Below, piece by piece: positions 1 to 64,000 of a stretch of 64,000 nt of DNA. The notes under the pieces were generated by a model. The model saw nothing but the letters and a program-made list of their open reading frames with translations. It did no database searches and was not told where the DNA came from. This DNA comes from Acidobacteriota bacterium (lineage in GTDB: Bacteria > Actinomycetota > Acidimicrobiia > Acidimicrobiales > Ilumatobacteraceae). Numbering within the stretch: the first letter of the stretch is position 1; each line of letters begins with the position of its first letter. Both the position numbers and the translations under genes were made by a program. The stretch is from positions 49,852-113,851 of the forward strand of contig JAGWWV010000002.1 in assembly GCA_018970175.1 (NCBI GenBank), in the 5' to 3' direction.

Positions 1-847
1 GACCGTCGGGAAGATCGGACTGCGTTGCGGTGACCTTGATGTTGGCGACGTCGCTGCCGTAGTCGGGCTCGGTCACGGCGACGGCCGCGAGAACCTCGGC
101 GGTGGAGAGCTTGGGAAGCCACTCGTGCTTCTGTTCTTCAGTTCCGCCCTTCATCAGGGCGCGGGCAAGGATCTCGGGCCGCGTGATGAGCGATCCGCCG
201 ATGCCGAGCGACCCGCGCGAGAGTTCCTCGGTGGCGATGACGTTGCCCATGTATTCGCCGTCTCCGCCCTCGCTGTAGCCGCCGTACTCGGCGGGAATCG
301 AAAGCCCGAATGCACCCATCTCGGCGAGACCTGCGATGAGTTCTTCGGGAACGTCGGCGTTGTGACGGTGCACGTGCTCGGCACGCGGCGCAACTTCCTT
401 GTTCGCATACGAGCGGAAGGTGTCCTGCACCATCTCGAAGTCTGCATCGAGATGACGCGGGCCTTGCTGGTCGGCCAGCGACGCGAGGAATTCGGGCGAG
501 CGGAAGGCCGAGACGAATTCACTCCCGAACGAGAGGTCGGCGGCGCTGACGCCCCACAACTGCTCGCGACCGACGAGACGAGTAACGAGGTCGTGCACCA
601 TGTCGGCAGTGAAGGCGCAGGTGAGACGTGCTTCGGTGTCACCCTTTGCGCCGTAGTCGAGCATCGAGCGCGCGGTTTCCACCGCGGCCGCGGCGTGAGC
701 GAGGTCGTAGGCGAGCACCTGTTCGACATCGGGTCCGCCACCGGCAGCCAGTTTGCGAACGGCCTTGCCGACCATCGCACGCGCGGTTTCGATGATCGTG
801 GCGGCGGTCTGCAGGTCGGGTGTGGGGAGAGAAGCGTTGCTGGCCAT
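1..847 (-). CDS. acyl-CoA dehydrogenase family protein (3' part cut by window edge)
   Basis: Reverse-strand translation from ATG at 847 reads MASNASLPTPDLQTAATIIETARAMVGKAVRK...GAFGLSIPAEYGG...IATEELSRGSLGIGGSLITRPEIL, typical acyl-CoA dehydrogenase N-terminal/middle motifs; open to window start. Confidence 0.85.
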   Translation of the reverse strand, partial: MASNASLPTPDLQTAATIIETARAMVGKAVRKLAAGGGPDVEQVLAYDLAHAAAAVETARSMLDYGAKGDTEARLTCAFTADMVHDLVTRLVGREQLWGVSAADLSFGSEFVSAFRSPEFLASLADQQGPRHLDADFEMVQDTFRSYANKEVAPRAEHVHRHNADVPEELIAGLAEMGAFGLSIPAEYGGYSEGGDGEYMGNVIATEELSRGSLGIGGSLITRPEILARALMKGGTEEQKHEWLPKLSTAEVLAAVAVTEPDYGSDVANIKVTATQSDLPDG

Positions 848-932
848 GGCGGAAAACGCTAGTCCTGCCCACCGCTGTGGTGCCCATCGGTACGATCAAA
901 AAATCAGCGGAATCATCGACACCTACTCACGC

Positions 933-1874
933 GGCATGCCGCCGGTCGAGACCCACGGCGAGACCCGTGCGATCGTTGCGTGGCGCGCCGGCAGGGAGAT
1001 ATTCGCCGCGTACGGCTCGGGCTACGCCACCGAGTGCGGGCCGGGTGTGACACACATCTCGTGGTCGATGGCAAAGAGCATGACCCACGCACTCGTCGGG
1101 TTCATGGTCCTCGATGGTCTCGTCGACATCGACGAGCCGGCCGCCGTGCCCGAATGGTGCGACGACGAGCGGGCCGGGATCACGCTTCGGCATCTCCTCG
1201 AGATGCGCTCCGGGCTCGAGTGGGTCGAGGACTACGTCGACGGCGATCGGTCACACGTCATCGAGATGCTGTTCGGTTCGGGCAAGGACGACCATGCGGC
1301 CTATGCGACCTCGCGTCCACTTCGCCATCGACCCGGCACGCACTGGGAGTACTCGTCGGGTACGACGAACATCATTTGTCGCATCCTCGGGGACGTCGTT
1401 GGTGGAAGCGGGCCCGATGCGCGCCGCGCGCGGATGACGACGTTCATCGACCAGCGTTTGTTCGCACCACTCGGGATGGCGAGTGCCACCGCGAAGTTCG
1501 ATCCGGCGGGCAACTTCGTCGGATCGTCGTACGTGTACGCGACAGCCACCGACTTTGCGCGATTCGGCCGCCTCTATGTCGACGGATGTTCACCGACCGG
1601 AGCGAAACTTCTTCCAGTCGGATGGCGTGATGCGGCACGAGAGGTCGTCGCCATCGATCCCGAAACAGACAACGGATACGGACATCACTGGTGGGTCTGG
1701 CCCGGATTACCCGGATCGTTGGTTGCAACGGGTTACGAAGGGCAGTACACGATCGTGCTGCCCGACGACGATCTCGTGGTCGTTCGACTCGGCAAGAGTC
1801 CCGCAGAGATCAGGCACAACGTCGTCGACGATCTCGTCGCATTGGTCGGCGAACTGCGTCGGATGCGGCGCTGA
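933..1874 (+). CDS. serine hydrolase, beta-lactamase class C / esterase family
   Basis: SxxK motif in HISWSMAKSMTHALVG, LLEMRSGLEW, YSSGTTNIICRILG; start site uncertain (753, 846 or 933). Confidence 0.8.
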   Translation, partial: GMPPVETHGETRAIVAWRAGREIFAAYGSGYATECGPGVTHISWSMAKSMTHALVGFMVLDGLVDIDEPAAVPEWCDDERAGITLRHLLEMRSGLEWVEDYVDGDRSHVIEMLFGSGKDDHAAYATSRPLRHRPGTHWEYSSGTTNIICRILGDVVGGSGPDARRARMTTFIDQRLFAPLGMASATAKFDPAGNFVGSSYVYATATDFARFGRLYVDGCSPTGAKLLPVGWRDAAREVVAIDPETDNGYGHHWWVWPGLPGSLVATGYEGQYTIVLPDDDLVVVRLGKSPAEIRHNVVDDLVALVGELRRMRR

Positions 1875-1893
1875 ATCGCCTACGGTGGTGGGG

Positions 1894-3078
1894 ATGGTGA
1901 TGGGGGGCGCACCGGGCGACGCGACGTCGAGCCGGCGAAAAGTGTGGGTGCGGACCCTCAAGATGGTCGCCACTGCGGTCATCATCTACTTCTTCGTTCT
2001 TCCCCTGGTCCCCGGTTTCCGGCAGGCGCTCGACGACCTCCTCGACGTCGACAGGTCGATGCTGCTGTTGGGAGTCGGCCTCGAGTTCGTGGCGCTGTTG
2101 TGCTACTCGCTCCTCACGCGCGCCGCACTCGGACCGGAGGGTGACAAGGTCACCGTGTTGCGACTGTTTCGCATTCAGCTGAGCACGAAAGCGCTCGGAA
2201 GCATCATGCCGGCGGGGAGTGCTGCGTCGTCGGCTCTCGGCTACCGACTCCTCACGTTGTCTGGGGTTCACGGACCCGATGCCGGGTTCGCCCTTGCCAC
2301 GGCGGGGATCGGCTCCGCCGTTGTCTTGAACCTCATCTTGTGGTTCGGGCTCATCATCTCGATTCCGATTCGCGGTGTGAACGCCCTCTACGGCTTCGCG
2401 GCAATCGTCGGAATCATCCTGATGCTCGTCGCTTCGGCGCTCATCTTCGGTCTGGTCGAAGGCCAGGGCCGCGCCGAGCGGGCGGTGCGTTGGCTCGCCC
2501 GCCACGTGCGACTCGACGCCGACCGTGCGAGTGAGGTCATTCGCCATCTCGGCAACCGCCTCGAGGGGTTGATCGCCGACAGGCAACTGCTCGTGCGCGT
2601 CATCGCGTGGGCGTCGGCGAACTGGCTCTTCGACATGGCGGCCGTCTACGTCTTTCTCCGCGCATTCGGTGGCAACCTTGCAATCGACGGACTCATCGTT
2701 GCCTTCGGGCTCGCAAACGTGATGGCCGTGGTGCCCATCACGCCGGGCGGTCTCGGGATCATCGAGGGCATCTACATTCCGACGATCGTCGGTTTCGGAC
2801 TTTCGCGCTCGACCGCGACCGTCGGCATCCTGGCGTACCGTCTCGCACAGTTCTGGTTGCCGATCGTCGTCGGTGCGGTGTGTTACCTCAGTCTCCGGGT
2901 CGGCCCGTGGTCGCTCGACCGCAAGGACCGCTTGAAGCCGCTGCGTGTCGTTGCGGAAGAAGCGGTGACGAAGAGCGAAAGCAAGATCGCCTTCTTCGAA
3001 AAGCGTGCGCCACGGGACCGCACGGGTCAGTATCCATTGCCGCCGGTGAATGATGACGACACCGGACCGGTGGGTTAG
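1894..3078 (+). CDS. lysylphosphatidylglycerol synthase TM region / UPF0104-like flippase family integral membrane protein
   Basis: Many TM segments; VVPITPGGLGIIEGIYIPTIVGFGLSRSTATVGILAYRLAQFWLPI is characteristic of the family; in-frame ATG at 1894. Confidence 0.75.
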   Translation: MVMGGAPGDATSSRRKVWVRTLKMVATAVIIYFFVLPLVPGFRQALDDLLDVDRSMLLLGVGLEFVALLCYSLLTRAALGPEGDKVTVLRLFRIQLSTKALGSIMPAGSAASSALGYRLLTLSGVHGPDAGFALATAGIGSAVVLNLILWFGLIISIPIRGVNALYGFAAIVGIILMLVASALIFGLVEGQGRAERAVRWLARHVRLDADRASEVIRHLGNRLEGLIADRQLLVRVIAWASANWLFDMAAVYVFLRAFGGNLAIDGLIVAFGLANVMAVVPITPGGLGIIEGIYIPTIVGFGLSRSTATVGILAYRLAQFWLPIVVGAVCYLSLRVGPWSLDRKDRLKPLRVVAEEAVTKSESKIAFFEKRAPRDRTGQYPLPPVNDDDTGPVG

Positions 3079-3089
3079 CGTTCGCACCC

Positions 3090-3605
3090 ATGACAGTGCA
3101 TGAACGGCCCTTTGGCCGATACCTCGAGGATTTCAACGTGGGCGACGTGTACCGCCACTGGCCCGGGAAGACGATCACCGAATACGACGACCATCTCTTC
3201 TGCATGATCACGATGAACCACCACCCGCTGCACACCAACGACTGGTTTGCATCCGAGAGCGTGCAAGGGCGGAACGTCGTTGTGGGCAACCTCGTGTACT
3301 CACTCGTGCTCGGCATGAGCGTTCCCGACGTCAGCGGCGCGGCCATTGCAAACCTCGAGATCGAGACGTTGCAGCACAAGTTCCCGACGTTCCACGGCGA
3401 CACCATCCACGCCGAGACGCGCGTGCTCGATGTGAGCGAATCCAAGTCGAAGCCCGACCGCGGAATCGTGACGGTTGAGACGAAGGGCTTCAACCAGGAC
3501 GGCAAAGAGGTCTGCTACTTCCGTCGCCGCGTCATGGTGTGGAAGCGCGCAAATGCGCCGGAACGCAAGCGTCCGTACGACGTCAACGCGGCTTGGGACG
3601 CCTAG
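3090..3605 (+). CDS. MaoC family dehydratase (hot-dog fold)
   Basis: YLEDFNVGDVYRHWPGKTITEYDDHLFC...NHHPLHTND typical of MaoC-like (R)-hydratases. Confidence 0.85.
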   Translation: MTVHERPFGRYLEDFNVGDVYRHWPGKTITEYDDHLFCMITMNHHPLHTNDWFASESVQGRNVVVGNLVYSLVLGMSVPDVSGAAIANLEIETLQHKFPTFHGDTIHAETRVLDVSESKSKPDRGIVTVETKGFNQDGKEVCYFRRRVMVWKRANAPERKRPYDVNAAWDA

Positions 3606-3637
3606 GGCCCGTCACCGACGAACTCCTCGCGTGGGGC

Positions 3638-4462
3638 ATGCCCCGATTGCGCGAGTTTCCATGGCGCGCCACGCGTGATCCGTGGCATGTGCTCATCTCC
3701 GAGGTGATGCTGCAACAGACGAACGTCGGTCGTGTGCGACCGCGCTTCGAACGCTTCGTGGCCCTGGCACCAACACCAGCGGCATGTGTCGACGTTGCGC
3801 TGGCCGACTTGTTGGTGGAATGGCAGGGGATGGGGTATCCGCGCCGGTGCCGCAACATCCAGGATGCGGCGCGAGTGATCGTCGAACGGCACGGCGGCGA
3901 GGTGCCGCGTGATCTCGATTCACTGATGGCGTTGCCCGGAATCGGGCCGTACACCGCGCGAGCGATCCTTGCGTTTGCCTTTGGTGATGATGCCGCGGTC
4001 GTCGACACGAACGTCGCGCGCGTGATTTCGCGTGTCGAAGGTCGAGCCATGAAACCGCGTGAGACGCAGGCGCTTGCAGATGAGATGCTGCCCCGCGGCC
4101 TGTCCCGGGACTGGAACCAGGTCGTGATGGATTTCGGGGCAACCGTGTGCAACGCACGTTCACCCCGATGCTCGTCGTGTCCGATTGCACGTCTCTGCTC
4201 GTGGTGCGGCGAGGGAGCCGACCCCGCGCGCACCACGGCTTTCACGAGTCGCCCCCAGGGCCGTTTCGAAGGGTCCGACCGACAGGCGCGCGGGCGGATG
4301 ATGAAACGACTCACCGAGGGTTCGGTTCAAGCGACACGCGTCGCCGAAGTGATGGGGCTCGACGACGGCGATCGCGCCGAACGTCTCGTCGAGTCACTGG
4401 TCGCCGACGGACTGGTTGAACGTGTCGGCCGTGCCTACAGGCTCAGCGAGAAACGCAGATAG
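3638..4462 (+). CDS. mutY: A/G-specific adenine glycosylase-like HhH-GPD DNA glycosylase
   Basis: EFPWRATRDPWHVLISEVMLQQTNVGRV, LMALPGIGPYTARAILAFAFG, C-x6-C-x2-C-x5-C iron-sulfur motif; start could be 3539. Lacks an obvious Nudix-like C-terminal domain. Confidence 0.8.
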   Translation: MPRLREFPWRATRDPWHVLISEVMLQQTNVGRVRPRFERFVALAPTPAACVDVALADLLVEWQGMGYPRRCRNIQDAARVIVERHGGEVPRDLDSLMALPGIGPYTARAILAFAFGDDAAVVDTNVARVISRVEGRAMKPRETQALADEMLPRGLSRDWNQVVMDFGATVCNARSPRCSSCPIARLCSWCGEGADPARTTAFTSRPQGRFEGSDRQARGRMMKRLTEGSVQATRVAEVMGLDDGDRAERLVESLVADGLVERVGRAYRLSEKRR

Positions 4463-4985
4463 CGGCGAGGATTTCCGGAAACGCGGCGTCTGCGATGGCG
4501 ACCATCTCGTCGTCGGTGCGGTCCTGGATCGGGTGCTCGACGAACACGCGTGCGACGTCGGGGAAGCCCAACGCCTCGGATTGTGAGATTGCCGCCGTTA
4601 CGAACTCGCTCGAGGCGACGAACATCGAGGGCACGCCCCGGAGTTCCAAGTCTGCGATGTCGTGCACACTGCACGACGTGCAGCTGCCTCAATCGGCAAG
4701 TGCTTCGATGACGAGATTGCACTGCGAGGCGATCTCGTGACGAAGGTCGGCCGGAGCCGGCTTGGTGAAGGTGGGTTTCGCGTAGCGCATCACGCGCGCA
4801 CCGCGTTCGGTGAGCAACTGTTCGATGCGGTCGAGGAAGACGTCGCCACGGGGTTTGCGAATGTCGAGCAGACCGATTGTCATGCCGTCGATCGATTCGG
4901 GACGGGCGAGCAGCTCGCGTCGAGCCGGGCGCGACTCGCTCGTTGGGTCGAGGATGGTGAGGCGGGCTGCTGTCACGGGCTCCAT
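4443..4985 (-). CDS. UGSC-type selenoprotein; in-frame UGA at 4689-4691 predicted to encode selenocysteine
   Basis: ORFs 4689..4985 and 4443..4667 lie in the same frame; reading through the TGA gives ...CNLVIEALAD-U-GSCTSCSVHDIADLELRGVPSMFVASSEFV..., a continuous 180-codon product. Perfect hairpin follows the UGA. Confidence 0.85.
4659..4677 (-). promoter_or_regulatory. candidate bacterial SECIS hairpin
   Basis: Minus strand after UGA: GGCAGCTGCAC then GTCGTGCA-GTG-TGCACGAC, a perfect 8-bp stem with GUG apical loop starting with G. Confidence 0.6.
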
Positions 4986-4997
4986 TCTTTCACGAAA

Positions 4998-6443
4998 TCA
5001 GCTCTTCACCGCGACGGTGACCGGCTGGCTTCCCATGTCGCCATTGGCCCAGCCGGCGATGATCGATGAAAAGAGGCCGGCTCCACCACCTGCGTGCGTG
5101 AGAAGGATTCCGTCGGGTCGAAACTTCGGCACGGTGCGGTCGCGGAATCGATCGGGGAGTCCTTCGGCCATTCCGTCGACTCCACGGAGGATGGTGTTCG
5201 AGTCGATCTGCAACCGTGAATGCAGTTCGTCGAGGATTCGCCGCCGATCCCAACCCGCCTCCGCAAAGAGTCGCGAATGGTCGGGACTCACCACGAGGAT
5301 CACGTCGAACGCCATGACCGACTTCGGGTGCATGACCGTTCGCAGGCACGCCGCAAACGACGTCACCAGTTCATCGGGAGTGCGGGCGAGTTGGTCGACG
5401 GCGCAGCGCGGTCCCTCGCCGGCAAACACCGTGACGGCATCGACGCCGCCGGGGATGCCGCGCTCGGTGGCCAAGGTGCCGAAGGGTGAGCCATCCTCGT
5501 CTTCGGCGAAACAGAAACTGAGCTTGCCGGGGTTGCCGTGCGTCGCGCGGTCGACCTCGCCGGGTCGGCCGCCGCCGACGTTGCGGATCGTCAGTTGCAC
5601 TGCGCGGCCGATGGTCATGTTCGCGCGGTTGCCCTGGCCGAACACGTTGATCCCGCTGTTCATCCCGATGCGCTTGGTGCCGGGTCCGTTGCACACGATG
5701 ACGGGTCCGACCGGCATCGTGGTGGCGAGTACTCCGTGCATGTTGAACTTGTCGTTGCACACAGCCTCGAGAGCGGCGATCACCCACGGCAGATATTCGG
5801 GAAGGCAACCGGCCATCACGGCGTTGATTGCGACCTTCTCGACGGTGAGGGGGACGAGATCGGGTGGTGCGAGTGCGATCACCTCGTCGGGTTTCCGCGT
5901 GGTGCCGGTGAGCATCCGCAGAACGCGTTCCGGCGTCGGCGGTATGACGGGTAATCCGTCGGTCCAACCGCGGTTGAACATCGATTCGAATTCGTCCTCG
6001 GCTGCAGCCATCTCGACCTGACGCGCGGTCAACACCGAACCCGTGAATTGCGCGCGCAATTTGTCGACGATGTCGGGGTCGACACTGAGCGAACCACATC
6101 CGGGACGCATGACGGGGAGTTCCTCCCCGAGATGGCCGAGCCCCGTGAGCTCACGCCAGGCGTCGCGGCTCCAGCCGACGGTGCGCGCCACCTCGACGCC
6201 GTTCTCGATACGCATCAACGTCGGGACGGTTTCGATGTCGTTGTGCCACGACACCGCGAGATCCTCGTCATGGAGATGCGGTACGGACTCGGGGAACGAC
6301 GCGTCGTCCTGCGTGTAGACGGTGAGTTTCGATGAGCGTGAGATGTCGGCGAGAACCGGCTCGGTCATCACGCACGTCGCGCACTCGCGTTTGACGACGA
6401 CGACGAAACCATCGGGCAGAACGGGCTTTGTCATGAGATCCAT
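4998..6443 (-). CDS. thioredoxin-like N-terminal domain plus large conserved domain of unknown function; partner gene of the selenoprotein
   Basis: VVVVKRECATCVMTEPVLADI (CxxC after beta strand), WHNDIETVPTLMRIENG thioredoxin-like; C-terminal GWTDGLPVIPPTPERVLRML...NMTIGRAVQLTIRNVGGGRPG. Ends 12 nt before the selenoprotein start. Confidence 0.7.
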   Translation of the reverse strand: MDLMTKPVLPDGFVVVVKRECATCVMTEPVLADISRSSKLTVYTQDDASFPESVPHLHDEDLAVSWHNDIETVPTLMRIENGVEVARTVGWSRDAWRELTGLGHLGEELPVMRPGCGSLSVDPDIVDKLRAQFTGSVLTARQVEMAAAEDEFESMFNRGWTDGLPVIPPTPERVLRMLTGTTRKPDEVIALAPPDLVPLTVEKVAINAVMAGCLPEYLPWVIAALEAVCNDKFNMHGVLATTMPVGPVIVCNGPGTKRIGMNSGINVFGQGNRANMTIGRAVQLTIRNVGGGRPGEVDRATHGNPGKLSFCFAEDEDGSPFGTLATERGIPGGVDAVTVFAGEGPRCAVDQLARTPDELVTSFAACLRTVMHPKSVMAFDVILVVSPDHSRLFAEAGWDRRRILDELHSRLQIDSNTILRGVDGMAEGLPDRFRDRTVPKFRPDGILLTHAGGGAGLFSSIIAGWANGDMGSQPVTVAVKS

Positions 6444-7312
6444 CCCAACACGTGGTCGGCAACCACCGTCGGCTGTTCGAGTTGGAGAAAGTGTCCCGCA
6501 CCTTCGACCAGCCGCACCTCGACCGTCGCCGGCGAAGTGGCTGCGGCGAACTCGGCGACTTCCCGACCGATGCAGCCGTCATTCACGCCGTGGAGATAGA
6601 GGAGCGGTTGGGTCGGCGTCTCTGATCCCATGCGAGCTTGGAGATCGGCGAGGGCCGGGTCCTTCTTGCCGTCGCCGAGAGTCGCGCGGTAGTAGCCCAG
6701 TGCGGCTGCGAGGTTCTTCGGATCGCGCAACGCGTCTTTCGTTGCGGCCACCGTGTCGGCGCCGTCGAAACCCGGCGACCAGTCGTTCCACAACATGTCG
6801 ATGTAGGCAAGGTCGTTCGCTGCAACCACCATGTCGGACAACGGGTGCTGAAAGAAGAACATGTACCAACTGCGCTTCAGTTGTGCGAGGTTTCCGACGA
6901 GAGCGGCACCGATGGCCGGCCCGGGTGGTACGGCCATGCCGACGACACGCCGCCACCGGTCGGGGGCAAGGAGCGCGGCGCCGTAGGTCGCGGGTGCACC
7001 CCAGTCGTGACCGACGATGACCGCGTCGCCGTCGCCACCGAGTGCATCGTGCAGTGCAACCGCGTCAGCGGCGAGGGCTGCGGTCTGGAAACAACCGTCG
7101 GCGGGTACCGAGGTTGGCGCGTAGCCGCGCATGAAAGGGGCGACCGCACGCCATCCGGCATCGGCCAGGCGTTCCATGAGAGGTCGCCAGGAATGGGCCG
7201 AATCGGGAAACCCGTGAAGCAGCAGCGCAAGGGGGCCATTGCCGAGGGTGAGGCATTGGAAGTCGACACCCCGCGTTTCGACGCTGATCGCGGTGGGTCG
7301 GGTGGGCGACAT
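6431..7312 (-). CDS. alpha/beta hydrolase (epoxide hydrolase-like)
   Basis: ALLLHGFPDSAHSWRPL, VIVGHDWGAPATYGAAL, C-terminal GAGHFLQLEQP; overlaps start of the 4998-6443 gene. Confidence 0.85.
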   Translation of the reverse strand: MSPTRPTAISVETRGVDFQCLTLGNGPLALLLHGFPDSAHSWRPLMERLADAGWRAVAPFMRGYAPTSVPADGCFQTAALAADAVALHDALGGDGDAVIVGHDWGAPATYGAALLAPDRWRRVVGMAVPPGPAIGAALVGNLAQLKRSWYMFFFQHPLSDMVVAANDLAYIDMLWNDWSPGFDGADTVAATKDALRDPKNLAAALGYYRATLGDGKKDPALADLQARMGSETPTQPLLYLHGVNDGCIGREVAEFAAATSPATVEVRLVEGAGHFLQLEQPTVVADHVLGWIS

Positions 7313-7396
7313 GTACGAAAAACTAGTCGCTGCGACGAAGGTCACGGGCCCTGCCCATTTACTTCACAGGTACTCCACCTTTACCGTCTCTTCGCA

Positions 7397-8269
7397 ATGG
7401 GGGACTCTTCGGCAACCAGTCGTGGCGCGGCATTCAGCGTCACCTTTCATGGCGTTCGTGGTTCGACGCCATGTCACGGCAACGACATCATCCGTTACGG
7501 CGGGAACACGTCGTGCGTGTCGGTGTTGTCGCCCGGAAGTCAGCCGATTCTCTTCGATCTCGGTACCGGACTTCGCTACTTCGGGCGTGAATGTCTGACG
7601 CGTGACACGCGTTTCGTCGGAACGTGTCTCCTCACGCACTCGCACTTCGACCACACACAAGGTCTTCCGTTCTTCGCGCCGTTGCTGAATCCGGACACGG
7701 TGTTCACGGTGCACGGTCCTCGTCAGGACGACGGCATGACGGTGAAGGCGATGTTCGACAAGCTCGTGAGCCCGCCACTGTTCCCCGTCGGTCTCGATCG
7801 CATCCCCGGAACGATCGACTTCGTCGACACCGACGAGGGTGACTTCTTCATCGACAGGGTGAACGTTCGCGCGCGCCTCATTCCGCACGTCGGGCCGACA
7901 CTCGGGTACCGCCTCGATTTCGACGGACGGTCGATCGCGTACCTTCCCGATCACCAGCAACCGAAGGATGGATCGCACGGCATCAGCGATGCGGCACGCG
8001 AACTGGTCGACGGCGTCGACCTGCTGATCCACGACTCGCAGTACACGCCCGAAGAGTTCGCGCGCAAGGCCGACTGGGGACACTGCACGGCCGAATACGC
8101 GGTGTGGGTCGCCACGACCCACGGTGTGAAGAACCTCGCGCTCTTCCACCACGACCCGTCGCGGTCCGACGACGCGCTCGACGCCCGCCTGTCGTGTCTG
8201 CGAAGCGTCGGCGCCGCCGCCGGCTGCAACGTCTTCGCCGCGCATGAAGGTCAGACCGTTCTGGTCTGA
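7397..8269 (+). CDS. MBL-fold metallo-hydrolase
   Basis: FHGVRGSTPCHGNDIIRYGGNTSCV, LTHSHFDHTQGLPFFAPL, GHCTAEYAVWVA, LFHHDPSRSDD. Confidence 0.85.
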   Translation: MGDSSATSRGAAFSVTFHGVRGSTPCHGNDIIRYGGNTSCVSVLSPGSQPILFDLGTGLRYFGRECLTRDTRFVGTCLLTHSHFDHTQGLPFFAPLLNPDTVFTVHGPRQDDGMTVKAMFDKLVSPPLFPVGLDRIPGTIDFVDTDEGDFFIDRVNVRARLIPHVGPTLGYRLDFDGRSIAYLPDHQQPKDGSHGISDAARELVDGVDLLIHDSQYTPEEFARKADWGHCTAEYAVWVATTHGVKNLALFHHDPSRSDDALDARLSCLRSVGAAAGCNVFAAHEGQTVLV

Positions 8270-8333
8270 CCCAGAACATGAAGTCAGACCGTTCTGGTCT
8301 GACCCAGAACATGAAGTCAGACCGTTCTGGTCT
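8252..8333 (+). repeat. tandem repeat, 33-bp unit x2.5, hairpin-forming, containing the stop codon of the upstream CDS
   Basis: CAGACCGTTCTGGTCTGACCCAGAACATGAAGT at 8252 and 8285, partial CAGACCGTTCTGGTCT at 8318. Confidence 0.95.
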
Positions 8334-8344
8334 AGTTTGGCGAA

Positions 8345-8833
8345 GTGACGGAGTTTGATTCGCAGCGTTTCCGACAGGTTCTCGGTCAGGTCCCGACGAG
8401 TGTCGTCGTGGTCACGGGTATCGATGCCGACGGAGTACCGCAGGGAATCACCATCGGGTCGTTCGTGTCGGTGTCGCTCGATCCGCCGCTCGTCGGGTTC
8501 CTTCCCGGTACGTCGTCGCGCACGTGGGCGGCGCTCGCGTCGACGAAGAAGTTCACAGTCAACGTTCTCGCTGCGAACCAGGGGGACGTGTGCTGGAGAT
8601 TCGCCAAGGAAGCCGACGATCGCTTTTCGGGTATCGACTGGGCACCCTCGGAGAACGGATGTCCGAGGCTCGACGGGTCGATCGTCGTCATCGATTGTGA
8701 TCTCGAGTCGAACGAGGTCCACGGTGACCATCACTTCGCGGTGGGCCGCGTGACGCATCTCGATGCGCCCGGCACGGAGAACGCCATGGCGTTCTACCGC
8801 GGCAAGGTCGTTCCCGTTCTGCCGGCCGAGTGA
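8345..8833 (+). CDS. flavin reductase family protein
   Basis: FRQVLGQVPTSVVVVTGIDADGVPQGITIGSFVSVSLDPPLVGFLP...TSSRTWAALASTKKFTVNVLA. Confidence 0.9.
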   Translation: MTEFDSQRFRQVLGQVPTSVVVVTGIDADGVPQGITIGSFVSVSLDPPLVGFLPGTSSRTWAALASTKKFTVNVLAANQGDVCWRFAKEADDRFSGIDWAPSENGCPRLDGSIVVIDCDLESNEVHGDHHFAVGRVTHLDAPGTENAMAFYRGKVVPVLPAE

Positions 8834-8840
8834 GTCGAAA

Positions 8841-9230
8841 ATGACAACGGTTGCCGCGCTCGCGCTGGGACTGGTGTTCGAATGGTCCGGTATCGCAAAA
8901 GTGGCGAGTCGCGACGCATGGCAGGTGGAAGGAACGCCTTTCTCCACGGGTCGACGCTCGATTGATCGCCTGGTGCGCGCGTACCTGCCGTGGCTCGAGA
9001 TCGTGCTCGGCGTGTTGCTGATCGTGCGGATTTCACCCGTTGTCGTCGGTGCGGTGTCCGCGGCCGTGCTTGTTTCGTTCACCGTGGCGTTGGTGAAGGT
9101 GCTGGCGGCCGGTCAGCGCCCGTCGTGCATGTGTTTCGGTGCAGGACGACCGCGACCCGTTTCGTGGTTGAGCGTTGGCCGCAACGTGGGACTGATCGGC
9201 GTCGCCGTCGCGGTCATTGCGGGGGCGTGA
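8841..9230 (+). CDS. MauE/DoxX-like membrane protein
   Basis: ALGLVFEWSGIAKVASRDAWQ..., four predicted TM segments, GQRPSCMCFG motif typical of MauE-like proteins. Confidence 0.7.
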   Translation: MTTVAALALGLVFEWSGIAKVASRDAWQVEGTPFSTGRRSIDRLVRAYLPWLEIVLGVLLIVRISPVVVGAVSAAVLVSFTVALVKVLAAGQRPSCMCFGAGRPRPVSWLSVGRNVGLIGVAVAVIAGA

Positions 9231-11250
9231 GCGTCCGCAACATGAAGACGAGGTTGTGCGCTTCATCGCGCCAGTGCTCGTAGCGCCCCGATGGCCCACC
9301 GTGGCCCGCACCCATTTCGCAACGGAAATACACCACGGGTGGTTTCCGAAGGGCGCGAAGTTTTGCAACCCACTTCGCAGGTTCGTGGTAGCCGACGCGC
9401 GGGTCGTTCAGTCCGGCAGTGACGTAGATCGGTGGGTAGTCGCGTTCTTCGACGTTGTCGTAGGGCGAGTAGGAAAGCATGTACGTGGCCCACGGCTCGA
9501 CACGGGGATCACCCCATTCCTCCCACTCAGTCACGGTGAGCGGAAGCGTCGGGTCGCTCATTGTCGACACGACGTCGACGAACGGAACTGCAGCGACCGC
9601 GGCACCGAACGATTGCGGTGAGATGTTGAGGCATGCACCGACGAGCAGGCCCCCGGCGCTGCCGCCGTAGACGGCGATGCGACGACGGCCAACAAGGCGA
9701 CGTTCCTCGAGGTGTCGTGCGCACGCGATCGTGTCTGTGAACGTGTTGCGCTTGTTCAACAGGCGTCCCTCGAGATACCAACGTCGACCAAGTTCTCCAC
9801 CGCCCCGCGGGTGCGCGAGGGCCCACAGCCAGCCGCGGTCGAGCATCGAGAATCGAGACACCGAGAACCGAGGTGGAATCGAATACTCGTAACTTCCGTA
9901 GCCATAGAGCACCGCCGGGGCCGTGCCATCGGTGGGCGTGTCGCGACGAACAACCATGTCGAGGGGAATGCGTGTTCCGTCGTCGGCAACCGCCCATTCG
10001 CGGAACGAAACGTACGCGGAGAGGTCGAGGTTGGGCGTCTCGACGCGTTTCAACACCGTGGTGTGTCCGCCATCGACATCGAACTCGGCGATGGTTGGTG
10101 GCGTGAGCATCGATTGGTACGCAAAGCGGACACTCGAAGCGGCCCACTCGGGATTCGACTCGAGCTCGACATCGTGCGGCTCGTCGATGACGGGAATGGT
10201 TGTCGCGGTCCCGTTGGTTCGCACGAGGCGCACACGGGGCTGGGCGTCGCGCCATTCGCTGAGCGCGAGAAAATCCCTGAAAGCATCGATGTCGGTGATC
10301 CTTCGCCCGGGTTCGTGGGCGATGAACTCGGTCCATTCCGACGGACGATCGACCGGGGCGGTCATGACCCGGAAATCCTCTGCATCGAGGTTGGTGAGAA
10401 TGACGAAAGTGTCGCCCCAGTCGTCGATCGAGTATTCGACGTAGTCGGCCCTGGCGCGTACGAGGCGAGGAGGCTCGAGCGGTCGATCGGCGTCGACGAC
10501 TCTGCACTCACTGCTGGAACGCGACCCCGATTCGATGATGATGAAGCGTCCTGAGCGTGTGGTGCCAACCCCGACGTAGAAACGTTCGTCGGGTTCGGAG
10601 AAGACTTCGACATCGTCGGACTGGGCGGTTCCGATGCGGTGGCGCATCACGCGGTACGGCCGCATCGCCTCGTCGTTCAGAACGTAGAAGAGTTCGGTGG
10701 CGTCGCCGCTGAACGCAACACCCGCATGCGATGTGTTGTCGATGCGATCATCAAGATCGATTCCGCTCGAAAGGTCGCGGATGCGCATCTCGTACTGTTC
10801 GCTTCCGTCGACATCATGCGACCACGCGGCGTAGCGATGCGATCGGTCGATCTCGAAGGCGCCAACTGAAAAGAAGTCGTTCCCGGCGGCCTCGATGTTT
10901 TCGTCGAGCAAAACCTGCTCGGCGGCACCTTCGGCACTGCGTCCGCGGCAGTGGATCGGATACGCAAGCCCTTCGCGCGTCTGCGAGACGTACCACCAAC
11001 CGCCGTGGAGAACCGGAACCGACATGTCGGTCTCAACGATTCGAGACTTGATCTCGCCGAAGACGTCGTCGATCGATGGTGTACCCCGTGCGAACCACTC
11101 ATCAGCGAACGCGTTCTCTTCGTCGAGATACGCGATCGTCGCGGGGTCGTCGCGATTTTGGAGCCACGCCCACGGGTCATTGACGTCGCCCGTCGGGCGG
11201 TGCCACACGAGTTGTCGACGGGGCGCGACGGGCGGCACGGCATCGGTCAC
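9214..11250 (-). CDS. S9 family peptidase (oligopeptidase B-like)
   Basis: YGSYEYSIPPRFSVSRFSMLDRGWLWALAHPRGGGELGRRWYLEGRLLNKRNTFTD, RRIAVYGGSAGGLLVGACLN (catalytic Ser), GAGHGGPSGRYEHWRDEA. Confidence 0.9.
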   Translation of the reverse strand: MTDAVPPVAPRRQLVWHRPTGDVNDPWAWLQNRDDPATIAYLDEENAFADEWFARGTPSIDDVFGEIKSRIVETDMSVPVLHGGWWYVSQTREGLAYPIHCRGRSAEGAAEQVLLDENIEAAGNDFFSVGAFEIDRSHRYAAWSHDVDGSEQYEMRIRDLSSGIDLDDRIDNTSHAGVAFSGDATELFYVLNDEAMRPYRVMRHRIGTAQSDDVEVFSEPDERFYVGVGTTRSGRFIIIESGSRSSSECRVVDADRPLEPPRLVRARADYVEYSIDDWGDTFVILTNLDAEDFRVMTAPVDRPSEWTEFIAHEPGRRITDIDAFRDFLALSEWRDAQPRVRLVRTNGTATTIPVIDEPHDVELESNPEWAASSVRFAYQSMLTPPTIAEFDVDGGHTTVLKRVETPNLDLSAYVSFREWAVADDGTRIPLDMVVRRDTPTDGTAPAVLYGYGSYEYSIPPRFSVSRFSMLDRGWLWALAHPRGGGELGRRWYLEGRLLNKRNTFTDTIACARHLEERRLVGRRRIAVYGGSAGGLLVGACLNISPQSFGAAVAAVPFVDVVSTMSDPTLPLTVTEWEEWGDPRVEPWATYMLSYSPYDNVEERDYPPIYVTAGLNDPRVGYHEPAKWVAKLRALRKPPVVYFRCEMGAGHGGPSGRYEHWRDEAHNLVFMLRTLTPPQ

Positions 11251-11298
11251 AGCGTCAGGGTAGGGCACAACCGGAAGGCCGACGGTAGTTTTTCGCCC

Positions 11299-11550
11299 AT
11301 GCACGTGTGGATCGACCAGGACCTGTGCACGGGCGACGGTCTCTGCGTCGATCATTGTCCCGATGTTTTCGTGCAGCTCGAGGATGGAATCGCCTACGTG
11401 GCACAGGACGGTTCACCGCTGAACGATCCCGGTGGTGCGCGCAGTCTGGCGTGGGTTGCGCTGCGACATCACGGGGCGGTTGTCGAAGCAGCCGAGGTCT
11501 GCCCCGGTGAGTGCATCTTCATCGAGATGGATCTCGCCATTGGTGCGTGA
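11299..11550 (+). CDS. ferredoxin (3Fe-4S/4Fe-4S type, P450-associated style)
   Basis: MHVWIDQDLCTGDGLCVDHCPDVFV...AAEVCPGECIFIE. Confidence 0.9.
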   Translation: MHVWIDQDLCTGDGLCVDHCPDVFVQLEDGIAYVAQDGSPLNDPGGARSLAWVALRHHGAVVEAAEVCPGECIFIEMDLAIGA

Positions 11551-12746
11551 TGATTGATCACCGCAGGTGGCTGATCGCCACATGCGGTGCCTTCGTGGTG
11601 TTCACGGCTCCGGCGCATGCGTCGACGCCGGATCCAACGGTCGGCCTGCGCGTTGCCGCCGAAGTGTCGGGCGGTTTTCGAGAATCGTCGTTTCCGTCGC
11701 GAATCCCTGCAGGTCGTTCGCCGTTCATCGTGCCTCCGCGTGAAGCATGGGAGTCGGGTGCGCACGCGTGGAGTGCTGCGCGGCGCCGGGAATTCGCCAA
11801 CGACCCGAAACTGAGAGCGACGGCGCTGGGCGTGACCTTGGCCGCGAACGTTCAGCGTGCCGACCGCGATCCTTCCCGGTGGTTGCCGGCACCGACGTTT
11901 CGTTGTGCCTACGTGGCGAAGTGGGTCGAGGTCAAAGTGACGTGGGGCTTGGCGGCCGACCCTGCAGAGTCGGCCCGACTCGCTCGCATCCTGGGGGCAT
12001 GCCGGAATTCGACGACGACACAGCCTGTGCCGCCGCAGATGTCGCCGACGCAGCCTTCGCCACCGCAAGTCGTTCCCGCTCAGCCAACGTCGGTTCCCCA
12101 GACGTCGCCCTCCACGACACGTGCGGCTTCTCCCGCGACAACGATGCCGTTGCCTGCCGTCACAACCACGACGATCGCGGTTGCATTCACGCCCAGCACT
12201 GCGAGGCCCGGTTCGACGGTTCTCGACCAGCTCGGCGCAATTCGCATCGTCCCCGAGTACACCGCTGGATACAACCGCGATCTCTTTCCGCACTGGAAAG
12301 ACCTCGATCGCAACGGATGCGACGCGCGCCAAGACGTGCTCATCCGCGACAGCAGAACCCCGGCAGTCGTGGGTTCGTCGTGTCGCGTGACGAGCGGAAC
12401 GTGGTATTCGCCCTACGACGGCGCAACGTGGACGAATCCATCGGATGTCGACATCGACCATGTGGTGGCGCTGAACGAGGCGTGGCAGTCGGGTGCGTAC
12501 GCGTGGACGGAGACCCAGCGCACCAACTACGCGAACGATCTGTCCGACCGGCGCACCCTGCTTGCCGTCACCGATTCGGTGAACCAGTCGAAGTCCGACA
12601 GGGACCCGGCCGAGTGGCTGCCCCCGTTGGTCACCTATCGGTGCACCTACCTCGCCGCCTGGGTGTCGGTGAAGGTGAGATGGTCGCTCGCCATGGACGA
12701 AGCCGAGTACGCCGCGGTACGAGCCGGCCTCACGGGTTGCCCCTGA
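11550..12746 (+). CDS. secreted HNH-type (DUF1524-like) nuclease family protein with duplicated domain and Pro/Thr linker
   Basis: Signal peptide-like N-terminus; C-terminal DVDIDHVVALNEAWQSGAYAW...SKSDRDPAEWLPP; N-terminal half resembles it without the DHVVAL motif. Confidence 0.8.
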   Translation: MIDHRRWLIATCGAFVVFTAPAHASTPDPTVGLRVAAEVSGGFRESSFPSRIPAGRSPFIVPPREAWESGAHAWSAARRREFANDPKLRATALGVTLAANVQRADRDPSRWLPAPTFRCAYVAKWVEVKVTWGLAADPAESARLARILGACRNSTTTQPVPPQMSPTQPSPPQVVPAQPTSVPQTSPSTTRAASPATTMPLPAVTTTTIAVAFTPSTARPGSTVLDQLGAIRIVPEYTAGYNRDLFPHWKDLDRNGCDARQDVLIRDSRTPAVVGSSCRVTSGTWYSPYDGATWTNPSDVDIDHVVALNEAWQSGAYAWTETQRTNYANDLSDRRTLLAVTDSVNQSKSDRDPAEWLPPLVTYRCTYLAAWVSVKVRWSLAMDEAEYAAVRAGLTGCP

Positions 12747-12795
12747 GCCGTGTCTCGAGTGGCGAATCGGTGCCTCGGCGCTAGCCTGCCCACCC

Positions 12796-12882
12796 ATGTC
12801 GAAGAAGACGAAGAAGCGCAAGGCCCGCCTCCGCCGTTCGAAGGCCAATCACGGCAAGCGTCCGAACATGGGTCGCGGCTGA
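12796..12882 (+). CDS. 28-aa basic protein, ribosomal protein bL37-like
   Basis: MSKKTKKRKARLRRSKANHGKRPNMGRG*; the KANHGKRPN motif matches, from memory, the small mycobacterial 50S protein bL37. Below length cut-off of the ORF track. Confidence 0.65.
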   Translation: MSKKTKKRKARLRRSKANHGKRPNMGRG

Positions 12883-12904
12883 GCCGCACCCGGGTTCTTC
12901 GTTC

Positions 12905-13468
12905 ATGACGTCCATCGCCGCGTTGGTGGTGGGTGGGTCTCCCGATCCGTGGGAGGCATTGGGGTTCGCACAGCTCTCGTCCGAGGGTGAGCGGACCTCT
13001 TTTTCTTTGGTCGACGTCGAACTTGTCGTCGACACGTCGCTCGCAGCGGGCTCGGTTGATTGGCGTCTGTCCGACACGGCTTTCGCCGGTCCCGCCGGAG
13101 CCATTGGTTGCCTCGGCGTCGACCATGTCGTGTGGCGCACCAACGACCTCGACGCGACATGCGACGAAATCACCCGTCTCACCGGTGCACCGCGCAAGCG
13201 GGTGCGCGACGCGGGCGGCGGCGTGACGCAGGGTTTCCACCGGGTCGACAACGTGATCGTCGAAGTGGTGGTGGGTGGTGCCGAGGTAGTCGCACCGCAT
13301 GTGTGGGGCTTCGTCGTCAACGTGGCCGACCTCGATGCCGTGTGTACGTTCGCCGGCCCCGACGTGATCGGCGCGCCGAAGCCGGCGACACAGGTGGGTC
13401 GTCGCATCGCGACCGCACGTTCGCTCGCGGGTCTTGGCGTGCCGTTCGCGTTGATGGACGTTCAGTAA
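12905..13468 (+). CDS. VOC/glyoxalase-like family protein
   Basis: GCLGVDHVVWRTNDLDATCDEITRLTGAPRKRVRDAG...; VOC-like fold inferred from motifs. Confidence 0.6.
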   Translation: MTSIAALVVGGSPDPWEALGFAQLSSEGERTSFSLVDVELVVDTSLAAGSVDWRLSDTAFAGPAGAIGCLGVDHVVWRTNDLDATCDEITRLTGAPRKRVRDAGGGVTQGFHRVDNVIVEVVVGGAEVVAPHVWGFVVNVADLDAVCTFAGPDVIGAPKPATQVGRRIATARSLAGLGVPFALMDVQ

Positions 13469-14394
13469 CCGTCGGAGTCGTCGGTGCCACCGTTCAGGTG
13501 CGCACGACCTTCGTCGCATGACTCGGCGAGCGGACACCAGCGACACTGCGCCCCCGCGCGGCGAATTGGAGGTCGTGCCTGGCGGTCGAGTTCGTCGATG
13601 AGCTGCGCCCCCTCGACGAGGCGGTGAACCGCGGCGCGGAGGGTGTTGAGCCCGACAGCTTCGGTGTCGATGCGTTGCGACTCGAGTGAAAACGTCGCCG
13701 TCAGTCGCGGTGCCTGGCGTGACTTCAGTGTTTCGACGAGAGAGTAGAAGCGCAGGTCTTCGCGGTGCGACTGCGTGATGCGTCCCGACTTCATGTCGAT
13801 GATCACCTTGCTGCCGGGGTGACCAATGGTGAGGTCGGAGCGCGTGGAGAGCACGACCGCACCGTCGAAGAGATTGACCTTTGCCGGTGACTCGACGACG
13901 GGACGCCACTCGGGTTTCAGTGGTGGGAAGGAGTCTTCGTATTTGGTGACGAGGTCGACGACTCCTGCACGAAGTTCGGCCTGTTCGGCGGGGGAGAGCG
14001 ATGCGATGAAGTCGGATGCCGTGCCGCGTTCCGACTCGACGATGCGATCAAGTGCGTCGTCGACGAGTTCGCCCGGGCTACGGGGTGTGCGAACGTTGAG
14101 GAGAAGCTCGATGGCTTTGTGGAGAACGGTGCCGCGCACGGATGGAACCGACCAGGCAAATGTGTCGCGCGTGGCCACGTGATGTGCTTCGCACGAATGC
14201 ACCGAGCCGAGTTTGTGTTTGGTGATGAACAGCGCGTTTGTGGGCGAATAATGCCGCGCCAGGGGTTCGAGTGCCTCGACAAGATGGGACTCGATCTCAT
14301 CGGCGAGGTCGGGCGTTGTGGGGACAAAGTCAGGGCGTTTGGCGAGTGCATCGAGGACCATCTGCTGGATGGGGTTCAACGATTCGCCGGCCAC
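13462..14394 (-). CDS. PD-(D/E)XK (RecB/Cas4-like) nuclease family protein
   Basis: SVPSVRGTVLHKAIELLL, SKVIIDMKSGRI, C-terminal CRWCPLAESC cysteine cluster. Confidence 0.75.
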   Translation of the reverse strand: MAGESLNPIQQMVLDALAKRPDFVPTTPDLADEIESHLVEALEPLARHYSPTNALFITKHKLGSVHSCEAHHVATRDTFAWSVPSVRGTVLHKAIELLLNVRTPRSPGELVDDALDRIVESERGTASDFIASLSPAEQAELRAGVVDLVTKYEDSFPPLKPEWRPVVESPAKVNLFDGAVVLSTRSDLTIGHPGSKVIIDMKSGRITQSHREDLRFYSLVETLKSRQAPRLTATFSLESQRIDTEAVGLNTLRAAVHRLVEGAQLIDELDRQARPPIRRAGAQCRWCPLAESCDEGRAHLNGGTDDSDGY

Positions 14395-14452
14395 GCGGAA
14401 AGACTACGAGTGGCGTGTCACACCCCGCTGTCACCATGTCTGCGTGGCGGAA

Positions 14453-14827
14453 ATGACGATCAGCAAACCAACGGCGAACAAGCCGATCATGAGCAACACC
14501 GCTTTCGTCGAGGCAGCCAATCTTCTCGGCGTCGTCGCCACCCGATTCGGTCTCATTGCCCCGGGATTCCGCACCCCGCCGCGCATCGTTGGGGTTCAAC
14601 GCACCGTTCGTCGTCGCCCCGGTGGTGGGCTGGTTGCGGTCGCGGTGAAGCAACGTCCGATGGCCGCGGTGTTGGCAGACATGATCGACGGCGTCATCGT
14701 GGTCAATGAACTCGTTCCACCTGAGTCCGACACCGTGCGGGCTGCACTGTGGTCGGCCGTCACGCCTCTCCTCACGTCATCCGTCGCCTCATCCAAAGCC
14801 ACCGGGCAAGTTCAGCGCGTAGCCTGA
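14453..14827 (+). CDS. hypothetical protein
   Basis: ORF with good codon bias; MTISKPTANKPIMSNTAFVEAANLLGVVATRFGLIAPGFRTPPRIVGVQRTVRRR... Confidence 0.55.
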   Translation: MTISKPTANKPIMSNTAFVEAANLLGVVATRFGLIAPGFRTPPRIVGVQRTVRRRPGGGLVAVAVKQRPMAAVLADMIDGVIVVNELVPPESDTVRAALWSAVTPLLTSSVASSKATGQVQRVA

Positions 14828-14834
14828 CGCCGTT

Positions 14835-14920
14835 GCCCGGGTGGCGGAATTGGCAGACGCGGGGGGCTTAAACCCCCCTGGCCCGAAAGGGCCGTGTGGG
14901 TTCGATCCCCACCCCGGGCA
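14835..14920 (+). tRNA. tRNA-Leu (anticodon TAA)
   Basis: GCCCGGG...CCCGGGCA acceptor stem, anticodon loop CTTAAAC, long class II variable arm, TTCGATCCCC T-loop. Confidence 0.95.
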
Positions 14921-14941
14921 CTTGTTTGGTGTCGAGCGCGC

Positions 14942-15898
14942 TCAGGCGAGGCGGTGGAGATCGGGTGCATTGACACCGACGGTGCACGCATCGCCCACCT
15001 GCAGGTCGCTCCTGTTGGCCATGTCGACAACGGCGTCGTTGCCGTCGGCGCGGCGCACTGTGTACCGGTAGCCCGAGCCGAGGAACTCGATACGCACCAC
15101 GCGGTCGTTTCCACCGGTGGTCATCGACAGGTGATGGGGACGCGCGACGAACACCGATCCATTGTCATCGGGAATGAACGACGCAACCTCGACGAAGGAT
15201 GCCACGAACCTGGTTGCCGGAGCGCGGTACACCGCTTCAGGGGTGTCGCACTGTTCGATCCGACCACCGTGCATCACGGCGATGCGGTCACCCAATGTCA
15301 TTGCTTCGTGGCGATCGTGCGTCACCAGAACCGAAGCGGTGGATGCCGACCGAAGAATCGACACCACTTGGTGTCCGAGATCCTCGCGCAGCACCTCGTC
15401 GAGGCTCGCGAAAGGTTCGTCGAGAAGCACGATCCGTGGCCGAGGGGCCAGTGCGCGAGCGAGCGCGACGCGCTGTTGCTCGCCGCCCGACAATTGATGC
15501 GGGTAACGACGGCCGAGCCCGCCGAGCTGGACCAACTCGAGCATTTCTTCGACACGCGTGCTGCGTTCGGATCGAGGGAGATGACGCAGTCCGAACGCGA
15601 CGTTCTGTGTGACCCGAAGATGCCCGAAGAGCGAACTCTCCTGGAAGACGAACCCAATCTGGCGATGTTCCGCAGGAGTTTTCGTGACGTCTCGATCGCC
15701 GACACGCACGCGCCCGCTGTCGGCCGGTTCGAGCCCGGAGATGAGACGCATGAGCGTGGACTTGCCGCATCCGCTCGGACCAACGAGGGTGAGAATTTCG
15801 CCGTCGCCCAGTGTCAGGTCGACGTTGTCGACGACGGTCCTGCCGTCGAACACCCGTGTCAGCCCGGCAACGTCCAAAGCAACCGCTGAACCACTCAC
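14942..15898 (-). CDS. iron(III) ABC transporter ATP-binding protein
   Basis: Walker A GPSGCGKST, LSGGEQQRVALARAL signature, Walker B VLLDEPFASLD; GTG start at 15898. Confidence 0.9.
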   Translation of the reverse strand: MSGSAVALDVAGLTRVFDGRTVVDNVDLTLGDGEILTLVGPSGCGKSTLMRLISGLEPADSGRVRVGDRDVTKTPAEHRQIGFVFQESSLFGHLRVTQNVAFGLRHLPRSERSTRVEEMLELVQLGGLGRRYPHQLSGGEQQRVALARALAPRPRIVLLDEPFASLDEVLREDLGHQVVSILRSASTASVLVTHDRHEAMTLGDRIAVMHGGRIEQCDTPEAVYRAPATRFVASFVEVASFIPDDNGSVFVARPHHLSMTTGGNDRVVRIEFLGSGYRYTVRRADGNDAVVDMANRSDLQVGDACTVGVNAPDLHRLA

Positions 15899-17430
15899 GA
15901 CGTCAACTCCGCTCCGCGCTCGAGCGCCGTGAGGAGCGCACCGACCGCAACCATTCCGATCACGATCATTGCGAGGGAGGGTATTGCGGCTTGGGTCCAG
16001 AGACTCTCCGACGTTGCCTGCCACACCCAGACCGACAGGGTGTCGAATCCGAAGGGCCGCAAGAGCAGGGTGATCGGCAATTCCTTCATGAGATCGATCA
16101 TCAAGAGCGCCGTTGCCGCAAGTATCGCGGTCCGGGCAGCGGGAATCTCGACCGACCATGCAATACGAACGGGACCCGCGCCGAGCATGCGGGCGCTCGC
16201 GACCGTGTTGGCCGGGGTTTGTTCGAGGCCCGACTCGACGCCGTGTAGTCCGACGGCGAGAAACCGCACCGTGAGTGCGAAGACCAGCCCGACGAGTGAA
16301 CCGACGAGAACGGAACCGTTGGGGAGCACTTCGCTGCGGTCGAAAGCGGCGAGCGTGATGACTGCACCGACGGCCACGACGGGGCCCGGCATCGCATAGC
16401 CGAGTGATGACACACGGCTGATGAGTCGACCCGCAACACCCCGACGGCGGACGAGGAGCGCGAGGGTGATGCCGAGTGCAACGCACGTGAGGGTCGCGAG
16501 CGTCGCAATGACGAACGTGCCCGACAGGTGGTGCCAGAGTCCGCCGGCAACCGTCGCGGTGGCGCCGTTGCGACGGGCTTCTTGCGACCAGACCAGCAGC
16601 CGAACGACGGGGACACCAACGGCGAGCGCGAGTACGCCGGATGTTCCTGCGAGGACGACCGTTCGTCCGCGCAGGCCGAGGGGGAGTGCCTGCATGGGTC
16701 GGGTCACCGCGCGTGTGCCGTACCTTGCACCGCGGCGTAATCCGCGTTCGATTGCGACGAGTGCGACCGCGGTGACGACGAGGGTCGTCGCAAGTTCCGC
16801 GGCTGAATCACGACTCCCGGTACCGAACCAGACACGCAGAACGCCGTCGGCAACGGTGCTCACGTTGAAGAGCCGCACGGTGCCGACGTCGGTGAGAACT
16901 TCCATTGTGACGAGTGCACCACCCGCGGCCAGCGCGGGACGTGCGAGCGGAAATGCAACGCGGAAGAACGTGCGGACTGGTCCGAGTCCGAGGGTTCGTG
17001 CGGCATCCCTGGCGTCGGAACCCTGTGAGCGGAACGATGCGCGGGCAAAGAGATACACGTACGGGTAGAGGGTGAGGATCATGGTCGCGGCACAGAGCCA
17101 GATGGTGCGCGCACCGCGCGGACCGAAGGGTCCCGACAGCGTGTCGAGCCACACGAATCCGGCGACGTAGCCGGGCACTGCGAGCGGTGTGACGAGCAAC
17201 CAGCCGATCAACCGGCGGGCGGGAAAGTCGTACGCGGTGACGAGCCAGGCGAGTCCGGTGCCGAGAATGACGGTGCCGGCCACGACGGTCACCAACAACG
17301 TCGTGGTGTCGGTGATCATTCCCGGAAGGCGTGTCTCCCAGAGCTCGGACCACATTTGCGTCGTCGGGTCGAAGATCGACGTCACGATGACGGCGACGGG
17401 TATCGCCACGAGCGCGGCGACAACGACCAT
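15895..17430 (-). CDS. iron(III) ABC transporter permease (fused two-repeat type)
   Basis: Two binding-protein-dependent permease modules with many TMs; ATGA-type overlap with ATPase gene. Start may lie slightly upstream. Confidence 0.85.
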   Translation of the reverse strand: MVVVAALVAIPVAVIVTSIFDPTTQMWSELWETRLPGMITDTTTLLVTVVAGTVILGTGLAWLVTAYDFPARRLIGWLLVTPLAVPGYVAGFVWLDTLSGPFGPRGARTIWLCAATMILTLYPYVYLFARASFRSQGSDARDAARTLGLGPVRTFFRVAFPLARPALAAGGALVTMEVLTDVGTVRLFNVSTVADGVLRVWFGTGSRDSAAELATTLVVTAVALVAIERGLRRGARYGTRAVTRPMQALPLGLRGRTVVLAGTSGVLALAVGVPVVRLLVWSQEARRNGATATVAGGLWHHLSGTFVIATLATLTCVALGITLALLVRRRGVAGRLISRVSSLGYAMPGPVVAVGAVITLAAFDRSEVLPNGSVLVGSLVGLVFALTVRFLAVGLHGVESGLEQTPANTVASARMLGAGPVRIAWSVEIPAARTAILAATALLMIDLMKELPITLLLRPFGFDTLSVWVWQATSESLWTQAAIPSLAMIVIGMVAVGALLTALERGAELTS

Positions 17431-17491
17431 CGCGATCCAGCCGAGGGTCGAGCCCGCTCTGTTCGTTGCGAATGCGCGCAGGGCCGCCGTC

Positions 17492-18508
17492 CTATTCGTA
17501 GCCCGCGCGCGACAGCAACTCGACCGCGTCGGGATTCAGGCGACCAAGTTCGCGAACCGCGGCAAGATCGGCCCGAAATTCGCCGAACGACACGAGAACG
17601 TCGGCGGGCGCCACGTCGGGGTCGGCCGGGTATTCGAAGTTCGCGTCGCTGAAGGTCTTCTGGCCCTCGGTTGCCAACCACTCGAGAAGCTCGATTGCCT
17701 CATCGGGGTTCGAGGCGGCGGCGGTGATGCCCGCGGTGCTCACGTTCACGTGGGCGCCGGTGCCGTCTTGTTCGGGCCAACTGATGGCCACCGGCGTTGC
17801 GGGCTCCTCGGCCAGGAGGCGCGCGAGATAGTACGAATTCGCAAGCGCGACGTCGCAGTCTCCCGCGGCAATCGCCTTCAGGATGTCGGTGTCGGAGTTG
17901 ATGTAGAGCGGCTTGTTGGCAACCCATGAGTCGACGATCGCGCGCGCCTTGTCGGCTCCGAGGTTCAGAATCATTGATGCAACCAACGACTGCGTGTAGG
18001 GATGCGTGCTGGGCCGAAGGCACAACTTGCCCGACCACCGTTCGTCGCCGAGCGCCGCGTAGGTACTTGGTGGCTCGGTGACGCGCTCGGTCGAGTACAT
18101 GACGACGCGCAAGCGGCGACTGAGCGCGAACCACTCGTTCTTTGCCGAGCGAAGTTCCTCGGGAATCGCATCGTTGAGCTTCTTGCTCTCGACGGGCGCG
18201 AGGAGCCCGGCCGCCGCGGCGAGTTCGATGTTGGCTGCATCGGCGGTCATGACGAGGTCGGCCGGGGTGTTGTCACCTTCCGCGACGAGTCGTTCGCGCA
18301 ACTCGGGATCGGACCCGGCCGTGAAACGCACCTCGATTCCCGTCGATGCGGTGAAGGCGTCGAACACCGGCTCGATGCCGTAGTGGCGACCCGTGTAGAC
18401 GGTGACCGTACGGGAGTCGCCCGACTCGTCAGAGCCGCCACCGCAGGCGGCGGCAGTGGTGGCGAGGGCGGCCAGTGCGGCAAGGCGTAGGAAAGTCAGT
18501 GGTTTCAA
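17492..18508 (-). CDS. iron(III) ABC transporter substrate-binding lipoprotein
   Basis: Lipobox-like LATTAAACGGG; RTVTVYTGRHYGIEPVFDAFTASTGIEVRF, ANSYYLARL typical of Fbp/Fut-type proteins. Confidence 0.9.
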   Translation of the reverse strand: MKPLTFLRLAALAALATTAAACGGGSDESGDSRTVTVYTGRHYGIEPVFDAFTASTGIEVRFTAGSDPELRERLVAEGDNTPADLVMTADAANIELAAAAGLLAPVESKKLNDAIPEELRSAKNEWFALSRRLRVVMYSTERVTEPPSTYAALGDERWSGKLCLRPSTHPYTQSLVASMILNLGADKARAIVDSWVANKPLYINSDTDILKAIAAGDCDVALANSYYLARLLAEEPATPVAISWPEQDGTGAHVNVSTAGITAAASNPDEAIELLEWLATEGQKTFSDANFEYPADPDVAPADVLVSFGEFRADLAAVRELGRLNPDAVELLSRAGYE

Positions 18509-18553
18509 GGGTTTGGGGGCTTTCGTGAGAACTTTTCGCTCGGGTTTCGTTTG

Positions 18554-18583
18554 ATGTTAGGTACACCAAACAGAGGACGTCAA
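18554..18583 (-). promoter_or_regulatory. candidate iron-regulated promoter/operator of the ABC transporter operon
   Basis: Minus strand TTGACG-18 bp-TAACAT; 16-bp imperfect palindrome GTTTGGTGTACCTAAC overlaps spacer and -10. Confidence 0.5.
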
Positions 18584-18608
18584 GATATCGACGGGGAGCG
18601 CGGTTTGC

Positions 18609-20009
18609 TCAGGAGCGCTTGCGGGGCCACAAGACGACGATCGCGACGAAGGCGACGATCGACATGGCGAACAGAAAGCCGTAGGCGCGGCGGAACGGAT
18701 CGACCGGGTGGTCGCCACCGCTGCTCATCATGGCGACGACGGCGGCAATTCCGATGGCGCCCGAGAGGAAGCGGCCGGTGCTGAAGGTCGCGTTGCCCGT
18801 CGGAAAGTCCAGCGGCTCGAGATCGGAGAGCGCCGCGGCGTTCAGGAACGAGAAGAGAAGTCCCATGCCAATGCCCGTGAGGATGAGACCCGGGAAGAGG
18901 TGGCCCCAGTAGTCGGCGCGCTCCTCGGTACGCAGCATGAACCACAGCGTCGCGGCGACAAGGGCAACCGCGCCCGCACTGAGCAGCGTGCGGTAGCCGA
19001 AGCGTTCGACGAGACGGGAGGAGAAGATGGCCCCGAGTCCACCGAGAACCGGCGTCGGCGACATTGCCAGACCGATTCCCCACGCGTCGTACTTCCAGAG
19101 CCCGCCGAGAAGCAGCGGCCAGATGAGCCAGACCGACATGCCGATCATCGACACCGCGACGTTTGCGATGTTGGCAACCCGGAACGTGGGGACGCTGAAC
19201 ATGCGCACCGGCAGGAACGGCCTCGGGTGTGAGCGGGACCGGGCGATGAGAACGGGCACGAGGATTGCCCCAATCACGAAGACGCCGATCGTTCGCACGC
19301 TGCTCCAGCCCCACGCCTTTCCTTGAACGAGGCCGAGCGCGGTGAGACCCGTCGCAGCTGTGCCGGCGATCATGCCGACGATGTCGGGCAATCCAGGAGC
19401 CGCAGGTGCGGCGATGGGCTGGTTCTTGCCCGCCGCGCGCAGGACGAGTGACAGACCGAAGGTGAGGAGAGCGAGTCCGAGCGGCACGACGAAGATCCAA
19501 CGCCATTCGCCGCCGGTGATGACGGCGCTGCAGATGATCGGTGCGGTGGTCGACCCGATGGGGAACGCGCCCGTCCACACACCCATTGCGAATGCGCGTC
19601 GCGAGTCGGGCCAACCGACGAGTGCGACCGATACCGATGCGGGAACGATGAAGGCCCCTCCGACGCCCTGGAGGACGCGACCCGCCACGAGGATCGCGGC
19701 ATTCGGTGCAAAAACGCACAGCGCCGACGACGCGGCGAAGATGATGGTGCCGATCTGGAACGCGCGCAGTGTTCCGGTGCGTGCGGCGAGAGTTCCGCCC
19801 AACATGGTGAGCGCAGCGAGGACGATGGAGTATCCCGACAGCGTCCACGACAACGTGGAGAGACTCGCATTGAAGTCGGCCTTGATGAGGGGCACGCCGA
19901 GGTTCGTTCCGGTGACCGCGAACGGCAGCGCGGTCATGCCGAGCATCGATGTCGCAAGACCAAGAATTGCGATGCGGGGCACCCGCTCGTTAACCACGTC
20001 CCCCGACAC
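18609..20009 (-). CDS. MFS transporter (14-TM drug-exporter-like)
   Basis: AGRVLQGVGGAFIVPASVSVALVGWPDSRRAFAMGVWTG motif C-like. Confidence 0.85.
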   Translation of the reverse strand: MSGDVVNERVPRIAILGLATSMLGMTALPFAVTGTNLGVPLIKADFNASLSTLSWTLSGYSIVLAALTMLGGTLAARTGTLRAFQIGTIIFAASSALCVFAPNAAILVAGRVLQGVGGAFIVPASVSVALVGWPDSRRAFAMGVWTGAFPIGSTTAPIICSAVITGGEWRWIFVVPLGLALLTFGLSLVLRAAGKNQPIAAPAAPGLPDIVGMIAGTAATGLTALGLVQGKAWGWSSVRTIGVFVIGAILVPVLIARSRSHPRPFLPVRMFSVPTFRVANIANVAVSMIGMSVWLIWPLLLGGLWKYDAWGIGLAMSPTPVLGGLGAIFSSRLVERFGYRTLLSAGAVALVAATLWFMLRTEERADYWGHLFPGLILTGIGMGLLFSFLNAAALSDLEPLDFPTGNATFSTGRFLSGAIGIAAVVAMMSSGGDHPVDPFRRAYGFLFAMSIVAFVAIVVLWPRKRS

Positions 20010-20082
20010 GAGGGTCAGTCTGACAGGTGGTGCGTCGGGCGAGCGTGGCGGACGCGACGGGTGGCTCGACGGGTGGCTCGAC

Positions 20083-20967
20083 CTAGAAAAGTTCCTTCGC
20101 CAGCAAGGAGAAACTCGCTTCAGTGAACGGGCTCACCTCGATGCGGTCGATTCCCGCATCTGCGAGTTTCATCATCGAGGCCGCAACCTTGCCGGGCGCG
20201 CCGTAGAACCCTCCGAGAAAGGAATCTCCGAGGAGACCCTCGACACCCTTGGTGCGTTCGTCATCGCCCGCCGAGCAGAGGATGAAGACGCTGAGGGGAA
20301 CCGTGGGGTTGACGTCGCGGATGCGGCGAACGAGATCGTGAAGGTGACTCTCGGGCACGCTCGCCATGGCCGGAAGGTTCACCGCACCATCGCGGGTGAT
20401 CTGCGAGATCAACTTCACCTCGACCCGGTCGGCGATGGGTGCGATGTGGCGGATGGTTCGCGGACCACCAAGTGAGAACACGAGGGGTGGCGCCCCCTCG
20501 GCGGGAATCGGACCGAGCCGCGGCACGTCGATGTCGTAGTGCTTCCCTTCGAATCTGCAGGCCCCGGTGTCGAAGAAGCTGCGTACGATGTGCGCGGCTT
20601 CGATGTAACGCTCGGCACGAATCGCGGGTTCCGGATAGTCGATGTCGGCGCCGAGTGCCTCGGCCTTTTCCCACCCGGCCCCGAGACCCGCCTCGAACCG
20701 ACCTTTCGAGATGCGTTGCATCTGCAGCGACGCCTGGGCGAATTCAACGGGCGACCGGAAGAGGTTGTTCGCAAACGACGTGGTGAGCTTTGCCCTCGAC
20801 GTTCCGCCGGCCATTGCAGCAAGCGTGACCCAAACGTGGGGGTAGGTCTTCGTCGGGCTGAAGAAGTGGTCGGCACAACCAAGGACGTGCCACCCCTCGC
20901 TTTCGCGCAGTTGCGCCCATTCGACGGGGTCGAGTTCTGCGTCCATCAAATTGGCGATGAATTCCAT
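20083..20967 (-). CDS. LLM class F420-dependent oxidoreductase
   Basis: Luciferase-like: RISKGRFEAGLGAGWEKAEALGADIDYPEPAIRAERYIEA. Confidence 0.88.
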   Translation of the reverse strand: MEFIANLMDAELDPVEWAQLRESEGWHVLGCADHFFSPTKTYPHVWVTLAAMAGGTSRAKLTTSFANNLFRSPVEFAQASLQMQRISKGRFEAGLGAGWEKAEALGADIDYPEPAIRAERYIEAAHIVRSFFDTGACRFEGKHYDIDVPRLGPIPAEGAPPLVFSLGGPRTIRHIAPIADRVEVKLISQITRDGAVNLPAMASVPESHLHDLVRRIRDVNPTVPLSVFILCSAGDDERTKGVEGLLGDSFLGGFYGAPGKVAASMMKLADAGIDRIEVSPFTEASFSLLAKELF

Positions 20968-21013
20968 CGGCTCACCCTATTCTTTTGTCGTGCACCCCTA
21001 TCTCGTCGCGGCG

Positions 21014-22120
21014 ATGGCGTCGCTCGACGCGTCCATCGCCGATATCGCGAGCCTCGTATCGGTCGAATCACCGTCGCGCGACGCCGAACGCGTCGCGGCC
21101 AGTGCCCGCGCGGTGGCGGACCTCATTGCGCGTGGAACCGGTTTGAGCGCCGAACTCGTCGACTCACCCGTCGGTCCCCACGTTGCGGTGCGTGCCACTG
21201 CACGGCCCGCGGTGCTCTTTCTCGGTCACCACGACACCGTTCACAAGGCCGGAACGCTCGATGCGCGGCCGTTCACGAACGACGAAGGCGTGTTGCGCGG
21301 CCCCGGTGTCTTCGACATGAAGGCCGGAATCGTTCAGGCGGTCCACGCAACGCGTATGTTGCGCGAGGCGGGCATCGATCCGGCACACGTGTCGATGCTC
21401 TTCACCGCCGACGAAGAGGTGGGCTCGAAGACCAGCCGTGGGCTCGTGGAAGAAATGGCCCGGGCAGTCGACGCGGTGCTGGTGCTCGAACCGAGTGCCG
21501 ATGGCGGTGCGCTGAAAATCGCCCGCAAGGGAACCGGAACCTTCGAAGTGGTCATCACGGGTCGTGCCTCGCACGCGGGCCTCGAACCCGAAAAGGGAAT
21601 CAACGCATTGGTCGAGTTGTCGCATCAAGTGCAGCGCATCAACGGCTTTGGCAATCCATCGCTGGGCACCACCGTGACACCGACCGTCGCGTCGGCGGGA
21701 ACGACCGACAACACCGTGCCCGACAGCGCGACGATCCTCGTCGACGCACGGGTCGTCACGCCCGACGAAAAGCAGCGTGTCGAGTCCCTCATGAATTCGC
21801 TGACGCCGGTGCTGGGCGGCGCGTCAATTGCAGTCTCGGGCGGGCTCCACCGACCTCCGATGCACGAATCAATGTCCAGGGACTTGTTCGCGTTGGCCCG
21901 CGAGGTGGCCGCTGAAGTCGACGGTCGCGATCTTATTGGCGTCTCCGTGGGCGGAGGTTCCGACGGCAACTTCACCGCGGCAATCGGCGTACCGACGCTC
22001 GATGGTCTTGGCGCGGTTGGCGGAGGCGCGCACGGCGAGAACGAACATGTCATCGCCGACACCATTCCGTTTCGCACGGCGCTCGTCGCGGGTATCGCGG
22101 CCCGCGTCGTGGCTGGTTAG
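21014..22120 (+). CDS. M20 family metallopeptidase
   Basis: VLFLGHHDTVHKAGTLDARPF, FDMKAGIVQAVHA, LFTADEEVGSKTSRGLVEE. Confidence 0.9.
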   Translation: MASLDASIADIASLVSVESPSRDAERVAASARAVADLIARGTGLSAELVDSPVGPHVAVRATARPAVLFLGHHDTVHKAGTLDARPFTNDEGVLRGPGVFDMKAGIVQAVHATRMLREAGIDPAHVSMLFTADEEVGSKTSRGLVEEMARAVDAVLVLEPSADGGALKIARKGTGTFEVVITGRASHAGLEPEKGINALVELSHQVQRINGFGNPSLGTTVTPTVASAGTTDNTVPDSATILVDARVVTPDEKQRVESLMNSLTPVLGGASIAVSGGLHRPPMHESMSRDLFALAREVAAEVDGRDLIGVSVGGGSDGNFTAAIGVPTLDGLGAVGGGAHGENEHVIADTIPFRTALVAGIAARVVAG

Positions 22121-23500
<1,380 letters not shown>

Positions 23501-23532
23501 TCAATTCGCCGTGGCGGTTGTGGGCCCGATGA

Positions 23533-24897
23533 TCAGGGTTTCTGGAACCACTTGTTCATGAGCATGTGCACGTGGCGAATCTTCGTCTCTTGGTAATTGG
23601 CGAGCGTCACGCCGGGCTTCGTCATCGCCTTCAGTCCGCGCTGGACCTTGGGCAGGTTGAACGTGTCCTGGTTGAAGACTCGCGCGAGGTTGCCGAGTTC
23701 CGGGGCTTCGGCCCAGTCGTCGTCGACTCCCAGCCAATGGATCGGCGCCGCCGCCGGCTTCGGCTTCGACTCGTCGTAGGGCTCGAGATACATGCACTCC
23801 ATGATCGACATGTCGTGACGGTCCTCGTACGGCCTGAAGCGGTAGCAGATGCGGTTGAAGGCCCCCCACGGATGGAAGTTAGGGAAGAGCGTGTAATAGA
23901 TGCTGTCGCTGAACTCGGCATCGCTGAACTCGTCGGCTTTGTCGCCGTAGACCTCGCGCATTGTTGCGCGACCCCCGTTGCCGAACATCTGACGTGCCGT
24001 GGCGCCGGGCGGCAGAACGACCGACGGTTCCTCGTCGAGACGCTTGTCGGCGACCGCGTCGAACATTTCCTGTTCGGTCGGCGTGTACTTGATGTGCGGG
24101 CTCGGCGTGCCGTTCGGTGTGATGGCGCGGGAGTAATTGCCCTTCCAGTCGTATTGCGAGTTCGCGTCACCGATGCTCGACAGCAACTGCGGGTGCGTGG
24201 CCACCACGTGGAACGCCTCGCTGAACGCGTCCTGGACGACCTTCCAGTTGGTGGGGAAGATCTTCGCGACGTGCACGCTCTTGTAGCGCTTCTCCAGCGG
24301 CCAACGCTCGAAGTGCCACGGGAAGTCACCGAGGAACGATTCGAGGGACTCGCAATTGGAATCCATGTTGATGAAGACGAAGCCACCCCAGGTTCCGACC
24401 TTCACTTCGGGCAGGTTCCATTCGTCCTTTTCGACGTGCGGGAAGTCCCACTCGCAGGGAACCTGCTTCAGCGAACCGTCGAGGTTCCAGCAAAAACCGT
24501 GGAACGGGCAGCGCAGTTCGTTCGCGGGACCGTCGAATTCGCGAAGCAGACGGCCGCGGTGCAGGCAGACGTTGTGGAATGCCTTGATGGTGTCGGGTGC
24601 TGTGCGCACGACGAGCATCGAGTTCTCGCAGATGTCGTAACGCAGCGTGTCGCCGACCTCGGGAACGTCTTCCTCGCGGCAGGCCATCTGCCACACGCGC
24701 TTCCAGATCTTTTCCTTTTCGAGTTCGTGCCACTCGCGACTGGTGTACGCCGCGACGGGAATGTCGCTGTCGCCCATGAACTCCCAGTTGACCCAGCGCA
24801 ACACCTCGGGTACGGGGCGGGAGTCTTTCTTGTGCAGGTCCTGGTACGAAAGCCCGGGCGAGCGAGCTTCGCCGGGAGCAGGTGATGTCATCGTCAT
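23533..24897 (-). CDS. Rieske aromatic ring-hydroxylating dioxygenase alpha-subunit-like protein
   Basis: Rieske CLHRGR...CPFHGFCW; MTMTSPAPGEARSPGL start at 24897; ATGA overlap with upstream 80-aa gene. Confidence 0.9.
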   Translation of the reverse strand: MTMTSPAPGEARSPGLSYQDLHKKDSRPVPEVLRWVNWEFMGDSDIPVAAYTSREWHELEKEKIWKRVWQMACREEDVPEVGDTLRYDICENSMLVVRTAPDTIKAFHNVCLHRGRLLREFDGPANELRCPFHGFCWNLDGSLKQVPCEWDFPHVEKDEWNLPEVKVGTWGGFVFINMDSNCESLESFLGDFPWHFERWPLEKRYKSVHVAKIFPTNWKVVQDAFSEAFHVVATHPQLLSSIGDANSQYDWKGNYSRAITPNGTPSPHIKYTPTEQEMFDAVADKRLDEEPSVVLPPGATARQMFGNGGRATMREVYGDKADEFSDAEFSDSIYYTLFPNFHPWGAFNRICYRFRPYEDRHDMSIMECMYLEPYDESKPKPAAAPIHWLGVDDDWAEAPELGNLARVFNQDTFNLPKVQRGLKAMTKPGVTLANYQETKIRHVHMLMNKWFQKP

Positions 24898-25136
24898 TGC
24901 GATACCGCCTTCTTTGCCGCGATGGCGCGCTGGTTGCGTGCCATGTTGGGGTCGATCGTGACTTGTCGACCCCCGATCCACACGCAGAGGTGCGGATCGC
25001 ACTGCTTCACGTCGCCGTTCAAGTAGACGCCGTCCTTCGTGAATTCGCCCACCTTCCCGTCCTTCTGGACGAGGATGGTTCCCGCTTCGGTCAGGTCGTA
25101 AATGGCGCCCGACAGCGGATGCTTGATTCCCCTCAT
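24894..25136 (-). CDS. small conserved-looking hypothetical protein, translationally coupled to Rieske oxygenase
   Basis: MRGIKHPLSGAIYDLTEAGTILVQKDGKVGEFTKDGVYLNGDVKQCDPHLCVWIGGRQV..., 4-nt overlap. Confidence 0.7.
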   Translation of the reverse strand: MRGIKHPLSGAIYDLTEAGTILVQKDGKVGEFTKDGVYLNGDVKQCDPHLCVWIGGRQVTIDPNMARNQRAIAAKKAVSQ

Positions 25137-25193
25137 TTGAAAACCCCCTCCACTTCAATTCCCCCGAATCGCGTTGGATCTTCGCGGCAGAGA

Positions 25194-25565
25194 CTAGTGC
25201 GCGGCGCGACCGGCCATTGCGGCGAGCGAGGTGAGCATCGCCGACGCGCAGATGGCGAGGGCGACGACCGCCGAACCCGGAGCCGCGGAGAGGTCGACGA
25301 TCGCGCACGCGGCGAGCACGAGCGATGCGGCAGCCGAGACGAACGGTGCCGGGGCAGTGCGCCGGATCGCGACGACAAAGGCGACGAACATCACGAGGTA
25401 CACGAGTCCCGCGCCGACGACGGGCGTCATCGAACCGGCGAAGCCGTTGTTGTCGACCCACCACAACGGCTTTCCCGTGCGGCGACTGGCGACGGAAACA
25501 AAGCCGTGAGCGATGGCCGCCAGTACCCACGTTGCACCGAGGAGGCGTGACCAAGTCGTCGACAT
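25194..25565 (-). CDS. hypothetical integral membrane protein
   Basis: Four hydrophobic segments; TTWSRLLGATWVLAAIAHGFVSVA. Confidence 0.65.
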   Translation of the reverse strand: MSTTWSRLLGATWVLAAIAHGFVSVASRRTGKPLWWVDNNGFAGSMTPVVGAGLVYLVMFVAFVVAIRRTAPAPFVSAAASLVLAACAIVDLSAAPGSAVVALAICASAMLTSLAAMAGRAAH

Positions 25566-25612
25566 TCGGGCGAATACTAAGGGGAATTGGTCCGCTGTAG
25601 CCTGACGAGGGC

Positions 25613-26344
25613 ATGGCGAACTTTCCGAAGATGACCATCTTTTTCCCCATGTGGAACGAAGAGGCGTACATCGAGCGCGCCCTCTCGGCGGGGCGGGAGC
25701 TCTGCGAGGAGTTGATCCGCATGGGCGAGATCGACACCTACGAGTTGCTCATCATCGATGATGCGTCCACCGACTCGACCCCGGAACTCGCCGACAAGTT
25801 CGCCGCCGAGGACCCCCGGGTCAGGGTCGTCCACCACCCGGTCAACCGCAAGTTGGGCGGGTCGATGAAGACCGGTTTTGCCAATTCGACGGGCGACATC
25901 ATTCTGTACACCGATGCCGACCTGCCCTTCGACATGCTCGAAGCGCGCAAGGCCGTGCGTCTGATGCGCTACTACGAGGCCGACATCGTCAGCGCCTACC
26001 GGTTCGATCGCACGGGCGAGGGCTATGTGCGCACCGTCTATTCGGCCTTCTACAACGGTCTCGTGCGGATCCTGTTCGGGGTCAAGATGCGTGACATCAA
26101 CTTCGCGTTCAAGTTGTGCAGGGGATCCCTGTTGCGTGAAATCGAATTGAAGAGCGAGGGCTCCTTCATCGACGCCGAGCTCGTCATCCGTGCGCGCAAG
26201 ACGGGGAAGAGCGTCATCCAGTTCGGTGTCGACTATTTCCCCCGGACTCGGGGTATTTCGACGCTCAGTTCGCCGGCGGTCATCCGCAAGATCCTGCGCG
26301 AGATGTTCTCACTGCGCAGGGAACTTCGTAGCCTTCAGGGTTGA
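25613..26344 (+). CDS. glycosyltransferase family 2 (polyprenol-phosphate sugar synthase-like)
   Basis: MTIFFPMWNEEAYIERAL, IIDDASTDSTPELAD, ILYTDADLPFD, YFPRTRGISTLSSP. Confidence 0.9.
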   Translation: MANFPKMTIFFPMWNEEAYIERALSAGRELCEELIRMGEIDTYELLIIDDASTDSTPELADKFAAEDPRVRVVHHPVNRKLGGSMKTGFANSTGDIILYTDADLPFDMLEARKAVRLMRYYEADIVSAYRFDRTGEGYVRTVYSAFYNGLVRILFGVKMRDINFAFKLCRGSLLREIELKSEGSFIDAELVIRARKTGKSVIQFGVDYFPRTRGISTLSSPAVIRKILREMFSLRRELRSLQG

Positions 26345-26380
26345 TCCCCGGGGCACGCGACCCCGACGGTCGCCCGACCC

Positions 26381-27529
26381 ATGGACAACCACTCCGACCT
26401 TCCGCCCCCCGAAGATTTCGGTGCACCCGTGCGCGCGTCCCATCTGCGCCGCTGGCGTCCGGCCTACTTTGCTCTCGCGGTTCTTCTCGTTGTCGTGTCG
26501 GTCGCGTTCGCCGGTCGCGACGAGTCGTCGACGTCGTCCACCACCACGACGTCGTCGGCCACACCGACGACCGTGAGACCGGTGGTTCCTCTCGCGAGGA
26601 AGTTGGTTCTCGGCGACCGGGGCGACGACGTGAAACGAATGCAGCAACGACTGAAGGACCTCGGCTTCGACCCGAACCTCATCGACGGCGACTTCGGCTA
26701 CCAGACCTTGCAGGCGGTGTGGGCGTTCCAGAAACTCGTCATGCGGATTCCCATCTCGGGCGTGAAGGACGAATTCACACCGGAAATGTGGGAAGTCGCC
26801 CAGCGTGACGGCCTCATCGTGCCCCGCCGGCCGAACGCGCAAACCGACACTCACGTCGAGGTGTACCTGCCCGAGCAGGTGTTGATCGTCTTCAAACAGG
26901 ACAAGCCCGCGCTCGTCACCCACATCTCGTCGGGCGACAACAAGCCGTGGTGCGAAGAAGTCACCATCGATCCCGGTGAGGACGGCAACCTGAACGGCAA
27001 GGAGCCGATCAAAAAGGGAGTGTGTGGCGAGTCGGTCACACCGGGCGGTCTCTACTACTTCTACAACCGTCGTTCTGGCACGCGGGAAAGCAAACTCGGC
27101 ACGATGTGGAACCCGGTGTACTTCAACGGTGGAGTGGCCGTGCACGGCGCTGCACAGGTACCGATTCGTCCCGCATCGCACGGATGCATTCGCATTCCGA
27201 TGTTCATCTCGGAGTACTTCGCGGACCTCGTCGCATACGGCGATCGCATCTACATCTTCGACGGCGTGAAAGAGCCCGAAGAGTACGGCTCGCCGCCACC
27301 GCCCGCCGACAGGCCCGACCCGAACTACACGACAACGACGTCGAGCACGATTTCCGCCTCCACGTCCTCGACCACGTCGATCGTGGACGCGACGCCGGAC
27401 GGTCCGTCAACGACGGTGAAGCCGCAGCAGCAGACGACGACGGTGCCGACTACGGTTCTGGCACCGGCGACAACTTCGCCCGCACCGGCGACGACGCTTG
27501 CGCCAACGACCACGAATCCTGGGGGCTGA
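26381..27529 (+). CDS. L,D-transpeptidase with peptidoglycan-binding domain and Thr/Pro-rich C-terminal tail
   Basis: LGDRGDDVKRMQQRLKDLGFDPN PG-binding; VAVHGAAQVPIRPASHGCIRIP YkuD active site. Confidence 0.9.
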   Translation: MDNHSDLPPPEDFGAPVRASHLRRWRPAYFALAVLLVVVSVAFAGRDESSTSSTTTTSSATPTTVRPVVPLARKLVLGDRGDDVKRMQQRLKDLGFDPNLIDGDFGYQTLQAVWAFQKLVMRIPISGVKDEFTPEMWEVAQRDGLIVPRRPNAQTDTHVEVYLPEQVLIVFKQDKPALVTHISSGDNKPWCEEVTIDPGEDGNLNGKEPIKKGVCGESVTPGGLYYFYNRRSGTRESKLGTMWNPVYFNGGVAVHGAAQVPIRPASHGCIRIPMFISEYFADLVAYGDRIYIFDGVKEPEEYGSPPPPADRPDPNYTTTTSSTISASTSSTTSIVDATPDGPSTTVKPQQQTTTVPTTVLAPATTSPAPATTLAPTTTNPGG

Positions 27530-27533
27530 CGCG

Positions 27534-28448
27534 ATGTGCGATCGCATTCATTACGACGAGTTCGGCCTCTTCCACGAGAACGTCGCCGAGTACGAACTCG
27601 GTGTTTCACCGAACCCCGTCGTCGTGCGATCGAGTCATGTTCTCGCCGATGGCCGCACGATGAGTTTTCTCAAATGGGGAACCGGTGCGCCGCGCCTCGT
27701 GCTGGTGCACGGCGGTTCGCAGAATGCACACACGTGGGACACCGTCGCGCTCGGACTCGGTGAGTCGTTGATCGCCGTCGATCTGCCGGGGCACGGGCAC
27801 TCCGACTGGCGCGACGATGCCGCGTATTCCCCCGCATTGATGGCGCCGGACCTTGCAGAGGTTGTCGGGGTGCATGCTCCCGAGGCCGAGATCGTGGTGG
27901 GGATGTCGCTCGGCGGTCTCACGAGCCTCGCGCTCGCAGGTTGCGCGCCCGCACTCGTTCGTCGACTCGCGCTCGTCGACATCACACCCGGCGTCACGGG
28001 GGCAAAGGCAAAGGCGGTTCTCGACTTCGTGAACGGTCCGCAGTCGTTTCCCTCGTTCGACGACCTGCTCGCGCGCACCATCGAGCACAACCCCGCGCGG
28101 ACGGTGTCGTCGCTTCGGCGCGGGATCCTCCACAACGCGAAACAACTCGACGACGGGTCGTGGCAGTGGCGCTACGACCGTCGTAGCCACGTACGCGACG
28201 AGAACGCCCAGGGCGAGCCCGTTGCCCAGTCGGCCCTCGAGGCACTGTGGGACATCGTCTCCGGACTCGGGTGTCCGGTCACCCTCTTTCGGGGCTCGCT
28301 GTCGCCCGTGGTCGACGATGCCGACGTGGCCGAATTGTTGCGTCGACGGCCGAATGCCGACGTGACCGTGATCGACGGGGCGGGCCACAGCATCCAGGGT
28401 GACAAGCCCGTCGAATTGACGAGTCTGCTGCGCAAACTGCTCGCCTGA
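27534..28448 (+). CDS. alpha/beta hydrolase
   Basis: LVLVHGGSQNAHTWD, VVGMSLGGLTSLALAG, GAGHSIQGDKP. Confidence 0.85.
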   Translation: MCDRIHYDEFGLFHENVAEYELGVSPNPVVVRSSHVLADGRTMSFLKWGTGAPRLVLVHGGSQNAHTWDTVALGLGESLIAVDLPGHGHSDWRDDAAYSPALMAPDLAEVVGVHAPEAEIVVGMSLGGLTSLALAGCAPALVRRLALVDITPGVTGAKAKAVLDFVNGPQSFPSFDDLLARTIEHNPARTVSSLRRGILHNAKQLDDGSWQWRYDRRSHVRDENAQGEPVAQSALEALWDIVSGLGCPVTLFRGSLSPVVDDADVAELLRRRPNADVTVIDGAGHSIQGDKPVELTSLLRKLLA

Positions 28449-28511
28449 CCGCGACGATTCACGGTCTCGACCCCGTGAGTCCCGGGCCGTTTCTGATAGG
28501 AAAGGACTTCT

Positions 28512-29504
28512 ATGGCAACAACGAACCGTCCCGATGCACCGGATCGCGATGCGCTCCTCCGGATGTTCGAAATTCAGCAGAAGATCAAGACGGCCGACGA
28601 GCGCTTCCGCGCGATGCTCACGAGCGGTCAAGTCCAGTTGATCTACTACTCGCCCCGCGGTCAGGAATGCATCAGCGCCGGTTACGCGGTTCACCTGCGT
28701 CCCGACGACTACGTCGTCACCATTTATCGAGGACTCCACGACCACATCGCCAAGGGTGTGCCGATGCGCGAACTGTGGGCCGAGTTCCTCGGCCGCGGCA
28801 CGGGCACCTGCAAGGGCAAGGGTGGCCCGATGCACGTGACCCACCCGAAGTCGGGTCTCATGGTCACGACGGGCATCGTCGGTGCCGGCATCCCGATCGC
28901 GAATGGTTTCGGTCTCGCATCCAAGCTGTCGGGTACCGACCAGGTCACGGTCGTCAACTTCGGTGACGGAGCCTCGAACATCGGTGCGTTCCACGAGGGC
29001 CTGAACATGGCGGCCGTGTGGAAGCTGCCCGTCATTTTCGTCTGCCAGAACAACCTCTACGGAGAGCACACGCCGATGGCGATGTCGACGGGAGTCGAAT
29101 ACATCTCCGAACGCGCGGCGTCGTACGGCATGCCGGGTGTCACGGTGAACGGCAACGATCCGGTTGCGATGTGGAAGGTTGCCGGTGAGGCCATCGAACG
29201 CGCCCGCGCAGGCGAAGGCCCGACGCTCATCGAGGCCCGCACGTACCGCTTCTGGGGTCACCTCATGGGTGACGCGATGGAGTACATGCCGAAAGAAGAG
29301 CGCAAGGCCGCGATGGCGGCCGATCCACTGCCGGCTTTCCGTGCGTGGTTGCTCGACAACGGACACGCCAACGAGGCGCAGCTCGCCGAAATCGAAGACC
29401 AGATCAAGGCATTGGTCGACGACGCCGTCGACTTCGCGATGAACAGCCCCGAGCCGTCGATGGACGAGCTCTACACCGACGTCTACGAAGAAATCATCAA
29501 GTGA
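28512..29504 (+). CDS. 2-oxo acid / acetoin dehydrogenase E1 component alpha subunit
   Basis: RGLHDHIAKGVPMRELWAEFLGRGTGTCKGKGGPMHV, FGDGASNIGAFHEGLNMAAVWKLPVIFVCQNN (TPP motif). Confidence 0.93.
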   Translation: MATTNRPDAPDRDALLRMFEIQQKIKTADERFRAMLTSGQVQLIYYSPRGQECISAGYAVHLRPDDYVVTIYRGLHDHIAKGVPMRELWAEFLGRGTGTCKGKGGPMHVTHPKSGLMVTTGIVGAGIPIANGFGLASKLSGTDQVTVVNFGDGASNIGAFHEGLNMAAVWKLPVIFVCQNNLYGEHTPMAMSTGVEYISERAASYGMPGVTVNGNDPVAMWKVAGEAIERARAGEGPTLIEARTYRFWGHLMGDAMEYMPKEERKAAMAADPLPAFRAWLLDNGHANEAQLAEIEDQIKALVDDAVDFAMNSPEPSMDELYTDVYEEIIK

Positions 29505-29514
29505 GGAACGCGCG

Positions 29515-30516
29515 ATGACAACGACCGAACCCCGCATCATGCCGATGGGCATGGCCATCAACGAGGCGATGGACGTCGCCATGGGTCTCGACGAGAAGGT
29601 GTTCCTCCTCGGTGAGGACATCGCCGAGCCGTCAGGTGGCGTGTACAAGATCACGAAGGGCTTGTCGACCAAGTACGGCACCGACCGTGTCCGCAAGACC
29701 CCGATTTCCGAGGCCGCGATCATCGGTGCGGCAGTCGGCGCGGCAATCGCCGGGTACAAGCCGGTGGCCGAAATCATGATCATGGACTTCATCGGCGTCT
29801 GTCTCGACCAGATCACGAACCACGCCGCGAAGATCCGCTACATGTCGGGTGGTCAGACGACCGTCCCCATGGTCATTCGTACCAGCGCCGGAGCCGGTCG
29901 CGGTTTCGGCGCGCAGCACTCGGAACTTCTCGAGGCTTTCGCGGTGCACTCACCCGGCATGAAGGTGGCGATTCCGTCGAATCCCGCCGACGCCAAGGGC
30001 CTCCTCATCAGTTCGATCTTCGACGCCGACCCCGTGCTCTTCGTCGAGCCGATGCTCATGTACTGGGACCCCACCTACGCAGGTGAAGTTCCCGCCGGCG
30101 ACTACCGTGTGCCGCTCGGCAAGGCGAACACCGTCGTCGAGGGCAAGGACGTATCGCTCATCTCGTACGGCCGCCAGGTGCACACGTGCAAGAAGGCCGC
30201 CGAAGAACTCGCCGCCGAGGGCATCAGCGCCGAGGTCATCGACCTGCGCTCGATCGTTCCCTACGACGAGGCTGCCGTCATGGCGTCAGTCACCAAGACG
30301 AAGCGCGCGGTGGTGGTACACGAAGCAGTCACCCGCTGTGGTTTCGGCGCGGAACTCTCGAGTCGTATTCACGAAGAGCTCTTCGGAACCCTCGCCGCGC
30401 CGGTTCAGCGTGTGGGTGGCAAGAACATTCCGATACCGTACGCGAGCAACCTCGAAAAGGCGTTCCTCCCGCAGGTGGCCGACGTCGTCGCCGCGGTGAA
30501 GCGCACCAACAAGTAA
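29515..30516 (+). CDS. 2-oxo acid / acetoin dehydrogenase E1 component beta subunit
   Basis: GEDIAEPSGGVYKITKGLSTKYGTDRVRKTPISEAAIIGAAVGAAIAGYKPVAEIM. Confidence 0.93.
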   Translation: MTTTEPRIMPMGMAINEAMDVAMGLDEKVFLLGEDIAEPSGGVYKITKGLSTKYGTDRVRKTPISEAAIIGAAVGAAIAGYKPVAEIMIMDFIGVCLDQITNHAAKIRYMSGGQTTVPMVIRTSAGAGRGFGAQHSELLEAFAVHSPGMKVAIPSNPADAKGLLISSIFDADPVLFVEPMLMYWDPTYAGEVPAGDYRVPLGKANTVVEGKDVSLISYGRQVHTCKKAAEELAAEGISAEVIDLRSIVPYDEAAVMASVTKTKRAVVVHEAVTRCGFGAELSSRIHEELFGTLAAPVQRVGGKNIPIPYASNLEKAFLPQVADVVAAVKRTNK

Positions 30517-30521
30517 ACGTC

Positions 30522-31193
30522 TCAGCCGATCGCGGCGAGGAGTTTTTCCATCTCGGCGATTTCGCCGTTCTGAGCCTTCACCATCGAGGTCGCCATGGCG
30601 CGCACCTCGTCGTTCGAACCGTGCATGGCAACGTGCTCGGCCATGTGGACGCCACCCTTGTGGTGGGCGATCATCAACTCACCGAAGAGCGTGTCGGCCT
30701 CGGGTCCGCGCGACTCGCGCAGGGACCGAAGTTCGTCGTCGGTGGCATAGCCCGGCATTTGTGCGAGGGGAGTGGGCTCGCCCATCCAACCCATCACCTG
30801 GTCGGTCTCGTTCGTCTCGGCCGCATCGAACTGTCGCAGCAGTTGCACCATGCGCCCCGATTCCGCGGACTGATTGACGATGATCTCGCGCGCGATGAGA
30901 CGGAGTGTGCCGCGCGATGCGGATCCTTCACCCATACCGGGTGCCGACACGTCGAGATAGATGAGGCTCATGTTGACGGCCTGTTCGTGATGGATGCGCA
31001 TGTCCTGCAGGAAGCCGATGTCCGACCCGTTCTTTTGACCCTTGCCGCGCGACTCACCGAAGACGAACCCACCGGCCGCGGCGAGGACGGCCGCGGCGAC
31101 GACCATCAACACGATGTTCACGGGGTTCATCCACCACGGCAGAACCATGGTGTCGGCGGCGGGCGGGCGGGCTTCGGCGGGGGAGTCGCTCAT
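30522..31193 (-). CDS. DUF305 domain-containing protein
   Basis: Single N-terminal TM; FLQDMRIHHEQAVNMSLIYL, LMIAHHKGGVHMAEHVA. Confidence 0.9.
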   Translation of the reverse strand: MSDSPAEARPPAADTMVLPWWMNPVNIVLMVVAAAVLAAAGGFVFGESRGKGQKNGSDIGFLQDMRIHHEQAVNMSLIYLDVSAPGMGEGSASRGTLRLIAREIIVNQSAESGRMVQLLRQFDAAETNETDQVMGWMGEPTPLAQMPGYATDDELRSLRESRGPEADTLFGELMIAHHKGGVHMAEHVAMHGSNDEVRAMATSMVKAQNGEIAEMEKLLAAIG

Positions 31194-31233
31194 GGTTCGT
31201 AGCCTGCCACCGAAAACGGGTAGAAAGTAGGCC

Positions 31234-31464
31234 ATGTCAACACCCATCAGCATCCCCAAGCTCGGCGTTTCGATGACCGAGGGCACCCTGGTCGAGTGGC
31301 TCGTCGAGGACGGTCAGGAAGTTGCACCCGGTGACGTGTTGTACCGCCTCGAAACCGACAAGGTCGAAAACGACATCGAAGCGCCGATCGCCGGAGTCGT
31401 GCGACTCACCGGTGAAGAGGGTGAGACCTACGAGGTCGGCACCCAAATCGGTTCGATCGAATAA
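31234..31464 (+). CDS. free-standing lipoyl/biotinyl-binding domain protein (E2 lipoyl domain-like)
   Basis: MSTPISIPKLGVSMTEGTLVEWLVEDGQEVAPGDVLYRLETDKVENDIEAPIAG; lipoylation ETDK motif; 76 aa only. Confidence 0.9.
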   Translation: MSTPISIPKLGVSMTEGTLVEWLVEDGQEVAPGDVLYRLETDKVENDIEAPIAGVVRLTGEEGETYEVGTQIGSIE

Positions 31465-31490
31465 TCAGCCCTTGCGCGCAACGCGTTGTT

Positions 31491-31580
31491 GATCGCTAGC
31501 CCTTGCGGGCTTGGCGTTGATGATCGCTAGCCCTTGCGGGCTTGGCGTTGTTGATCGCTAGCCCTTGCGGGCTTGGCGTT
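31491..31580 (-). repeat. tandem repeat, 31-bp unit x3 (plus degenerate fourth copy 31465-31490), hairpin-forming, containing the stop codon of the acyl-CoA dehydrogenase
   Basis: GATCGCTAGCCCTTGCGGGCTTGGCGTTGWT starting at 31491, 31522 and 31553. Confidence 0.95.
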
Positions 31581-32868
31581 GCGCCTCCGAGAAGGGGAGG
31601 TCCTTGTCGACGCGGGGTTCGGCAGGAAGACCCAACACGCGCTCGCCGATGATGTTGCGCTGAATCTCGTCGCTGCCACCTGCGATGCGGTAACCCGGTG
31701 CGCCGAGAATGTGCTCGCTCCACGCATAGGTGCCCCACTCGCCGTTGTCGACCACGACCTTCGCGCCGAGGATCTTTGCGATGACGTCGCCGGTCTGGGT
31801 CATGCCCGCGGTCCACATCAACTTGCCAAGCGAACCCTCGGGTCCGGGCGTCTGACCGGCGCGCATGCCGGCGGCAACGCGGCGGTTCGTGTACTGCGCG
31901 GTGCGCAGCGTGGCATACAGCTTCGCGATCTCCTGACGGATGATCGGATCATCGAGGACCCCGGCCCAGCGTGCAGCGGCGATGACCTGCTTGAACGAGC
32001 CGCCGGTGTGGCTGCTCGACGAGCTGCTGGAGTGGTCGCGCTCGAAGCCGAGACACGTGAGGGCGACGCGCCAGCCGTCACCGACCGGTCCGAGGCGGAA
32101 CTCGTCAGGAATGCGGGCGTCGGTGAGGAACACCTCGTTGAAGTTCGCACCGCCCGACATCTGCTTGATCGGACGAACCTCGACGCCCTTCCAGTCGAAG
32201 GGGACCATGAACGCGGTGAGGCCCTTGTGCTTGGGCACGTCGAAGTCGGTGCGGGTGATGGCAAGGCCCCATTCGGAGAAACGCGCACCCGAGGTCCAGA
32301 CCTTCTGGCCGTTCAGCACCCACTCGTCACCGTCGCGGGTTGCGCGGGTGGTGAGAGACGCGAGGTCGGACCCTGCGCTCGGCTCGGAGAAGAGCTGACA
32401 TCCGCAGATGTCCATGCGCATGATCGGCTTGCACCACTTCTCTTTCTGCTCGGGAGTGCCGAATGCGGCGACCGTCGGCGCGATGAGCCCCATCGAGGTG
32501 GGGGGAAGTTCGCCGGCGGACGGAATGACGAACTTGCGCTCTTCGGCCATGTAGGCGCGCACGTAGCTGGCCGGCAAACCGCGACCGCCCAGCTCCTCGG
32601 GCCAGTTGATCATGGCGTACCCGGCGTCGAACTTCTTGGCCTGCCACGCCTTCACCGCATTCAGGCGGGCGAGTTCCTCTTCGTCGGTGAAGTTGTGGAA
32701 GATCGCGACGTTGTCGGAACCCTCGCCCCACACGACCTCTTGGTCTTCTTCTTCCGCCTCGTTGATCTCCGGGAGCGGCTCGGCGTTTTGCTCGAGCCAC
32801 ACGCGGGCTTCCTTGCGGAACTGGTCGATGTCGGGGAGAGTGCTCACGGGCAAAACGCTAGTAGCCAT
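31558..32868 (-). CDS. acyl-CoA dehydrogenase
   Basis: QLFSEPSAGSDLASLTTRATRDGDEWVLNGQKVWTSGARFSEWGLAITRTD, GGSDEIQRNIIGERVLGLP. Confidence 0.92.
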   Translation of the reverse strand: MATSVLPVSTLPDIDQFRKEARVWLEQNAEPLPEINEAEEEDQEVVWGEGSDNVAIFHNFTDEEELARLNAVKAWQAKKFDAGYAMINWPEELGGRGLPASYVRAYMAEERKFVIPSAGELPPTSMGLIAPTVAAFGTPEQKEKWCKPIMRMDICGCQLFSEPSAGSDLASLTTRATRDGDEWVLNGQKVWTSGARFSEWGLAITRTDFDVPKHKGLTAFMVPFDWKGVEVRPIKQMSGGANFNEVFLTDARIPDEFRLGPVGDGWRVALTCLGFERDHSSSSSSSHTGGSFKQVIAAARWAGVLDDPIIRQEIAKLYATLRTAQYTNRRVAAGMRAGQTPGPEGSLGKLMWTAGMTQTGDVIAKILGAKVVVDNGEWGTYAWSEHILGAPGYRIAGGSDEIQRNIIGERVLGLPAEPRVDKDLPFSEAQRQARKG

Positions 32869-32974
32869 GCCTCGCCACGTTCCTCTTCGGCAGCCAAATA
32901 ACGGGCTCTGGACGGAGCATCGAACGTCCCCCGGGGTTCGTGACATCGGTCTCCGACTCAGTACGCTTCGCCGA

Positions 32975-33589
32975 ATGACCGCTGAAGCAATTTCCCCCTC
33001 GACCCCTGCAGTCCTCGCCGACCTCGTGCCCGGCCTGCGTTCAAAGGCAGCAGTGCGCAGCGCAGTGCTCGTCGTCGCCTTCGCCCTTCTCACCGCCGCG
33101 CTCGCCCAGGTGAAGATCTCTCTCGGTTTCACGCCGGTGCCCATCACGGGCCAGACACTTGCCGTGTTGCTTGCCGGGACCTCGCTCGGAATGAACCGCG
33201 GCGCGGCAAGCCAACTTCTCTACTGGATCATGGGCCTCGTGGGTCTGCCGTTCTACTCGGGCGGCGAAAGCGGCTGGGAGAGCGGCACCGGTGCAACCCT
33301 CGGCTACCTGATGGGCTTCATCGTCGCGGCCGCCGTCGTCGGCTACCTCGCCGAGCGCCGTCACGATCGCCAGGTTCTCTCGTCGCTGTCGGCAATGGCA
33401 CTCGGAACCGTCGTCATCTACACGATGGGTGCTCTGTGGTTGGCACACGACCTCGGCGTTCCGGTTGCGAATGGCGAGCAGAACGCGATCACCATGGGCG
33501 TGACCCCGTTCCTCGTCGGCGACCTCATCAAGATGGCAATTGCCGGTCTCGCCGCACCGGCGGTGTGGGCAACCGTCTCGAAGAAGTAG
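32975..33589 (+). CDS. bioY: biotin transporter BioY family protein
   Basis: KISLGFTPVPITGQTLAVLLAGTSLGMNRGAASQLLYWIMGLVGLPFYSGG. Confidence 0.9.
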   Translation: MTAEAISPSTPAVLADLVPGLRSKAAVRSAVLVVAFALLTAALAQVKISLGFTPVPITGQTLAVLLAGTSLGMNRGAASQLLYWIMGLVGLPFYSGGESGWESGTGATLGYLMGFIVAAAVVGYLAERRHDRQVLSSLSAMALGTVVIYTMGALWLAHDLGVPVANGEQNAITMGVTPFLVGDLIKMAIAGLAAPAVWATVSKK

Positions 33590-33655
33590 ACACCGGTGCA
33601 CCGCGGTGCGAACAACCGCTACAAGGAACGCTGAAACACACAAGGGGGAACGGCC

Positions 33656-35206
33656 ATGGCAGTCGTACTGTCCGATGCCGCACAAACCAAGCCGAACGAC
33701 ATCGCGATTCGTGACTCGTCGCGCTCGTTGACCTGGCGCGAACTGAATTCCACGATCAATCGCCTCGTCAACAACCTGAAGCCCCGCGACCTGGGGCCGA
33801 ACCGCCGCATTGCGGTCTATGCCGAGAACAGCGTCGAGACCGCTCTCGCCCACATGGGTGCACTGCACGCCGGGCTCAGCAGCGTGCCGGTCAACTTCCA
33901 CCTGAACGCCGAAGAAGCCGCGTACATCCTGAACGATTCGGGCACGCGTCTTTTGTTCACGGGTCCCGAGAATCTCGCCCGCGCGGTCGATGCGGTGGCC
34001 CAGTTGTCGACCCCGATACCGATCGTGGTGTGGCGAGTCGACGGCGCCCTGCCGGCCGGTGTCGAGTCGCTCGAGTCCCTCCTCGCGTCGTCGAGCGATG
34101 CCGAGCCAACCGACGACGTTCCGCCGCGGCCGAACATGCTCTACACCAGCGGTACCACCGGATTCCCCAAGGGTGTCGACCTGCCGCCGACGATGTTCGC
34201 CGGCGGCAAGAACATCGCCGAACACGTCGCGGTGCTCGGGGCCAACCGGTTCGCCGCGCTGGGTGTGCACCTCGTCGTCGGCCCGATGTACCACACGGGC
34301 CCACTGTCGGGTGTGCGCATTCTCGCCACCGGAACCCCGGTCGTCATCCTCGAGAAGTTCGACCCCGAACGCACGCTCGCGACGATTCAAGAGTCGAAGG
34401 CCGCAAGCAGCGTGATGGTGCCCACGCACTTCAAGCGCATGCTCGACCTGCCCGCCGACGTGCGGGCGAAGTACGACGTGTCGTCGATGAAGATGCTGTC
34501 GCACACCGGCGCCAAGTGTCCGGTTGACGTGAAGAAGCGGATGATCGAATGGTTCGGTCCCGTCTTCGTCGATGCCTACGGCGCCACGGAGGTCGGCACG
34601 GTGTGTTCGATCACCAGCGAAGACTGGCTCACGCACCCCGGCTCCGTCGGCAAGGTCATGAACCCACCCTTCACCCGCTGCATCGTCGTCGACGACGACG
34701 GCAACGAGCTTCCGCCGAATACGGAGGGTCGACTCTTTTTCGAGGACTCCACCGGTCGTGGCGTCGTCTACCCGAACGATCCCGAGAAGTCGGCCAAGGC
34801 CCATCTGCGGCCCGGCGTCTTCACGCTCGGCGAAATCGGCTACGTCGACGAAGACGGCTTCGTCTACATCACCGACCGATTCAGCGACATGATCGTCTCG
34901 GGTGGGGTCAACATCTACCCGGCGGAAGCCGAGAAGGTGATCATCGAACATCCACTCGTCGCCGACGTCGCCGTGATCGGCGTGCCCGACCCCGACATGG
35001 GCGAGGCGGTGAAGGCGCTCGTCGTTCCGATCGACATGAAGAACGCGCCCACACCCGAAGAGATCATTGCGCTGTGTCGTGGTCAGTTGTCGGGCTACAA
35101 GTGTCCGAAAACCGTCGAGATCGTCACGACCGTCGGTCGAACGGCGATGGGCAAGATCAACAAGCGCGAACTGCGCGCCCCGTACTGGGAGAAGCAACCA
35201 AAGTGA
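33656..35206 (+). CDS. acyl-CoA synthetase (AMP-binding)
   Basis: MLYTSGTTGFPKGV, DAYGATEVGTVCSI, YITDRFSDMIVSGGVNIYPAEAE. Confidence 0.93.
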   Translation: MAVVLSDAAQTKPNDIAIRDSSRSLTWRELNSTINRLVNNLKPRDLGPNRRIAVYAENSVETALAHMGALHAGLSSVPVNFHLNAEEAAYILNDSGTRLLFTGPENLARAVDAVAQLSTPIPIVVWRVDGALPAGVESLESLLASSSDAEPTDDVPPRPNMLYTSGTTGFPKGVDLPPTMFAGGKNIAEHVAVLGANRFAALGVHLVVGPMYHTGPLSGVRILATGTPVVILEKFDPERTLATIQESKAASSVMVPTHFKRMLDLPADVRAKYDVSSMKMLSHTGAKCPVDVKKRMIEWFGPVFVDAYGATEVGTVCSITSEDWLTHPGSVGKVMNPPFTRCIVVDDDGNELPPNTEGRLFFEDSTGRGVVYPNDPEKSAKAHLRPGVFTLGEIGYVDEDGFVYITDRFSDMIVSGGVNIYPAEAEKVIIEHPLVADVAVIGVPDPDMGEAVKALVVPIDMKNAPTPEEIIALCRGQLSGYKCPKTVEIVTTVGRTAMGKINKRELRAPYWEKQPK

Positions 35207-36063
35207 CGACGGCGGCCGGCAACGCAGCGAACAGCACGGTGTTGGCCGACGACCCGGCACCGCACGTTCGCCGGCTCACGCTGAACCGTCCCGAGAAGCG
35301 CAACGCGCTGTCGCACGCGCTGCGGTCGCGACTCTTCGAACTGCTGCGCGAGGCCGATGCCGATCCGTCGGTCCACGTCGTGATCATCCGCGGGGCCGGC
35401 AAGAGCTTCTCCGCGGGTTACGACCTGGCACAGGACAAGTCGGAAACTCCGCCATGGCCGATCAGCATCGCCGACGGCGCGTGGGCCCGGCACGTGCTTG
35501 CCGGTTGGTTCGAGATGATGGACATGGCGACACCGATCGTCGCCCAGGTGCACGGCTATTGCCTGGCCGGTGGCACCGAACTCGCAACGGCGTGCGACTT
35601 GGTCTACGTGGCCGACGACGCCCAGATCGGCTATCCACCGGTGCGGTCGATGTCGTCACCCGACATGGCGTGGCACCCTTGGTTGCTCGGCATGCGGCGC
35701 GCCATGGAAGCGATGCTCACGGGTGACTCGATGACCGGGGTCGAAGCGGTCGCAGCCGGGTTCGCCAACAGGGCATTCGCAGCCGACAGCCTGGATGCCG
35801 AAGTTCTGTCGATCGCCGAGCGGGTGGCAAAAGTCCCGCCCGACCTCCAGGCCCTGAACAAACGTGTCGTCCACCGGGCCATGGACGCGATGGGGATGCG
35901 CGATGGCATGCGCGCCACGGCCGACATCAACGCCCTCGGCTTCCACCAGCGCTCGAGCCGCGAGTACTTCGCAAAGTTCGCACAGGGTGTCACGAGGGCC
36001 CTCGATGCGAGAGACTCTGATTTCGGGGACTATCGAACGGGAGAGAAGGGGGAAATCAAGTGA
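35203..36063 (+). CDS. enoyl-CoA hydratase/isomerase family protein
   Basis: LTLNRPEKRNALSHALRSRL, IIRGAGKSFSAGYDLAQ, HGYCLAGGTELATACDLVY; GTGA overlap with preceding gene. Confidence 0.9.
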   Translation: MTTAAGNAANSTVLADDPAPHVRRLTLNRPEKRNALSHALRSRLFELLREADADPSVHVVIIRGAGKSFSAGYDLAQDKSETPPWPISIADGAWARHVLAGWFEMMDMATPIVAQVHGYCLAGGTELATACDLVYVADDAQIGYPPVRSMSSPDMAWHPWLLGMRRAMEAMLTGDSMTGVEAVAAGFANRAFAADSLDAEVLSIAERVAKVPPDLQALNKRVVHRAMDAMGMRDGMRATADINALGFHQRSSREYFAKFAQGVTRALDARDSDFGDYRTGEKGEIK

Positions 36064-37337
36064 CCATCAGCGAAGAAGCACAACAGGAACTCGGCGCCGA
36101 CATCACGAAGGTGAACATGGTGACACCCGAGGTTCTCGGCTGTCCGTACCACTATTACAAGCGTGTCCGCGACGAGGCGCCGGTGCACCAGACACCGATG
36201 GGTTTCTGGGCCGTGTCCCGTTACGAGGACATCATGACGATGGTCCGCGACCACGAGACGTTCTCGTCGCAGTCGATGACCAACGGCGCTTTCTCGCAGG
36301 TGCCGCCCGAGGCAATCGAAATTTCCAAGCGTGACTACAAGCGCGTCGACACTCTGCTGTCGAACGATCCTCCCTCGCACACCCAGTTCCGCTCGCTCGT
36401 CAACAAGGCGTTCCTTCCGAAGCGCGTTGCCCAGCTGGAAGAGTCGATCAAGGGAATCACCAACGACCTCATCGACAAGTTCATCGATGACGGTCGTGTC
36501 GACCTGGTGTCGCAGTTCGCGATCTGGGTTCCGCTCACCGTCATTGCCGATGCCCTCGGAGTCGACCGCAAGGACATGCCGAAGTTCAAGAAGTGGAGCG
36601 ACGACTCCGTCGCCCCGCTGTCGGGGATGCTCTCGGCCGAGCGTCAGATCGAGTGCGCCCAGAGCCGCTTCGACCTCCACCAGTACATGGCGGCGTGTGT
36701 GCGCGAGCGCGAAACCGACCCGCGTGACGACCTGCTCACCGACCTCGTGCAGGCGCGATTCGACTCCGGCCCGCGTCAGGGTCAGGGTCTCGAGATCGAC
36801 GAGATGCTGAGCATCATCGACCAGGTTCTGGTCGCCGGCAACGAGACCACCACCAATCTCATCGCGATGGCCATGCAGCATCTCATCGAGAACCCCGACC
36901 AGATGGCGAAACTGCGCGCCAACCCGGGCCTCGTCCCGAACATGGTCGAAGAGGCATTGCGTCTCGAGGCACCCGTCCAGATGCTTCCGCGCTTTTGCAC
37001 GAAGGATGCCGTCGTCGGTGGCGTCGAGGTGCCGAAGGGGTCGATTCTCATGGCGATGTACGGCAGCTCGGGCCGCGACGAGCGCAAGTTCCCGAACGCC
37101 GACAAGTTCGATGTCGAGCGCGACAACGCGCGTACGCACATGGCCTTCGGTCAGGGACCGCACTTCTGCGTCGGCGCGGCACTCGCGCGCAGTGAGGCGC
37201 GCATCGCATTCGAGCTACTGCTCAGCCGTCTCGACAACATCGCCTTCGCACCCGTCGAGGAAGTGACACACCGCGAGTTGTCGATGACGTTGCGCGGCCT
37301 CACCAAACTCGAACTCACGTTCACGAAGATCAAGTGA
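36060..37337 (+). CDS. cytochrome P450
   Basis: VAGNETTTNLIAMAM I-helix, EEALRLEAP, FGQGPHFCVGAALARSEARI heme-binding. Confidence 0.95.
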   Translation: MTISEEAQQELGADITKVNMVTPEVLGCPYHYYKRVRDEAPVHQTPMGFWAVSRYEDIMTMVRDHETFSSQSMTNGAFSQVPPEAIEISKRDYKRVDTLLSNDPPSHTQFRSLVNKAFLPKRVAQLEESIKGITNDLIDKFIDDGRVDLVSQFAIWVPLTVIADALGVDRKDMPKFKKWSDDSVAPLSGMLSAERQIECAQSRFDLHQYMAACVRERETDPRDDLLTDLVQARFDSGPRQGQGLEIDEMLSIIDQVLVAGNETTTNLIAMAMQHLIENPDQMAKLRANPGLVPNMVEEALRLEAPVQMLPRFCTKDAVVGGVEVPKGSILMAMYGSSGRDERKFPNADKFDVERDNARTHMAFGQGPHFCVGAALARSEARIAFELLLSRLDNIAFAPVEEVTHRELSMTLRGLTKLELTFTKIK

Positions 37338-37377
37338 TCTCGTCCGTTTCCCCGGAAGCACATCGAAAGGGACCCGC

Positions 37378-38223
37378 ATGGCAGTCGACCTGAAGGATCT
37401 GAAGACCATCCATTACGAGGTCGAAAACCCGGGGGAGAACGGCATCGCCATCGTCACCCTCGACCGCCCCGAGGCGCGCAACGCACAGAACAAGCGCATG
37501 ACCTACGAGCTCGAGGCCGCATTCACCGATGCCGCGCGCCGCAGCGATGTGAAGGTCATCGTGTTCCGCGCCGAGGGCCCGCACTTCTGTTCGGGCCACG
37601 ACATGCGCGACACCGAGAGCCACAAGGAATTCAGCCTCGTTTTTCCGTACGGCGGATTCGGCCGCGAGGGTCAAGAGGGGCACATGGCGTGGGAAGAAGA
37701 GGTCTACTTCAACATGTGCTGGAGGTGGCGCAACCTCCCCAAGCCCGTCATCGCCGCCGCGCAGGGCAAGACGATTGCGGGCGGACTCATGCTGTTGTGG
37801 ATCGCCGACGTGATCATTGCTTCCGAGGATGCGATGTTTTCCGACCCGGTCGTTGGCATGGGCGTGAACGGTGTCGAGTACTTCGCGCACCCGTGGGAAG
37901 TGGGGCCGCGCAAGGCGAAGGAAATGCTGTTCACCGGTGAGTGGTTGACCGCGCACGAGGCGATGCAGTGGGGCATGGTGAACAAGGTCGTGCCGAACGA
38001 CAAGTTGCGTGATGCGGCGCTCGACATGGCGCGCACGATTGCCAAGCGTCCGTCGTTTGCACTGAAGCTCGCGAAGGAAAGCGTCAATCAAACACTCGAA
38101 GCCCAGGGTCAATGGAACGCGCTGCGCACCGCGTTCGTTCACCAGCATCTGGCGCACTCGCACAACCGCGTGAAGTACGGCATGCCGGTCGATCCGGGGC
38201 CGTCCAACCGCAAGAAGGACTGA
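37378..38223 (+). CDS. enoyl-CoA hydratase/isomerase family protein
   Basis: IVTLDRPEARNAQNKRMTYELEAA, GPHFCSGHDMRDTES, QGKTIAGGLMLLWIADVIIAS. Confidence 0.92.
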   Translation: MAVDLKDLKTIHYEVENPGENGIAIVTLDRPEARNAQNKRMTYELEAAFTDAARRSDVKVIVFRAEGPHFCSGHDMRDTESHKEFSLVFPYGGFGREGQEGHMAWEEEVYFNMCWRWRNLPKPVIAAAQGKTIAGGLMLLWIADVIIASEDAMFSDPVVGMGVNGVEYFAHPWEVGPRKAKEMLFTGEWLTAHEAMQWGMVNKVVPNDKLRDAALDMARTIAKRPSFALKLAKESVNQTLEAQGQWNALRTAFVHQHLAHSHNRVKYGMPVDPGPSNRKKD

Positions 38224-38261
38224 GCCCCCAACTACCCTGACCGTTGGGTAACGAAGGGGCG

Positions 38262-38951
38262 ATGGTCGCGGTGGGCAAGACAGTCGAAAAAGCAGTCGAA
38301 AAGTCGACGATGCGCAAGCTCGGTCGCCCGCGCGATACCGACTCGGTCGAAACACGCGCCAGGCTTCTCGCCGCGGCGCGCACGTGTTTCGGCGAAAACG
38401 GTTTCGAGCGCACGACGAATGCCCAGATTGCCGAGGTGGCCGGCATCACGTCGGCCGCGATCTACCACTACTTTCCGTCGAAGATCGATCTCTATGCGGC
38501 CGTGTTCGAAGAGGTGCAGGAGTTCATCTATGCCGAGATCGAAAAAGGGATCGAACCCCATCTGACCCTCGTCGACCGATTCTCCGCGGCCCTTGACGTG
38601 TCGGTGCGCATCAACCGTGACGACCCGTCGATTGCGGGCTTCGTCGTCGACGTCGCCTACGAAGTTCAGCACCACCCGGAGCTTTTTTCGTTCGTCGAAC
38701 CCCAGCGTCAGCGCAGTGCGAACCTGGTCAAGCGGCTCTGCGACGATGCCTTCGCGAACGGTGAGGTGCGTGGCGACATTCCCCAAGAGGCCCTCGAGGA
38801 TCTCTTGTCGGTGTTGCTCTCGGGCCTCCTGCGCTTTTCCACTCTCATCAACAACTCGCCCCGCCATGCCGCGACGGTCGAGGTGTTGAAGACCATGCTG
38901 CGGTCGGCCGACACTTTTGCGGTACCCGCCGCGCCCGCCATCGGCAACTAG
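38262..38951 (+). CDS. TetR/AcrR family transcriptional regulator
   Basis: RARLLAAARTCFGENGFERTTNAQIAEVAGITSAAIYHYFPSKIDLYAAVFEE. Confidence 0.92.
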   Translation: MVAVGKTVEKAVEKSTMRKLGRPRDTDSVETRARLLAAARTCFGENGFERTTNAQIAEVAGITSAAIYHYFPSKIDLYAAVFEEVQEFIYAEIEKGIEPHLTLVDRFSAALDVSVRINRDDPSIAGFVVDVAYEVQHHPELFSFVEPQRQRSANLVKRLCDDAFANGEVRGDIPQEALEDLLSVLLSGLLRFSTLINNSPRHAATVEVLKTMLRSADTFAVPAAPAIGN

Positions 38952-39042
38952 CCCCCGGGGCAACGGGCGGGAATCGGGGGTCGCGAATCAGGGGAGGAAA
39001 GCGGACTCGCAGGTCGGTTGTCCAGCCTGCGAGAATGAGCCC

Positions 39043-39474
39043 ATGACGACCCAAGTACCCGTCGCGCCGGAACTTTTCACCTGGCCCTCCGACGAGCCCC
39101 AACTCATCGGCACGCATTTTCCCGAAAGCGGCGTCACTGTCTTCCCGCAAGCCAAGGCCTGTCCGCGTACGGCCTCGCAGAACGGCGAGCGCGTGTTGCT
39201 TCCCCGTCGCGGAAAACTGTGGAGCTGGACCATCCAGGGTTTCCTGCCGAAGTCCCCGCCCTATGCGGGGCCCGAGACACCTGCAACCTTCAAGCCCTAC
39301 GGTGTTGGTTACATTCAGTTGGGTGATCAAGTGATCGTCGAGTCGCGCCTCACCACGGCGAATCCCGACGAACTGAAGATCGGAATGGAAATGGAACTCG
39401 TCATCATCCCGTTCAACAAGGACGCAGATGGCAACGAAGTCGTCACGTACGCATTCGCACCGGTGAAGAAGTAA
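39043..39474 (+). CDS. OB-fold (DUF35-like) protein, thiolase partner
   Basis: LWSWTIQGFLPKSPPYAGPETPATFKPYGVGYIQLGDQVIVESRLT; adjacent to SCPx-type thiolase. Confidence 0.75.
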   Translation: MTTQVPVAPELFTWPSDEPQLIGTHFPESGVTVFPQAKACPRTASQNGERVLLPRRGKLWSWTIQGFLPKSPPYAGPETPATFKPYGVGYIQLGDQVIVESRLTTANPDELKIGMEMELVIIPFNKDADGNEVVTYAFAPVKK

Positions 39475-39485
39475 AGGGGAACCAC

Positions 39486-40631
39486 ATGTCAGAAGATGTT
39501 GCAATCATCGGTATCGGAATCCATCCCTTCGGTCGTCACGACTCGACGGGCATGGAGCAGGGAGCCCATGCCGCGCGCGAGGCACTGAAAGATGCGGGCT
39601 GCGAATGGTCCGACGTTCAGTACGCATTCGGCGGTTCATCGGCTGCCGGCAACGCCGACACGATGGTCTCGACCCTGGGTCTCACCGGATTGCCGTTCAT
39701 CAACGTGGCCAATGGTTGCGCCACGGGCGGCAGCAGCCTCATCAGCGCGTACAACGCGCTGAACGCCGGGGCCGCCGACATCGTCATGGCAATCGGTTTC
39801 GACAAGCACCCGAAGGGTGCCTTCGACCCCGATCCGGCAGCGTTCGGACTCGGGCAGTGGTACGGCGACACGGGCCTCATGCTCACGACGCAGTTCTTCG
39901 GAATGAAGATCCAGCGCTACATGCACCAGTACGGCATCAGCCCCTCGACGCTCGCGAAGGTCGCGGTGAAGAACTTCGACAACGGGTCGAAGAACCCGAA
40001 CGCCTGGCGTCGCAAGCCGATGACCGAAGAGGAAGTTCTCAACTCGCTCATGCTGTCGAATCCGCTCACGCAGTACATGTTCTGTTCGCCGGGCGAGGGC
40101 GGCGTTGCTCTCGTGCTCGCGCGCGGCGAGGTGGCCAAGAAGTTCACGAAGAAGCCCGTCTTCCTGCGTTCGGCCGTCCTGCGGAGCCGTCCGTTCGGCA
40201 GCTTCGAGGTCTTCAACTCGTGGCTGTCACCCGACCGCGGCGACAGCCCGTCCGTTGGCGCCGCCGCGGCCGCGTTCAAGATGGCCGGAATGGGTCCCGA
40301 CGACATCGACATCGCGCAGTTGCAGGACACCGAGAGCGGCGCAGAGATCATGCACATGGCCGAAACCGGCTTCTGCAAGGACGGCGAGCAAGAGGACATG
40401 ATCCAATCGGGCGAAACCCGCCTCGACGGACGTCTGCCCATCAACACCGACGGTGGGTGCCTCGCCAACGGTGAGCCCATCGGCGCGTCCGGTCTGCGTC
40501 AGGTGTACGAAAGCGCACTTCAGTTGCGCGGCGACGCCGGCGACCACCAGGTTCCGAAGAAGATCCGCACGGCGTTCACGCACGTCTACGGAGCTCCCGG
40601 AATCAGCGCCTGTACCGTGCTGTCGAACTGA
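39486..40631 (+). CDS. thiolase family protein (SCPx/lipid-transfer type)
   Basis: VAIIGIGIHPFGRHDSTGMEQGAHAAREALKDAG, NGCATGGSSLISAYNALNAGAADIVMAIGFDKHPKG. Confidence 0.92.
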   Translation: MSEDVAIIGIGIHPFGRHDSTGMEQGAHAAREALKDAGCEWSDVQYAFGGSSAAGNADTMVSTLGLTGLPFINVANGCATGGSSLISAYNALNAGAADIVMAIGFDKHPKGAFDPDPAAFGLGQWYGDTGLMLTTQFFGMKIQRYMHQYGISPSTLAKVAVKNFDNGSKNPNAWRRKPMTEEEVLNSLMLSNPLTQYMFCSPGEGGVALVLARGEVAKKFTKKPVFLRSAVLRSRPFGSFEVFNSWLSPDRGDSPSVGAAAAAFKMAGMGPDDIDIAQLQDTESGAEIMHMAETGFCKDGEQEDMIQSGETRLDGRLPINTDGGCLANGEPIGASGLRQVYESALQLRGDAGDHQVPKKIRTAFTHVYGAPGISACTVLSN

Positions 40632-41523
40632 CGCTGCGACGGTAGGTGTCGACTCCGAGCACCGCCAACGCAATCCAGACGAATCCAAAACCGATGATCT
40701 TCGTCGTGCCCAGGCTTTCGTTGTAGGCGAGCCAGCCGAGCAAGAAATTGATGGTTGGCACCGAGTACTGCAGCGGTCCGAGAACGGTGAGTGGCACTCG
40801 CTGAGCGGCAAAGCCGAACATCCACAGTGGGACTACCGTGATCACGCCCGTCAAGATGACGAGAGTGAGGTGCAGCGAATCGGCCGTCTGCGTGACGCTG
40901 TCGGTGCGTCCGGCCTGTGCAATTGCGAGCACGAGAGCGGGCGCAACGAGCCACATCATCTCGGCGGTCAGGCTGTCGAGCGACGACATCGGAACCTGGC
41001 GCTTCAAGAGCCCGTAGAACGCCCAGGAGGCGGCAATCAGCAGTGCGAGAATCGGTACCCGCCCATAGCCGACCGTGAGTACCGCGATCGCCACGACCGC
41101 TAGAGAGATCGTGATGCGTTGTGCCGTGTTCAACTTTTCCTTGAGAACCGCGACGCCGAGCCACATCGTGAGGAGAGGTGCCATGAAATAGCCGAGCGCG
41201 GTCTCGATGACGTGGTCGTGGGACACGGCCCAGACGTACGAACTCCAGTTGACAGTGACGAGCATGGCCGCCGCGGCGATGCGCGGCGCAAGCTCGCGTG
41301 AAAAGCACGACCGGGCGATCGTCCGCAGCCGCCCGTTCGCCAGGGCGAACACGGTGAGGATGACGAAGCTCGACACGATACGCCATCCGATGAGCTCGAA
41401 CGGGGGAAACCCGTGCAGGGCCTTCCAGTAGATGGTGAGGAGACCCCAGAGAACGTAGGCGACTATTCCTGCGACGAGTCCCTCGTGCAGGTGATTGCGA
41501 TCGCTCAGAGCGTGTTCTTCCAA
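40603..41523 (-). CDS. EamA/RarD family transporter
   Basis: GIVAYVLWGLLTIYWKALHGFPPFELIGWRIVSSFVIL; 10 TM. Confidence 0.88.
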   Translation of the reverse strand: MEEHALSDRNHLHEGLVAGIVAYVLWGLLTIYWKALHGFPPFELIGWRIVSSFVILTVFALANGRLRTIARSCFSRELAPRIAAAAMLVTVNWSSYVWAVSHDHVIETALGYFMAPLLTMWLGVAVLKEKLNTAQRITISLAVVAIAVLTVGYGRVPILALLIAASWAFYGLLKRQVPMSSLDSLTAEMMWLVAPALVLAIAQAGRTDSVTQTADSLHLTLVILTGVITVVPLWMFGFAAQRVPLTVLGPLQYSVPTINFLLGWLAYNESLGTTKIIGFGFVWIALAVLGVDTYRRSVSSTARYRR

Positions 41524-42161
41524 CCGTTGAAGTAGGTCACCTTCTCGACGGGCAGACGCTTGGCGGGCTTGAAGTCGTCACCGGTGTAGTAGGCGACGGG
41601 GATGAGTGCCAGCTGCGTCACGGTGTCGGGAATGCCCAACAGTTCCGCCGCCTCTTTTTCGTAGTTGAGGTGCAGCGTGGTGTAGGCGGTGCCGAGTTCG
41701 CGCGAGCGGCAGGCGAGCATGAAGCTCCACACGGCAGGCAGGAGTGACCCGTAGTAGCCAGCAAAATTCGCGGGAATCGCGTCGGTCGAGATGCGGTCGA
41801 GGCCGCAGGGAATGACGAGAGCCGGCACGTCCTGGAGCACGTTGGCCAGGTGGTCGGACGACTCCATAATTCCGCTCGCGTCGGTGCGACCGACCTTGTC
41901 GACCATCTTCTTCTGGTAGTCGATGTAGGGCTGGTAGGCCTTGCGGTAGATGTCGGCGAGGCCCTCTTTCATTTTCGGGTCGTCGACGACGAGCCAGCGC
42001 CATTTCTGGATGTTCTGGCCGGCCGGGGCCTGGGTGGCGAGCCGGATGCAGTCGAGAATCAGGTCGCGGGGGACCGGACGGGTGAGGTCGAGGCGCTTGC
42101 GGACCGCCCGGGTGGTGGAGAGCAGGTGATCTACCTGGCTCAAATCAAAGTTGAAGCCCAT
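41505..42161 (-). CDS. nitroreductase family protein
   Basis: LLSTTRAVRKRLDLTRPVPRDLILDCIRLATQAPAGQNIQKWRWLVV. Confidence 0.92.
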   Translation of the reverse strand: MGFNFDLSQVDHLLSTTRAVRKRLDLTRPVPRDLILDCIRLATQAPAGQNIQKWRWLVVDDPKMKEGLADIYRKAYQPYIDYQKKMVDKVGRTDASGIMESSDHLANVLQDVPALVIPCGLDRISTDAIPANFAGYYGSLLPAVWSFMLACRSRELGTAYTTLHLNYEKEAAELLGIPDTVTQLALIPVAYYTGDDFKPAKRLPVEKVTYFNGWKNTL

Positions 42162-42180
42162 GGGTTCCTACACTAACGGT

Positions 42181-42218
42181 CAGTCTTCCCCGACAAGTTC
42201 AGTCTCTCCCGAGAAGTG
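42181..42218 (+). repeat. 19-bp imperfect direct repeat upstream of acyl-CoA mutase gene
   Basis: CAGTCTTCCCCGACAAGTT / CAGTCTCTCCCGAGAAGTG (15/19 identical), back-to-back. Confidence 0.7.
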
Positions 42219-42228
42219 AGGTTTCCCC

Positions 42229-43872
42229 GTGAGTGCAGCCGAGTCCCCCCGCAAGCAGTGGAGTGACGCTTTCGAATCCTCGAAGGTGCGCGATGCCGAC
42301 TTCTCGACGATGTCGGGCATTCCGCTGAAGCCGGTGTACGGCCCGGACGACGCCGAGCACCCCGGCGTGTATCCGTACACGCGTGGACCCTACGCGTCGA
42401 TGTACCGCTCGAAGTTGTGGACGATGCGCATGTTCGCCGGGTTCGGTACGGCCGAAGACACGAACTGGCGTTTCAAGGAGATCGTGAAGTCGGGCGGTGA
42501 CGGACTGTCGACCGCGTTCGACATGCCGACCCTTCTGGGTCTCGACTCCGATGACCCGATGTCCGAAGGCGAAGTCGGACGCTGCGGCGTCGCCGTCGAC
42601 ACCCTCGCCGACATGGAAGACCTCTACTCGGGAATCGACCTTGGGGAAATCACCACGTCGATGACCATCAACTCGCCGGCTGCCGTCATCTTCGCGATGT
42701 TCATCGCACAGGCCGAGAAGGCGGGTGTCCACCGCAGCCGCCTGGGCGGCACGCTGCAGAACGACATCCTGAAGGAGTACCAGGCGCAGAAGGAGTTCGT
42801 CTTCCCTCCACGTCAGAGCATGCGTCTCGTGCGCGACACCATCGCATTCACCGCTGCCGAGATGCCGAAGTGGCACTCGATTTCGATCTCCGGCTACCAC
42901 ATCCGTGAAGCCGGGGCGACCGCAGCCGAGGAACTGGCGTTTACCGTTGCGAACGGTTTCGCCTACGTCGAGCTTGCACTGCAGGCCGGCCTGCCGATCG
43001 ACTCGTTCGCACCGCGACTGTCGTTCTTCTTCAACGCTCACATCGACTTCTTCGAAGAAATCGCGAAGTACCGCGCGGCTCGTCGCATCTGGGCCCGTTG
43101 GCTGAAGGAGCGTTACGGCGCCAAACTCGACCGCTCGATGCAGCTTCGGTTCCACACGCAGACGGCCGGCGTGTCGCTGACCGCCCAGCAGCCCGAAATC
43201 AACATCGCCCGTACCGCCATCGAGGCGCTCGCCGGGGTGTTGGGTGGCACGCAGAGTCTGCACACCAACTCGATGGACGAGGCGCTTGCACTGCCCACCG
43301 AAAAGGCGGCACGCATCGCATTGCGCACCCAGCAGGTGATCGCCTACGAGACCAACGTCGCCCATGTTGCCGACCCGCTCGGAGGTTCCTGGTACGTCGA
43401 GGAACTCACCGACGAGATGGAGCGCCGCGCCGAGGAAATCTTCGCGTACCTCGACGAGCTCGGCGGAGGGTCGATTCTCGAGGGTTGCATCCGGGGCATC
43501 GAAGAGAACTGGTTCCAGGGACGCATCGCCGACTCGGCCTACGAGCTCGAGCGGGCCTTCAACCAGGGTCGCCGCACCATCGTCGGGGTCAACAAGTTCA
43601 CCGAGGGCAACGAAGACGACAACCTCGAGATTCTGCAGATCACGAACGAAGACGAAGCCCGTCAGTTGAAGCGCCTCGATGTGGTGAAGGGCAAGCGCAA
43701 CCAGGCCGCCGTCGACGCGGTGCTTGCGAAGCTGGCCAAGGAAGCGGCCGATCCCGAGATCAACCTCATGCCGACCCTCGTCGAGGCCGTGGGCCAGTAC
43801 GCGACACTCGGTGAAATCATGAACACGATGGCCGGGGTCTTCGGTCGCCACGTCGAGGTTCCGACGATCTGA
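42229..43872 (+). CDS. methylmalonyl-CoA mutase family large subunit (MCM/ICM/HCM-like, lacks B12 domain)
   Basis: [64 protein letters not shown] start; 547 aa. Confidence 0.93.
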
Positions 43873-43897
43873 CGTTCGCCACACGATCGGGGGAATC

Positions 43898-44947
43898 GTG
43901 CACAACATCAAGGAAATGCCCGCGCGTCTCGCCGCCTTTCTCGCAAAGGTCGAGCCGGGCTGGAAGAACGTCAACGTCGACTCGTACGAGGTGATGACCG
44001 GCGGCTACAGCCGCCTGCTCCAGCGCGCCGAGGTCAGCCACGCGGGCGGTCGCGAGACCCTCGTTCTGCGCGGCGACCCGCCCAAGGATCGCCAACTCAT
44101 TGAGACGAGCCGCCATCAGGAGTACGAACTTCTTCGTGTCGTCGCCGACCATGGAGTACGCACTCCGCGAGCGCTTCACTTCGATCCGAGCGGTGCCGAC
44201 CTGGGCACCGTCGCGATCATCCTTGAGTATTCGAAGTGCACGTCGTTCGTCCCGTGGTTCAACGCCGGAGGCTCGCTCGACGGCCTTCATCTGCGTCTGG
44301 CCGAGGCGATTGCCTCGTTCCAGTCGGTGCCGCTCGACAAACTGCCCGCCAGCATGGAGCGTCCGGCGAGTTGGGACGCCTACATGACGAAGCGCATCGA
44401 CGCGTGGCGGCAGGCGAGCCACAACCACGTCGAGTCGTTGCCCATCTTTCATTACGTCGCGGAATGGCTCGACGCCCACCGTCCCCCCGAGGCGCCGCTC
44501 GTGCTGCGCCACGGAGACTTCCAGAGTTCGAACGTCATGATTTCGGCCGACGGGCAGTTCGAGATGATCGACTGGGAGCTCGCCGGAATCGGTGACCCGC
44601 GCGAGGACATGGGGTACTTCAAGGCGGTCGCACAGGCGATGCCGCCCGACCTTCTCGACGACGCCCGCATCGAAGAGTTCTGTGCCCGGTACCGCGAACT
44701 GACCGGTATGAACGAGCTGCAGGTCAATCCCGCGACGGTTGCGTACTTCCTCATTCTCGGTGTTGTCGGAACCGTCGAACAGCTGATGCAGGGCGGGGCA
44801 AAGTGGGCGACGGGGGAGAACCACCTCTTCAACTCGGTCTTCAACATGTCGTCGGTGCTGTTCGGCCAGAGCATGTGGCTCGCCGCCGCGTCGCAACTGT
44901 CTGAACCGATGAAACAGATCGCCGCCGCGGCGAGAGGGGGCAAGTGA
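43898..44947 (+). CDS. phosphotransferase family (APH-like) protein
   Basis: VLRHGDFQSSNVMISADGQFEMIDWELAGIGDPREDMGYF. Confidence 0.9.
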   Translation: MHNIKEMPARLAAFLAKVEPGWKNVNVDSYEVMTGGYSRLLQRAEVSHAGGRETLVLRGDPPKDRQLIETSRHQEYELLRVVADHGVRTPRALHFDPSGADLGTVAIILEYSKCTSFVPWFNAGGSLDGLHLRLAEAIASFQSVPLDKLPASMERPASWDAYMTKRIDAWRQASHNHVESLPIFHYVAEWLDAHRPPEAPLVLRHGDFQSSNVMISADGQFEMIDWELAGIGDPREDMGYFKAVAQAMPPDLLDDARIEEFCARYRELTGMNELQVNPATVAYFLILGVVGTVEQLMQGGAKWATGENHLFNSVFNMSSVLFGQSMWLAAASQLSEPMKQIAAAARGGK

Positions 44948-45357
44948 TGTTTTCCAAGCCGACCACCGAACAACTCCTTGCAGGCATCGCCGACCAACTA
45001 CGTACGACGGTCATGGACGAGATCCAGAGCGAACCGACGAGGATCCTCCTTCAGCAGATCGACCAGATCCTGATGGGTTGTTCCCGCCGCGCCGCGCACG
45101 AAATCGCCTTCGTGCACGAAGAGGCGGCGCGGGTGGCGGCCCTGACGGGCAAGGACATGGGTTCGCCCACCAGCCTTCACCTCGACGACGTCGTCGCTTG
45201 GTACCACAAAGTCAGCGTCGCGTTGTCGGACGAAGTCGAAGCAGCGTTCACGTCGGGCGATCAGGCCCGAATCGATGCCGCACGCGCCGCACTCGATGCG
45301 CGCTCCGCGGTCGAGATGCAGATCCTCGGCGCGCTCGATCTCGTCGGTCGCGGCTGA
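44944..45357 (+). CDS. hypothetical protein coupled to APH-like gene
   Basis: ATGA overlap with preceding gene; helical 137-aa protein of unknown family. Confidence 0.7.
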   Translation: MMFSKPTTEQLLAGIADQLRTTVMDEIQSEPTRILLQQIDQILMGCSRRAAHEIAFVHEEAARVAALTGKDMGSPTSLHLDDVVAWYHKVSVALSDEVEAAFTSGDQARIDAARAALDARSAVEMQILGALDLVGRG

Positions 45358-45365
45358 GGTCGAAC

Positions 45366-45614
45366 ATGCCCGAGGCTCCCGACGGGTGGAACCTCGTCGA
45401 TGACGCTTTCGTTCGTGAATTCGCGTTCCCTTCGTTCGGTGCGGCGGCGCAGTTCGTCGCCGTGATTGGTCGCATCGCCGACGAGGTCGACCATCACCCC
45501 GAAGTCGACCTTCGCTATCCCGGAATCGTGACGGTGCACGTCACGTCGCACGACACCGGCGGAGTGACAGATCGCGACGTGCGGCTGGCGACGTTGTTGA
45601 ACGCGTCGGCCTGA
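45366..45614 (+). CDS. 4a-hydroxytetrahydrobiopterin dehydratase family
   Basis: GWNLVDDAFVREFAFPSFGAAAQFVAVIGRIADEVDHHPEVDLRYPGIVTVHVTSHDTGGVTDRD. Confidence 0.9.
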   Translation: MPEAPDGWNLVDDAFVREFAFPSFGAAAQFVAVIGRIADEVDHHPEVDLRYPGIVTVHVTSHDTGGVTDRDVRLATLLNASA

Positions 45615-45616
45615 CG

Positions 45617-46126
45617 TCAGAGACCGAGCGGCGTGCCGGTACCGCGATCAGCGGCGCCCTGGCGGAACTTCGCGGCGTCGATCGCCATGTGGCTCGTCAC
45701 CTCGTCGGAGCGGGTGAACTCGTGCACGCAGATGCGCGCCTTGATGCGCCACTCGTCGCCGCGCCGTTCGTAGGTGTCGAGGTATCGACCCCACCATGTC
45801 TCGAGAAGTTTGCGGCCCGCGTCCTCGCGAAACACGTACGTGACGTTGTAGATCTCACCGTTCCCCGTACCCGCGGTTTCGTCGACCTCGATGGCGTGGT
45901 TCATCACGCAGTGCATCGTGGCGATGAACCGCTGGTGCGAGGTGATCACCCGGTCACAGAAGTCCATCGCGTTGCCGACGAACACGCCGTGGTCGTCGGT
46001 TGCGTCGGCCCAGTACGCGGACTTCATGAGATCGCCGTCGAGACGGTCGACACCACGCGAGTACCGTGCCGCAACCTGTCTGATCTGGTCGTGCGACGAG
46101 AGTTCCGTCACCTTTTGCGTTGCCAT
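45617..46126 (-). CDS. SnoaL-like / NTF2-fold nuclear transport factor 2 family protein
   Basis: QIRQVAARYSRGVDRLDGDLMKSAYWADATDDHGVFVG. Confidence 0.85.
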   Translation of the reverse strand: MATQKVTELSSHDQIRQVAARYSRGVDRLDGDLMKSAYWADATDDHGVFVGNAMDFCDRVITSHQRFIATMHCVMNHAIEVDETAGTGNGEIYNVTYVFREDAGRKLLETWWGRYLDTYERRGDEWRIKARICVHEFTRSDEVTSHMAIDAAKFRQGAADRGTGTPLGL

Positions 46127-46185
46127 CGCTTGCCCCCAACGTGATTGCTGCCTGCAGTGTAAATCGTCGGGTTAGCGTGATCGGC

Positions 46186-47781
46186 ATGGAAGAGTCGGTG
46201 CGCAGGGTCTGGGCGGCACTCGATCGCGAGGCCGCACGACTGTCAACGGTGACAATCGCCGATCTCTTTGCCACCGATCCCGATCGTGTCGCCCGTTGCG
46301 TCATCGAACCCGCCGATCTTCGGGTCGACTTCTCCCGGCAACGCATCGATTCCGCCGCTCTCGCCGTGCTCGTTGCCCTTGCCGAAGCAACCGAGGTTGC
46401 GGCGAAACGCGATGCGATGTTCGCGGGTGAGCCGATCAACTCGACCGAGGGACGCGCGGTGCTGCACACGGCGTTGCGTGCGTCGGCCGACGCACGGGTC
46501 GATGTCGACGGCGTCGATGTGATGCCTGCTGTTCGCGCGACGCGCGAGCGCATGGCCCGCCTCGTCCACGAGATGACGTCTTCGGGTATCCGCACCGTCG
46601 TGAACATCGGCATCGGAGGCAGCGACCTCGGGCCAGCCATGGCCGCCGGCGCCCTCGCTCCGTTTGCAACGACGGGCATCGACGCCCGCTTCGTCTCGAA
46701 CGTCGACCCGGCGGATCTTGCGGCATGTCTCACCGACCTCGACGCGCGGACCACCGCTCTGGTGGTGTCGTCGAAAACGTTCACCACGCAAGAGACGATG
46801 GCCAACGCGCGCTCGGCGGTGAGATGGCTCGCCGCCGGACTCGGCCTCGACGAGGAAGAGGCCGTTTCGAGTCGGGTCTACGCCGTTACCTCGAACACCG
46901 GCGCAGCCGCGGCTTTCGGCATCGCGGAGGCGAGAACGCTTCCGATGTGGGACTGGGTCGGTGGGCGGTTCTCGCTTGCGTCGGCCATCGGCTTTTCCCT
47001 CATGTGTGCGATCGGGCCCGACAACTTCGAGGCGATGCTCGCGGGCATGCGGGTCATCGACCGCCACTTCGTCGAGGCCCCGCTCGACAAGAACGCTCCG
47101 GTATTGCTCGGTCTCGTCGGGATCATGAACCGGAACGGCTTTGGTCACGGCTCGCGCGCCGTCATCCCGTACCTGCAGCAACTGGCCCGCTTTCCCGCGT
47201 ATCTGCAGCAGTTGGAAATGGAGAGCAACGGGAAGCGGGCCGACATCGACGGCGAAGCGGTCGTACGACATACATCACCGGTCGTGTGGGGCGAACCCGG
47301 CACCAACGGTCAGCATGCGTTCTTTCAATTGCTGCACCAGGGCACAGACGTCATCCCCGTCGACTTCATCGGCGCGCGACGGTCGACCGCAACGGGGCTC
47401 GACACCAGCGACGTCGATTCGCAACACGAGAAGCTCGTCGCAAATCTCTTCGCCCAGGCTGCCGCTCTTGCCTTCGGTGCGCCGGCTGCAACCGACAATC
47501 CCCACGCACTCGGCGAGCACAGGGCTTTCCCGGGGAACCGACCCTCGACGACCATCCTGATGGACGCCCTCACGCCATCGACCCTCGGTCAGTTGATCGC
47601 CCTCTACGAACACGCGACGTTCGTGCAAGGTGCGGTGTGGGGAATCAACAGCTTCGATCAGTGGGGTGTGGAGTTGGGCAAGGCGCTTGCCGGCGACGTG
47701 CTTGCCCACATCGCCGACCCCGCAGCGTCTCCGAACCTCGACCCCGCCACGCGCGCTGCAGTCGCCTGGTATCGCCCTTAA
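46186..47781 (+). CDS. pgi: glucose-6-phosphate isomerase
   Basis: NIGIGGSDLGPAM, SKTFTTQETMANA, GGRFSLASAIGFSLM, GANGQHAFFQLLHQG-like PGTNGQHAFFQLLHQG. Confidence 0.95.
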   Translation: MEESVRRVWAALDREAARLSTVTIADLFATDPDRVARCVIEPADLRVDFSRQRIDSAALAVLVALAEATEVAAKRDAMFAGEPINSTEGRAVLHTALRASADARVDVDGVDVMPAVRATRERMARLVHEMTSSGIRTVVNIGIGGSDLGPAMAAGALAPFATTGIDARFVSNVDPADLAACLTDLDARTTALVVSSKTFTTQETMANARSAVRWLAAGLGLDEEEAVSSRVYAVTSNTGAAAAFGIAEARTLPMWDWVGGRFSLASAIGFSLMCAIGPDNFEAMLAGMRVIDRHFVEAPLDKNAPVLLGLVGIMNRNGFGHGSRAVIPYLQQLARFPAYLQQLEMESNGKRADIDGEAVVRHTSPVVWGEPGTNGQHAFFQLLHQGTDVIPVDFIGARRSTATGLDTSDVDSQHEKLVANLFAQAAALAFGAPAATDNPHALGEHRAFPGNRPSTTILMDALTPSTLGQLIALYEHATFVQGAVWGINSFDQWGVELGKALAGDVLAHIADPAASPNLDPATRAAVAWYRP

Positions 47782-48593
47782 CGGGCGACAACCATCTTCA
47801 CGTCGTTCCAGGTGGCGGACATGCCCGCGCCTGTGGTGATGCCGGCGTCGACGGTGATGTTCTGGCCGGTGATGTAGCTGCCGCCGTCGCTCCAGAGGAA
47901 CATGACCGTTTCGGCAATGTCGCTGGCGTGCGGTGCGCGCTTCAGCGGAGACATCGTCGCCATGCGCTCGGCGGCCTTCTCGACTTCGTCGGGGTTCCCG
48001 GTGATGACGTGCGCCGTCATGCCGGTGGGAATCGAACCGGGCGCGATCGAGTTGGAACGAATGCGGTGACCGGCGAGCTCGGATGCCGCGCTTCGGGCGA
48101 GGCCGATGACGCCCGCCTTTGCCATGGCGTAGGCATGTGGTCCGAGGCCACCCATCACGCCCGCGACGGAAGCGGTGCCGACGATGCAGCCGCCGTTGCC
48201 TGCGGCGATCATGACGCGTGCCGCGTGCTTGTAGGTGGTGAACACGCCGCGTACGAGAACGGCCATGGTCTTGTCGAAGTCTTCGAGGGGAGTGGCGGCG
48301 ATGGGTCCCGAGATGCCGACAATGCCGGCGTTGGCGAAGCACCCGTCGAGACGACCCCACTTCGCGATCGCGGCATCGGCCGCAGCCGCGACGTCCGACT
48401 CGACCGTGACGTCGCACTTCACGAAGATCGCCTTGTCGCCGAGTGACTTGGCAACCGCCTCGCCGCGCTCGACTCCGTAGTCGGCGATGACAACCTTGCC
48501 GCCTTCGGCGACAGTGAGTCGCGCGGTTTCTTCACCCAGTCCACTCGCACCTCCGGTGACGAGCGCGACCTTTCCCTCGAAACGACCAGCCAT
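47778..48593 (-). CDS. SDR family oxidoreductase
   Basis: KVALVTGGASGLGEETARL, CFANAGIVG, YAMAKAGVIGLARSAASEL. Confidence 0.93.
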   Translation of the reverse strand: MAGRFEGKVALVTGGASGLGEETARLTVAEGGKVVIADYGVERGEAVAKSLGDKAIFVKCDVTVESDVAAAADAAIAKWGRLDGCFANAGIVGISGPIAATPLEDFDKTMAVLVRGVFTTYKHAARVMIAAGNGGCIVGTASVAGVMGGLGPHAYAMAKAGVIGLARSAASELAGHRIRSNSIAPGSIPTGMTAHVITGNPDEVEKAAERMATMSPLKRAPHASDIAETVMFLWSDGGSYITGQNITVDAGITTGAGMSATWNDVKMVVAR

Positions 48594-48686
48594 GATTTCC
48601 CCCTTCGTCGGCGTGTTTCGGGCAACTGTAGTGTCGGGTCACCACTTGGCCGAATCGACGGGCCGAATCGAGGGGAAGGGGTCACG

Positions 48687-49520
48687 ATGGCAAAGCCGCC
48701 GTACGGAGTCGGAGCGGGCCGGATCAAGGGGACCGGGACACGCCAAACGATCATCGCCTACTTCTCGATGCGCGGGGTCACATTCGAAGAGCGTTGTTCG
48801 GCCGCCGCCGCGGCCGGGTTCGACGGCATCGGATACAACGGCGCCGAGTATCTAAAGTTGCGTTCCGAGGGCTGGACCGACGACAACTTCCGTGCGATTC
48901 TCGACAAGTACGGAGTGCGAATTCTCGAACTCGAGGCGTTGCGGTTGCTCGACGACGACGCGTCCCGCGACTTCGAACACATTGCACGTGCGTTCGGCGC
49001 CGAGCGCATCCAGGTGATCGCGCCGTTCTCCGGAAACATCGACATCGACCTCAACGTGGCGGGGAAGTGGATCGGCGATCTCGCCCGTCGCACCGAAGAC
49101 GCCGACGTCCACTACGCGATCGAGTTCCTGCCGCCCACCCGCATCCCCGACATCGCCACGGCGCAGAAAGTGTGCGCGATCGCCGCCCACCCGAACGTCG
49201 GCCTGTGCGTCGATACGTGGCACGTCTACCGCGGCGCGGGTGCACCGTCCCTCGCCGACCTCGACTTCGCCAGGGTGAAGAACGTGCAGGTCGACGACGG
49301 CACGATGAAACCTGTCGACCCCGAGTACATCCCCGACTGCATCCACAATCGGGAACTGCTGGGTGACGGTGAGTTCCCCTTGGTCGACTTCTTCCGTGCA
49401 ACCCCGCCCAACGCCCCCATTTCGGTCGAGATCATCGACGACGACCTCGACCTGATTCCGGCCGCCGACCGGGCCGACCGCATGGCGCGCGCCCTCGAAC
49501 GCACCCTGGCGCGCGTCTGA
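48687..49520 (+). CDS. sugar phosphate isomerase/epimerase (xylose isomerase-like TIM barrel)
   Basis: AAAAGFDGIGYNGAEYLKL, VHYAIEFLPPTRIPDIATAQKV, NVGLCVDTWHVYRGAG. Confidence 0.88.
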   Translation: MAKPPYGVGAGRIKGTGTRQTIIAYFSMRGVTFEERCSAAAAAGFDGIGYNGAEYLKLRSEGWTDDNFRAILDKYGVRILELEALRLLDDDASRDFEHIARAFGAERIQVIAPFSGNIDIDLNVAGKWIGDLARRTEDADVHYAIEFLPPTRIPDIATAQKVCAIAAHPNVGLCVDTWHVYRGAGAPSLADLDFARVKNVQVDDGTMKPVDPEYIPDCIHNRELLGDGEFPLVDFFRATPPNAPISVEIIDDDLDLIPAADRADRMARALERTLARV

Positions 49521-49563
49521 AAGACCCTGCCGAGTTGCCGATTGGCACCCGCGAACGGAGAGA

Positions 49564-50877
49564 ATGAGTCCCATGGGAATCCAGCCACCGCAGATCGGGC
49601 CCCGCAGCCCGGAAGAAGCCGACATCAAGGGCATCAACCCGTTCCGCGATTCGGTCATGCACCAGTGCCCTCACATGTACTTCAGGCGCATGCAGCAGGA
49701 GTCCCCGCTCTACGACGTCGAGGGAACCGACGTTCACATCGTCACCCGCCACGAATTGATCGTGCCCATCGTGCGCGACATCGAAACGTTCTCGAACCAG
49801 TTCGGCAGCGCGGGTGAGCCGCCGAAAGGCGACGTCATCCAGAAGATCAAGGAGATCTACGCGACGGGCTGGCCGCCGGTGCCGACCATGTTGACGATGG
49901 ATCCGCCGTGGCACACCCGCTACCGCAACACCGTCGCCGCGTACTTCACGCCGCGCAAGATCGCCGAACTGCGTCCCGTCATCGAGGAGTACGTCGATTC
50001 GTTGCTCGACAAGATTCTCGAGAACCCGAATCGGTCCGTCGAATGGGTGTCCGAGTTCGCCGTTCCGCTGCCGGTCATTGCCATTGCCACGATTCTCGGT
50101 GTGTCGCCCGACAACATGGCCGACTTCAAGCGCTGGAGCGACGACAACATCTCGACCATCGGCTCGTCGGTCAGTGATGAACGGCGCATTTCCGCAACCG
50201 AAGGCATCGTCGAGATGCAGCACTACTTCGCTGAACGCCTCGAGGCCCGACGCAACAATCCACAGGGAGACTTCCTGTCCGACCTCGTCAACACCGAGGT
50301 CGACGACGGAGAGGGTGGCAAGCGCACGCTGCACATGCCCGAGATGCTGTCGATCATTTCGCAGTTGCTCGTGGCGGGCAACGAGACCACCACCAACACC
50401 ATCGCCGAGGGGATGCTTTACTTCGGCCAAGACATGTCGGTCTGGAACAAGGTGCGCGCCGATCGCTCGCTCATCGCGCCGTCCGTCGAAGAGATGCTGC
50501 GCCTCGCTTCGCCGTCCGGTGGCATGTTCCGCGTGGTCACAAAGGACGGCGTCGAAATTGACGGCTGCCCCGTCAACAAGGGCGAGCGCGTCATGGTCAT
50601 GTACTCGGCTGCGAACCGCGACCCGAAGGTGTGGGGGGACGATCCCGATCGGTTCGACCCCACGCGCCCGAACCTGAAGGAGCACCTCGCGTTCGGCAAG
50701 GGCATCCACTTCTGCATCGGTGCGCCGTTGGCACGTCTGGAACTGCAGATCGCCTTCGAGAAACTCGCCGACCGGGTGGCGTCGTGGGAATTCGCCGAAA
50801 CGAACGACTTCCATTACCACCCGTCGTTCATGTTGCGCGGCCTGCAGAAACTCGACCTTCACCTGACGCTCGCCTGA
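49564..50877 (+). CDS. cytochrome P450
   Basis: VAGNETTTNTIAEGM, EEMLRLASP, FGKGIHFCIGAPLARLELQI. Confidence 0.95.
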   Translation: MSPMGIQPPQIGPRSPEEADIKGINPFRDSVMHQCPHMYFRRMQQESPLYDVEGTDVHIVTRHELIVPIVRDIETFSNQFGSAGEPPKGDVIQKIKEIYATGWPPVPTMLTMDPPWHTRYRNTVAAYFTPRKIAELRPVIEEYVDSLLDKILENPNRSVEWVSEFAVPLPVIAIATILGVSPDNMADFKRWSDDNISTIGSSVSDERRISATEGIVEMQHYFAERLEARRNNPQGDFLSDLVNTEVDDGEGGKRTLHMPEMLSIISQLLVAGNETTTNTIAEGMLYFGQDMSVWNKVRADRSLIAPSVEEMLRLASPSGGMFRVVTKDGVEIDGCPVNKGERVMVMYSAANRDPKVWGDDPDRFDPTRPNLKEHLAFGKGIHFCIGAPLARLELQIAFEKLADRVASWEFAETNDFHYHPSFMLRGLQKLDLHLTLA

Positions 50878-50901
50878 GCGTCACCCGTAGACTTCGACGC
50901 C

Positions 50902-51321
50902 ATGGCAGGTGAACGGGTACTCGTCGCGAAAGTCGGCCTCGACGGTCACGACCGCGGCGTCAAAGTGGTGGCTCGCATTCTTCGCGATGCGGGCTTCGAA
51001 GTCATCTACACGGGGCTCTTCCAAACCCCCGAGAAAGTCGCAGCGGCCGCCGTCGACGAAGACGTGGACGCGGTCGGGCTGTCGATGCTGTCGGGTGCCC
51101 ACATGACCCTCGCGCCGAAGGTTGTCGACAAGTTGCGCGAGCGCGGCGTCGACGTGCCCGTGATCGTCGGTGGAATCATCCCCGACCAGGACGCCCCGAA
51201 GTTGAAGGCCGCCGGCGTTGCCGGAGTTCTCAGCCCCGGATCAACCGCCGACCAGGTCGTTGCCTTGGTGCGCGAAATCATCGATGCCGCAAAAGCGGGT
51301 AGCACGGGCGTGGCAAAGTAG
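50902..51321 (+). CDS. B12-binding (small) subunit of methylmalonyl-CoA mutase family
   Basis: [63 protein letters not shown] (DxHxxG). Confidence 0.95.
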
Positions 51322-51326
51322 CCCCC

Positions 51327-52367
51327 GTGGCGGCAAAAAAGACGGCGAAGAAAACCGCGGCCAAGAAAGCCGTGACAAAGAAAACGGCCGCGAAGAAAGC
51401 CGTTGCAAAAAAGACCGCCGCAAAGAAAGCCGTCACGAAACGGGTCGACAAGCCGAAAGACCAGGCCGAGCGTCTCTTGAATCTGCTCGCCGTGCTCACC
51501 CACGACAGCAACTACCGCACGCTCGAAGACATTCATTTTGCGACGAACATGTACCACGACCGTTCGCTCTTCGAACGCGACAAGGCCGTCCTGCGCGAGA
51601 TGGGAATCCCGATCGATGCGATCGTCCTCGGCGGAAGCCAGGCCGGGGTGTCGAGTTACCGCATCGACCGACGGGAAATGCAACTCGCCAACATCAAGTT
51701 CACCGCCGACGAAGAGCGGGCGTTGCAACTCGCACTCGCAGTCGTTCACGTCGACTCGGCGTGGGCCGAGCGGGCCCGACTGAAGTTGAACCTCGCGGAA
51801 GCCGACATGCCGGCGGGCCCGCAGGTTCTTCTTCCGGTCAACAGTGAGCTGCTGCCAAAACTTGCGGCTGCCGCAGCCAAGAACCTTCGTGTCGAATTCG
51901 ACTACGCCGGCGGCACGCGCAGGTCACTCAATCCCTACGGTCTTCTCAGTCGGGGCGGCTACTGGTACGTCGTTGGTCACGACCTTGGGCGCAAGGCAAT
52001 CCGTAGTTTCCGTATCGACCGGATCACCGGTGCGGTGAAAACCACCGACGATGCGTTCGAGCGGCCGGAAAACTTCGACATCGAGGCCGCAGTGGCAACC
52101 GACGCCGAGATGCTGGGCGACGCCGATGGAGCAGTCGCCCGCGTGCTCGTCAGCGCGAAACTCGCGCCCAGCGTGATGCGCGATTTCGGCGAGGACTGTG
52201 TGGTCGAACGTCTCGACGATGCCGTCATCGTCGCGGTTCCGTGTGCCAACCGAACGGCGTTCCGTTCCTGGGTGCTCGGTCTCGTCGCGGGGGCAGAGGT
52301 CCTGTCGCCACCCGAGGTTCGCAGTGACATCGTCGAATGGCTCGACTCCCTGGCAGGTACGCGGTGA
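51327..52367 (+). CDS. pafB: WYL-domain regulator PafB-like, with Lys/Ala-rich N-terminal extension
   Basis: MAAKKTAKKTAAKKAVTKKTAAKKAVAKKTAAKKAVTKRV... then HTH/WYL: NPYGLLSRGGYWYVVGHDLGRKAIRSFRIDRI; followed by PafC-like gene. Confidence 0.85.
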   Translation: MAAKKTAKKTAAKKAVTKKTAAKKAVAKKTAAKKAVTKRVDKPKDQAERLLNLLAVLTHDSNYRTLEDIHFATNMYHDRSLFERDKAVLREMGIPIDAIVLGGSQAGVSSYRIDRREMQLANIKFTADEERALQLALAVVHVDSAWAERARLKLNLAEADMPAGPQVLLPVNSELLPKLAAAAAKNLRVEFDYAGGTRRSLNPYGLLSRGGYWYVVGHDLGRKAIRSFRIDRITGAVKTTDDAFERPENFDIEAAVATDAEMLGDADGAVARVLVSAKLAPSVMRDFGEDCVVERLDDAVIVAVPCANRTAFRSWVLGLVAGAEVLSPPEVRSDIVEWLDSLAGTR

Positions 52368-53293
52368 AGCGCCGCAAAGCCTCCGATCGCGTGCAGGGTC
52401 TGCTCGTGATGTTGCCGTGGCTCTTCGAGCGCAAACGGGTGCGCATCGACGAGATGGCGCGAACGTTCGGCCTCGACCGCGACACGTTGGTCGCCGACCT
52501 CACGATGTCGACGTTCTGCGGCACGCCGCCGTACTCGCCACTCGAACTGATCGAGATCTATTTCGACGACGAATACGTGTGGATCGAGATTCCGCGGATC
52601 TTCACGCGACCCCTGCGTCTCACCGTCGAAGAAGCATTCACGTTGAAGGCCGTTGGTGAGGCCGCGCTCGCAGTCGTCGGCGATTCCACGTCGTCGGCCC
52701 TGGCATCGGCGCTCGCCAAGTTGCCGGGTGTCGCGGATGATGCGCCGGTTGTCGTGCGCCAGCCCGACGACCCGAAACTGGCGGAGTTGGCCGACAGCGC
52801 CGCCTCGCATGAAATCGTCACGATCGATTACTTCTCACCGATCAGCGAGAAGTCGACGCGGCGCGACATCGTGCCGATGCGGTTGTGGGTCGATGGCGAC
52901 CACTGGTACTGCGACTCGTTCGATTACCTCTCGGGTGAGCGTCGCCAGTTCCGCCTCGATCGAATGGAACACACGCAGCGCACGGGTCGCTTTGCCGATC
53001 CATCGGGTTTGCCCACGCTGCCCGGCGAGCCGGGCTTCAATTGGTCGGCCGATGCCGAGAACGTGGTGCTGCACCTGAAGCCGGGGGCCCATTGGGTCGC
53101 CGAGCGGTACCCGACCCGCGGTGTGAAGAAGTTGCAGTCGGGTGTGCTCGAGGTCAAGCTTCATGTCGCCAACGAGGATTGGCTCGGCCGGCTTCTCGTG
53201 CGTGCAGGCAAGGACGCAAAAGTCGTCGCACCGGCGAAGTACGTGAATCTGGCTGCGACAACCGCACGACGCATTCGCGCCCGTTACGCCTGA
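52364..53293 (+). CDS. pafC: WYL-domain regulator PafC-like
   Basis: RIDEMARTFGLDRDTLVADLTMSTFCGTPPYSPLELIEIYFDDEYVWI, WVDGDHWYCDSFDYLSGERRQFRLDRM; GTGA overlap with pafB. Confidence 0.85.
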   Translation: MKRRKASDRVQGLLVMLPWLFERKRVRIDEMARTFGLDRDTLVADLTMSTFCGTPPYSPLELIEIYFDDEYVWIEIPRIFTRPLRLTVEEAFTLKAVGEAALAVVGDSTSSALASALAKLPGVADDAPVVVRQPDDPKLAELADSAASHEIVTIDYFSPISEKSTRRDIVPMRLWVDGDHWYCDSFDYLSGERRQFRLDRMEHTQRTGRFADPSGLPTLPGEPGFNWSADAENVVLHLKPGAHWVAERYPTRGVKKLQSGVLEVKLHVANEDWLGRLLVRAGKDAKVVAPAKYVNLAATTARRIRARYA

Positions 53294-53297
53294 TTCG

Positions 53298-53921
53298 CTA
53301 CGCCGCTTTGCGGGCGCTGATCTTGCGCAGGTCGCCAACCGTTGTTGCCCCGTGGTTCTTAATGAGAATCGACAAGAGCCGCGCGGTCGCTGTTGCGTCG
53401 CACAGCGCGTCATGCGCGTTGTCGAGGGGAATGCCGTAGCGCTCGCACAGCGTGGCGAGGCGGTGTGACTCGGCGCGTTTCGGGTCGAGTTTGCGCGAGA
53501 GCTCGAGGGTGCAGACGGGATTGTCGACACGTAGCGGGACGGCGTGGCGAAGGGATTCCGACGAGATGAAGCCGTAGTCGAATTTCGCGTTGTGCGCGAC
53601 GAGGATTCGGCGGCGGGCTAGGCGGCGCAACCGACGCAGGGCGCGGCGAGTCGGCAGACCGCGATTGACATCGTCGTTTGAGATGCCGTGGATTTCGTGT
53701 GCGGGCGGTTGGGGAGTGTCCCAGGGCAGTGAACCGTTGCCGGGGCGCACGTAGGTGGAGAAACTGCGCTTGATGCGGCCGCTCGCATCGGTGACAACTG
53801 CACCTACCTGCAGGATCACGTCGTCGGACGTGGAAAGACCGGTTGTCTCGACGTCGACGACGAGAAACTCGACGCGGGCGATCGGACGGGTATCGGCGTC
53901 GGCCGCGTTTCTTTGTCGCAT
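53298..53921 (-). CDS. DEDDh (DnaQ-like) 3'-5' exonuclease
   Basis: FLVVDVETTGLSTSDDVILQVGAVVTD, RILVAHNAKFDYGFI, HDALCDATATARLL. Confidence 0.9.
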   Translation of the reverse strand: MRQRNAADADTRPIARVEFLVVDVETTGLSTSDDVILQVGAVVTDASGRIKRSFSTYVRPGNGSLPWDTPQPPAHEIHGISNDDVNRGLPTRRALRRLRRLARRRILVAHNAKFDYGFISSESLRHAVPLRVDNPVCTLELSRKLDPKRAESHRLATLCERYGIPLDNAHDALCDATATARLLSILIKNHGATTVGDLRKISARKAA

Positions 53922-53965
53922 GGGGCGCACGTTAGGTGGGCGGTGTGACGGCGCGGGCTGCGGCC

Positions 53966-54346
53966 TCAGCCCGCCATCGCTTTTTGGAAAGTCGCGAGGT
54001 CGAAGTAATCGCGCCACAACGAAATCTTGCCGCTCTTGATTTCAAACACACCGGCAAGGGGGAGTTCGACCCAACGTTCGCCCATCTTGAAGCGATCGAT
54101 GCGTTCGTTCAAAACGACACCGGAGGTCATGTCGCCGGTTGCCGACTGACGGACGATCACCCAGTTGATCTCGCTGCATCCCGATGTGAACGGGCCGAGA
54201 ATTTGCTTGACGGCCTCGATGCCGAACACCTTTGCCATCGGCACGTTGTCGTACTCGCAATCGTCGGACATGAGGGCGCACGCGGCATCGAGGTCTTTTG
54301 CCTCGATGTGGTTGATGAACGTTCGAACGAGTTCGTCGGGAGTCAT
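53966..54346 (-). CDS. limonene-1,2-epoxide hydrolase / NTF2-like protein
   Basis: VRTFINHIEAKDLDAACALMSDDCEYDNVPM...KISLWRDYFDLATFQKAMAG. Confidence 0.9.
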   Translation of the reverse strand: MTPDELVRTFINHIEAKDLDAACALMSDDCEYDNVPMAKVFGIEAVKQILGPFTSGCSEINWVIVRQSATGDMTSGVVLNERIDRFKMGERWVELPLAGVFEIKSGKISLWRDYFDLATFQKAMAG

Positions 54347-54409
54347 GCGGTCAATTGTGACCGTTCGCCACGAATCACCAAAATGCGACGGAGGTCCAGT
54401 GACTGGGTC

Positions 54410-54727
54410 TTAGGCGCTGCGCGGCATACGTGCGCGGATGCCGATCGGAGCAGCGACGGTGAAACCTGCCAGGTGGCGGTCTTCCTCGCTCTCACCGGCC
54501 CAGAACCCGTACTCGTGGTTCTGGCGGGCAAATTCACGACAGGGGGCCATCACGGGGCACTGAGCGCACAGTTGGCGCGCTCGGGCCTCTCGACGTGCGC
54601 GTGCTTGGGGGCGCTCGGCCTTCGGGGGGAAGAACAAGGCCGTGCGCCCCTTGCACATCGCGAAGTCGGTCCAATGGCTGGCCGACGGCGAAGTCAAGCT
54701 GACGGTGGTCATCGTGGAGGTCTGCAT
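54410..54727 (-). CDS. WhiB family transcriptional regulator
   Basis: DFAMCKG...ARQLCAQCPVMAPCREFARQNHEYGFWAGES; 4 Cys, G-F-W-A-G-E turn. Confidence 0.95.
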   Translation of the reverse strand: MQTSTMTTVSLTSPSASHWTDFAMCKGRTALFFPPKAERPQARARREARARQLCAQCPVMAPCREFARQNHEYGFWAGESEEDRHLAGFTVAAPIGIRARMPRSA

Positions 54728-54834
54728 GGGGGGAAACCGACTTCCTTTTCTTGAGATTCCGACAGGGTTTTGACTTGCTGTATTGCGAGGGTGGCGGTGG
54801 GGCAGGGAGGGGGCGCCCCAACCGCTCTCATTTA

Positions 54835-54863
54835 ATACTAAAACCGGTTAGGTCAAAAGTCAA
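54835..54863 (-). promoter_or_regulatory. near-consensus sigma70-type promoter upstream of whiB
   Basis: Minus strand TTGACT-17 bp-TAGTAT (-35 at 54858-54863, -10 at 54835-54840) with flanking inverted repeat. Confidence 0.55.
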
Positions 54864-54915
54864 GTGTTTTAGTGCTAAACATTTCGTCAACCCCAAACCG
54901 GCTGAGCGGCACAGC

Positions 54916-56304
54916 TCAGAGGAGCTCGGCAGCAAGGCTTGCGACCTCGCTGCGCTCGCAGGCCGCCAGGGTGACGTGCCCGAAGCATTCCTGGCCCCCG
55001 AAGGCCTGGATCAAGACGGCGAGGGCATTGTTCGACTCTCCCATATAGGGCGCGTCGATCTGGCTGGTGTCGCCGGTGAAGACCACCTTTGTTCCTTCAC
55101 CCACGCGGGTGAGGATCGTCTTCAGGGTCGTGGGCTCGAGGTTCTGGGCCTCGTCGACGACGACGAACTGACGCTGGAGTGACCGACCGCGCAGGAAGGT
55201 GACCGATTCGAGCGACAACTGACCCCGAGCGATGAGGTCGTCGATCAGGCGTCGGGCATCGCGGCTCGAACGTTGATCGGTGAGGGCCACGATCGAATCG
55301 TGAATGGCCGACATCCATGGGTCGAGCTTTTCGTCGAGACCACCGGGAAGGAAACCGACCTCGGCTCGACCAACGGGCACGAGCGGTCGGTACACGGCGA
55401 GTCGTTCGTACAGACGACGCTCGACAACTTGTTCGAGACCCGCCGCGATGGCCATCACGGTCTTGCCAGTGCCCGCCCTGCCGTCAAGGGCAACGACGGT
55501 GACTTCGGGGTCGAGCAGAAGCTCGAGTGCGAAGCGTTGCTCTTTGCTGCGCGCACGCAGACCCCACGCTTCGCTTGCGTTGTTCGGCAGCAGCACCCAC
55601 TCGTCGAGGCGACGACGGGCGAGAGCCGAGTGCGAGCCATCGCGCAGAACCGCAAACGAGTTCTCCGGCTGGTCGCCACCGTCTTCGACCGCATCGGCAG
55701 GGATCGCACCTGCTGCGTAGAGGTCGTCGATGACCTGGTACGGCGCGGGCAACGACGTCCATCCCATCGGTCGCGTCGATGCCGCCCGGCCGACCGGTTG
55801 GTGTTCATCGGCGGTGATACCCAGGTGGGCCGCCTTGATCCGCAGGGCCGCGTCGTTGGAGATCAGCCGTGTCGGCCCGCTGCGGACCTGGCCGAGGGCG
55901 GCTCCGATGATGCGGTTGTCGGGGATCTCGGGATCGAGGCCGTGCTCGACGAGGAGGTGGCGTTGAATTCCGTTCACTTCGATGTGGACGCTGCCACCTT
56001 CGGCACCCGCGTGCACTTCGAGTGGAGTATCGAGCACGCCGCCTGCCTGTCGACGCAAATCTTCGAGCGTGCGCAGTGCGGTACGCGCGGCGCGGCCGAC
56101 ATCGTCGAGGCGAGTCTTCAACCCGTCGAGTTCTTCGACGACGGTGAGCGGAACGACAACCTCGCTGCCGGGAAACGACGTCAAGCTCGATGGATCACCG
56201 ATGAGTACCGACGTGTCGAGGACGACACGTGTTCGTTGTCGTGTTGCTTGGTCTTCGTGGAGGAGGAATGAATTGAAACCGGCCATGTGGCGCGTCTCAG
56301 TCAT
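54916..56304 (-). CDS. PIN domain + PhoH-like ATPase
   Basis: RVVLDTSVLIGDPSSL PIN; VALDGRAGTGKTVMAIAAGL Walker A; FVVVDEAQNLEPTTLKTILTRVGEGTKVVFTGD. Confidence 0.93.
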   Translation of the reverse strand: MTETRHMAGFNSFLLHEDQATRQRTRVVLDTSVLIGDPSSLTSFPGSEVVVPLTVVEELDGLKTRLDDVGRAARTALRTLEDLRRQAGGVLDTPLEVHAGAEGGSVHIEVNGIQRHLLVEHGLDPEIPDNRIIGAALGQVRSGPTRLISNDAALRIKAAHLGITADEHQPVGRAASTRPMGWTSLPAPYQVIDDLYAAGAIPADAVEDGGDQPENSFAVLRDGSHSALARRRLDEWVLLPNNASEAWGLRARSKEQRFALELLLDPEVTVVALDGRAGTGKTVMAIAAGLEQVVERRLYERLAVYRPLVPVGRAEVGFLPGGLDEKLDPWMSAIHDSIVALTDQRSSRDARRLIDDLIARGQLSLESVTFLRGRSLQRQFVVVDEAQNLEPTTLKTILTRVGEGTKVVFTGDTSQIDAPYMGESNNALAVLIQAFGGQECFGHVTLAACERSEVASLAAELL

Positions 56305-56619
56305 CGCCACCCCTTTCTGACAGAGCGAGTGTCCGACGCAACGTTGCAGAGTGTTGCCGATGACGGGGTCGGAATGGTGGACTCTCGTCGATCGTCCCGA
56401 ATCGAGAATTTGGGGCTCCGAAGGGGTCCTCGCGCAGAAATTTTTCGGAATTTTTTTGGAGCCGATTTTTTGCCGGATCGACGGTTCCGTTGCGGTGATC
56501 GACGCGTGCGATCGCAAGACCCTCCATCGCGCGGAGAAGTCGTCGTCGGCGACGCGTCAATCGACGCATCGCGGGGCGCGTCATCGCCCGAACGACCCTC
56601 GCAAACCCTTGCAAACAAA

Positions 56620-56648
56620 GGGTTTGCGCCGGCACGCCGGAATGAGCC
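56620..56648. promoter_or_regulatory. perfect 11-bp inverted repeat in phoH/HU intergenic region
   Basis: CGCAAACCCTT-GCAAACA-AAGGGTTTGCG. Confidence 0.8.
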
Positions 56649-56868
56649 GCCGCAACTGCCGTCGAACGTGACCGCATGGCAAATCGGTGCGTGCGATTCG
56701 CGACATCACCGTGTCGGTGCTGCACCGATCCCATTTTTTGGGACGTCGCTCGAGGCGCGAAATGCTTGCATCGCACGGCCTCGAAGCGTCGAAATGCTTG
56801 TAATCGTCGTTTCAACGTATTCAGATATGTAGTGCACAACGCTCCGATTCCGAGGAGGAAATAACAAC

Positions 56869-57153
56869 ATGACCAAGGCAGAGCTCATTGATGCGGTGTC
56901 TCAGAAAGCAAATGTCTCCAAGGCAGATGCCGAGCGGACAGTCGCAGCGTTCTTTGATGTGGTCATCGAGATCACCAAGAAGGGCGACAAGGTTGCGTGG
57001 CCGGGCTTCGGCTCGTTCAGCACCACGAAGCGCAAGGCCCGTACTGGTCGCAACCCGCAAACGGGTGCAGCAGTGACGGTCCCGGCTTCGACCGCAATGA
57101 AGTTCTCCGCGAGCTCAACGCTCAAGGCAGAGTTGAATCCAAACCGTAAGTAA
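56869..57153 (+). CDS. HU family nucleoid-associated DNA-binding protein
   Basis: MTKAELIDAVSQKANVSKADAERTVAAFFDVVIEITKKGDKVAWPGFGSFSTTKRKARTGRNPQTG; strong RBS AGGAGG. Confidence 0.97.
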   Translation: MTKAELIDAVSQKANVSKADAERTVAAFFDVVIEITKKGDKVAWPGFGSFSTTKRKARTGRNPQTGAAVTVPASTAMKFSASSTLKAELNPNRK

Positions 57154-57176
57154 ACAAATTAGAGAGAGGAAATACA

Positions 57177-57410
57177 GTGGCAGCAGCAAAGAAGGCCCGT
57201 AAGAAGGCCGCTCCGAAGAAGGCAGCAAAGAAGGCAGCACCTAAGAAGGCCGCCAAGAAGGCAGCGAAGAAGGCAGCTCCGAAGAAGGCCGCAAAGAAGG
57301 CCGCTCCGAAGCGCAAGAAGGCAGCAAAGAAGGCAGCTCCGAAGAAGGCCGCAAAGAAGGCCGCTCCGAAGCGCAAGAAGGCAGCTCGCAAGAAGGCTGC
57401 AAAGAAGTAA
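57177..57410 (+). CDS. Lys/Ala-rich histone H1-like (HupB-tail-like) protein
   Basis: MAAAKKARKKAAPKKAAKKAAPKKAAKK..., begins 23 nt after HU stop, RBS-like GAGAGGAAA upstream. Confidence 0.85.
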   Translation: MAAAKKARKKAAPKKAAKKAAPKKAAKKAAKKAAPKKAAKKAAPKRKKAAKKAAPKKAAKKAAPKRKKAARKKAAKK

Positions 57411-57445
57411 TAACCAAGCAATAACGCTTCGGTTCGGAACGTTGA

Positions 57446-57471
57446 GACTGGGGGGCGAAAGCCCCCCAGTC
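57446..57471 (+). terminator. strong hairpin terminator-like element
   Basis: GACTGGGGGGC-GAAA-GCCCCCCAGTC, 11-bp stem with GNRA loop after the HU/H1-like genes; no long U tract. Confidence 0.75.
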
Positions 57472-57497
57472 GCCATTTACGGGCCGAATCATTTAGG

Positions 57498-58307
57498 GTG
57501 CGCGACATGTCGAGCGCACCGGGCAGTGACGCAGTCGAGCGAGTGATCGCAGATCTCGAAGCCGAGCACTCCGGTCTGGCCGGCCTTGTCGCCGACATCG
57601 ACGAACGGGCCTGGAGGACCCCGACGCCCGCCGAGGGTTGGGATGTGGCCGACTCAGTGTCCCACCTGCACTTCTTCGACATCCGGGCGGCTCTCGCCGT
57701 TCGTGATCACGATGGGTTCGCCCGCGATACCCAGGAGATGATGGCGAACTTCGCCAAGGGCGGGGACCCGTCCGTTGCCCACGGGCGGGCCGTCACCGGG
57801 CAGCAGCTCTTCATGGATTGGCGTGCCGAGAGCGCCGCGCTCATCGCCGCAGGTCGCGCCGCCGACAAGTCGGTGCGTGTTCCGTGGTACGGACCATCGA
57901 TGTCGCTCGCCTCGTTCCTCACCGCTCGATTGATGGAGACGTGGGCGCACGGTGTCGACATCTCCGACGCCCTGGGCAAACCCATCGTCACGTCGGCACG
58001 GCTCAAGCACGTGTGCCACATCGGTGTCTTGGCGCGTCCGAACAGTTACCGCGCACGCGGTCTTGCGGTGCCCGACGCCGACATTGCCGTGCGTCTCGTC
58101 GCACCCGACGGCTCGACGTGGTCGTGGGGCAACGAAGCGGCTCCGGAATCGATCACGGGCACGGCGCTCGACTTTGCGCTTCTCGTCACGCAGCGGCGTC
58201 ACGTCGATGACACCGCGCTCGTCGCCGACGGTGCCCTCGCACGGGAATGGACGACGTTCGCACAGGCCTTCGCGGGCCCGGCCGGCCCGGGACGTCAGCC
58301 CCGTTAG
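57498..58307 (+). CDS. TIGR03084-like / DinB-maleylpyruvate isomerase superfamily metal-binding protein
   Basis: VADSVSHLHFFDIRAALAVRDHDGF...LMETWAHGVDISDALGKP. Confidence 0.85.
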   Translation: MRDMSSAPGSDAVERVIADLEAEHSGLAGLVADIDERAWRTPTPAEGWDVADSVSHLHFFDIRAALAVRDHDGFARDTQEMMANFAKGGDPSVAHGRAVTGQQLFMDWRAESAALIAAGRAADKSVRVPWYGPSMSLASFLTARLMETWAHGVDISDALGKPIVTSARLKHVCHIGVLARPNSYRARGLAVPDADIAVRLVAPDGSTWSWGNEAAPESITGTALDFALLVTQRRHVDDTALVADGALAREWTTFAQAFAGPAGPGRQPR

Positions 58308-59104
58308 AGATCGCGCATGAGGTGGAACACCTCGGCGGCCGCAAAGCCGTGGGGCGCGCCGAGCGTGCCGAGGCGAGTGCGCATTCTTTCGCGGAACGAC
58401 GCGAGAGCTGCGTCGTCTTTCGCCTTCATCGTTGACTCGAACTGACTGGCGTGCGCTTCGAGCGCGTGCAACTTCGTCTCCAGGGTCGTCGACACGTCTT
58501 CGACGTGGTTGGCCGTGTCTGCTTCCCACAGCAACAGCATCGACGGGCGGTGGTGGGCGAGTGGTTGGCCGGTCTGCAGGTCGGTGACGTCGAAGTGGTG
58601 GCGGAAGAAATGCGGATCGCGTGCCGCGACGATCGAGTCGGTGAGAAGAAATCCTGCCGCCCGGTGGTCGGGGTGGAGTCGGTAGCGCTTCCACGGATCG
58701 TGGCCGAGAACGACCTCGGGCTGCACGATGCGGATGAGACGACTCAAAGCGTCGCGCATGGCGTGGGTGTTTTCCAGCTCGCCATCGACCGCGCCGAGGA
58801 ACGTGACGCTGCCGGTGGCGCCGATCCGGCGCGCGGCCTCGCGTTGCTCGGCCTGTCGAGCGGCAACGAGGGCGGTCGTGTCGGCATTGACGTCCCACGT
58901 GCCCTTCGAGCCGTCGGTCAGCACCGCATAGTGGATGATGCAGCCCTCGGCGGCCCACTTCGCCAGAGTGCCGCCACAGCCGAATTCGATGTCGTCGGGG
59001 TGCGCCCCGACCGCCAGCGCACGTGCAGGAACCGCGAGGTTCGCGCTGTACGTCGATGGATCGACGGAGCTCACCGCGGGCTGACCCGGTTCGTTGGCAG
59101 CCAT
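58304..59104 (-). CDS. PIG-L (LmbE) family deacetylase
   Basis: ALAVGAHPDDIEFGCGGTLAKWAAEG, YRLHPDHRAAG. Confidence 0.93.
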   Translation of the reverse strand: MAANEPGQPAVSSVDPSTYSANLAVPARALAVGAHPDDIEFGCGGTLAKWAAEGCIIHYAVLTDGSKGTWDVNADTTALVAARQAEQREAARRIGATGSVTFLGAVDGELENTHAMRDALSRLIRIVQPEVVLGHDPWKRYRLHPDHRAAGFLLTDSIVAARDPHFFRHHFDVTDLQTGQPLAHHRPSMLLLWEADTANHVEDVSTTLETKLHALEAHASQFESTMKAKDDAALASFRERMRTRLGTLGAPHGFAAAEVFHLMRDL

Positions 59105-59679
59105 GGAAACACCTCCCGGATTCGAGGATCGACGAGATCGTCGGGGTTGTCGAGGTCGAGGGACCACTGGTCGGAAAGCGCGACGCGCGGCGCAAAGCCG
59201 CACCGCATTGCCTCGTCGACGTGCAGGCGAAAACTTCCGGGTCCGTAATGAAAAGTGAACCCGCACGACGTGGGAAGCGAGAGCAGGTTGGTGCCGTCGT
59301 TGGTCGTGTCGGGCACGATCACGACGTTGTCGGTATCGATGAACGGGGTCACGTCGCAGGCGAGGGGAACGTCGCTGTGCGCCACGACGACGCTGGCGAA
59401 GCCGTTTTCCCGGGCCCACGTGACGCCGTCGGAGACGGCGCCGTTCAGACCAGGAGAGGACTGCATGATGCACGACACCGGTTGTGCGGCGGCCCATTCC
59501 CGCACATCGTTGGAGTCGGTGACGACGAGAACGACCAGATTGCCCGCTGCTGCAACGACTCGCTCGGCGCACTCACGGGAGAGGCGCTCGCGGGAGGCCG
59601 CGTCGAGCACGGGCGACAAGCGACCCTTGCCGCTGTTGAAGGACTTGAGCGGCATCACGAGCGCCGCCGACGAAACCAC
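59071..59679 (-). CDS. cofC: 2-phospho-L-lactate guanylyltransferase-like (F420 biosynthesis, CofC/FbiD)
   Basis: ALVMPLKSFNSGKGRLSPVLDAASRERLSRECAERVVAA, VVVAHSDVPLACDVTPFI, NLLSLPTSCGFTFHYGPGSFRLH. Confidence 0.88.
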   Translation of the reverse strand: MVSSAALVMPLKSFNSGKGRLSPVLDAASRERLSRECAERVVAAAGNLVVLVVTDSNDVREWAAAQPVSCIMQSSPGLNGAVSDGVTWARENGFASVVVAHSDVPLACDVTPFIDTDNVVIVPDTTNDGTNLLSLPTSCGFTFHYGPGSFRLHVDEAMRCGFAPRVALSDQWSLDLDNPDDLVDPRIREVFPWLPTNRVSPR

Positions 59680-59742
59680 GGCGTCAGCCTAGAGAGGCAT
59701 GCGCCGAAAATGGGGCGAGTCGATCGGTAATACGCTGTCGCC

Positions 59743-60738
59743 ATGCCGATTCGCGTGGGTGTGGTGGGCGCAGGTTCGTGGGGTACCACGGTTGCGTCGA
59801 TGGCGGCCCTCAACACCCCCACGTTGCTGTGGGCGCGCGATGCCGACACGACGCTCACCATCAACTCGACGCATCGCAACCCGTCGTATCTCGGTGACAG
59901 GCCGTTGCCCGACGAACTCCGGGCTTCGAGCGATCTGGAAGAAGTCGTGCGTGATGCCGACGTCGTGGTGATGGCGGTTCCCTCGCACGGCTTTCGTGAG
60001 GTGGTGAACGCCGCGGCGCCGTTGGTGCGCCCCTGGGTGCCGATCGTCAGCCTGACGAAGGGTCTCGAACGCGAAACGGGAAAGCGGATGACCGAAGTCG
60101 TCGCCGACGAACTTCCCGGGCACCCGGCGGCGGTGCTCACCGGCCCGAACCTCGCGAAAGAGATCATGGACGGTCAGCCGGCCGCCTCGGTGGTGGCCAT
60201 CGACGACGATGTCATCGCGCGCGAACTGCAGCGCATTTTTTCCAACCCGCGCCTTCTCGTCTACACCAATCCCGACGTCGTCGGCTGTGAGGTGGGTGGC
60301 GTCGTCAAGAACGTCATCGCCATAGCAGCGGGAATGGCCGCGGGCATGGGCTTCGGTGACAACACCCGTGCGACGATCATCACCCGCGGCTTGGCCGAAA
60401 TGGCGCGCCTCGGAACCGTCCTCGGTGGGCAGCCGGTGACGTTTGCGGGCCTCGCGGGCATGGGTGATCTCATCGCAACGTGTTCGTCGCAGCAGAGTCG
60501 CAACACCCAAGTTGGTCAGGCCCTGGGTCGAGGTGAGAAGATCGACGACGTGCTTGCGGCGATGAAGATGGTTGCCGAAGGAGTGAAGAGCGCTCACACG
60601 GTGCGCACCCTGGCCGAGCACCACGGGGTTGACATGCCGATCTGCGAACAAGTCGCCGAGGTGTGCCACAACGGAGTCGCCGCACGCGACGCACTCGCCA
60701 ACCTCATGGCTCGTGGTGGAAGGTCGGAGCTCGAGTGA
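59743..60738 (+). CDS. gpsA: NAD(P)H-dependent glycerol-3-phosphate dehydrogenase
   Basis: RVGVVGAGSWGTTVASMAA, VSLTKGLERETGKRMTEV, LTGPNLAKEIMDGQPAASV. Confidence 0.95.
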   Translation: MPIRVGVVGAGSWGTTVASMAALNTPTLLWARDADTTLTINSTHRNPSYLGDRPLPDELRASSDLEEVVRDADVVVMAVPSHGFREVVNAAAPLVRPWVPIVSLTKGLERETGKRMTEVVADELPGHPAAVLTGPNLAKEIMDGQPAASVVAIDDDVIARELQRIFSNPRLLVYTNPDVVGCEVGGVVKNVIAIAAGMAAGMGFGDNTRATIITRGLAEMARLGTVLGGQPVTFAGLAGMGDLIATCSSQQSRNTQVGQALGRGEKIDDVLAAMKMVAEGVKSAHTVRTLAEHHGVDMPICEQVAEVCHNGVAARDALANLMARGGRSELE

Positions 60739-60766
60739 GCGACACCGGAACAACTTCGGAGTTGGA

Positions 60767-61936
60767 GTGACCTTCGTTGGTGTCCGTGGTGGGAAGCATC
60801 ACGCCACGGTGGACGACTGCGGCCGAATCGAACTGACCGACGGCTCGCCGATTCTCGATTGGCACGTCGCCGACGAGCAACGCTGGCATTCCGCGGGAAT
60901 CGCGGGTCTGCGGCAAGAGACTCTCGCCGGCACGCCCGTTGTCGAAACGAAGATGCGCGTGCTGGGTGGCGACGTCGTGCAGCGCATCTGGGCGGTGGCC
61001 GACCACGGTGGGCTGGTCGTCGTCGAGTTCGAAAACGACTCGCCCACGTCGGTTGCCGTGGCGCTGACGCGTGGTGACCTTGTCACCTCGCGTCCGGTGC
61101 CCAACCAGCAGATACCCGGCATCGACCTGCCGGCGGGAAGCATTGCGCTGCCTCTCGCGCACCGCAGCACACTGCGGGTCGCGTTGCCCCTCGGCGACAC
61201 GCCGACGGGGGTCGACCTTGGGGCGCTTCCCTCTGCCGTGCAGGTGTCGCGCGGTTGGTTGCAGGTCGTCGAATCCGCATCGAGGCTCGTGTGCGCGGAC
61301 GCGCCGATCGCACAGGCGTTCGACGAGGTCAATGCCGCACGCTGCGAGCTTCTCGTGTGCGGCATCCCGAACCCGTCCGACGACCCGCTCGGTGCGCTGA
61401 TCGGCGGGATCGAACTCGTGCGCCTCGGCGAGAACCCCTACATCTGGATCGACGAGTTGGTGCCGTTGGCCGAGCGTTGTCTTGCGACTGCCGACCAACA
61501 TCCGCGTTTCTTGCTGGCCCACGCGGTGGCCGGCCTGCAGTCGGTGCTCGCCAAGGCTGGTGAGCCACGAGCGGTCCGCGATGTCGCCAAGGCATGGTCC
61601 CGCGTCGCGGGAGAGGGTCGCTCCGGTTGGTCCGCGCGCCCCGCGACGACCGTGATCGCCAACGTCGAACAGTCACTTTTGTCGGTGCGCGCCGACAACA
61701 CGGGTGTTTTCTTGCCGCGCGGTATTCCCGATGATTGGAAGGGCATCAACTTCGAGGCACACGGCTTGTGCGGGCCATCGGGTGCGCGCGTTGGTTTCGC
61801 GCTGCGCTGGCACGGCGAGAACGCGGCCGTGTTGTGGGAATCGTCGTCGCCCGACGTACGTCTCACTTCGGGTGTCGACGCGACATGGTCGAACGCGGGA
61901 ACCGCGGGTGGTGACGCCCTGTGGTTGGTTTCGTAG
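60767..61936 (+). CDS. hypothetical protein between gpsA and selD
   Basis: Long ORF with coding bias; GTG start; no family recognised by eye. Confidence 0.7.
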   Translation: MTFVGVRGGKHHATVDDCGRIELTDGSPILDWHVADEQRWHSAGIAGLRQETLAGTPVVETKMRVLGGDVVQRIWAVADHGGLVVVEFENDSPTSVAVALTRGDLVTSRPVPNQQIPGIDLPAGSIALPLAHRSTLRVALPLGDTPTGVDLGALPSAVQVSRGWLQVVESASRLVCADAPIAQAFDEVNAARCELLVCGIPNPSDDPLGALIGGIELVRLGENPYIWIDELVPLAERCLATADQHPRFLLAHAVAGLQSVLAKAGEPRAVRDVAKAWSRVAGEGRSGWSARPATTVIANVEQSLLSVRADNTGVFLPRGIPDDWKGINFEAHGLCGPSGARVGFALRWHGENAAVLWESSSPDVRLTSGVDATWSNAGTAGGDALWLVS

Positions 61937-61946
61937 GATCCAGCCG

Positions 61947-62951
61947 ATGAGTGCACAACTGCGTTTGACCGAGTGGACTTCGTGCGGTGGCTGCGCCGCC
62001 AAGTGGGGTGCATCACTGCTGTCCGAGTTGGTGGCGGAACTGCCCGGCTCGTTTGACAAATCGCTTCTCGTCGGTCTCGCTCCTTTCGATGATGCGGCCG
62101 TCTACAAGGTGACCGACGATGTGGCTCTCGTCAGCACCACAGACTTCTTTCCTCCGCTCGTCGACGACCCCGACGACTTCGGTGCCATCGCGGCAGCCAA
62201 CGCCTGTAGCGATGTCTTTGCGATGGGTGCTCACGTCGTGATGGCGATCAACGTGGCCGCGTTTCCGGAACACTTTCCGCACGACGCGATCACCGCCATC
62301 TTCGCCGCGGCGAGCAAGGTCGTCGCCGAGGCCGGTGGCTCCATCGCAGGGGGTCACACAATTCGTAACCCCGAGCCGATCTTCGGCCTTGCCGTGCAGG
62401 GTGTGGTGCACCCCGACAAGATCTGGCGCAAGGGTGGTGCGAAGCCGGGTGACGTCGTGATGATGTCGAAGCCCATTGGTACCGCGCTCGCCCTCGCCGG
62501 TGGTTGCTCGACCGACAAGCGCGCGGCAATCAACGGGATGCGTGTGTTGAATCGACGTGCAGCCGACCAACTGCGGGAACTCGGCGACGACGTGCACGCC
62601 GTCACCGACGTGACGGGATACGGACTCGCCGGCCACGGCTGGGAAGTTGCCGAGCGCGGCAACGTGCGCCTCCACATCGAGACCTCGAACATCGTCAGTT
62701 ATCCCGGGGCGGCAAAGGCCGCGGCCGACGGACTGCGCACGGGCGGCGACCCACGCAACCGTGCGTACGTCGAGGGTCGAGCCGTCACTCACGCACCCGA
62801 CGAACGTGCCGCGCTGTGCTTCGACCCGCAGACCTCCGGTGGGTTGCTTGCGGCGGTACCGCCGACGCGCGAGGGCGAGCTCGCCGCGCAGGGTTGGTGG
62901 CGTGCCGGATTCATCGCCGAGGGAACACCCGGGATCGTGCTCGAGGCGTGA
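61947..62951 (+). CDS. selD: selenide, water dikinase (selenophosphate synthetase)
   Basis: LTEWTSCGGCAAKWGASLLSELV; DVALVSTTDFFPPLVDDPDDFGAIAAANACSDVFAMGA; VTGYGLAGHGWEVAE; FDPQTSGGLLAAV. Confidence 0.95.
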   Translation: MSAQLRLTEWTSCGGCAAKWGASLLSELVAELPGSFDKSLLVGLAPFDDAAVYKVTDDVALVSTTDFFPPLVDDPDDFGAIAAANACSDVFAMGAHVVMAINVAAFPEHFPHDAITAIFAAASKVVAEAGGSIAGGHTIRNPEPIFGLAVQGVVHPDKIWRKGGAKPGDVVMMSKPIGTALALAGGCSTDKRAAINGMRVLNRRAADQLRELGDDVHAVTDVTGYGLAGHGWEVAERGNVRLHIETSNIVSYPGAAKAAADGLRTGGDPRNRAYVEGRAVTHAPDERAALCFDPQTSGGLLAAVPPTREGELAAQGWWRAGFIAEGTPGIVLEA

Positions 62952-63598
62952 AGCCCGCACCCACACTCGAGATTGAAGACGAGCTACGCACCGACGGTGC
63001 CGCCGTCGTTGCGGGGGTCGACGAAGTCGGCAAGGGTTCGTGGGCCGGACCGCTCGTCGTGTGTGCCGCGGTCGTGCGAACCGACGTGTCGGTCGGTGAA
63101 CTGGTGGCACGCGACTCGAAGGCGTTGTCGGAAAAGAAGCGCGAGGCGATCTTCGACACAGTTGCCGCGCAATGCGCGCACTGGGCACTCGGCATTGTCT
63201 CGTCGAACGAGTGCGACCGGCTCGGCATGAGCAATGCACAGCGCCTCGCGACGAAGCGTGCGGTGACGGGTCTCGGCGTCGTCGTCGACGCCGTCATCGC
63301 CGACGGAAAGTGGGACTTCGTTTCACCGCTCGTGCCGCGCGTCGTCATGCGCGTCAAGGCTGACTCGATCTCGGCATCGGTTGCCGCAGCGTCGGTACTT
63401 GCGAAGGTGTCGCGCGATCGAATGATGCGTGATCTTGCGGTCGAGTACCCGCACTGGAATTTCGCGGGAAACAAGGGGTATCCGTGCCCCAAGCACCGCG
63501 ACGGGCTGCGGGCACACGGCACGGCGCCCGTTCATCGGGTGTCGTGGGCCTTCATGGAAAATCTGGGTCTCGCGAATCAGGGTCTCACTGAACGGTGA
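62948..63598 (+). CDS. rnhB: ribonuclease HII
   Basis: VVAGVDEVGKGSWAGPLVVCAAVV, DSKALSEKKREAIFD; GTGA overlap with selD. Confidence 0.95.
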   Translation: MKPAPTLEIEDELRTDGAAVVAGVDEVGKGSWAGPLVVCAAVVRTDVSVGELVARDSKALSEKKREAIFDTVAAQCAHWALGIVSSNECDRLGMSNAQRLATKRAVTGLGVVVDAVIADGKWDFVSPLVPRVVMRVKADSISASVAAASVLAKVSRDRMMRDLAVEYPHWNFAGNKGYPCPKHRDGLRAHGTAPVHRVSWAFMENLGLANQGLTER

Positions 63599-64000
63599 GA
63601 TTCACGGTGACGGAGCCGGTCGTGTCGTTCAACCGACCGGTGATGACCACCTTGAAGACGCCCTTCTTGCGCGCAACGCCGACGAGTTTCGCGCCGCGGA
63701 CATCGAAGCGGACTCCGTTCGGTGCACCACGTAGCGACGCGCTGTCGACTCCACTGAGCGCAGGCACGGCAACGTTGCAGGGCTTGAAGACGATGCACTT
63801 CGCCTTCAATGTGCTTGCGTACGGATCGGACGATGCCGGTTTTTCGGCGATGGTCGTCGACCGAACCGTGCCGTTCGACGCGGACGAATTCGGTACCGGG
63901 GCTCCGGCCGTCCGTGGGGTCGTGACGGGAGCGGGGTTTGCCTGCGACACCTGACCCGGGGCCGGTGTGGGCTCACCGCCGGGCGTAGCGGTGGGCGCAG
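63585..64000 (-). CDS. hypothetical secreted-type protein C-terminus with Pro/Thr-rich linker (5' end beyond window)
   Basis: Open reading frame reads through to window end: ...GEPTPAPGQVSQANPAPVTTPRTAGAPVP...; ends VFKVVITGRLNDTTGSVTVNLTVQ. Confidence 0.55.
   Translation of the reverse strand, partial: APTATPGGEPTPAPGQVSQANPAPVTTPRTAGAPVPNSSASNGTVRSTTIAEKPASSDPYASTLKAKCIVFKPCNVAVPALSGVDSASLRGAPNGVRFDVRGAKLVGVARKKGVFKVVITGRLNDTTGSVTVNLTVQ

Follow-up and report, generated by a model that had tools for sequence, protein, structure and literature searches.

The gene at 4443–4985 on the minus strand of the window (the whole stretch of 64,000 nucleotides analyzed here) almost certainly encodes a selenoprotein of the UGSC family, in which UGA codon 99 would be decoded as selenocysteine (Sec) by SelA, SelB, SelC, and SelD by way of a SECIS-like hairpin located downstream. 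A freshwater-type actinobacterial gene that seems to be broken by a stop codon is, on this evidence, a real selenoprotein gene, and its association with a partner suggests a testable role for the family. Since 2008, UGSC proteins have been counted with the most abundant selenoproteins of aquatic metagenomes (PMC2398784), and in a 2026 review the family is still entered without a function (PMC13188914). Within this already known family the window gene is unremarkable; the interest of the locus lies in an undescribed partner protein, a link to thioredoxin, and a Sec form of the partner itself. Judged from sequence comparisons, the pair is best read, with moderate confidence, as a two-subunit selenoenzyme driven by thioredoxin, and more tentatively as one that serves carboxylic-acid catabolism.

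The UGSC gene runs from 4985 to 4443 in one frame, codes for 180 aa, and ends in a TGA at 4443–4445; its start could be off by a few codons. The sole internal TGA, at 4689–4691, is codon 99 and supplies the U of U-G-S-C-T-S-C. The preliminary description had joined the minus-strand ORFs 4689–4985 and 4443–4667 as one frame with only this TGA between them, and its coordinates, frame, and motif are all confirmed. The start of the second ORF at 4667 is a GTG (Val107), which is the first start-like codon past the UGA and not a real start. The 180-residue read-through product scored 161.5 bits against NCBIfam NF041046, "UGSC family (seleno)protein" (curated cut-off 125), and 158.5 bits against Pfam PF24696 (curated cut-off 25). 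Both matches span the UGA, covering profile positions 2–146 of 147 and 1–170 of 172, respectively. These models represent the family, named for its motif and without an established function, to which the preliminary description had referred. The window protein agrees with that family in score, motif, length, and Sec position, with no essential difference. In a comparison with a close relative (L078, 94% identical), the codons ahead of the UGA differ by 23 synonymous and 6 non-synonymous changes and those behind it by 26 and 2, respectively, a sign of purifying selection on either side.

The host genome is a 2.25-Mb draft in 121 contigs (90% complete), and its closest named relatives are actinobacterial metagenome-assembled genomes, several of them labelled Ilumatobacteraceae or Acidimicrobiaceae. 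A gene for selenophosphate synthase, selD, had already been noticed in the window and is confirmed there on the plus strand (61704–62951 for the ORF as listed; TIGR00476, 318.7 bits, cut-off 125); its true start lies further inside the listed ORF, the TIGR00476 match beginning at residue 87. A profile search of the genome detected selA (C63:65780, 405.7 bits) and selB (C63:66961, 257 bits) side by side on one contig, and tRNA-Sec was found at C47:76360 (64 bits) with the anticodon TCA assigned by ARAGORN. Both contigs differ from the one that carries UGSC. Sec-type formate dehydrogenase was not seen in the host genome, since the PF00384 matches contain no in-frame stops. Among 248 genomes of the order, 112 contain both UGSC and tRNA-Sec, 12 only UGSC, 34 only the tRNA, and 90 neither, counts for which the Fisher value overstates the significance because the genomes are related. 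Furthermore, selB lies directly upstream of the partner–UGSC pair in 16 of 80 loci, with selA as well in 13 where the contig reaches that far, which ties the pair to Sec synthesis. The locus is also present in the cultured species Ilumatobacter nonamiensis (L107). A search of the open-access literature returned nothing on selenoproteins in Ilumatobacter or Acidimicrobia, and the phage records searched contained no UGSC.

The alignment of homologs continues across the UGA, where they have Sec, or Cys if no tRNA-Sec was found. The codon is TGA throughout, both in the 30 best loci from related genomes (30/30) and in the 80 fetched by homology from the genome collection (80/80). Four of the 12 UGSC-only genomes, all from one genus and 93–100% complete, gave no tRNA-Sec match, and no in-frame stop interrupts their UGSC copies. 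The five of these copies that are readable across the motif all have Cys, as does a sixth match (L246). In all, eight copies without an in-frame TGA have Cys at the first position of the motif. Genome G225 contains tRNA-Sec, yet has Cys copies of UGSC as well. Seven other UGSC-only genomes, rechecked or listed, retain the TGA; several are incomplete, and in some of these the tRNA-Sec gene may sit in the missing part.

The selenoprotein reading of the preliminary description has thus been borne out, and two features that it had overlooked, the hairpin and the upstream partner gene, can be added to it. The SECIS-like stem-loop (4659–4677, minus strand) begins 14 nt past the first base of UGA99 and has an 8-bp stem and a 3-nt apical loop, GUG. 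The window sequence folds into this structure with an unexceptional single-sequence z-score of only −1.06, so the case for the hairpin rests on comparative evidence. In 117 non-identical close homologs with the motif GSCT[ST]CSVHD, the stem codons are nearly frozen, with Ser106 (AGT), Val107 (GTG), and Asp109 (GAC) unchanged in 117/117, Cys105 (TGC) in 116/117, and Thr103 (ACG) in 115/117. The adjoining codons +1 to +3 and +11 to +15 vary freely. Stem pair 18–30 is G-C in 100 homologs, A-U in 11, and G-U in 6, and is therefore paired in 117/117 against 107.6 expected from independent columns; A18 always occurs with U30 (11/11), compared with U30 in 6 of the 106 others. The hairpin recurs with unchanged spacing in many divergent UGSC paralogs. 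It is not formed in the UGSCT[ST]GT subgroup and in some UGACTAC members, and no SECIS model in Rfam matches the window hairpin.

There is next to no chance that translation really ends at the UGA and that the sequence is a pseudogene or a pair of small genes. Ordinary ORF calling does split the gene, and standard annotation truncates such genes, as had been anticipated; in the plasmid of Acidovorax sp. T1, the TGA-containing homolog has been entered as a short "hypothetical protein." This reading is rejected because 110 loci share a TGA at the same site and purifying selection acts on both sides of it, and because the hairpin covaries, Cys homologs exist, and the Sec machinery is complete.

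The partner gene (4998–6443, minus strand) encodes a protein of 481 aa with a thioredoxin-like domain and an uncharacterized core domain, and its stop codon lies 12 nt ahead of the UGSC start. The core, at about residues 139–481 (5001–6029; profile A6), comprises ~350 aa with invariant DGLP and AGC motifs (D162-G-L-P165; G212-C213) and stands alone, without thioredoxin, in paralogs. Profile searches of Pfam, NCBIfam, and PDB sequences recognized no relatives of the core; when PDB sequences were searched with the profiles of UGSC and of the core, only thioredoxins came up, for the fused domain. An alpha/beta hydrolase gene identified by alpha/beta-hydrolase models (6431–7345, minus strand) extends 13 nt into the start of the partner gene with its 3′ end. 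A same-strand cluster of this kind upstream of the partner occurs in 23 of the 81 neighborhoods compared, and the hydrolase is possibly a member of an operon with the pair.

In 30/30 loci of related genomes and 73/80 loci of the collection, a homolog of the partner lies directly upstream of UGSC in the same orientation. Four of the remaining seven start <400 nt from a contig end, and three have a same-strand partner 1–7 kb upstream. One locus (L108, 2650–9001) has ~6 kb of nucleotide-sugar/methyltransferase-type and glycosyltransferase-like genes between partner and UGSC, together with a fragment of a second UGSC copy (6029–6124), and looks as if a cluster had been inserted between the two. 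Among 37 loci of divergent paralogs, which were chosen partly through either protein, 31 have the core within 400 bp of UGSC. The core is missing from that distance in 6/37 divergent loci and 3/80 collection loci, where the contig either leaves room for it or is cut off. UGSC occurs in eight plasmid records, all of them with an adjoining core, and their hosts include the haloarchaea Natrinema, Halorientalis, and Halalkalicoccus and the proteobacteria Acidovorax and Variovorax. In the Acidovorax sp. T1 record, where the truncated UGSC homolog is at L255 6983–7273, the core is unannotated. Vibrio europaeus and Sporomusa termitida encode a single chain in which a degenerate UGSC-like domain (E 1.9e-7 and 1.1e-6, respectively) precedes the core. 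These fusions have Met at the U/C position and Ser for the second Cys, would therefore be incapable of Sec/Cys chemistry, and are perhaps a non-redox offshoot; genes for aconitase X and DUF126 proteins lie nearby (L261 5323–7008 and L260 5329–7053). The adjacency across loci, plasmids, and fusions is good evidence that UGSC and the partner work together, and synteny, fusion, and domain content make it very likely that the two proteins are the components of one enzyme. Zhang and Gladyshev have reported a "UGSC-containing protein" and its fusion to a domain named "Unknown_1" (PMC2398784), which may be the same core. Apart from that fusion, the published descriptions of the UGSC family consulted here give no partner. 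The UGSC–core pairing, the thioredoxin link, the Sec form of the partner, and the predicted UGSC fold with its weak similarity to GrdB are new so far as we have searched.

The thioredoxin-like domain of the partner, at about residues 11–100 (6144–6413, minus strand), was recognized by profile matches to thioredoxins (best E 1.9e-4) and is backed by an AF2 model and Foldseek matches to thioredoxins. It contains the motif C21-x-x-C24 (6372–6383, minus strand), a conserved column in alignment A2. The gene order is trxB-trxA-core-UGSC in Arthrobacter sp. ERGS1:01 and core-UGSC-trxB in Roseovarius sp. THAF8, and in Variovorax sp. SRS16 trxB lies three genes upstream of core-UGSC. In many paralogs the core has neither a fused thioredoxin nor an adjacent trx gene. 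From the fusion in the window family and the trx neighbors in these three plasmid loci, we infer that thioredoxin probably serves as the electron donor for UGSC.

Cys116 of the partner (R-P-G-C-G-S; 6096–6098, minus strand) occupies an otherwise invariant column, and in eight genomes of one family (f54; L158–L165) a TGA replaces this codon so that P-G-C-G-S becomes P-G-U-G-S. A stem downstream of the partner TGA has a spacing equal to that of UGSC. It shows a compensatory C-G to U-A change in one genome, and Cys homologs have different codons there. The switch from Cys to Sec was probably a single event, because the eight genomes are closely related, and it singles out residue 116 as a redox residue. 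The Sec form of the partner falls outside all NCBIfam and Pfam models, so that annotation pipelines will truncate it, and no entry of the 2026 review of selenoproteins could be matched to it. The thioredoxin-fused partner with TGA in f54 thus appears, from its sequence, to be a selenoprotein family unmodelled so far.

The AF2 model of UGSC, built from 48 sequences (mean pLDDT 95.1), has five strands that alternate with helices and places Sec99 between strand 3 and the next helix. Foldseek comparison of the model with the PDB returned flavodoxins, B12-binding domains, lumazine synthase, and SIS domains (E ~1e-4, TM 0.4–0.5), and no thioredoxin was among the best 50 matches. The fold is thus predicted to be flavodoxin/Rossmann-like and five-stranded. 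A thioredoxin-like fold and a redox function had been proposed for UGSC in 2008 (PMC2398784); that fold is not supported by the model and the Foldseek result, and we reject it.

The genes near UGSC paralogs, which number up to ten per genome, and near plasmid copies include those for amidohydrolases, SDRs, thiolase, enoyl-CoA hydratase, CoA transferases, PEP-mutase/isocitrate-lyase-like proteins, and TRAP/TTT transporters. These neighbors are too diverse to indicate a single pathway. Annotated phosphosulfolactate synthase genes lie near UGSC-core in Arthrobacter (L257 3678–4466) and Natrinema zhouii (L271 1494–1961), a possible hint at the substrate class. In the mechanism that we propose, UGSC and the 4998–6443 protein would form a two-component enzyme, and the DGLP/AGC core would bind or activate the substrate. 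The selenolate would attack an organic-acid substrate reductively, as in GrdB and PrdB of glycine and proline reductase, and the thioredoxin domain of the partner (more generally, an NADPH–TrxB–Trx relay) would regenerate the Sec99/Cys102 pair. Such GrdB/PrdB-like reductive chemistry in the service of carboxylic-acid catabolism is suggested tentatively, by analogy, from the motif, a weak profile similarity, and the neighborhoods. The near-constant partner, the fused or neighboring thioredoxin system, and the covarying hairpin make up a protein set that is open to co-expression and assay.

Two other functions have to be weighed against this one. UGSC and its partner could be a general thiol-disulfide oxidoreductase or antioxidant pair that reduces peroxides, disulfides, or methionine sulfoxide, a reading in keeping with the UxxC motif, the fused CxxC thioredoxin domain, and the redox function assigned in the literature from a presumed thioredoxin-like fold (PMC2398784). 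We consider it unlikely because the predicted UGSC fold, at a mean pLDDT of 95, is not thioredoxin-like and because as many as ten paralogs in a genome, set amid catabolic enzymes and transporters, fit substrate-specific enzymes better than housekeeping redox proteins. Less probable still is a hydro-lyase or isomerase-type pair with a core resembling Fe-S fumarase, in which Sec or Cys would be a ligand or an acid-base group and not an electron carrier. The invariant Cys213 of the core and the aconitase X genes next to the fusions in Vibrio and Sporomusa are consistent with such an enzyme, as are the fusions themselves, which without U/C would need a non-redox function. The partner also gave a weak Foldseek match in the PDB to class I fumarase of Leishmania (E 3.7e-4), but a TM-score of 0.22 with an rmsd of 16 Å makes the superposition unreliable, and homology to class I fumarase is not accepted. 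Sec is seldom selected for non-redox roles, and a lyase would leave the thioredoxin fusion and the trxA/trxB neighbors unexplained. A thioredoxin-driven selenoenzyme acting on organic acids remains the preferred reading.

Thioredoxin-fold selenoproteins (Trx-like, Prx-like) share UxxC and thiol/selenol redox chemistry with UGSC and differ from it in predicted fold. The preliminary description had called U-G-S-C-T-S-C a redox-type, cysteine-rich motif and had missed its likeness to the U-x-x-C-x-x-C of GrdB, which it resembles more than it does a plain thioredoxin-like site; its second Cys is not conserved in divergent UGSC paralogs. GrdB homologs of the same order read ILTATUGTGTRCG..LAKELERAGIP, and the window UGSC reads VIEALADUGSCTSCSVHDI.DLERRGVP. 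The comparison of UGSC with GrdB by hhalign was weak (P 2.3e-4, probability 44%) and placed Sec on Sec, and that with PrdB-like proteins (P 1.4e-3, probability 17.6%) brought Sec or the adjoining helix into register; two unrelated controls gave P 0.26 and 0.46. PF07355 (GrdB/PrdB) had no match in the host genome at E 0.001. Short PrdB-like LLVPVUP[VL]C and GrdB-like UGTGTRC proteins with in-frame TGA occur in Acidimicrobiales (L216–L225), several per genome.

GrdB/PrdB and UGSC have in common a U-x-x-C-x-x-C motif where a helix begins behind a beta strand, with [DE]LE-x-x-G[IV]P further on, and both systems have a separate partner subunit and thioredoxin as the electron source, for UGSC the presumed one. 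Common descent of UGSC and the Sec domain of GrdB is possible from these sequence features. UGSC is shorter, at ~180 aa compared with ~420 for full-length GrdB in these genomes, the core of its partner has no recognized relation to GrdE/PrdA, and its carriers are haloarchaea and Acidimicrobiales that are presumably aerobic. UGSC and the DGLP/AGC core may represent a widespread and so far unrecognized class of thioredoxin-dependent two-subunit (seleno)enzymes, with the thioredoxin-fused partner as a second selenoprotein family (P-G-U-G-S) in one Acidimicrobiales lineage. Such a class would parallel glycine and proline reductase in mechanism and occur in both aerobes and archaea.
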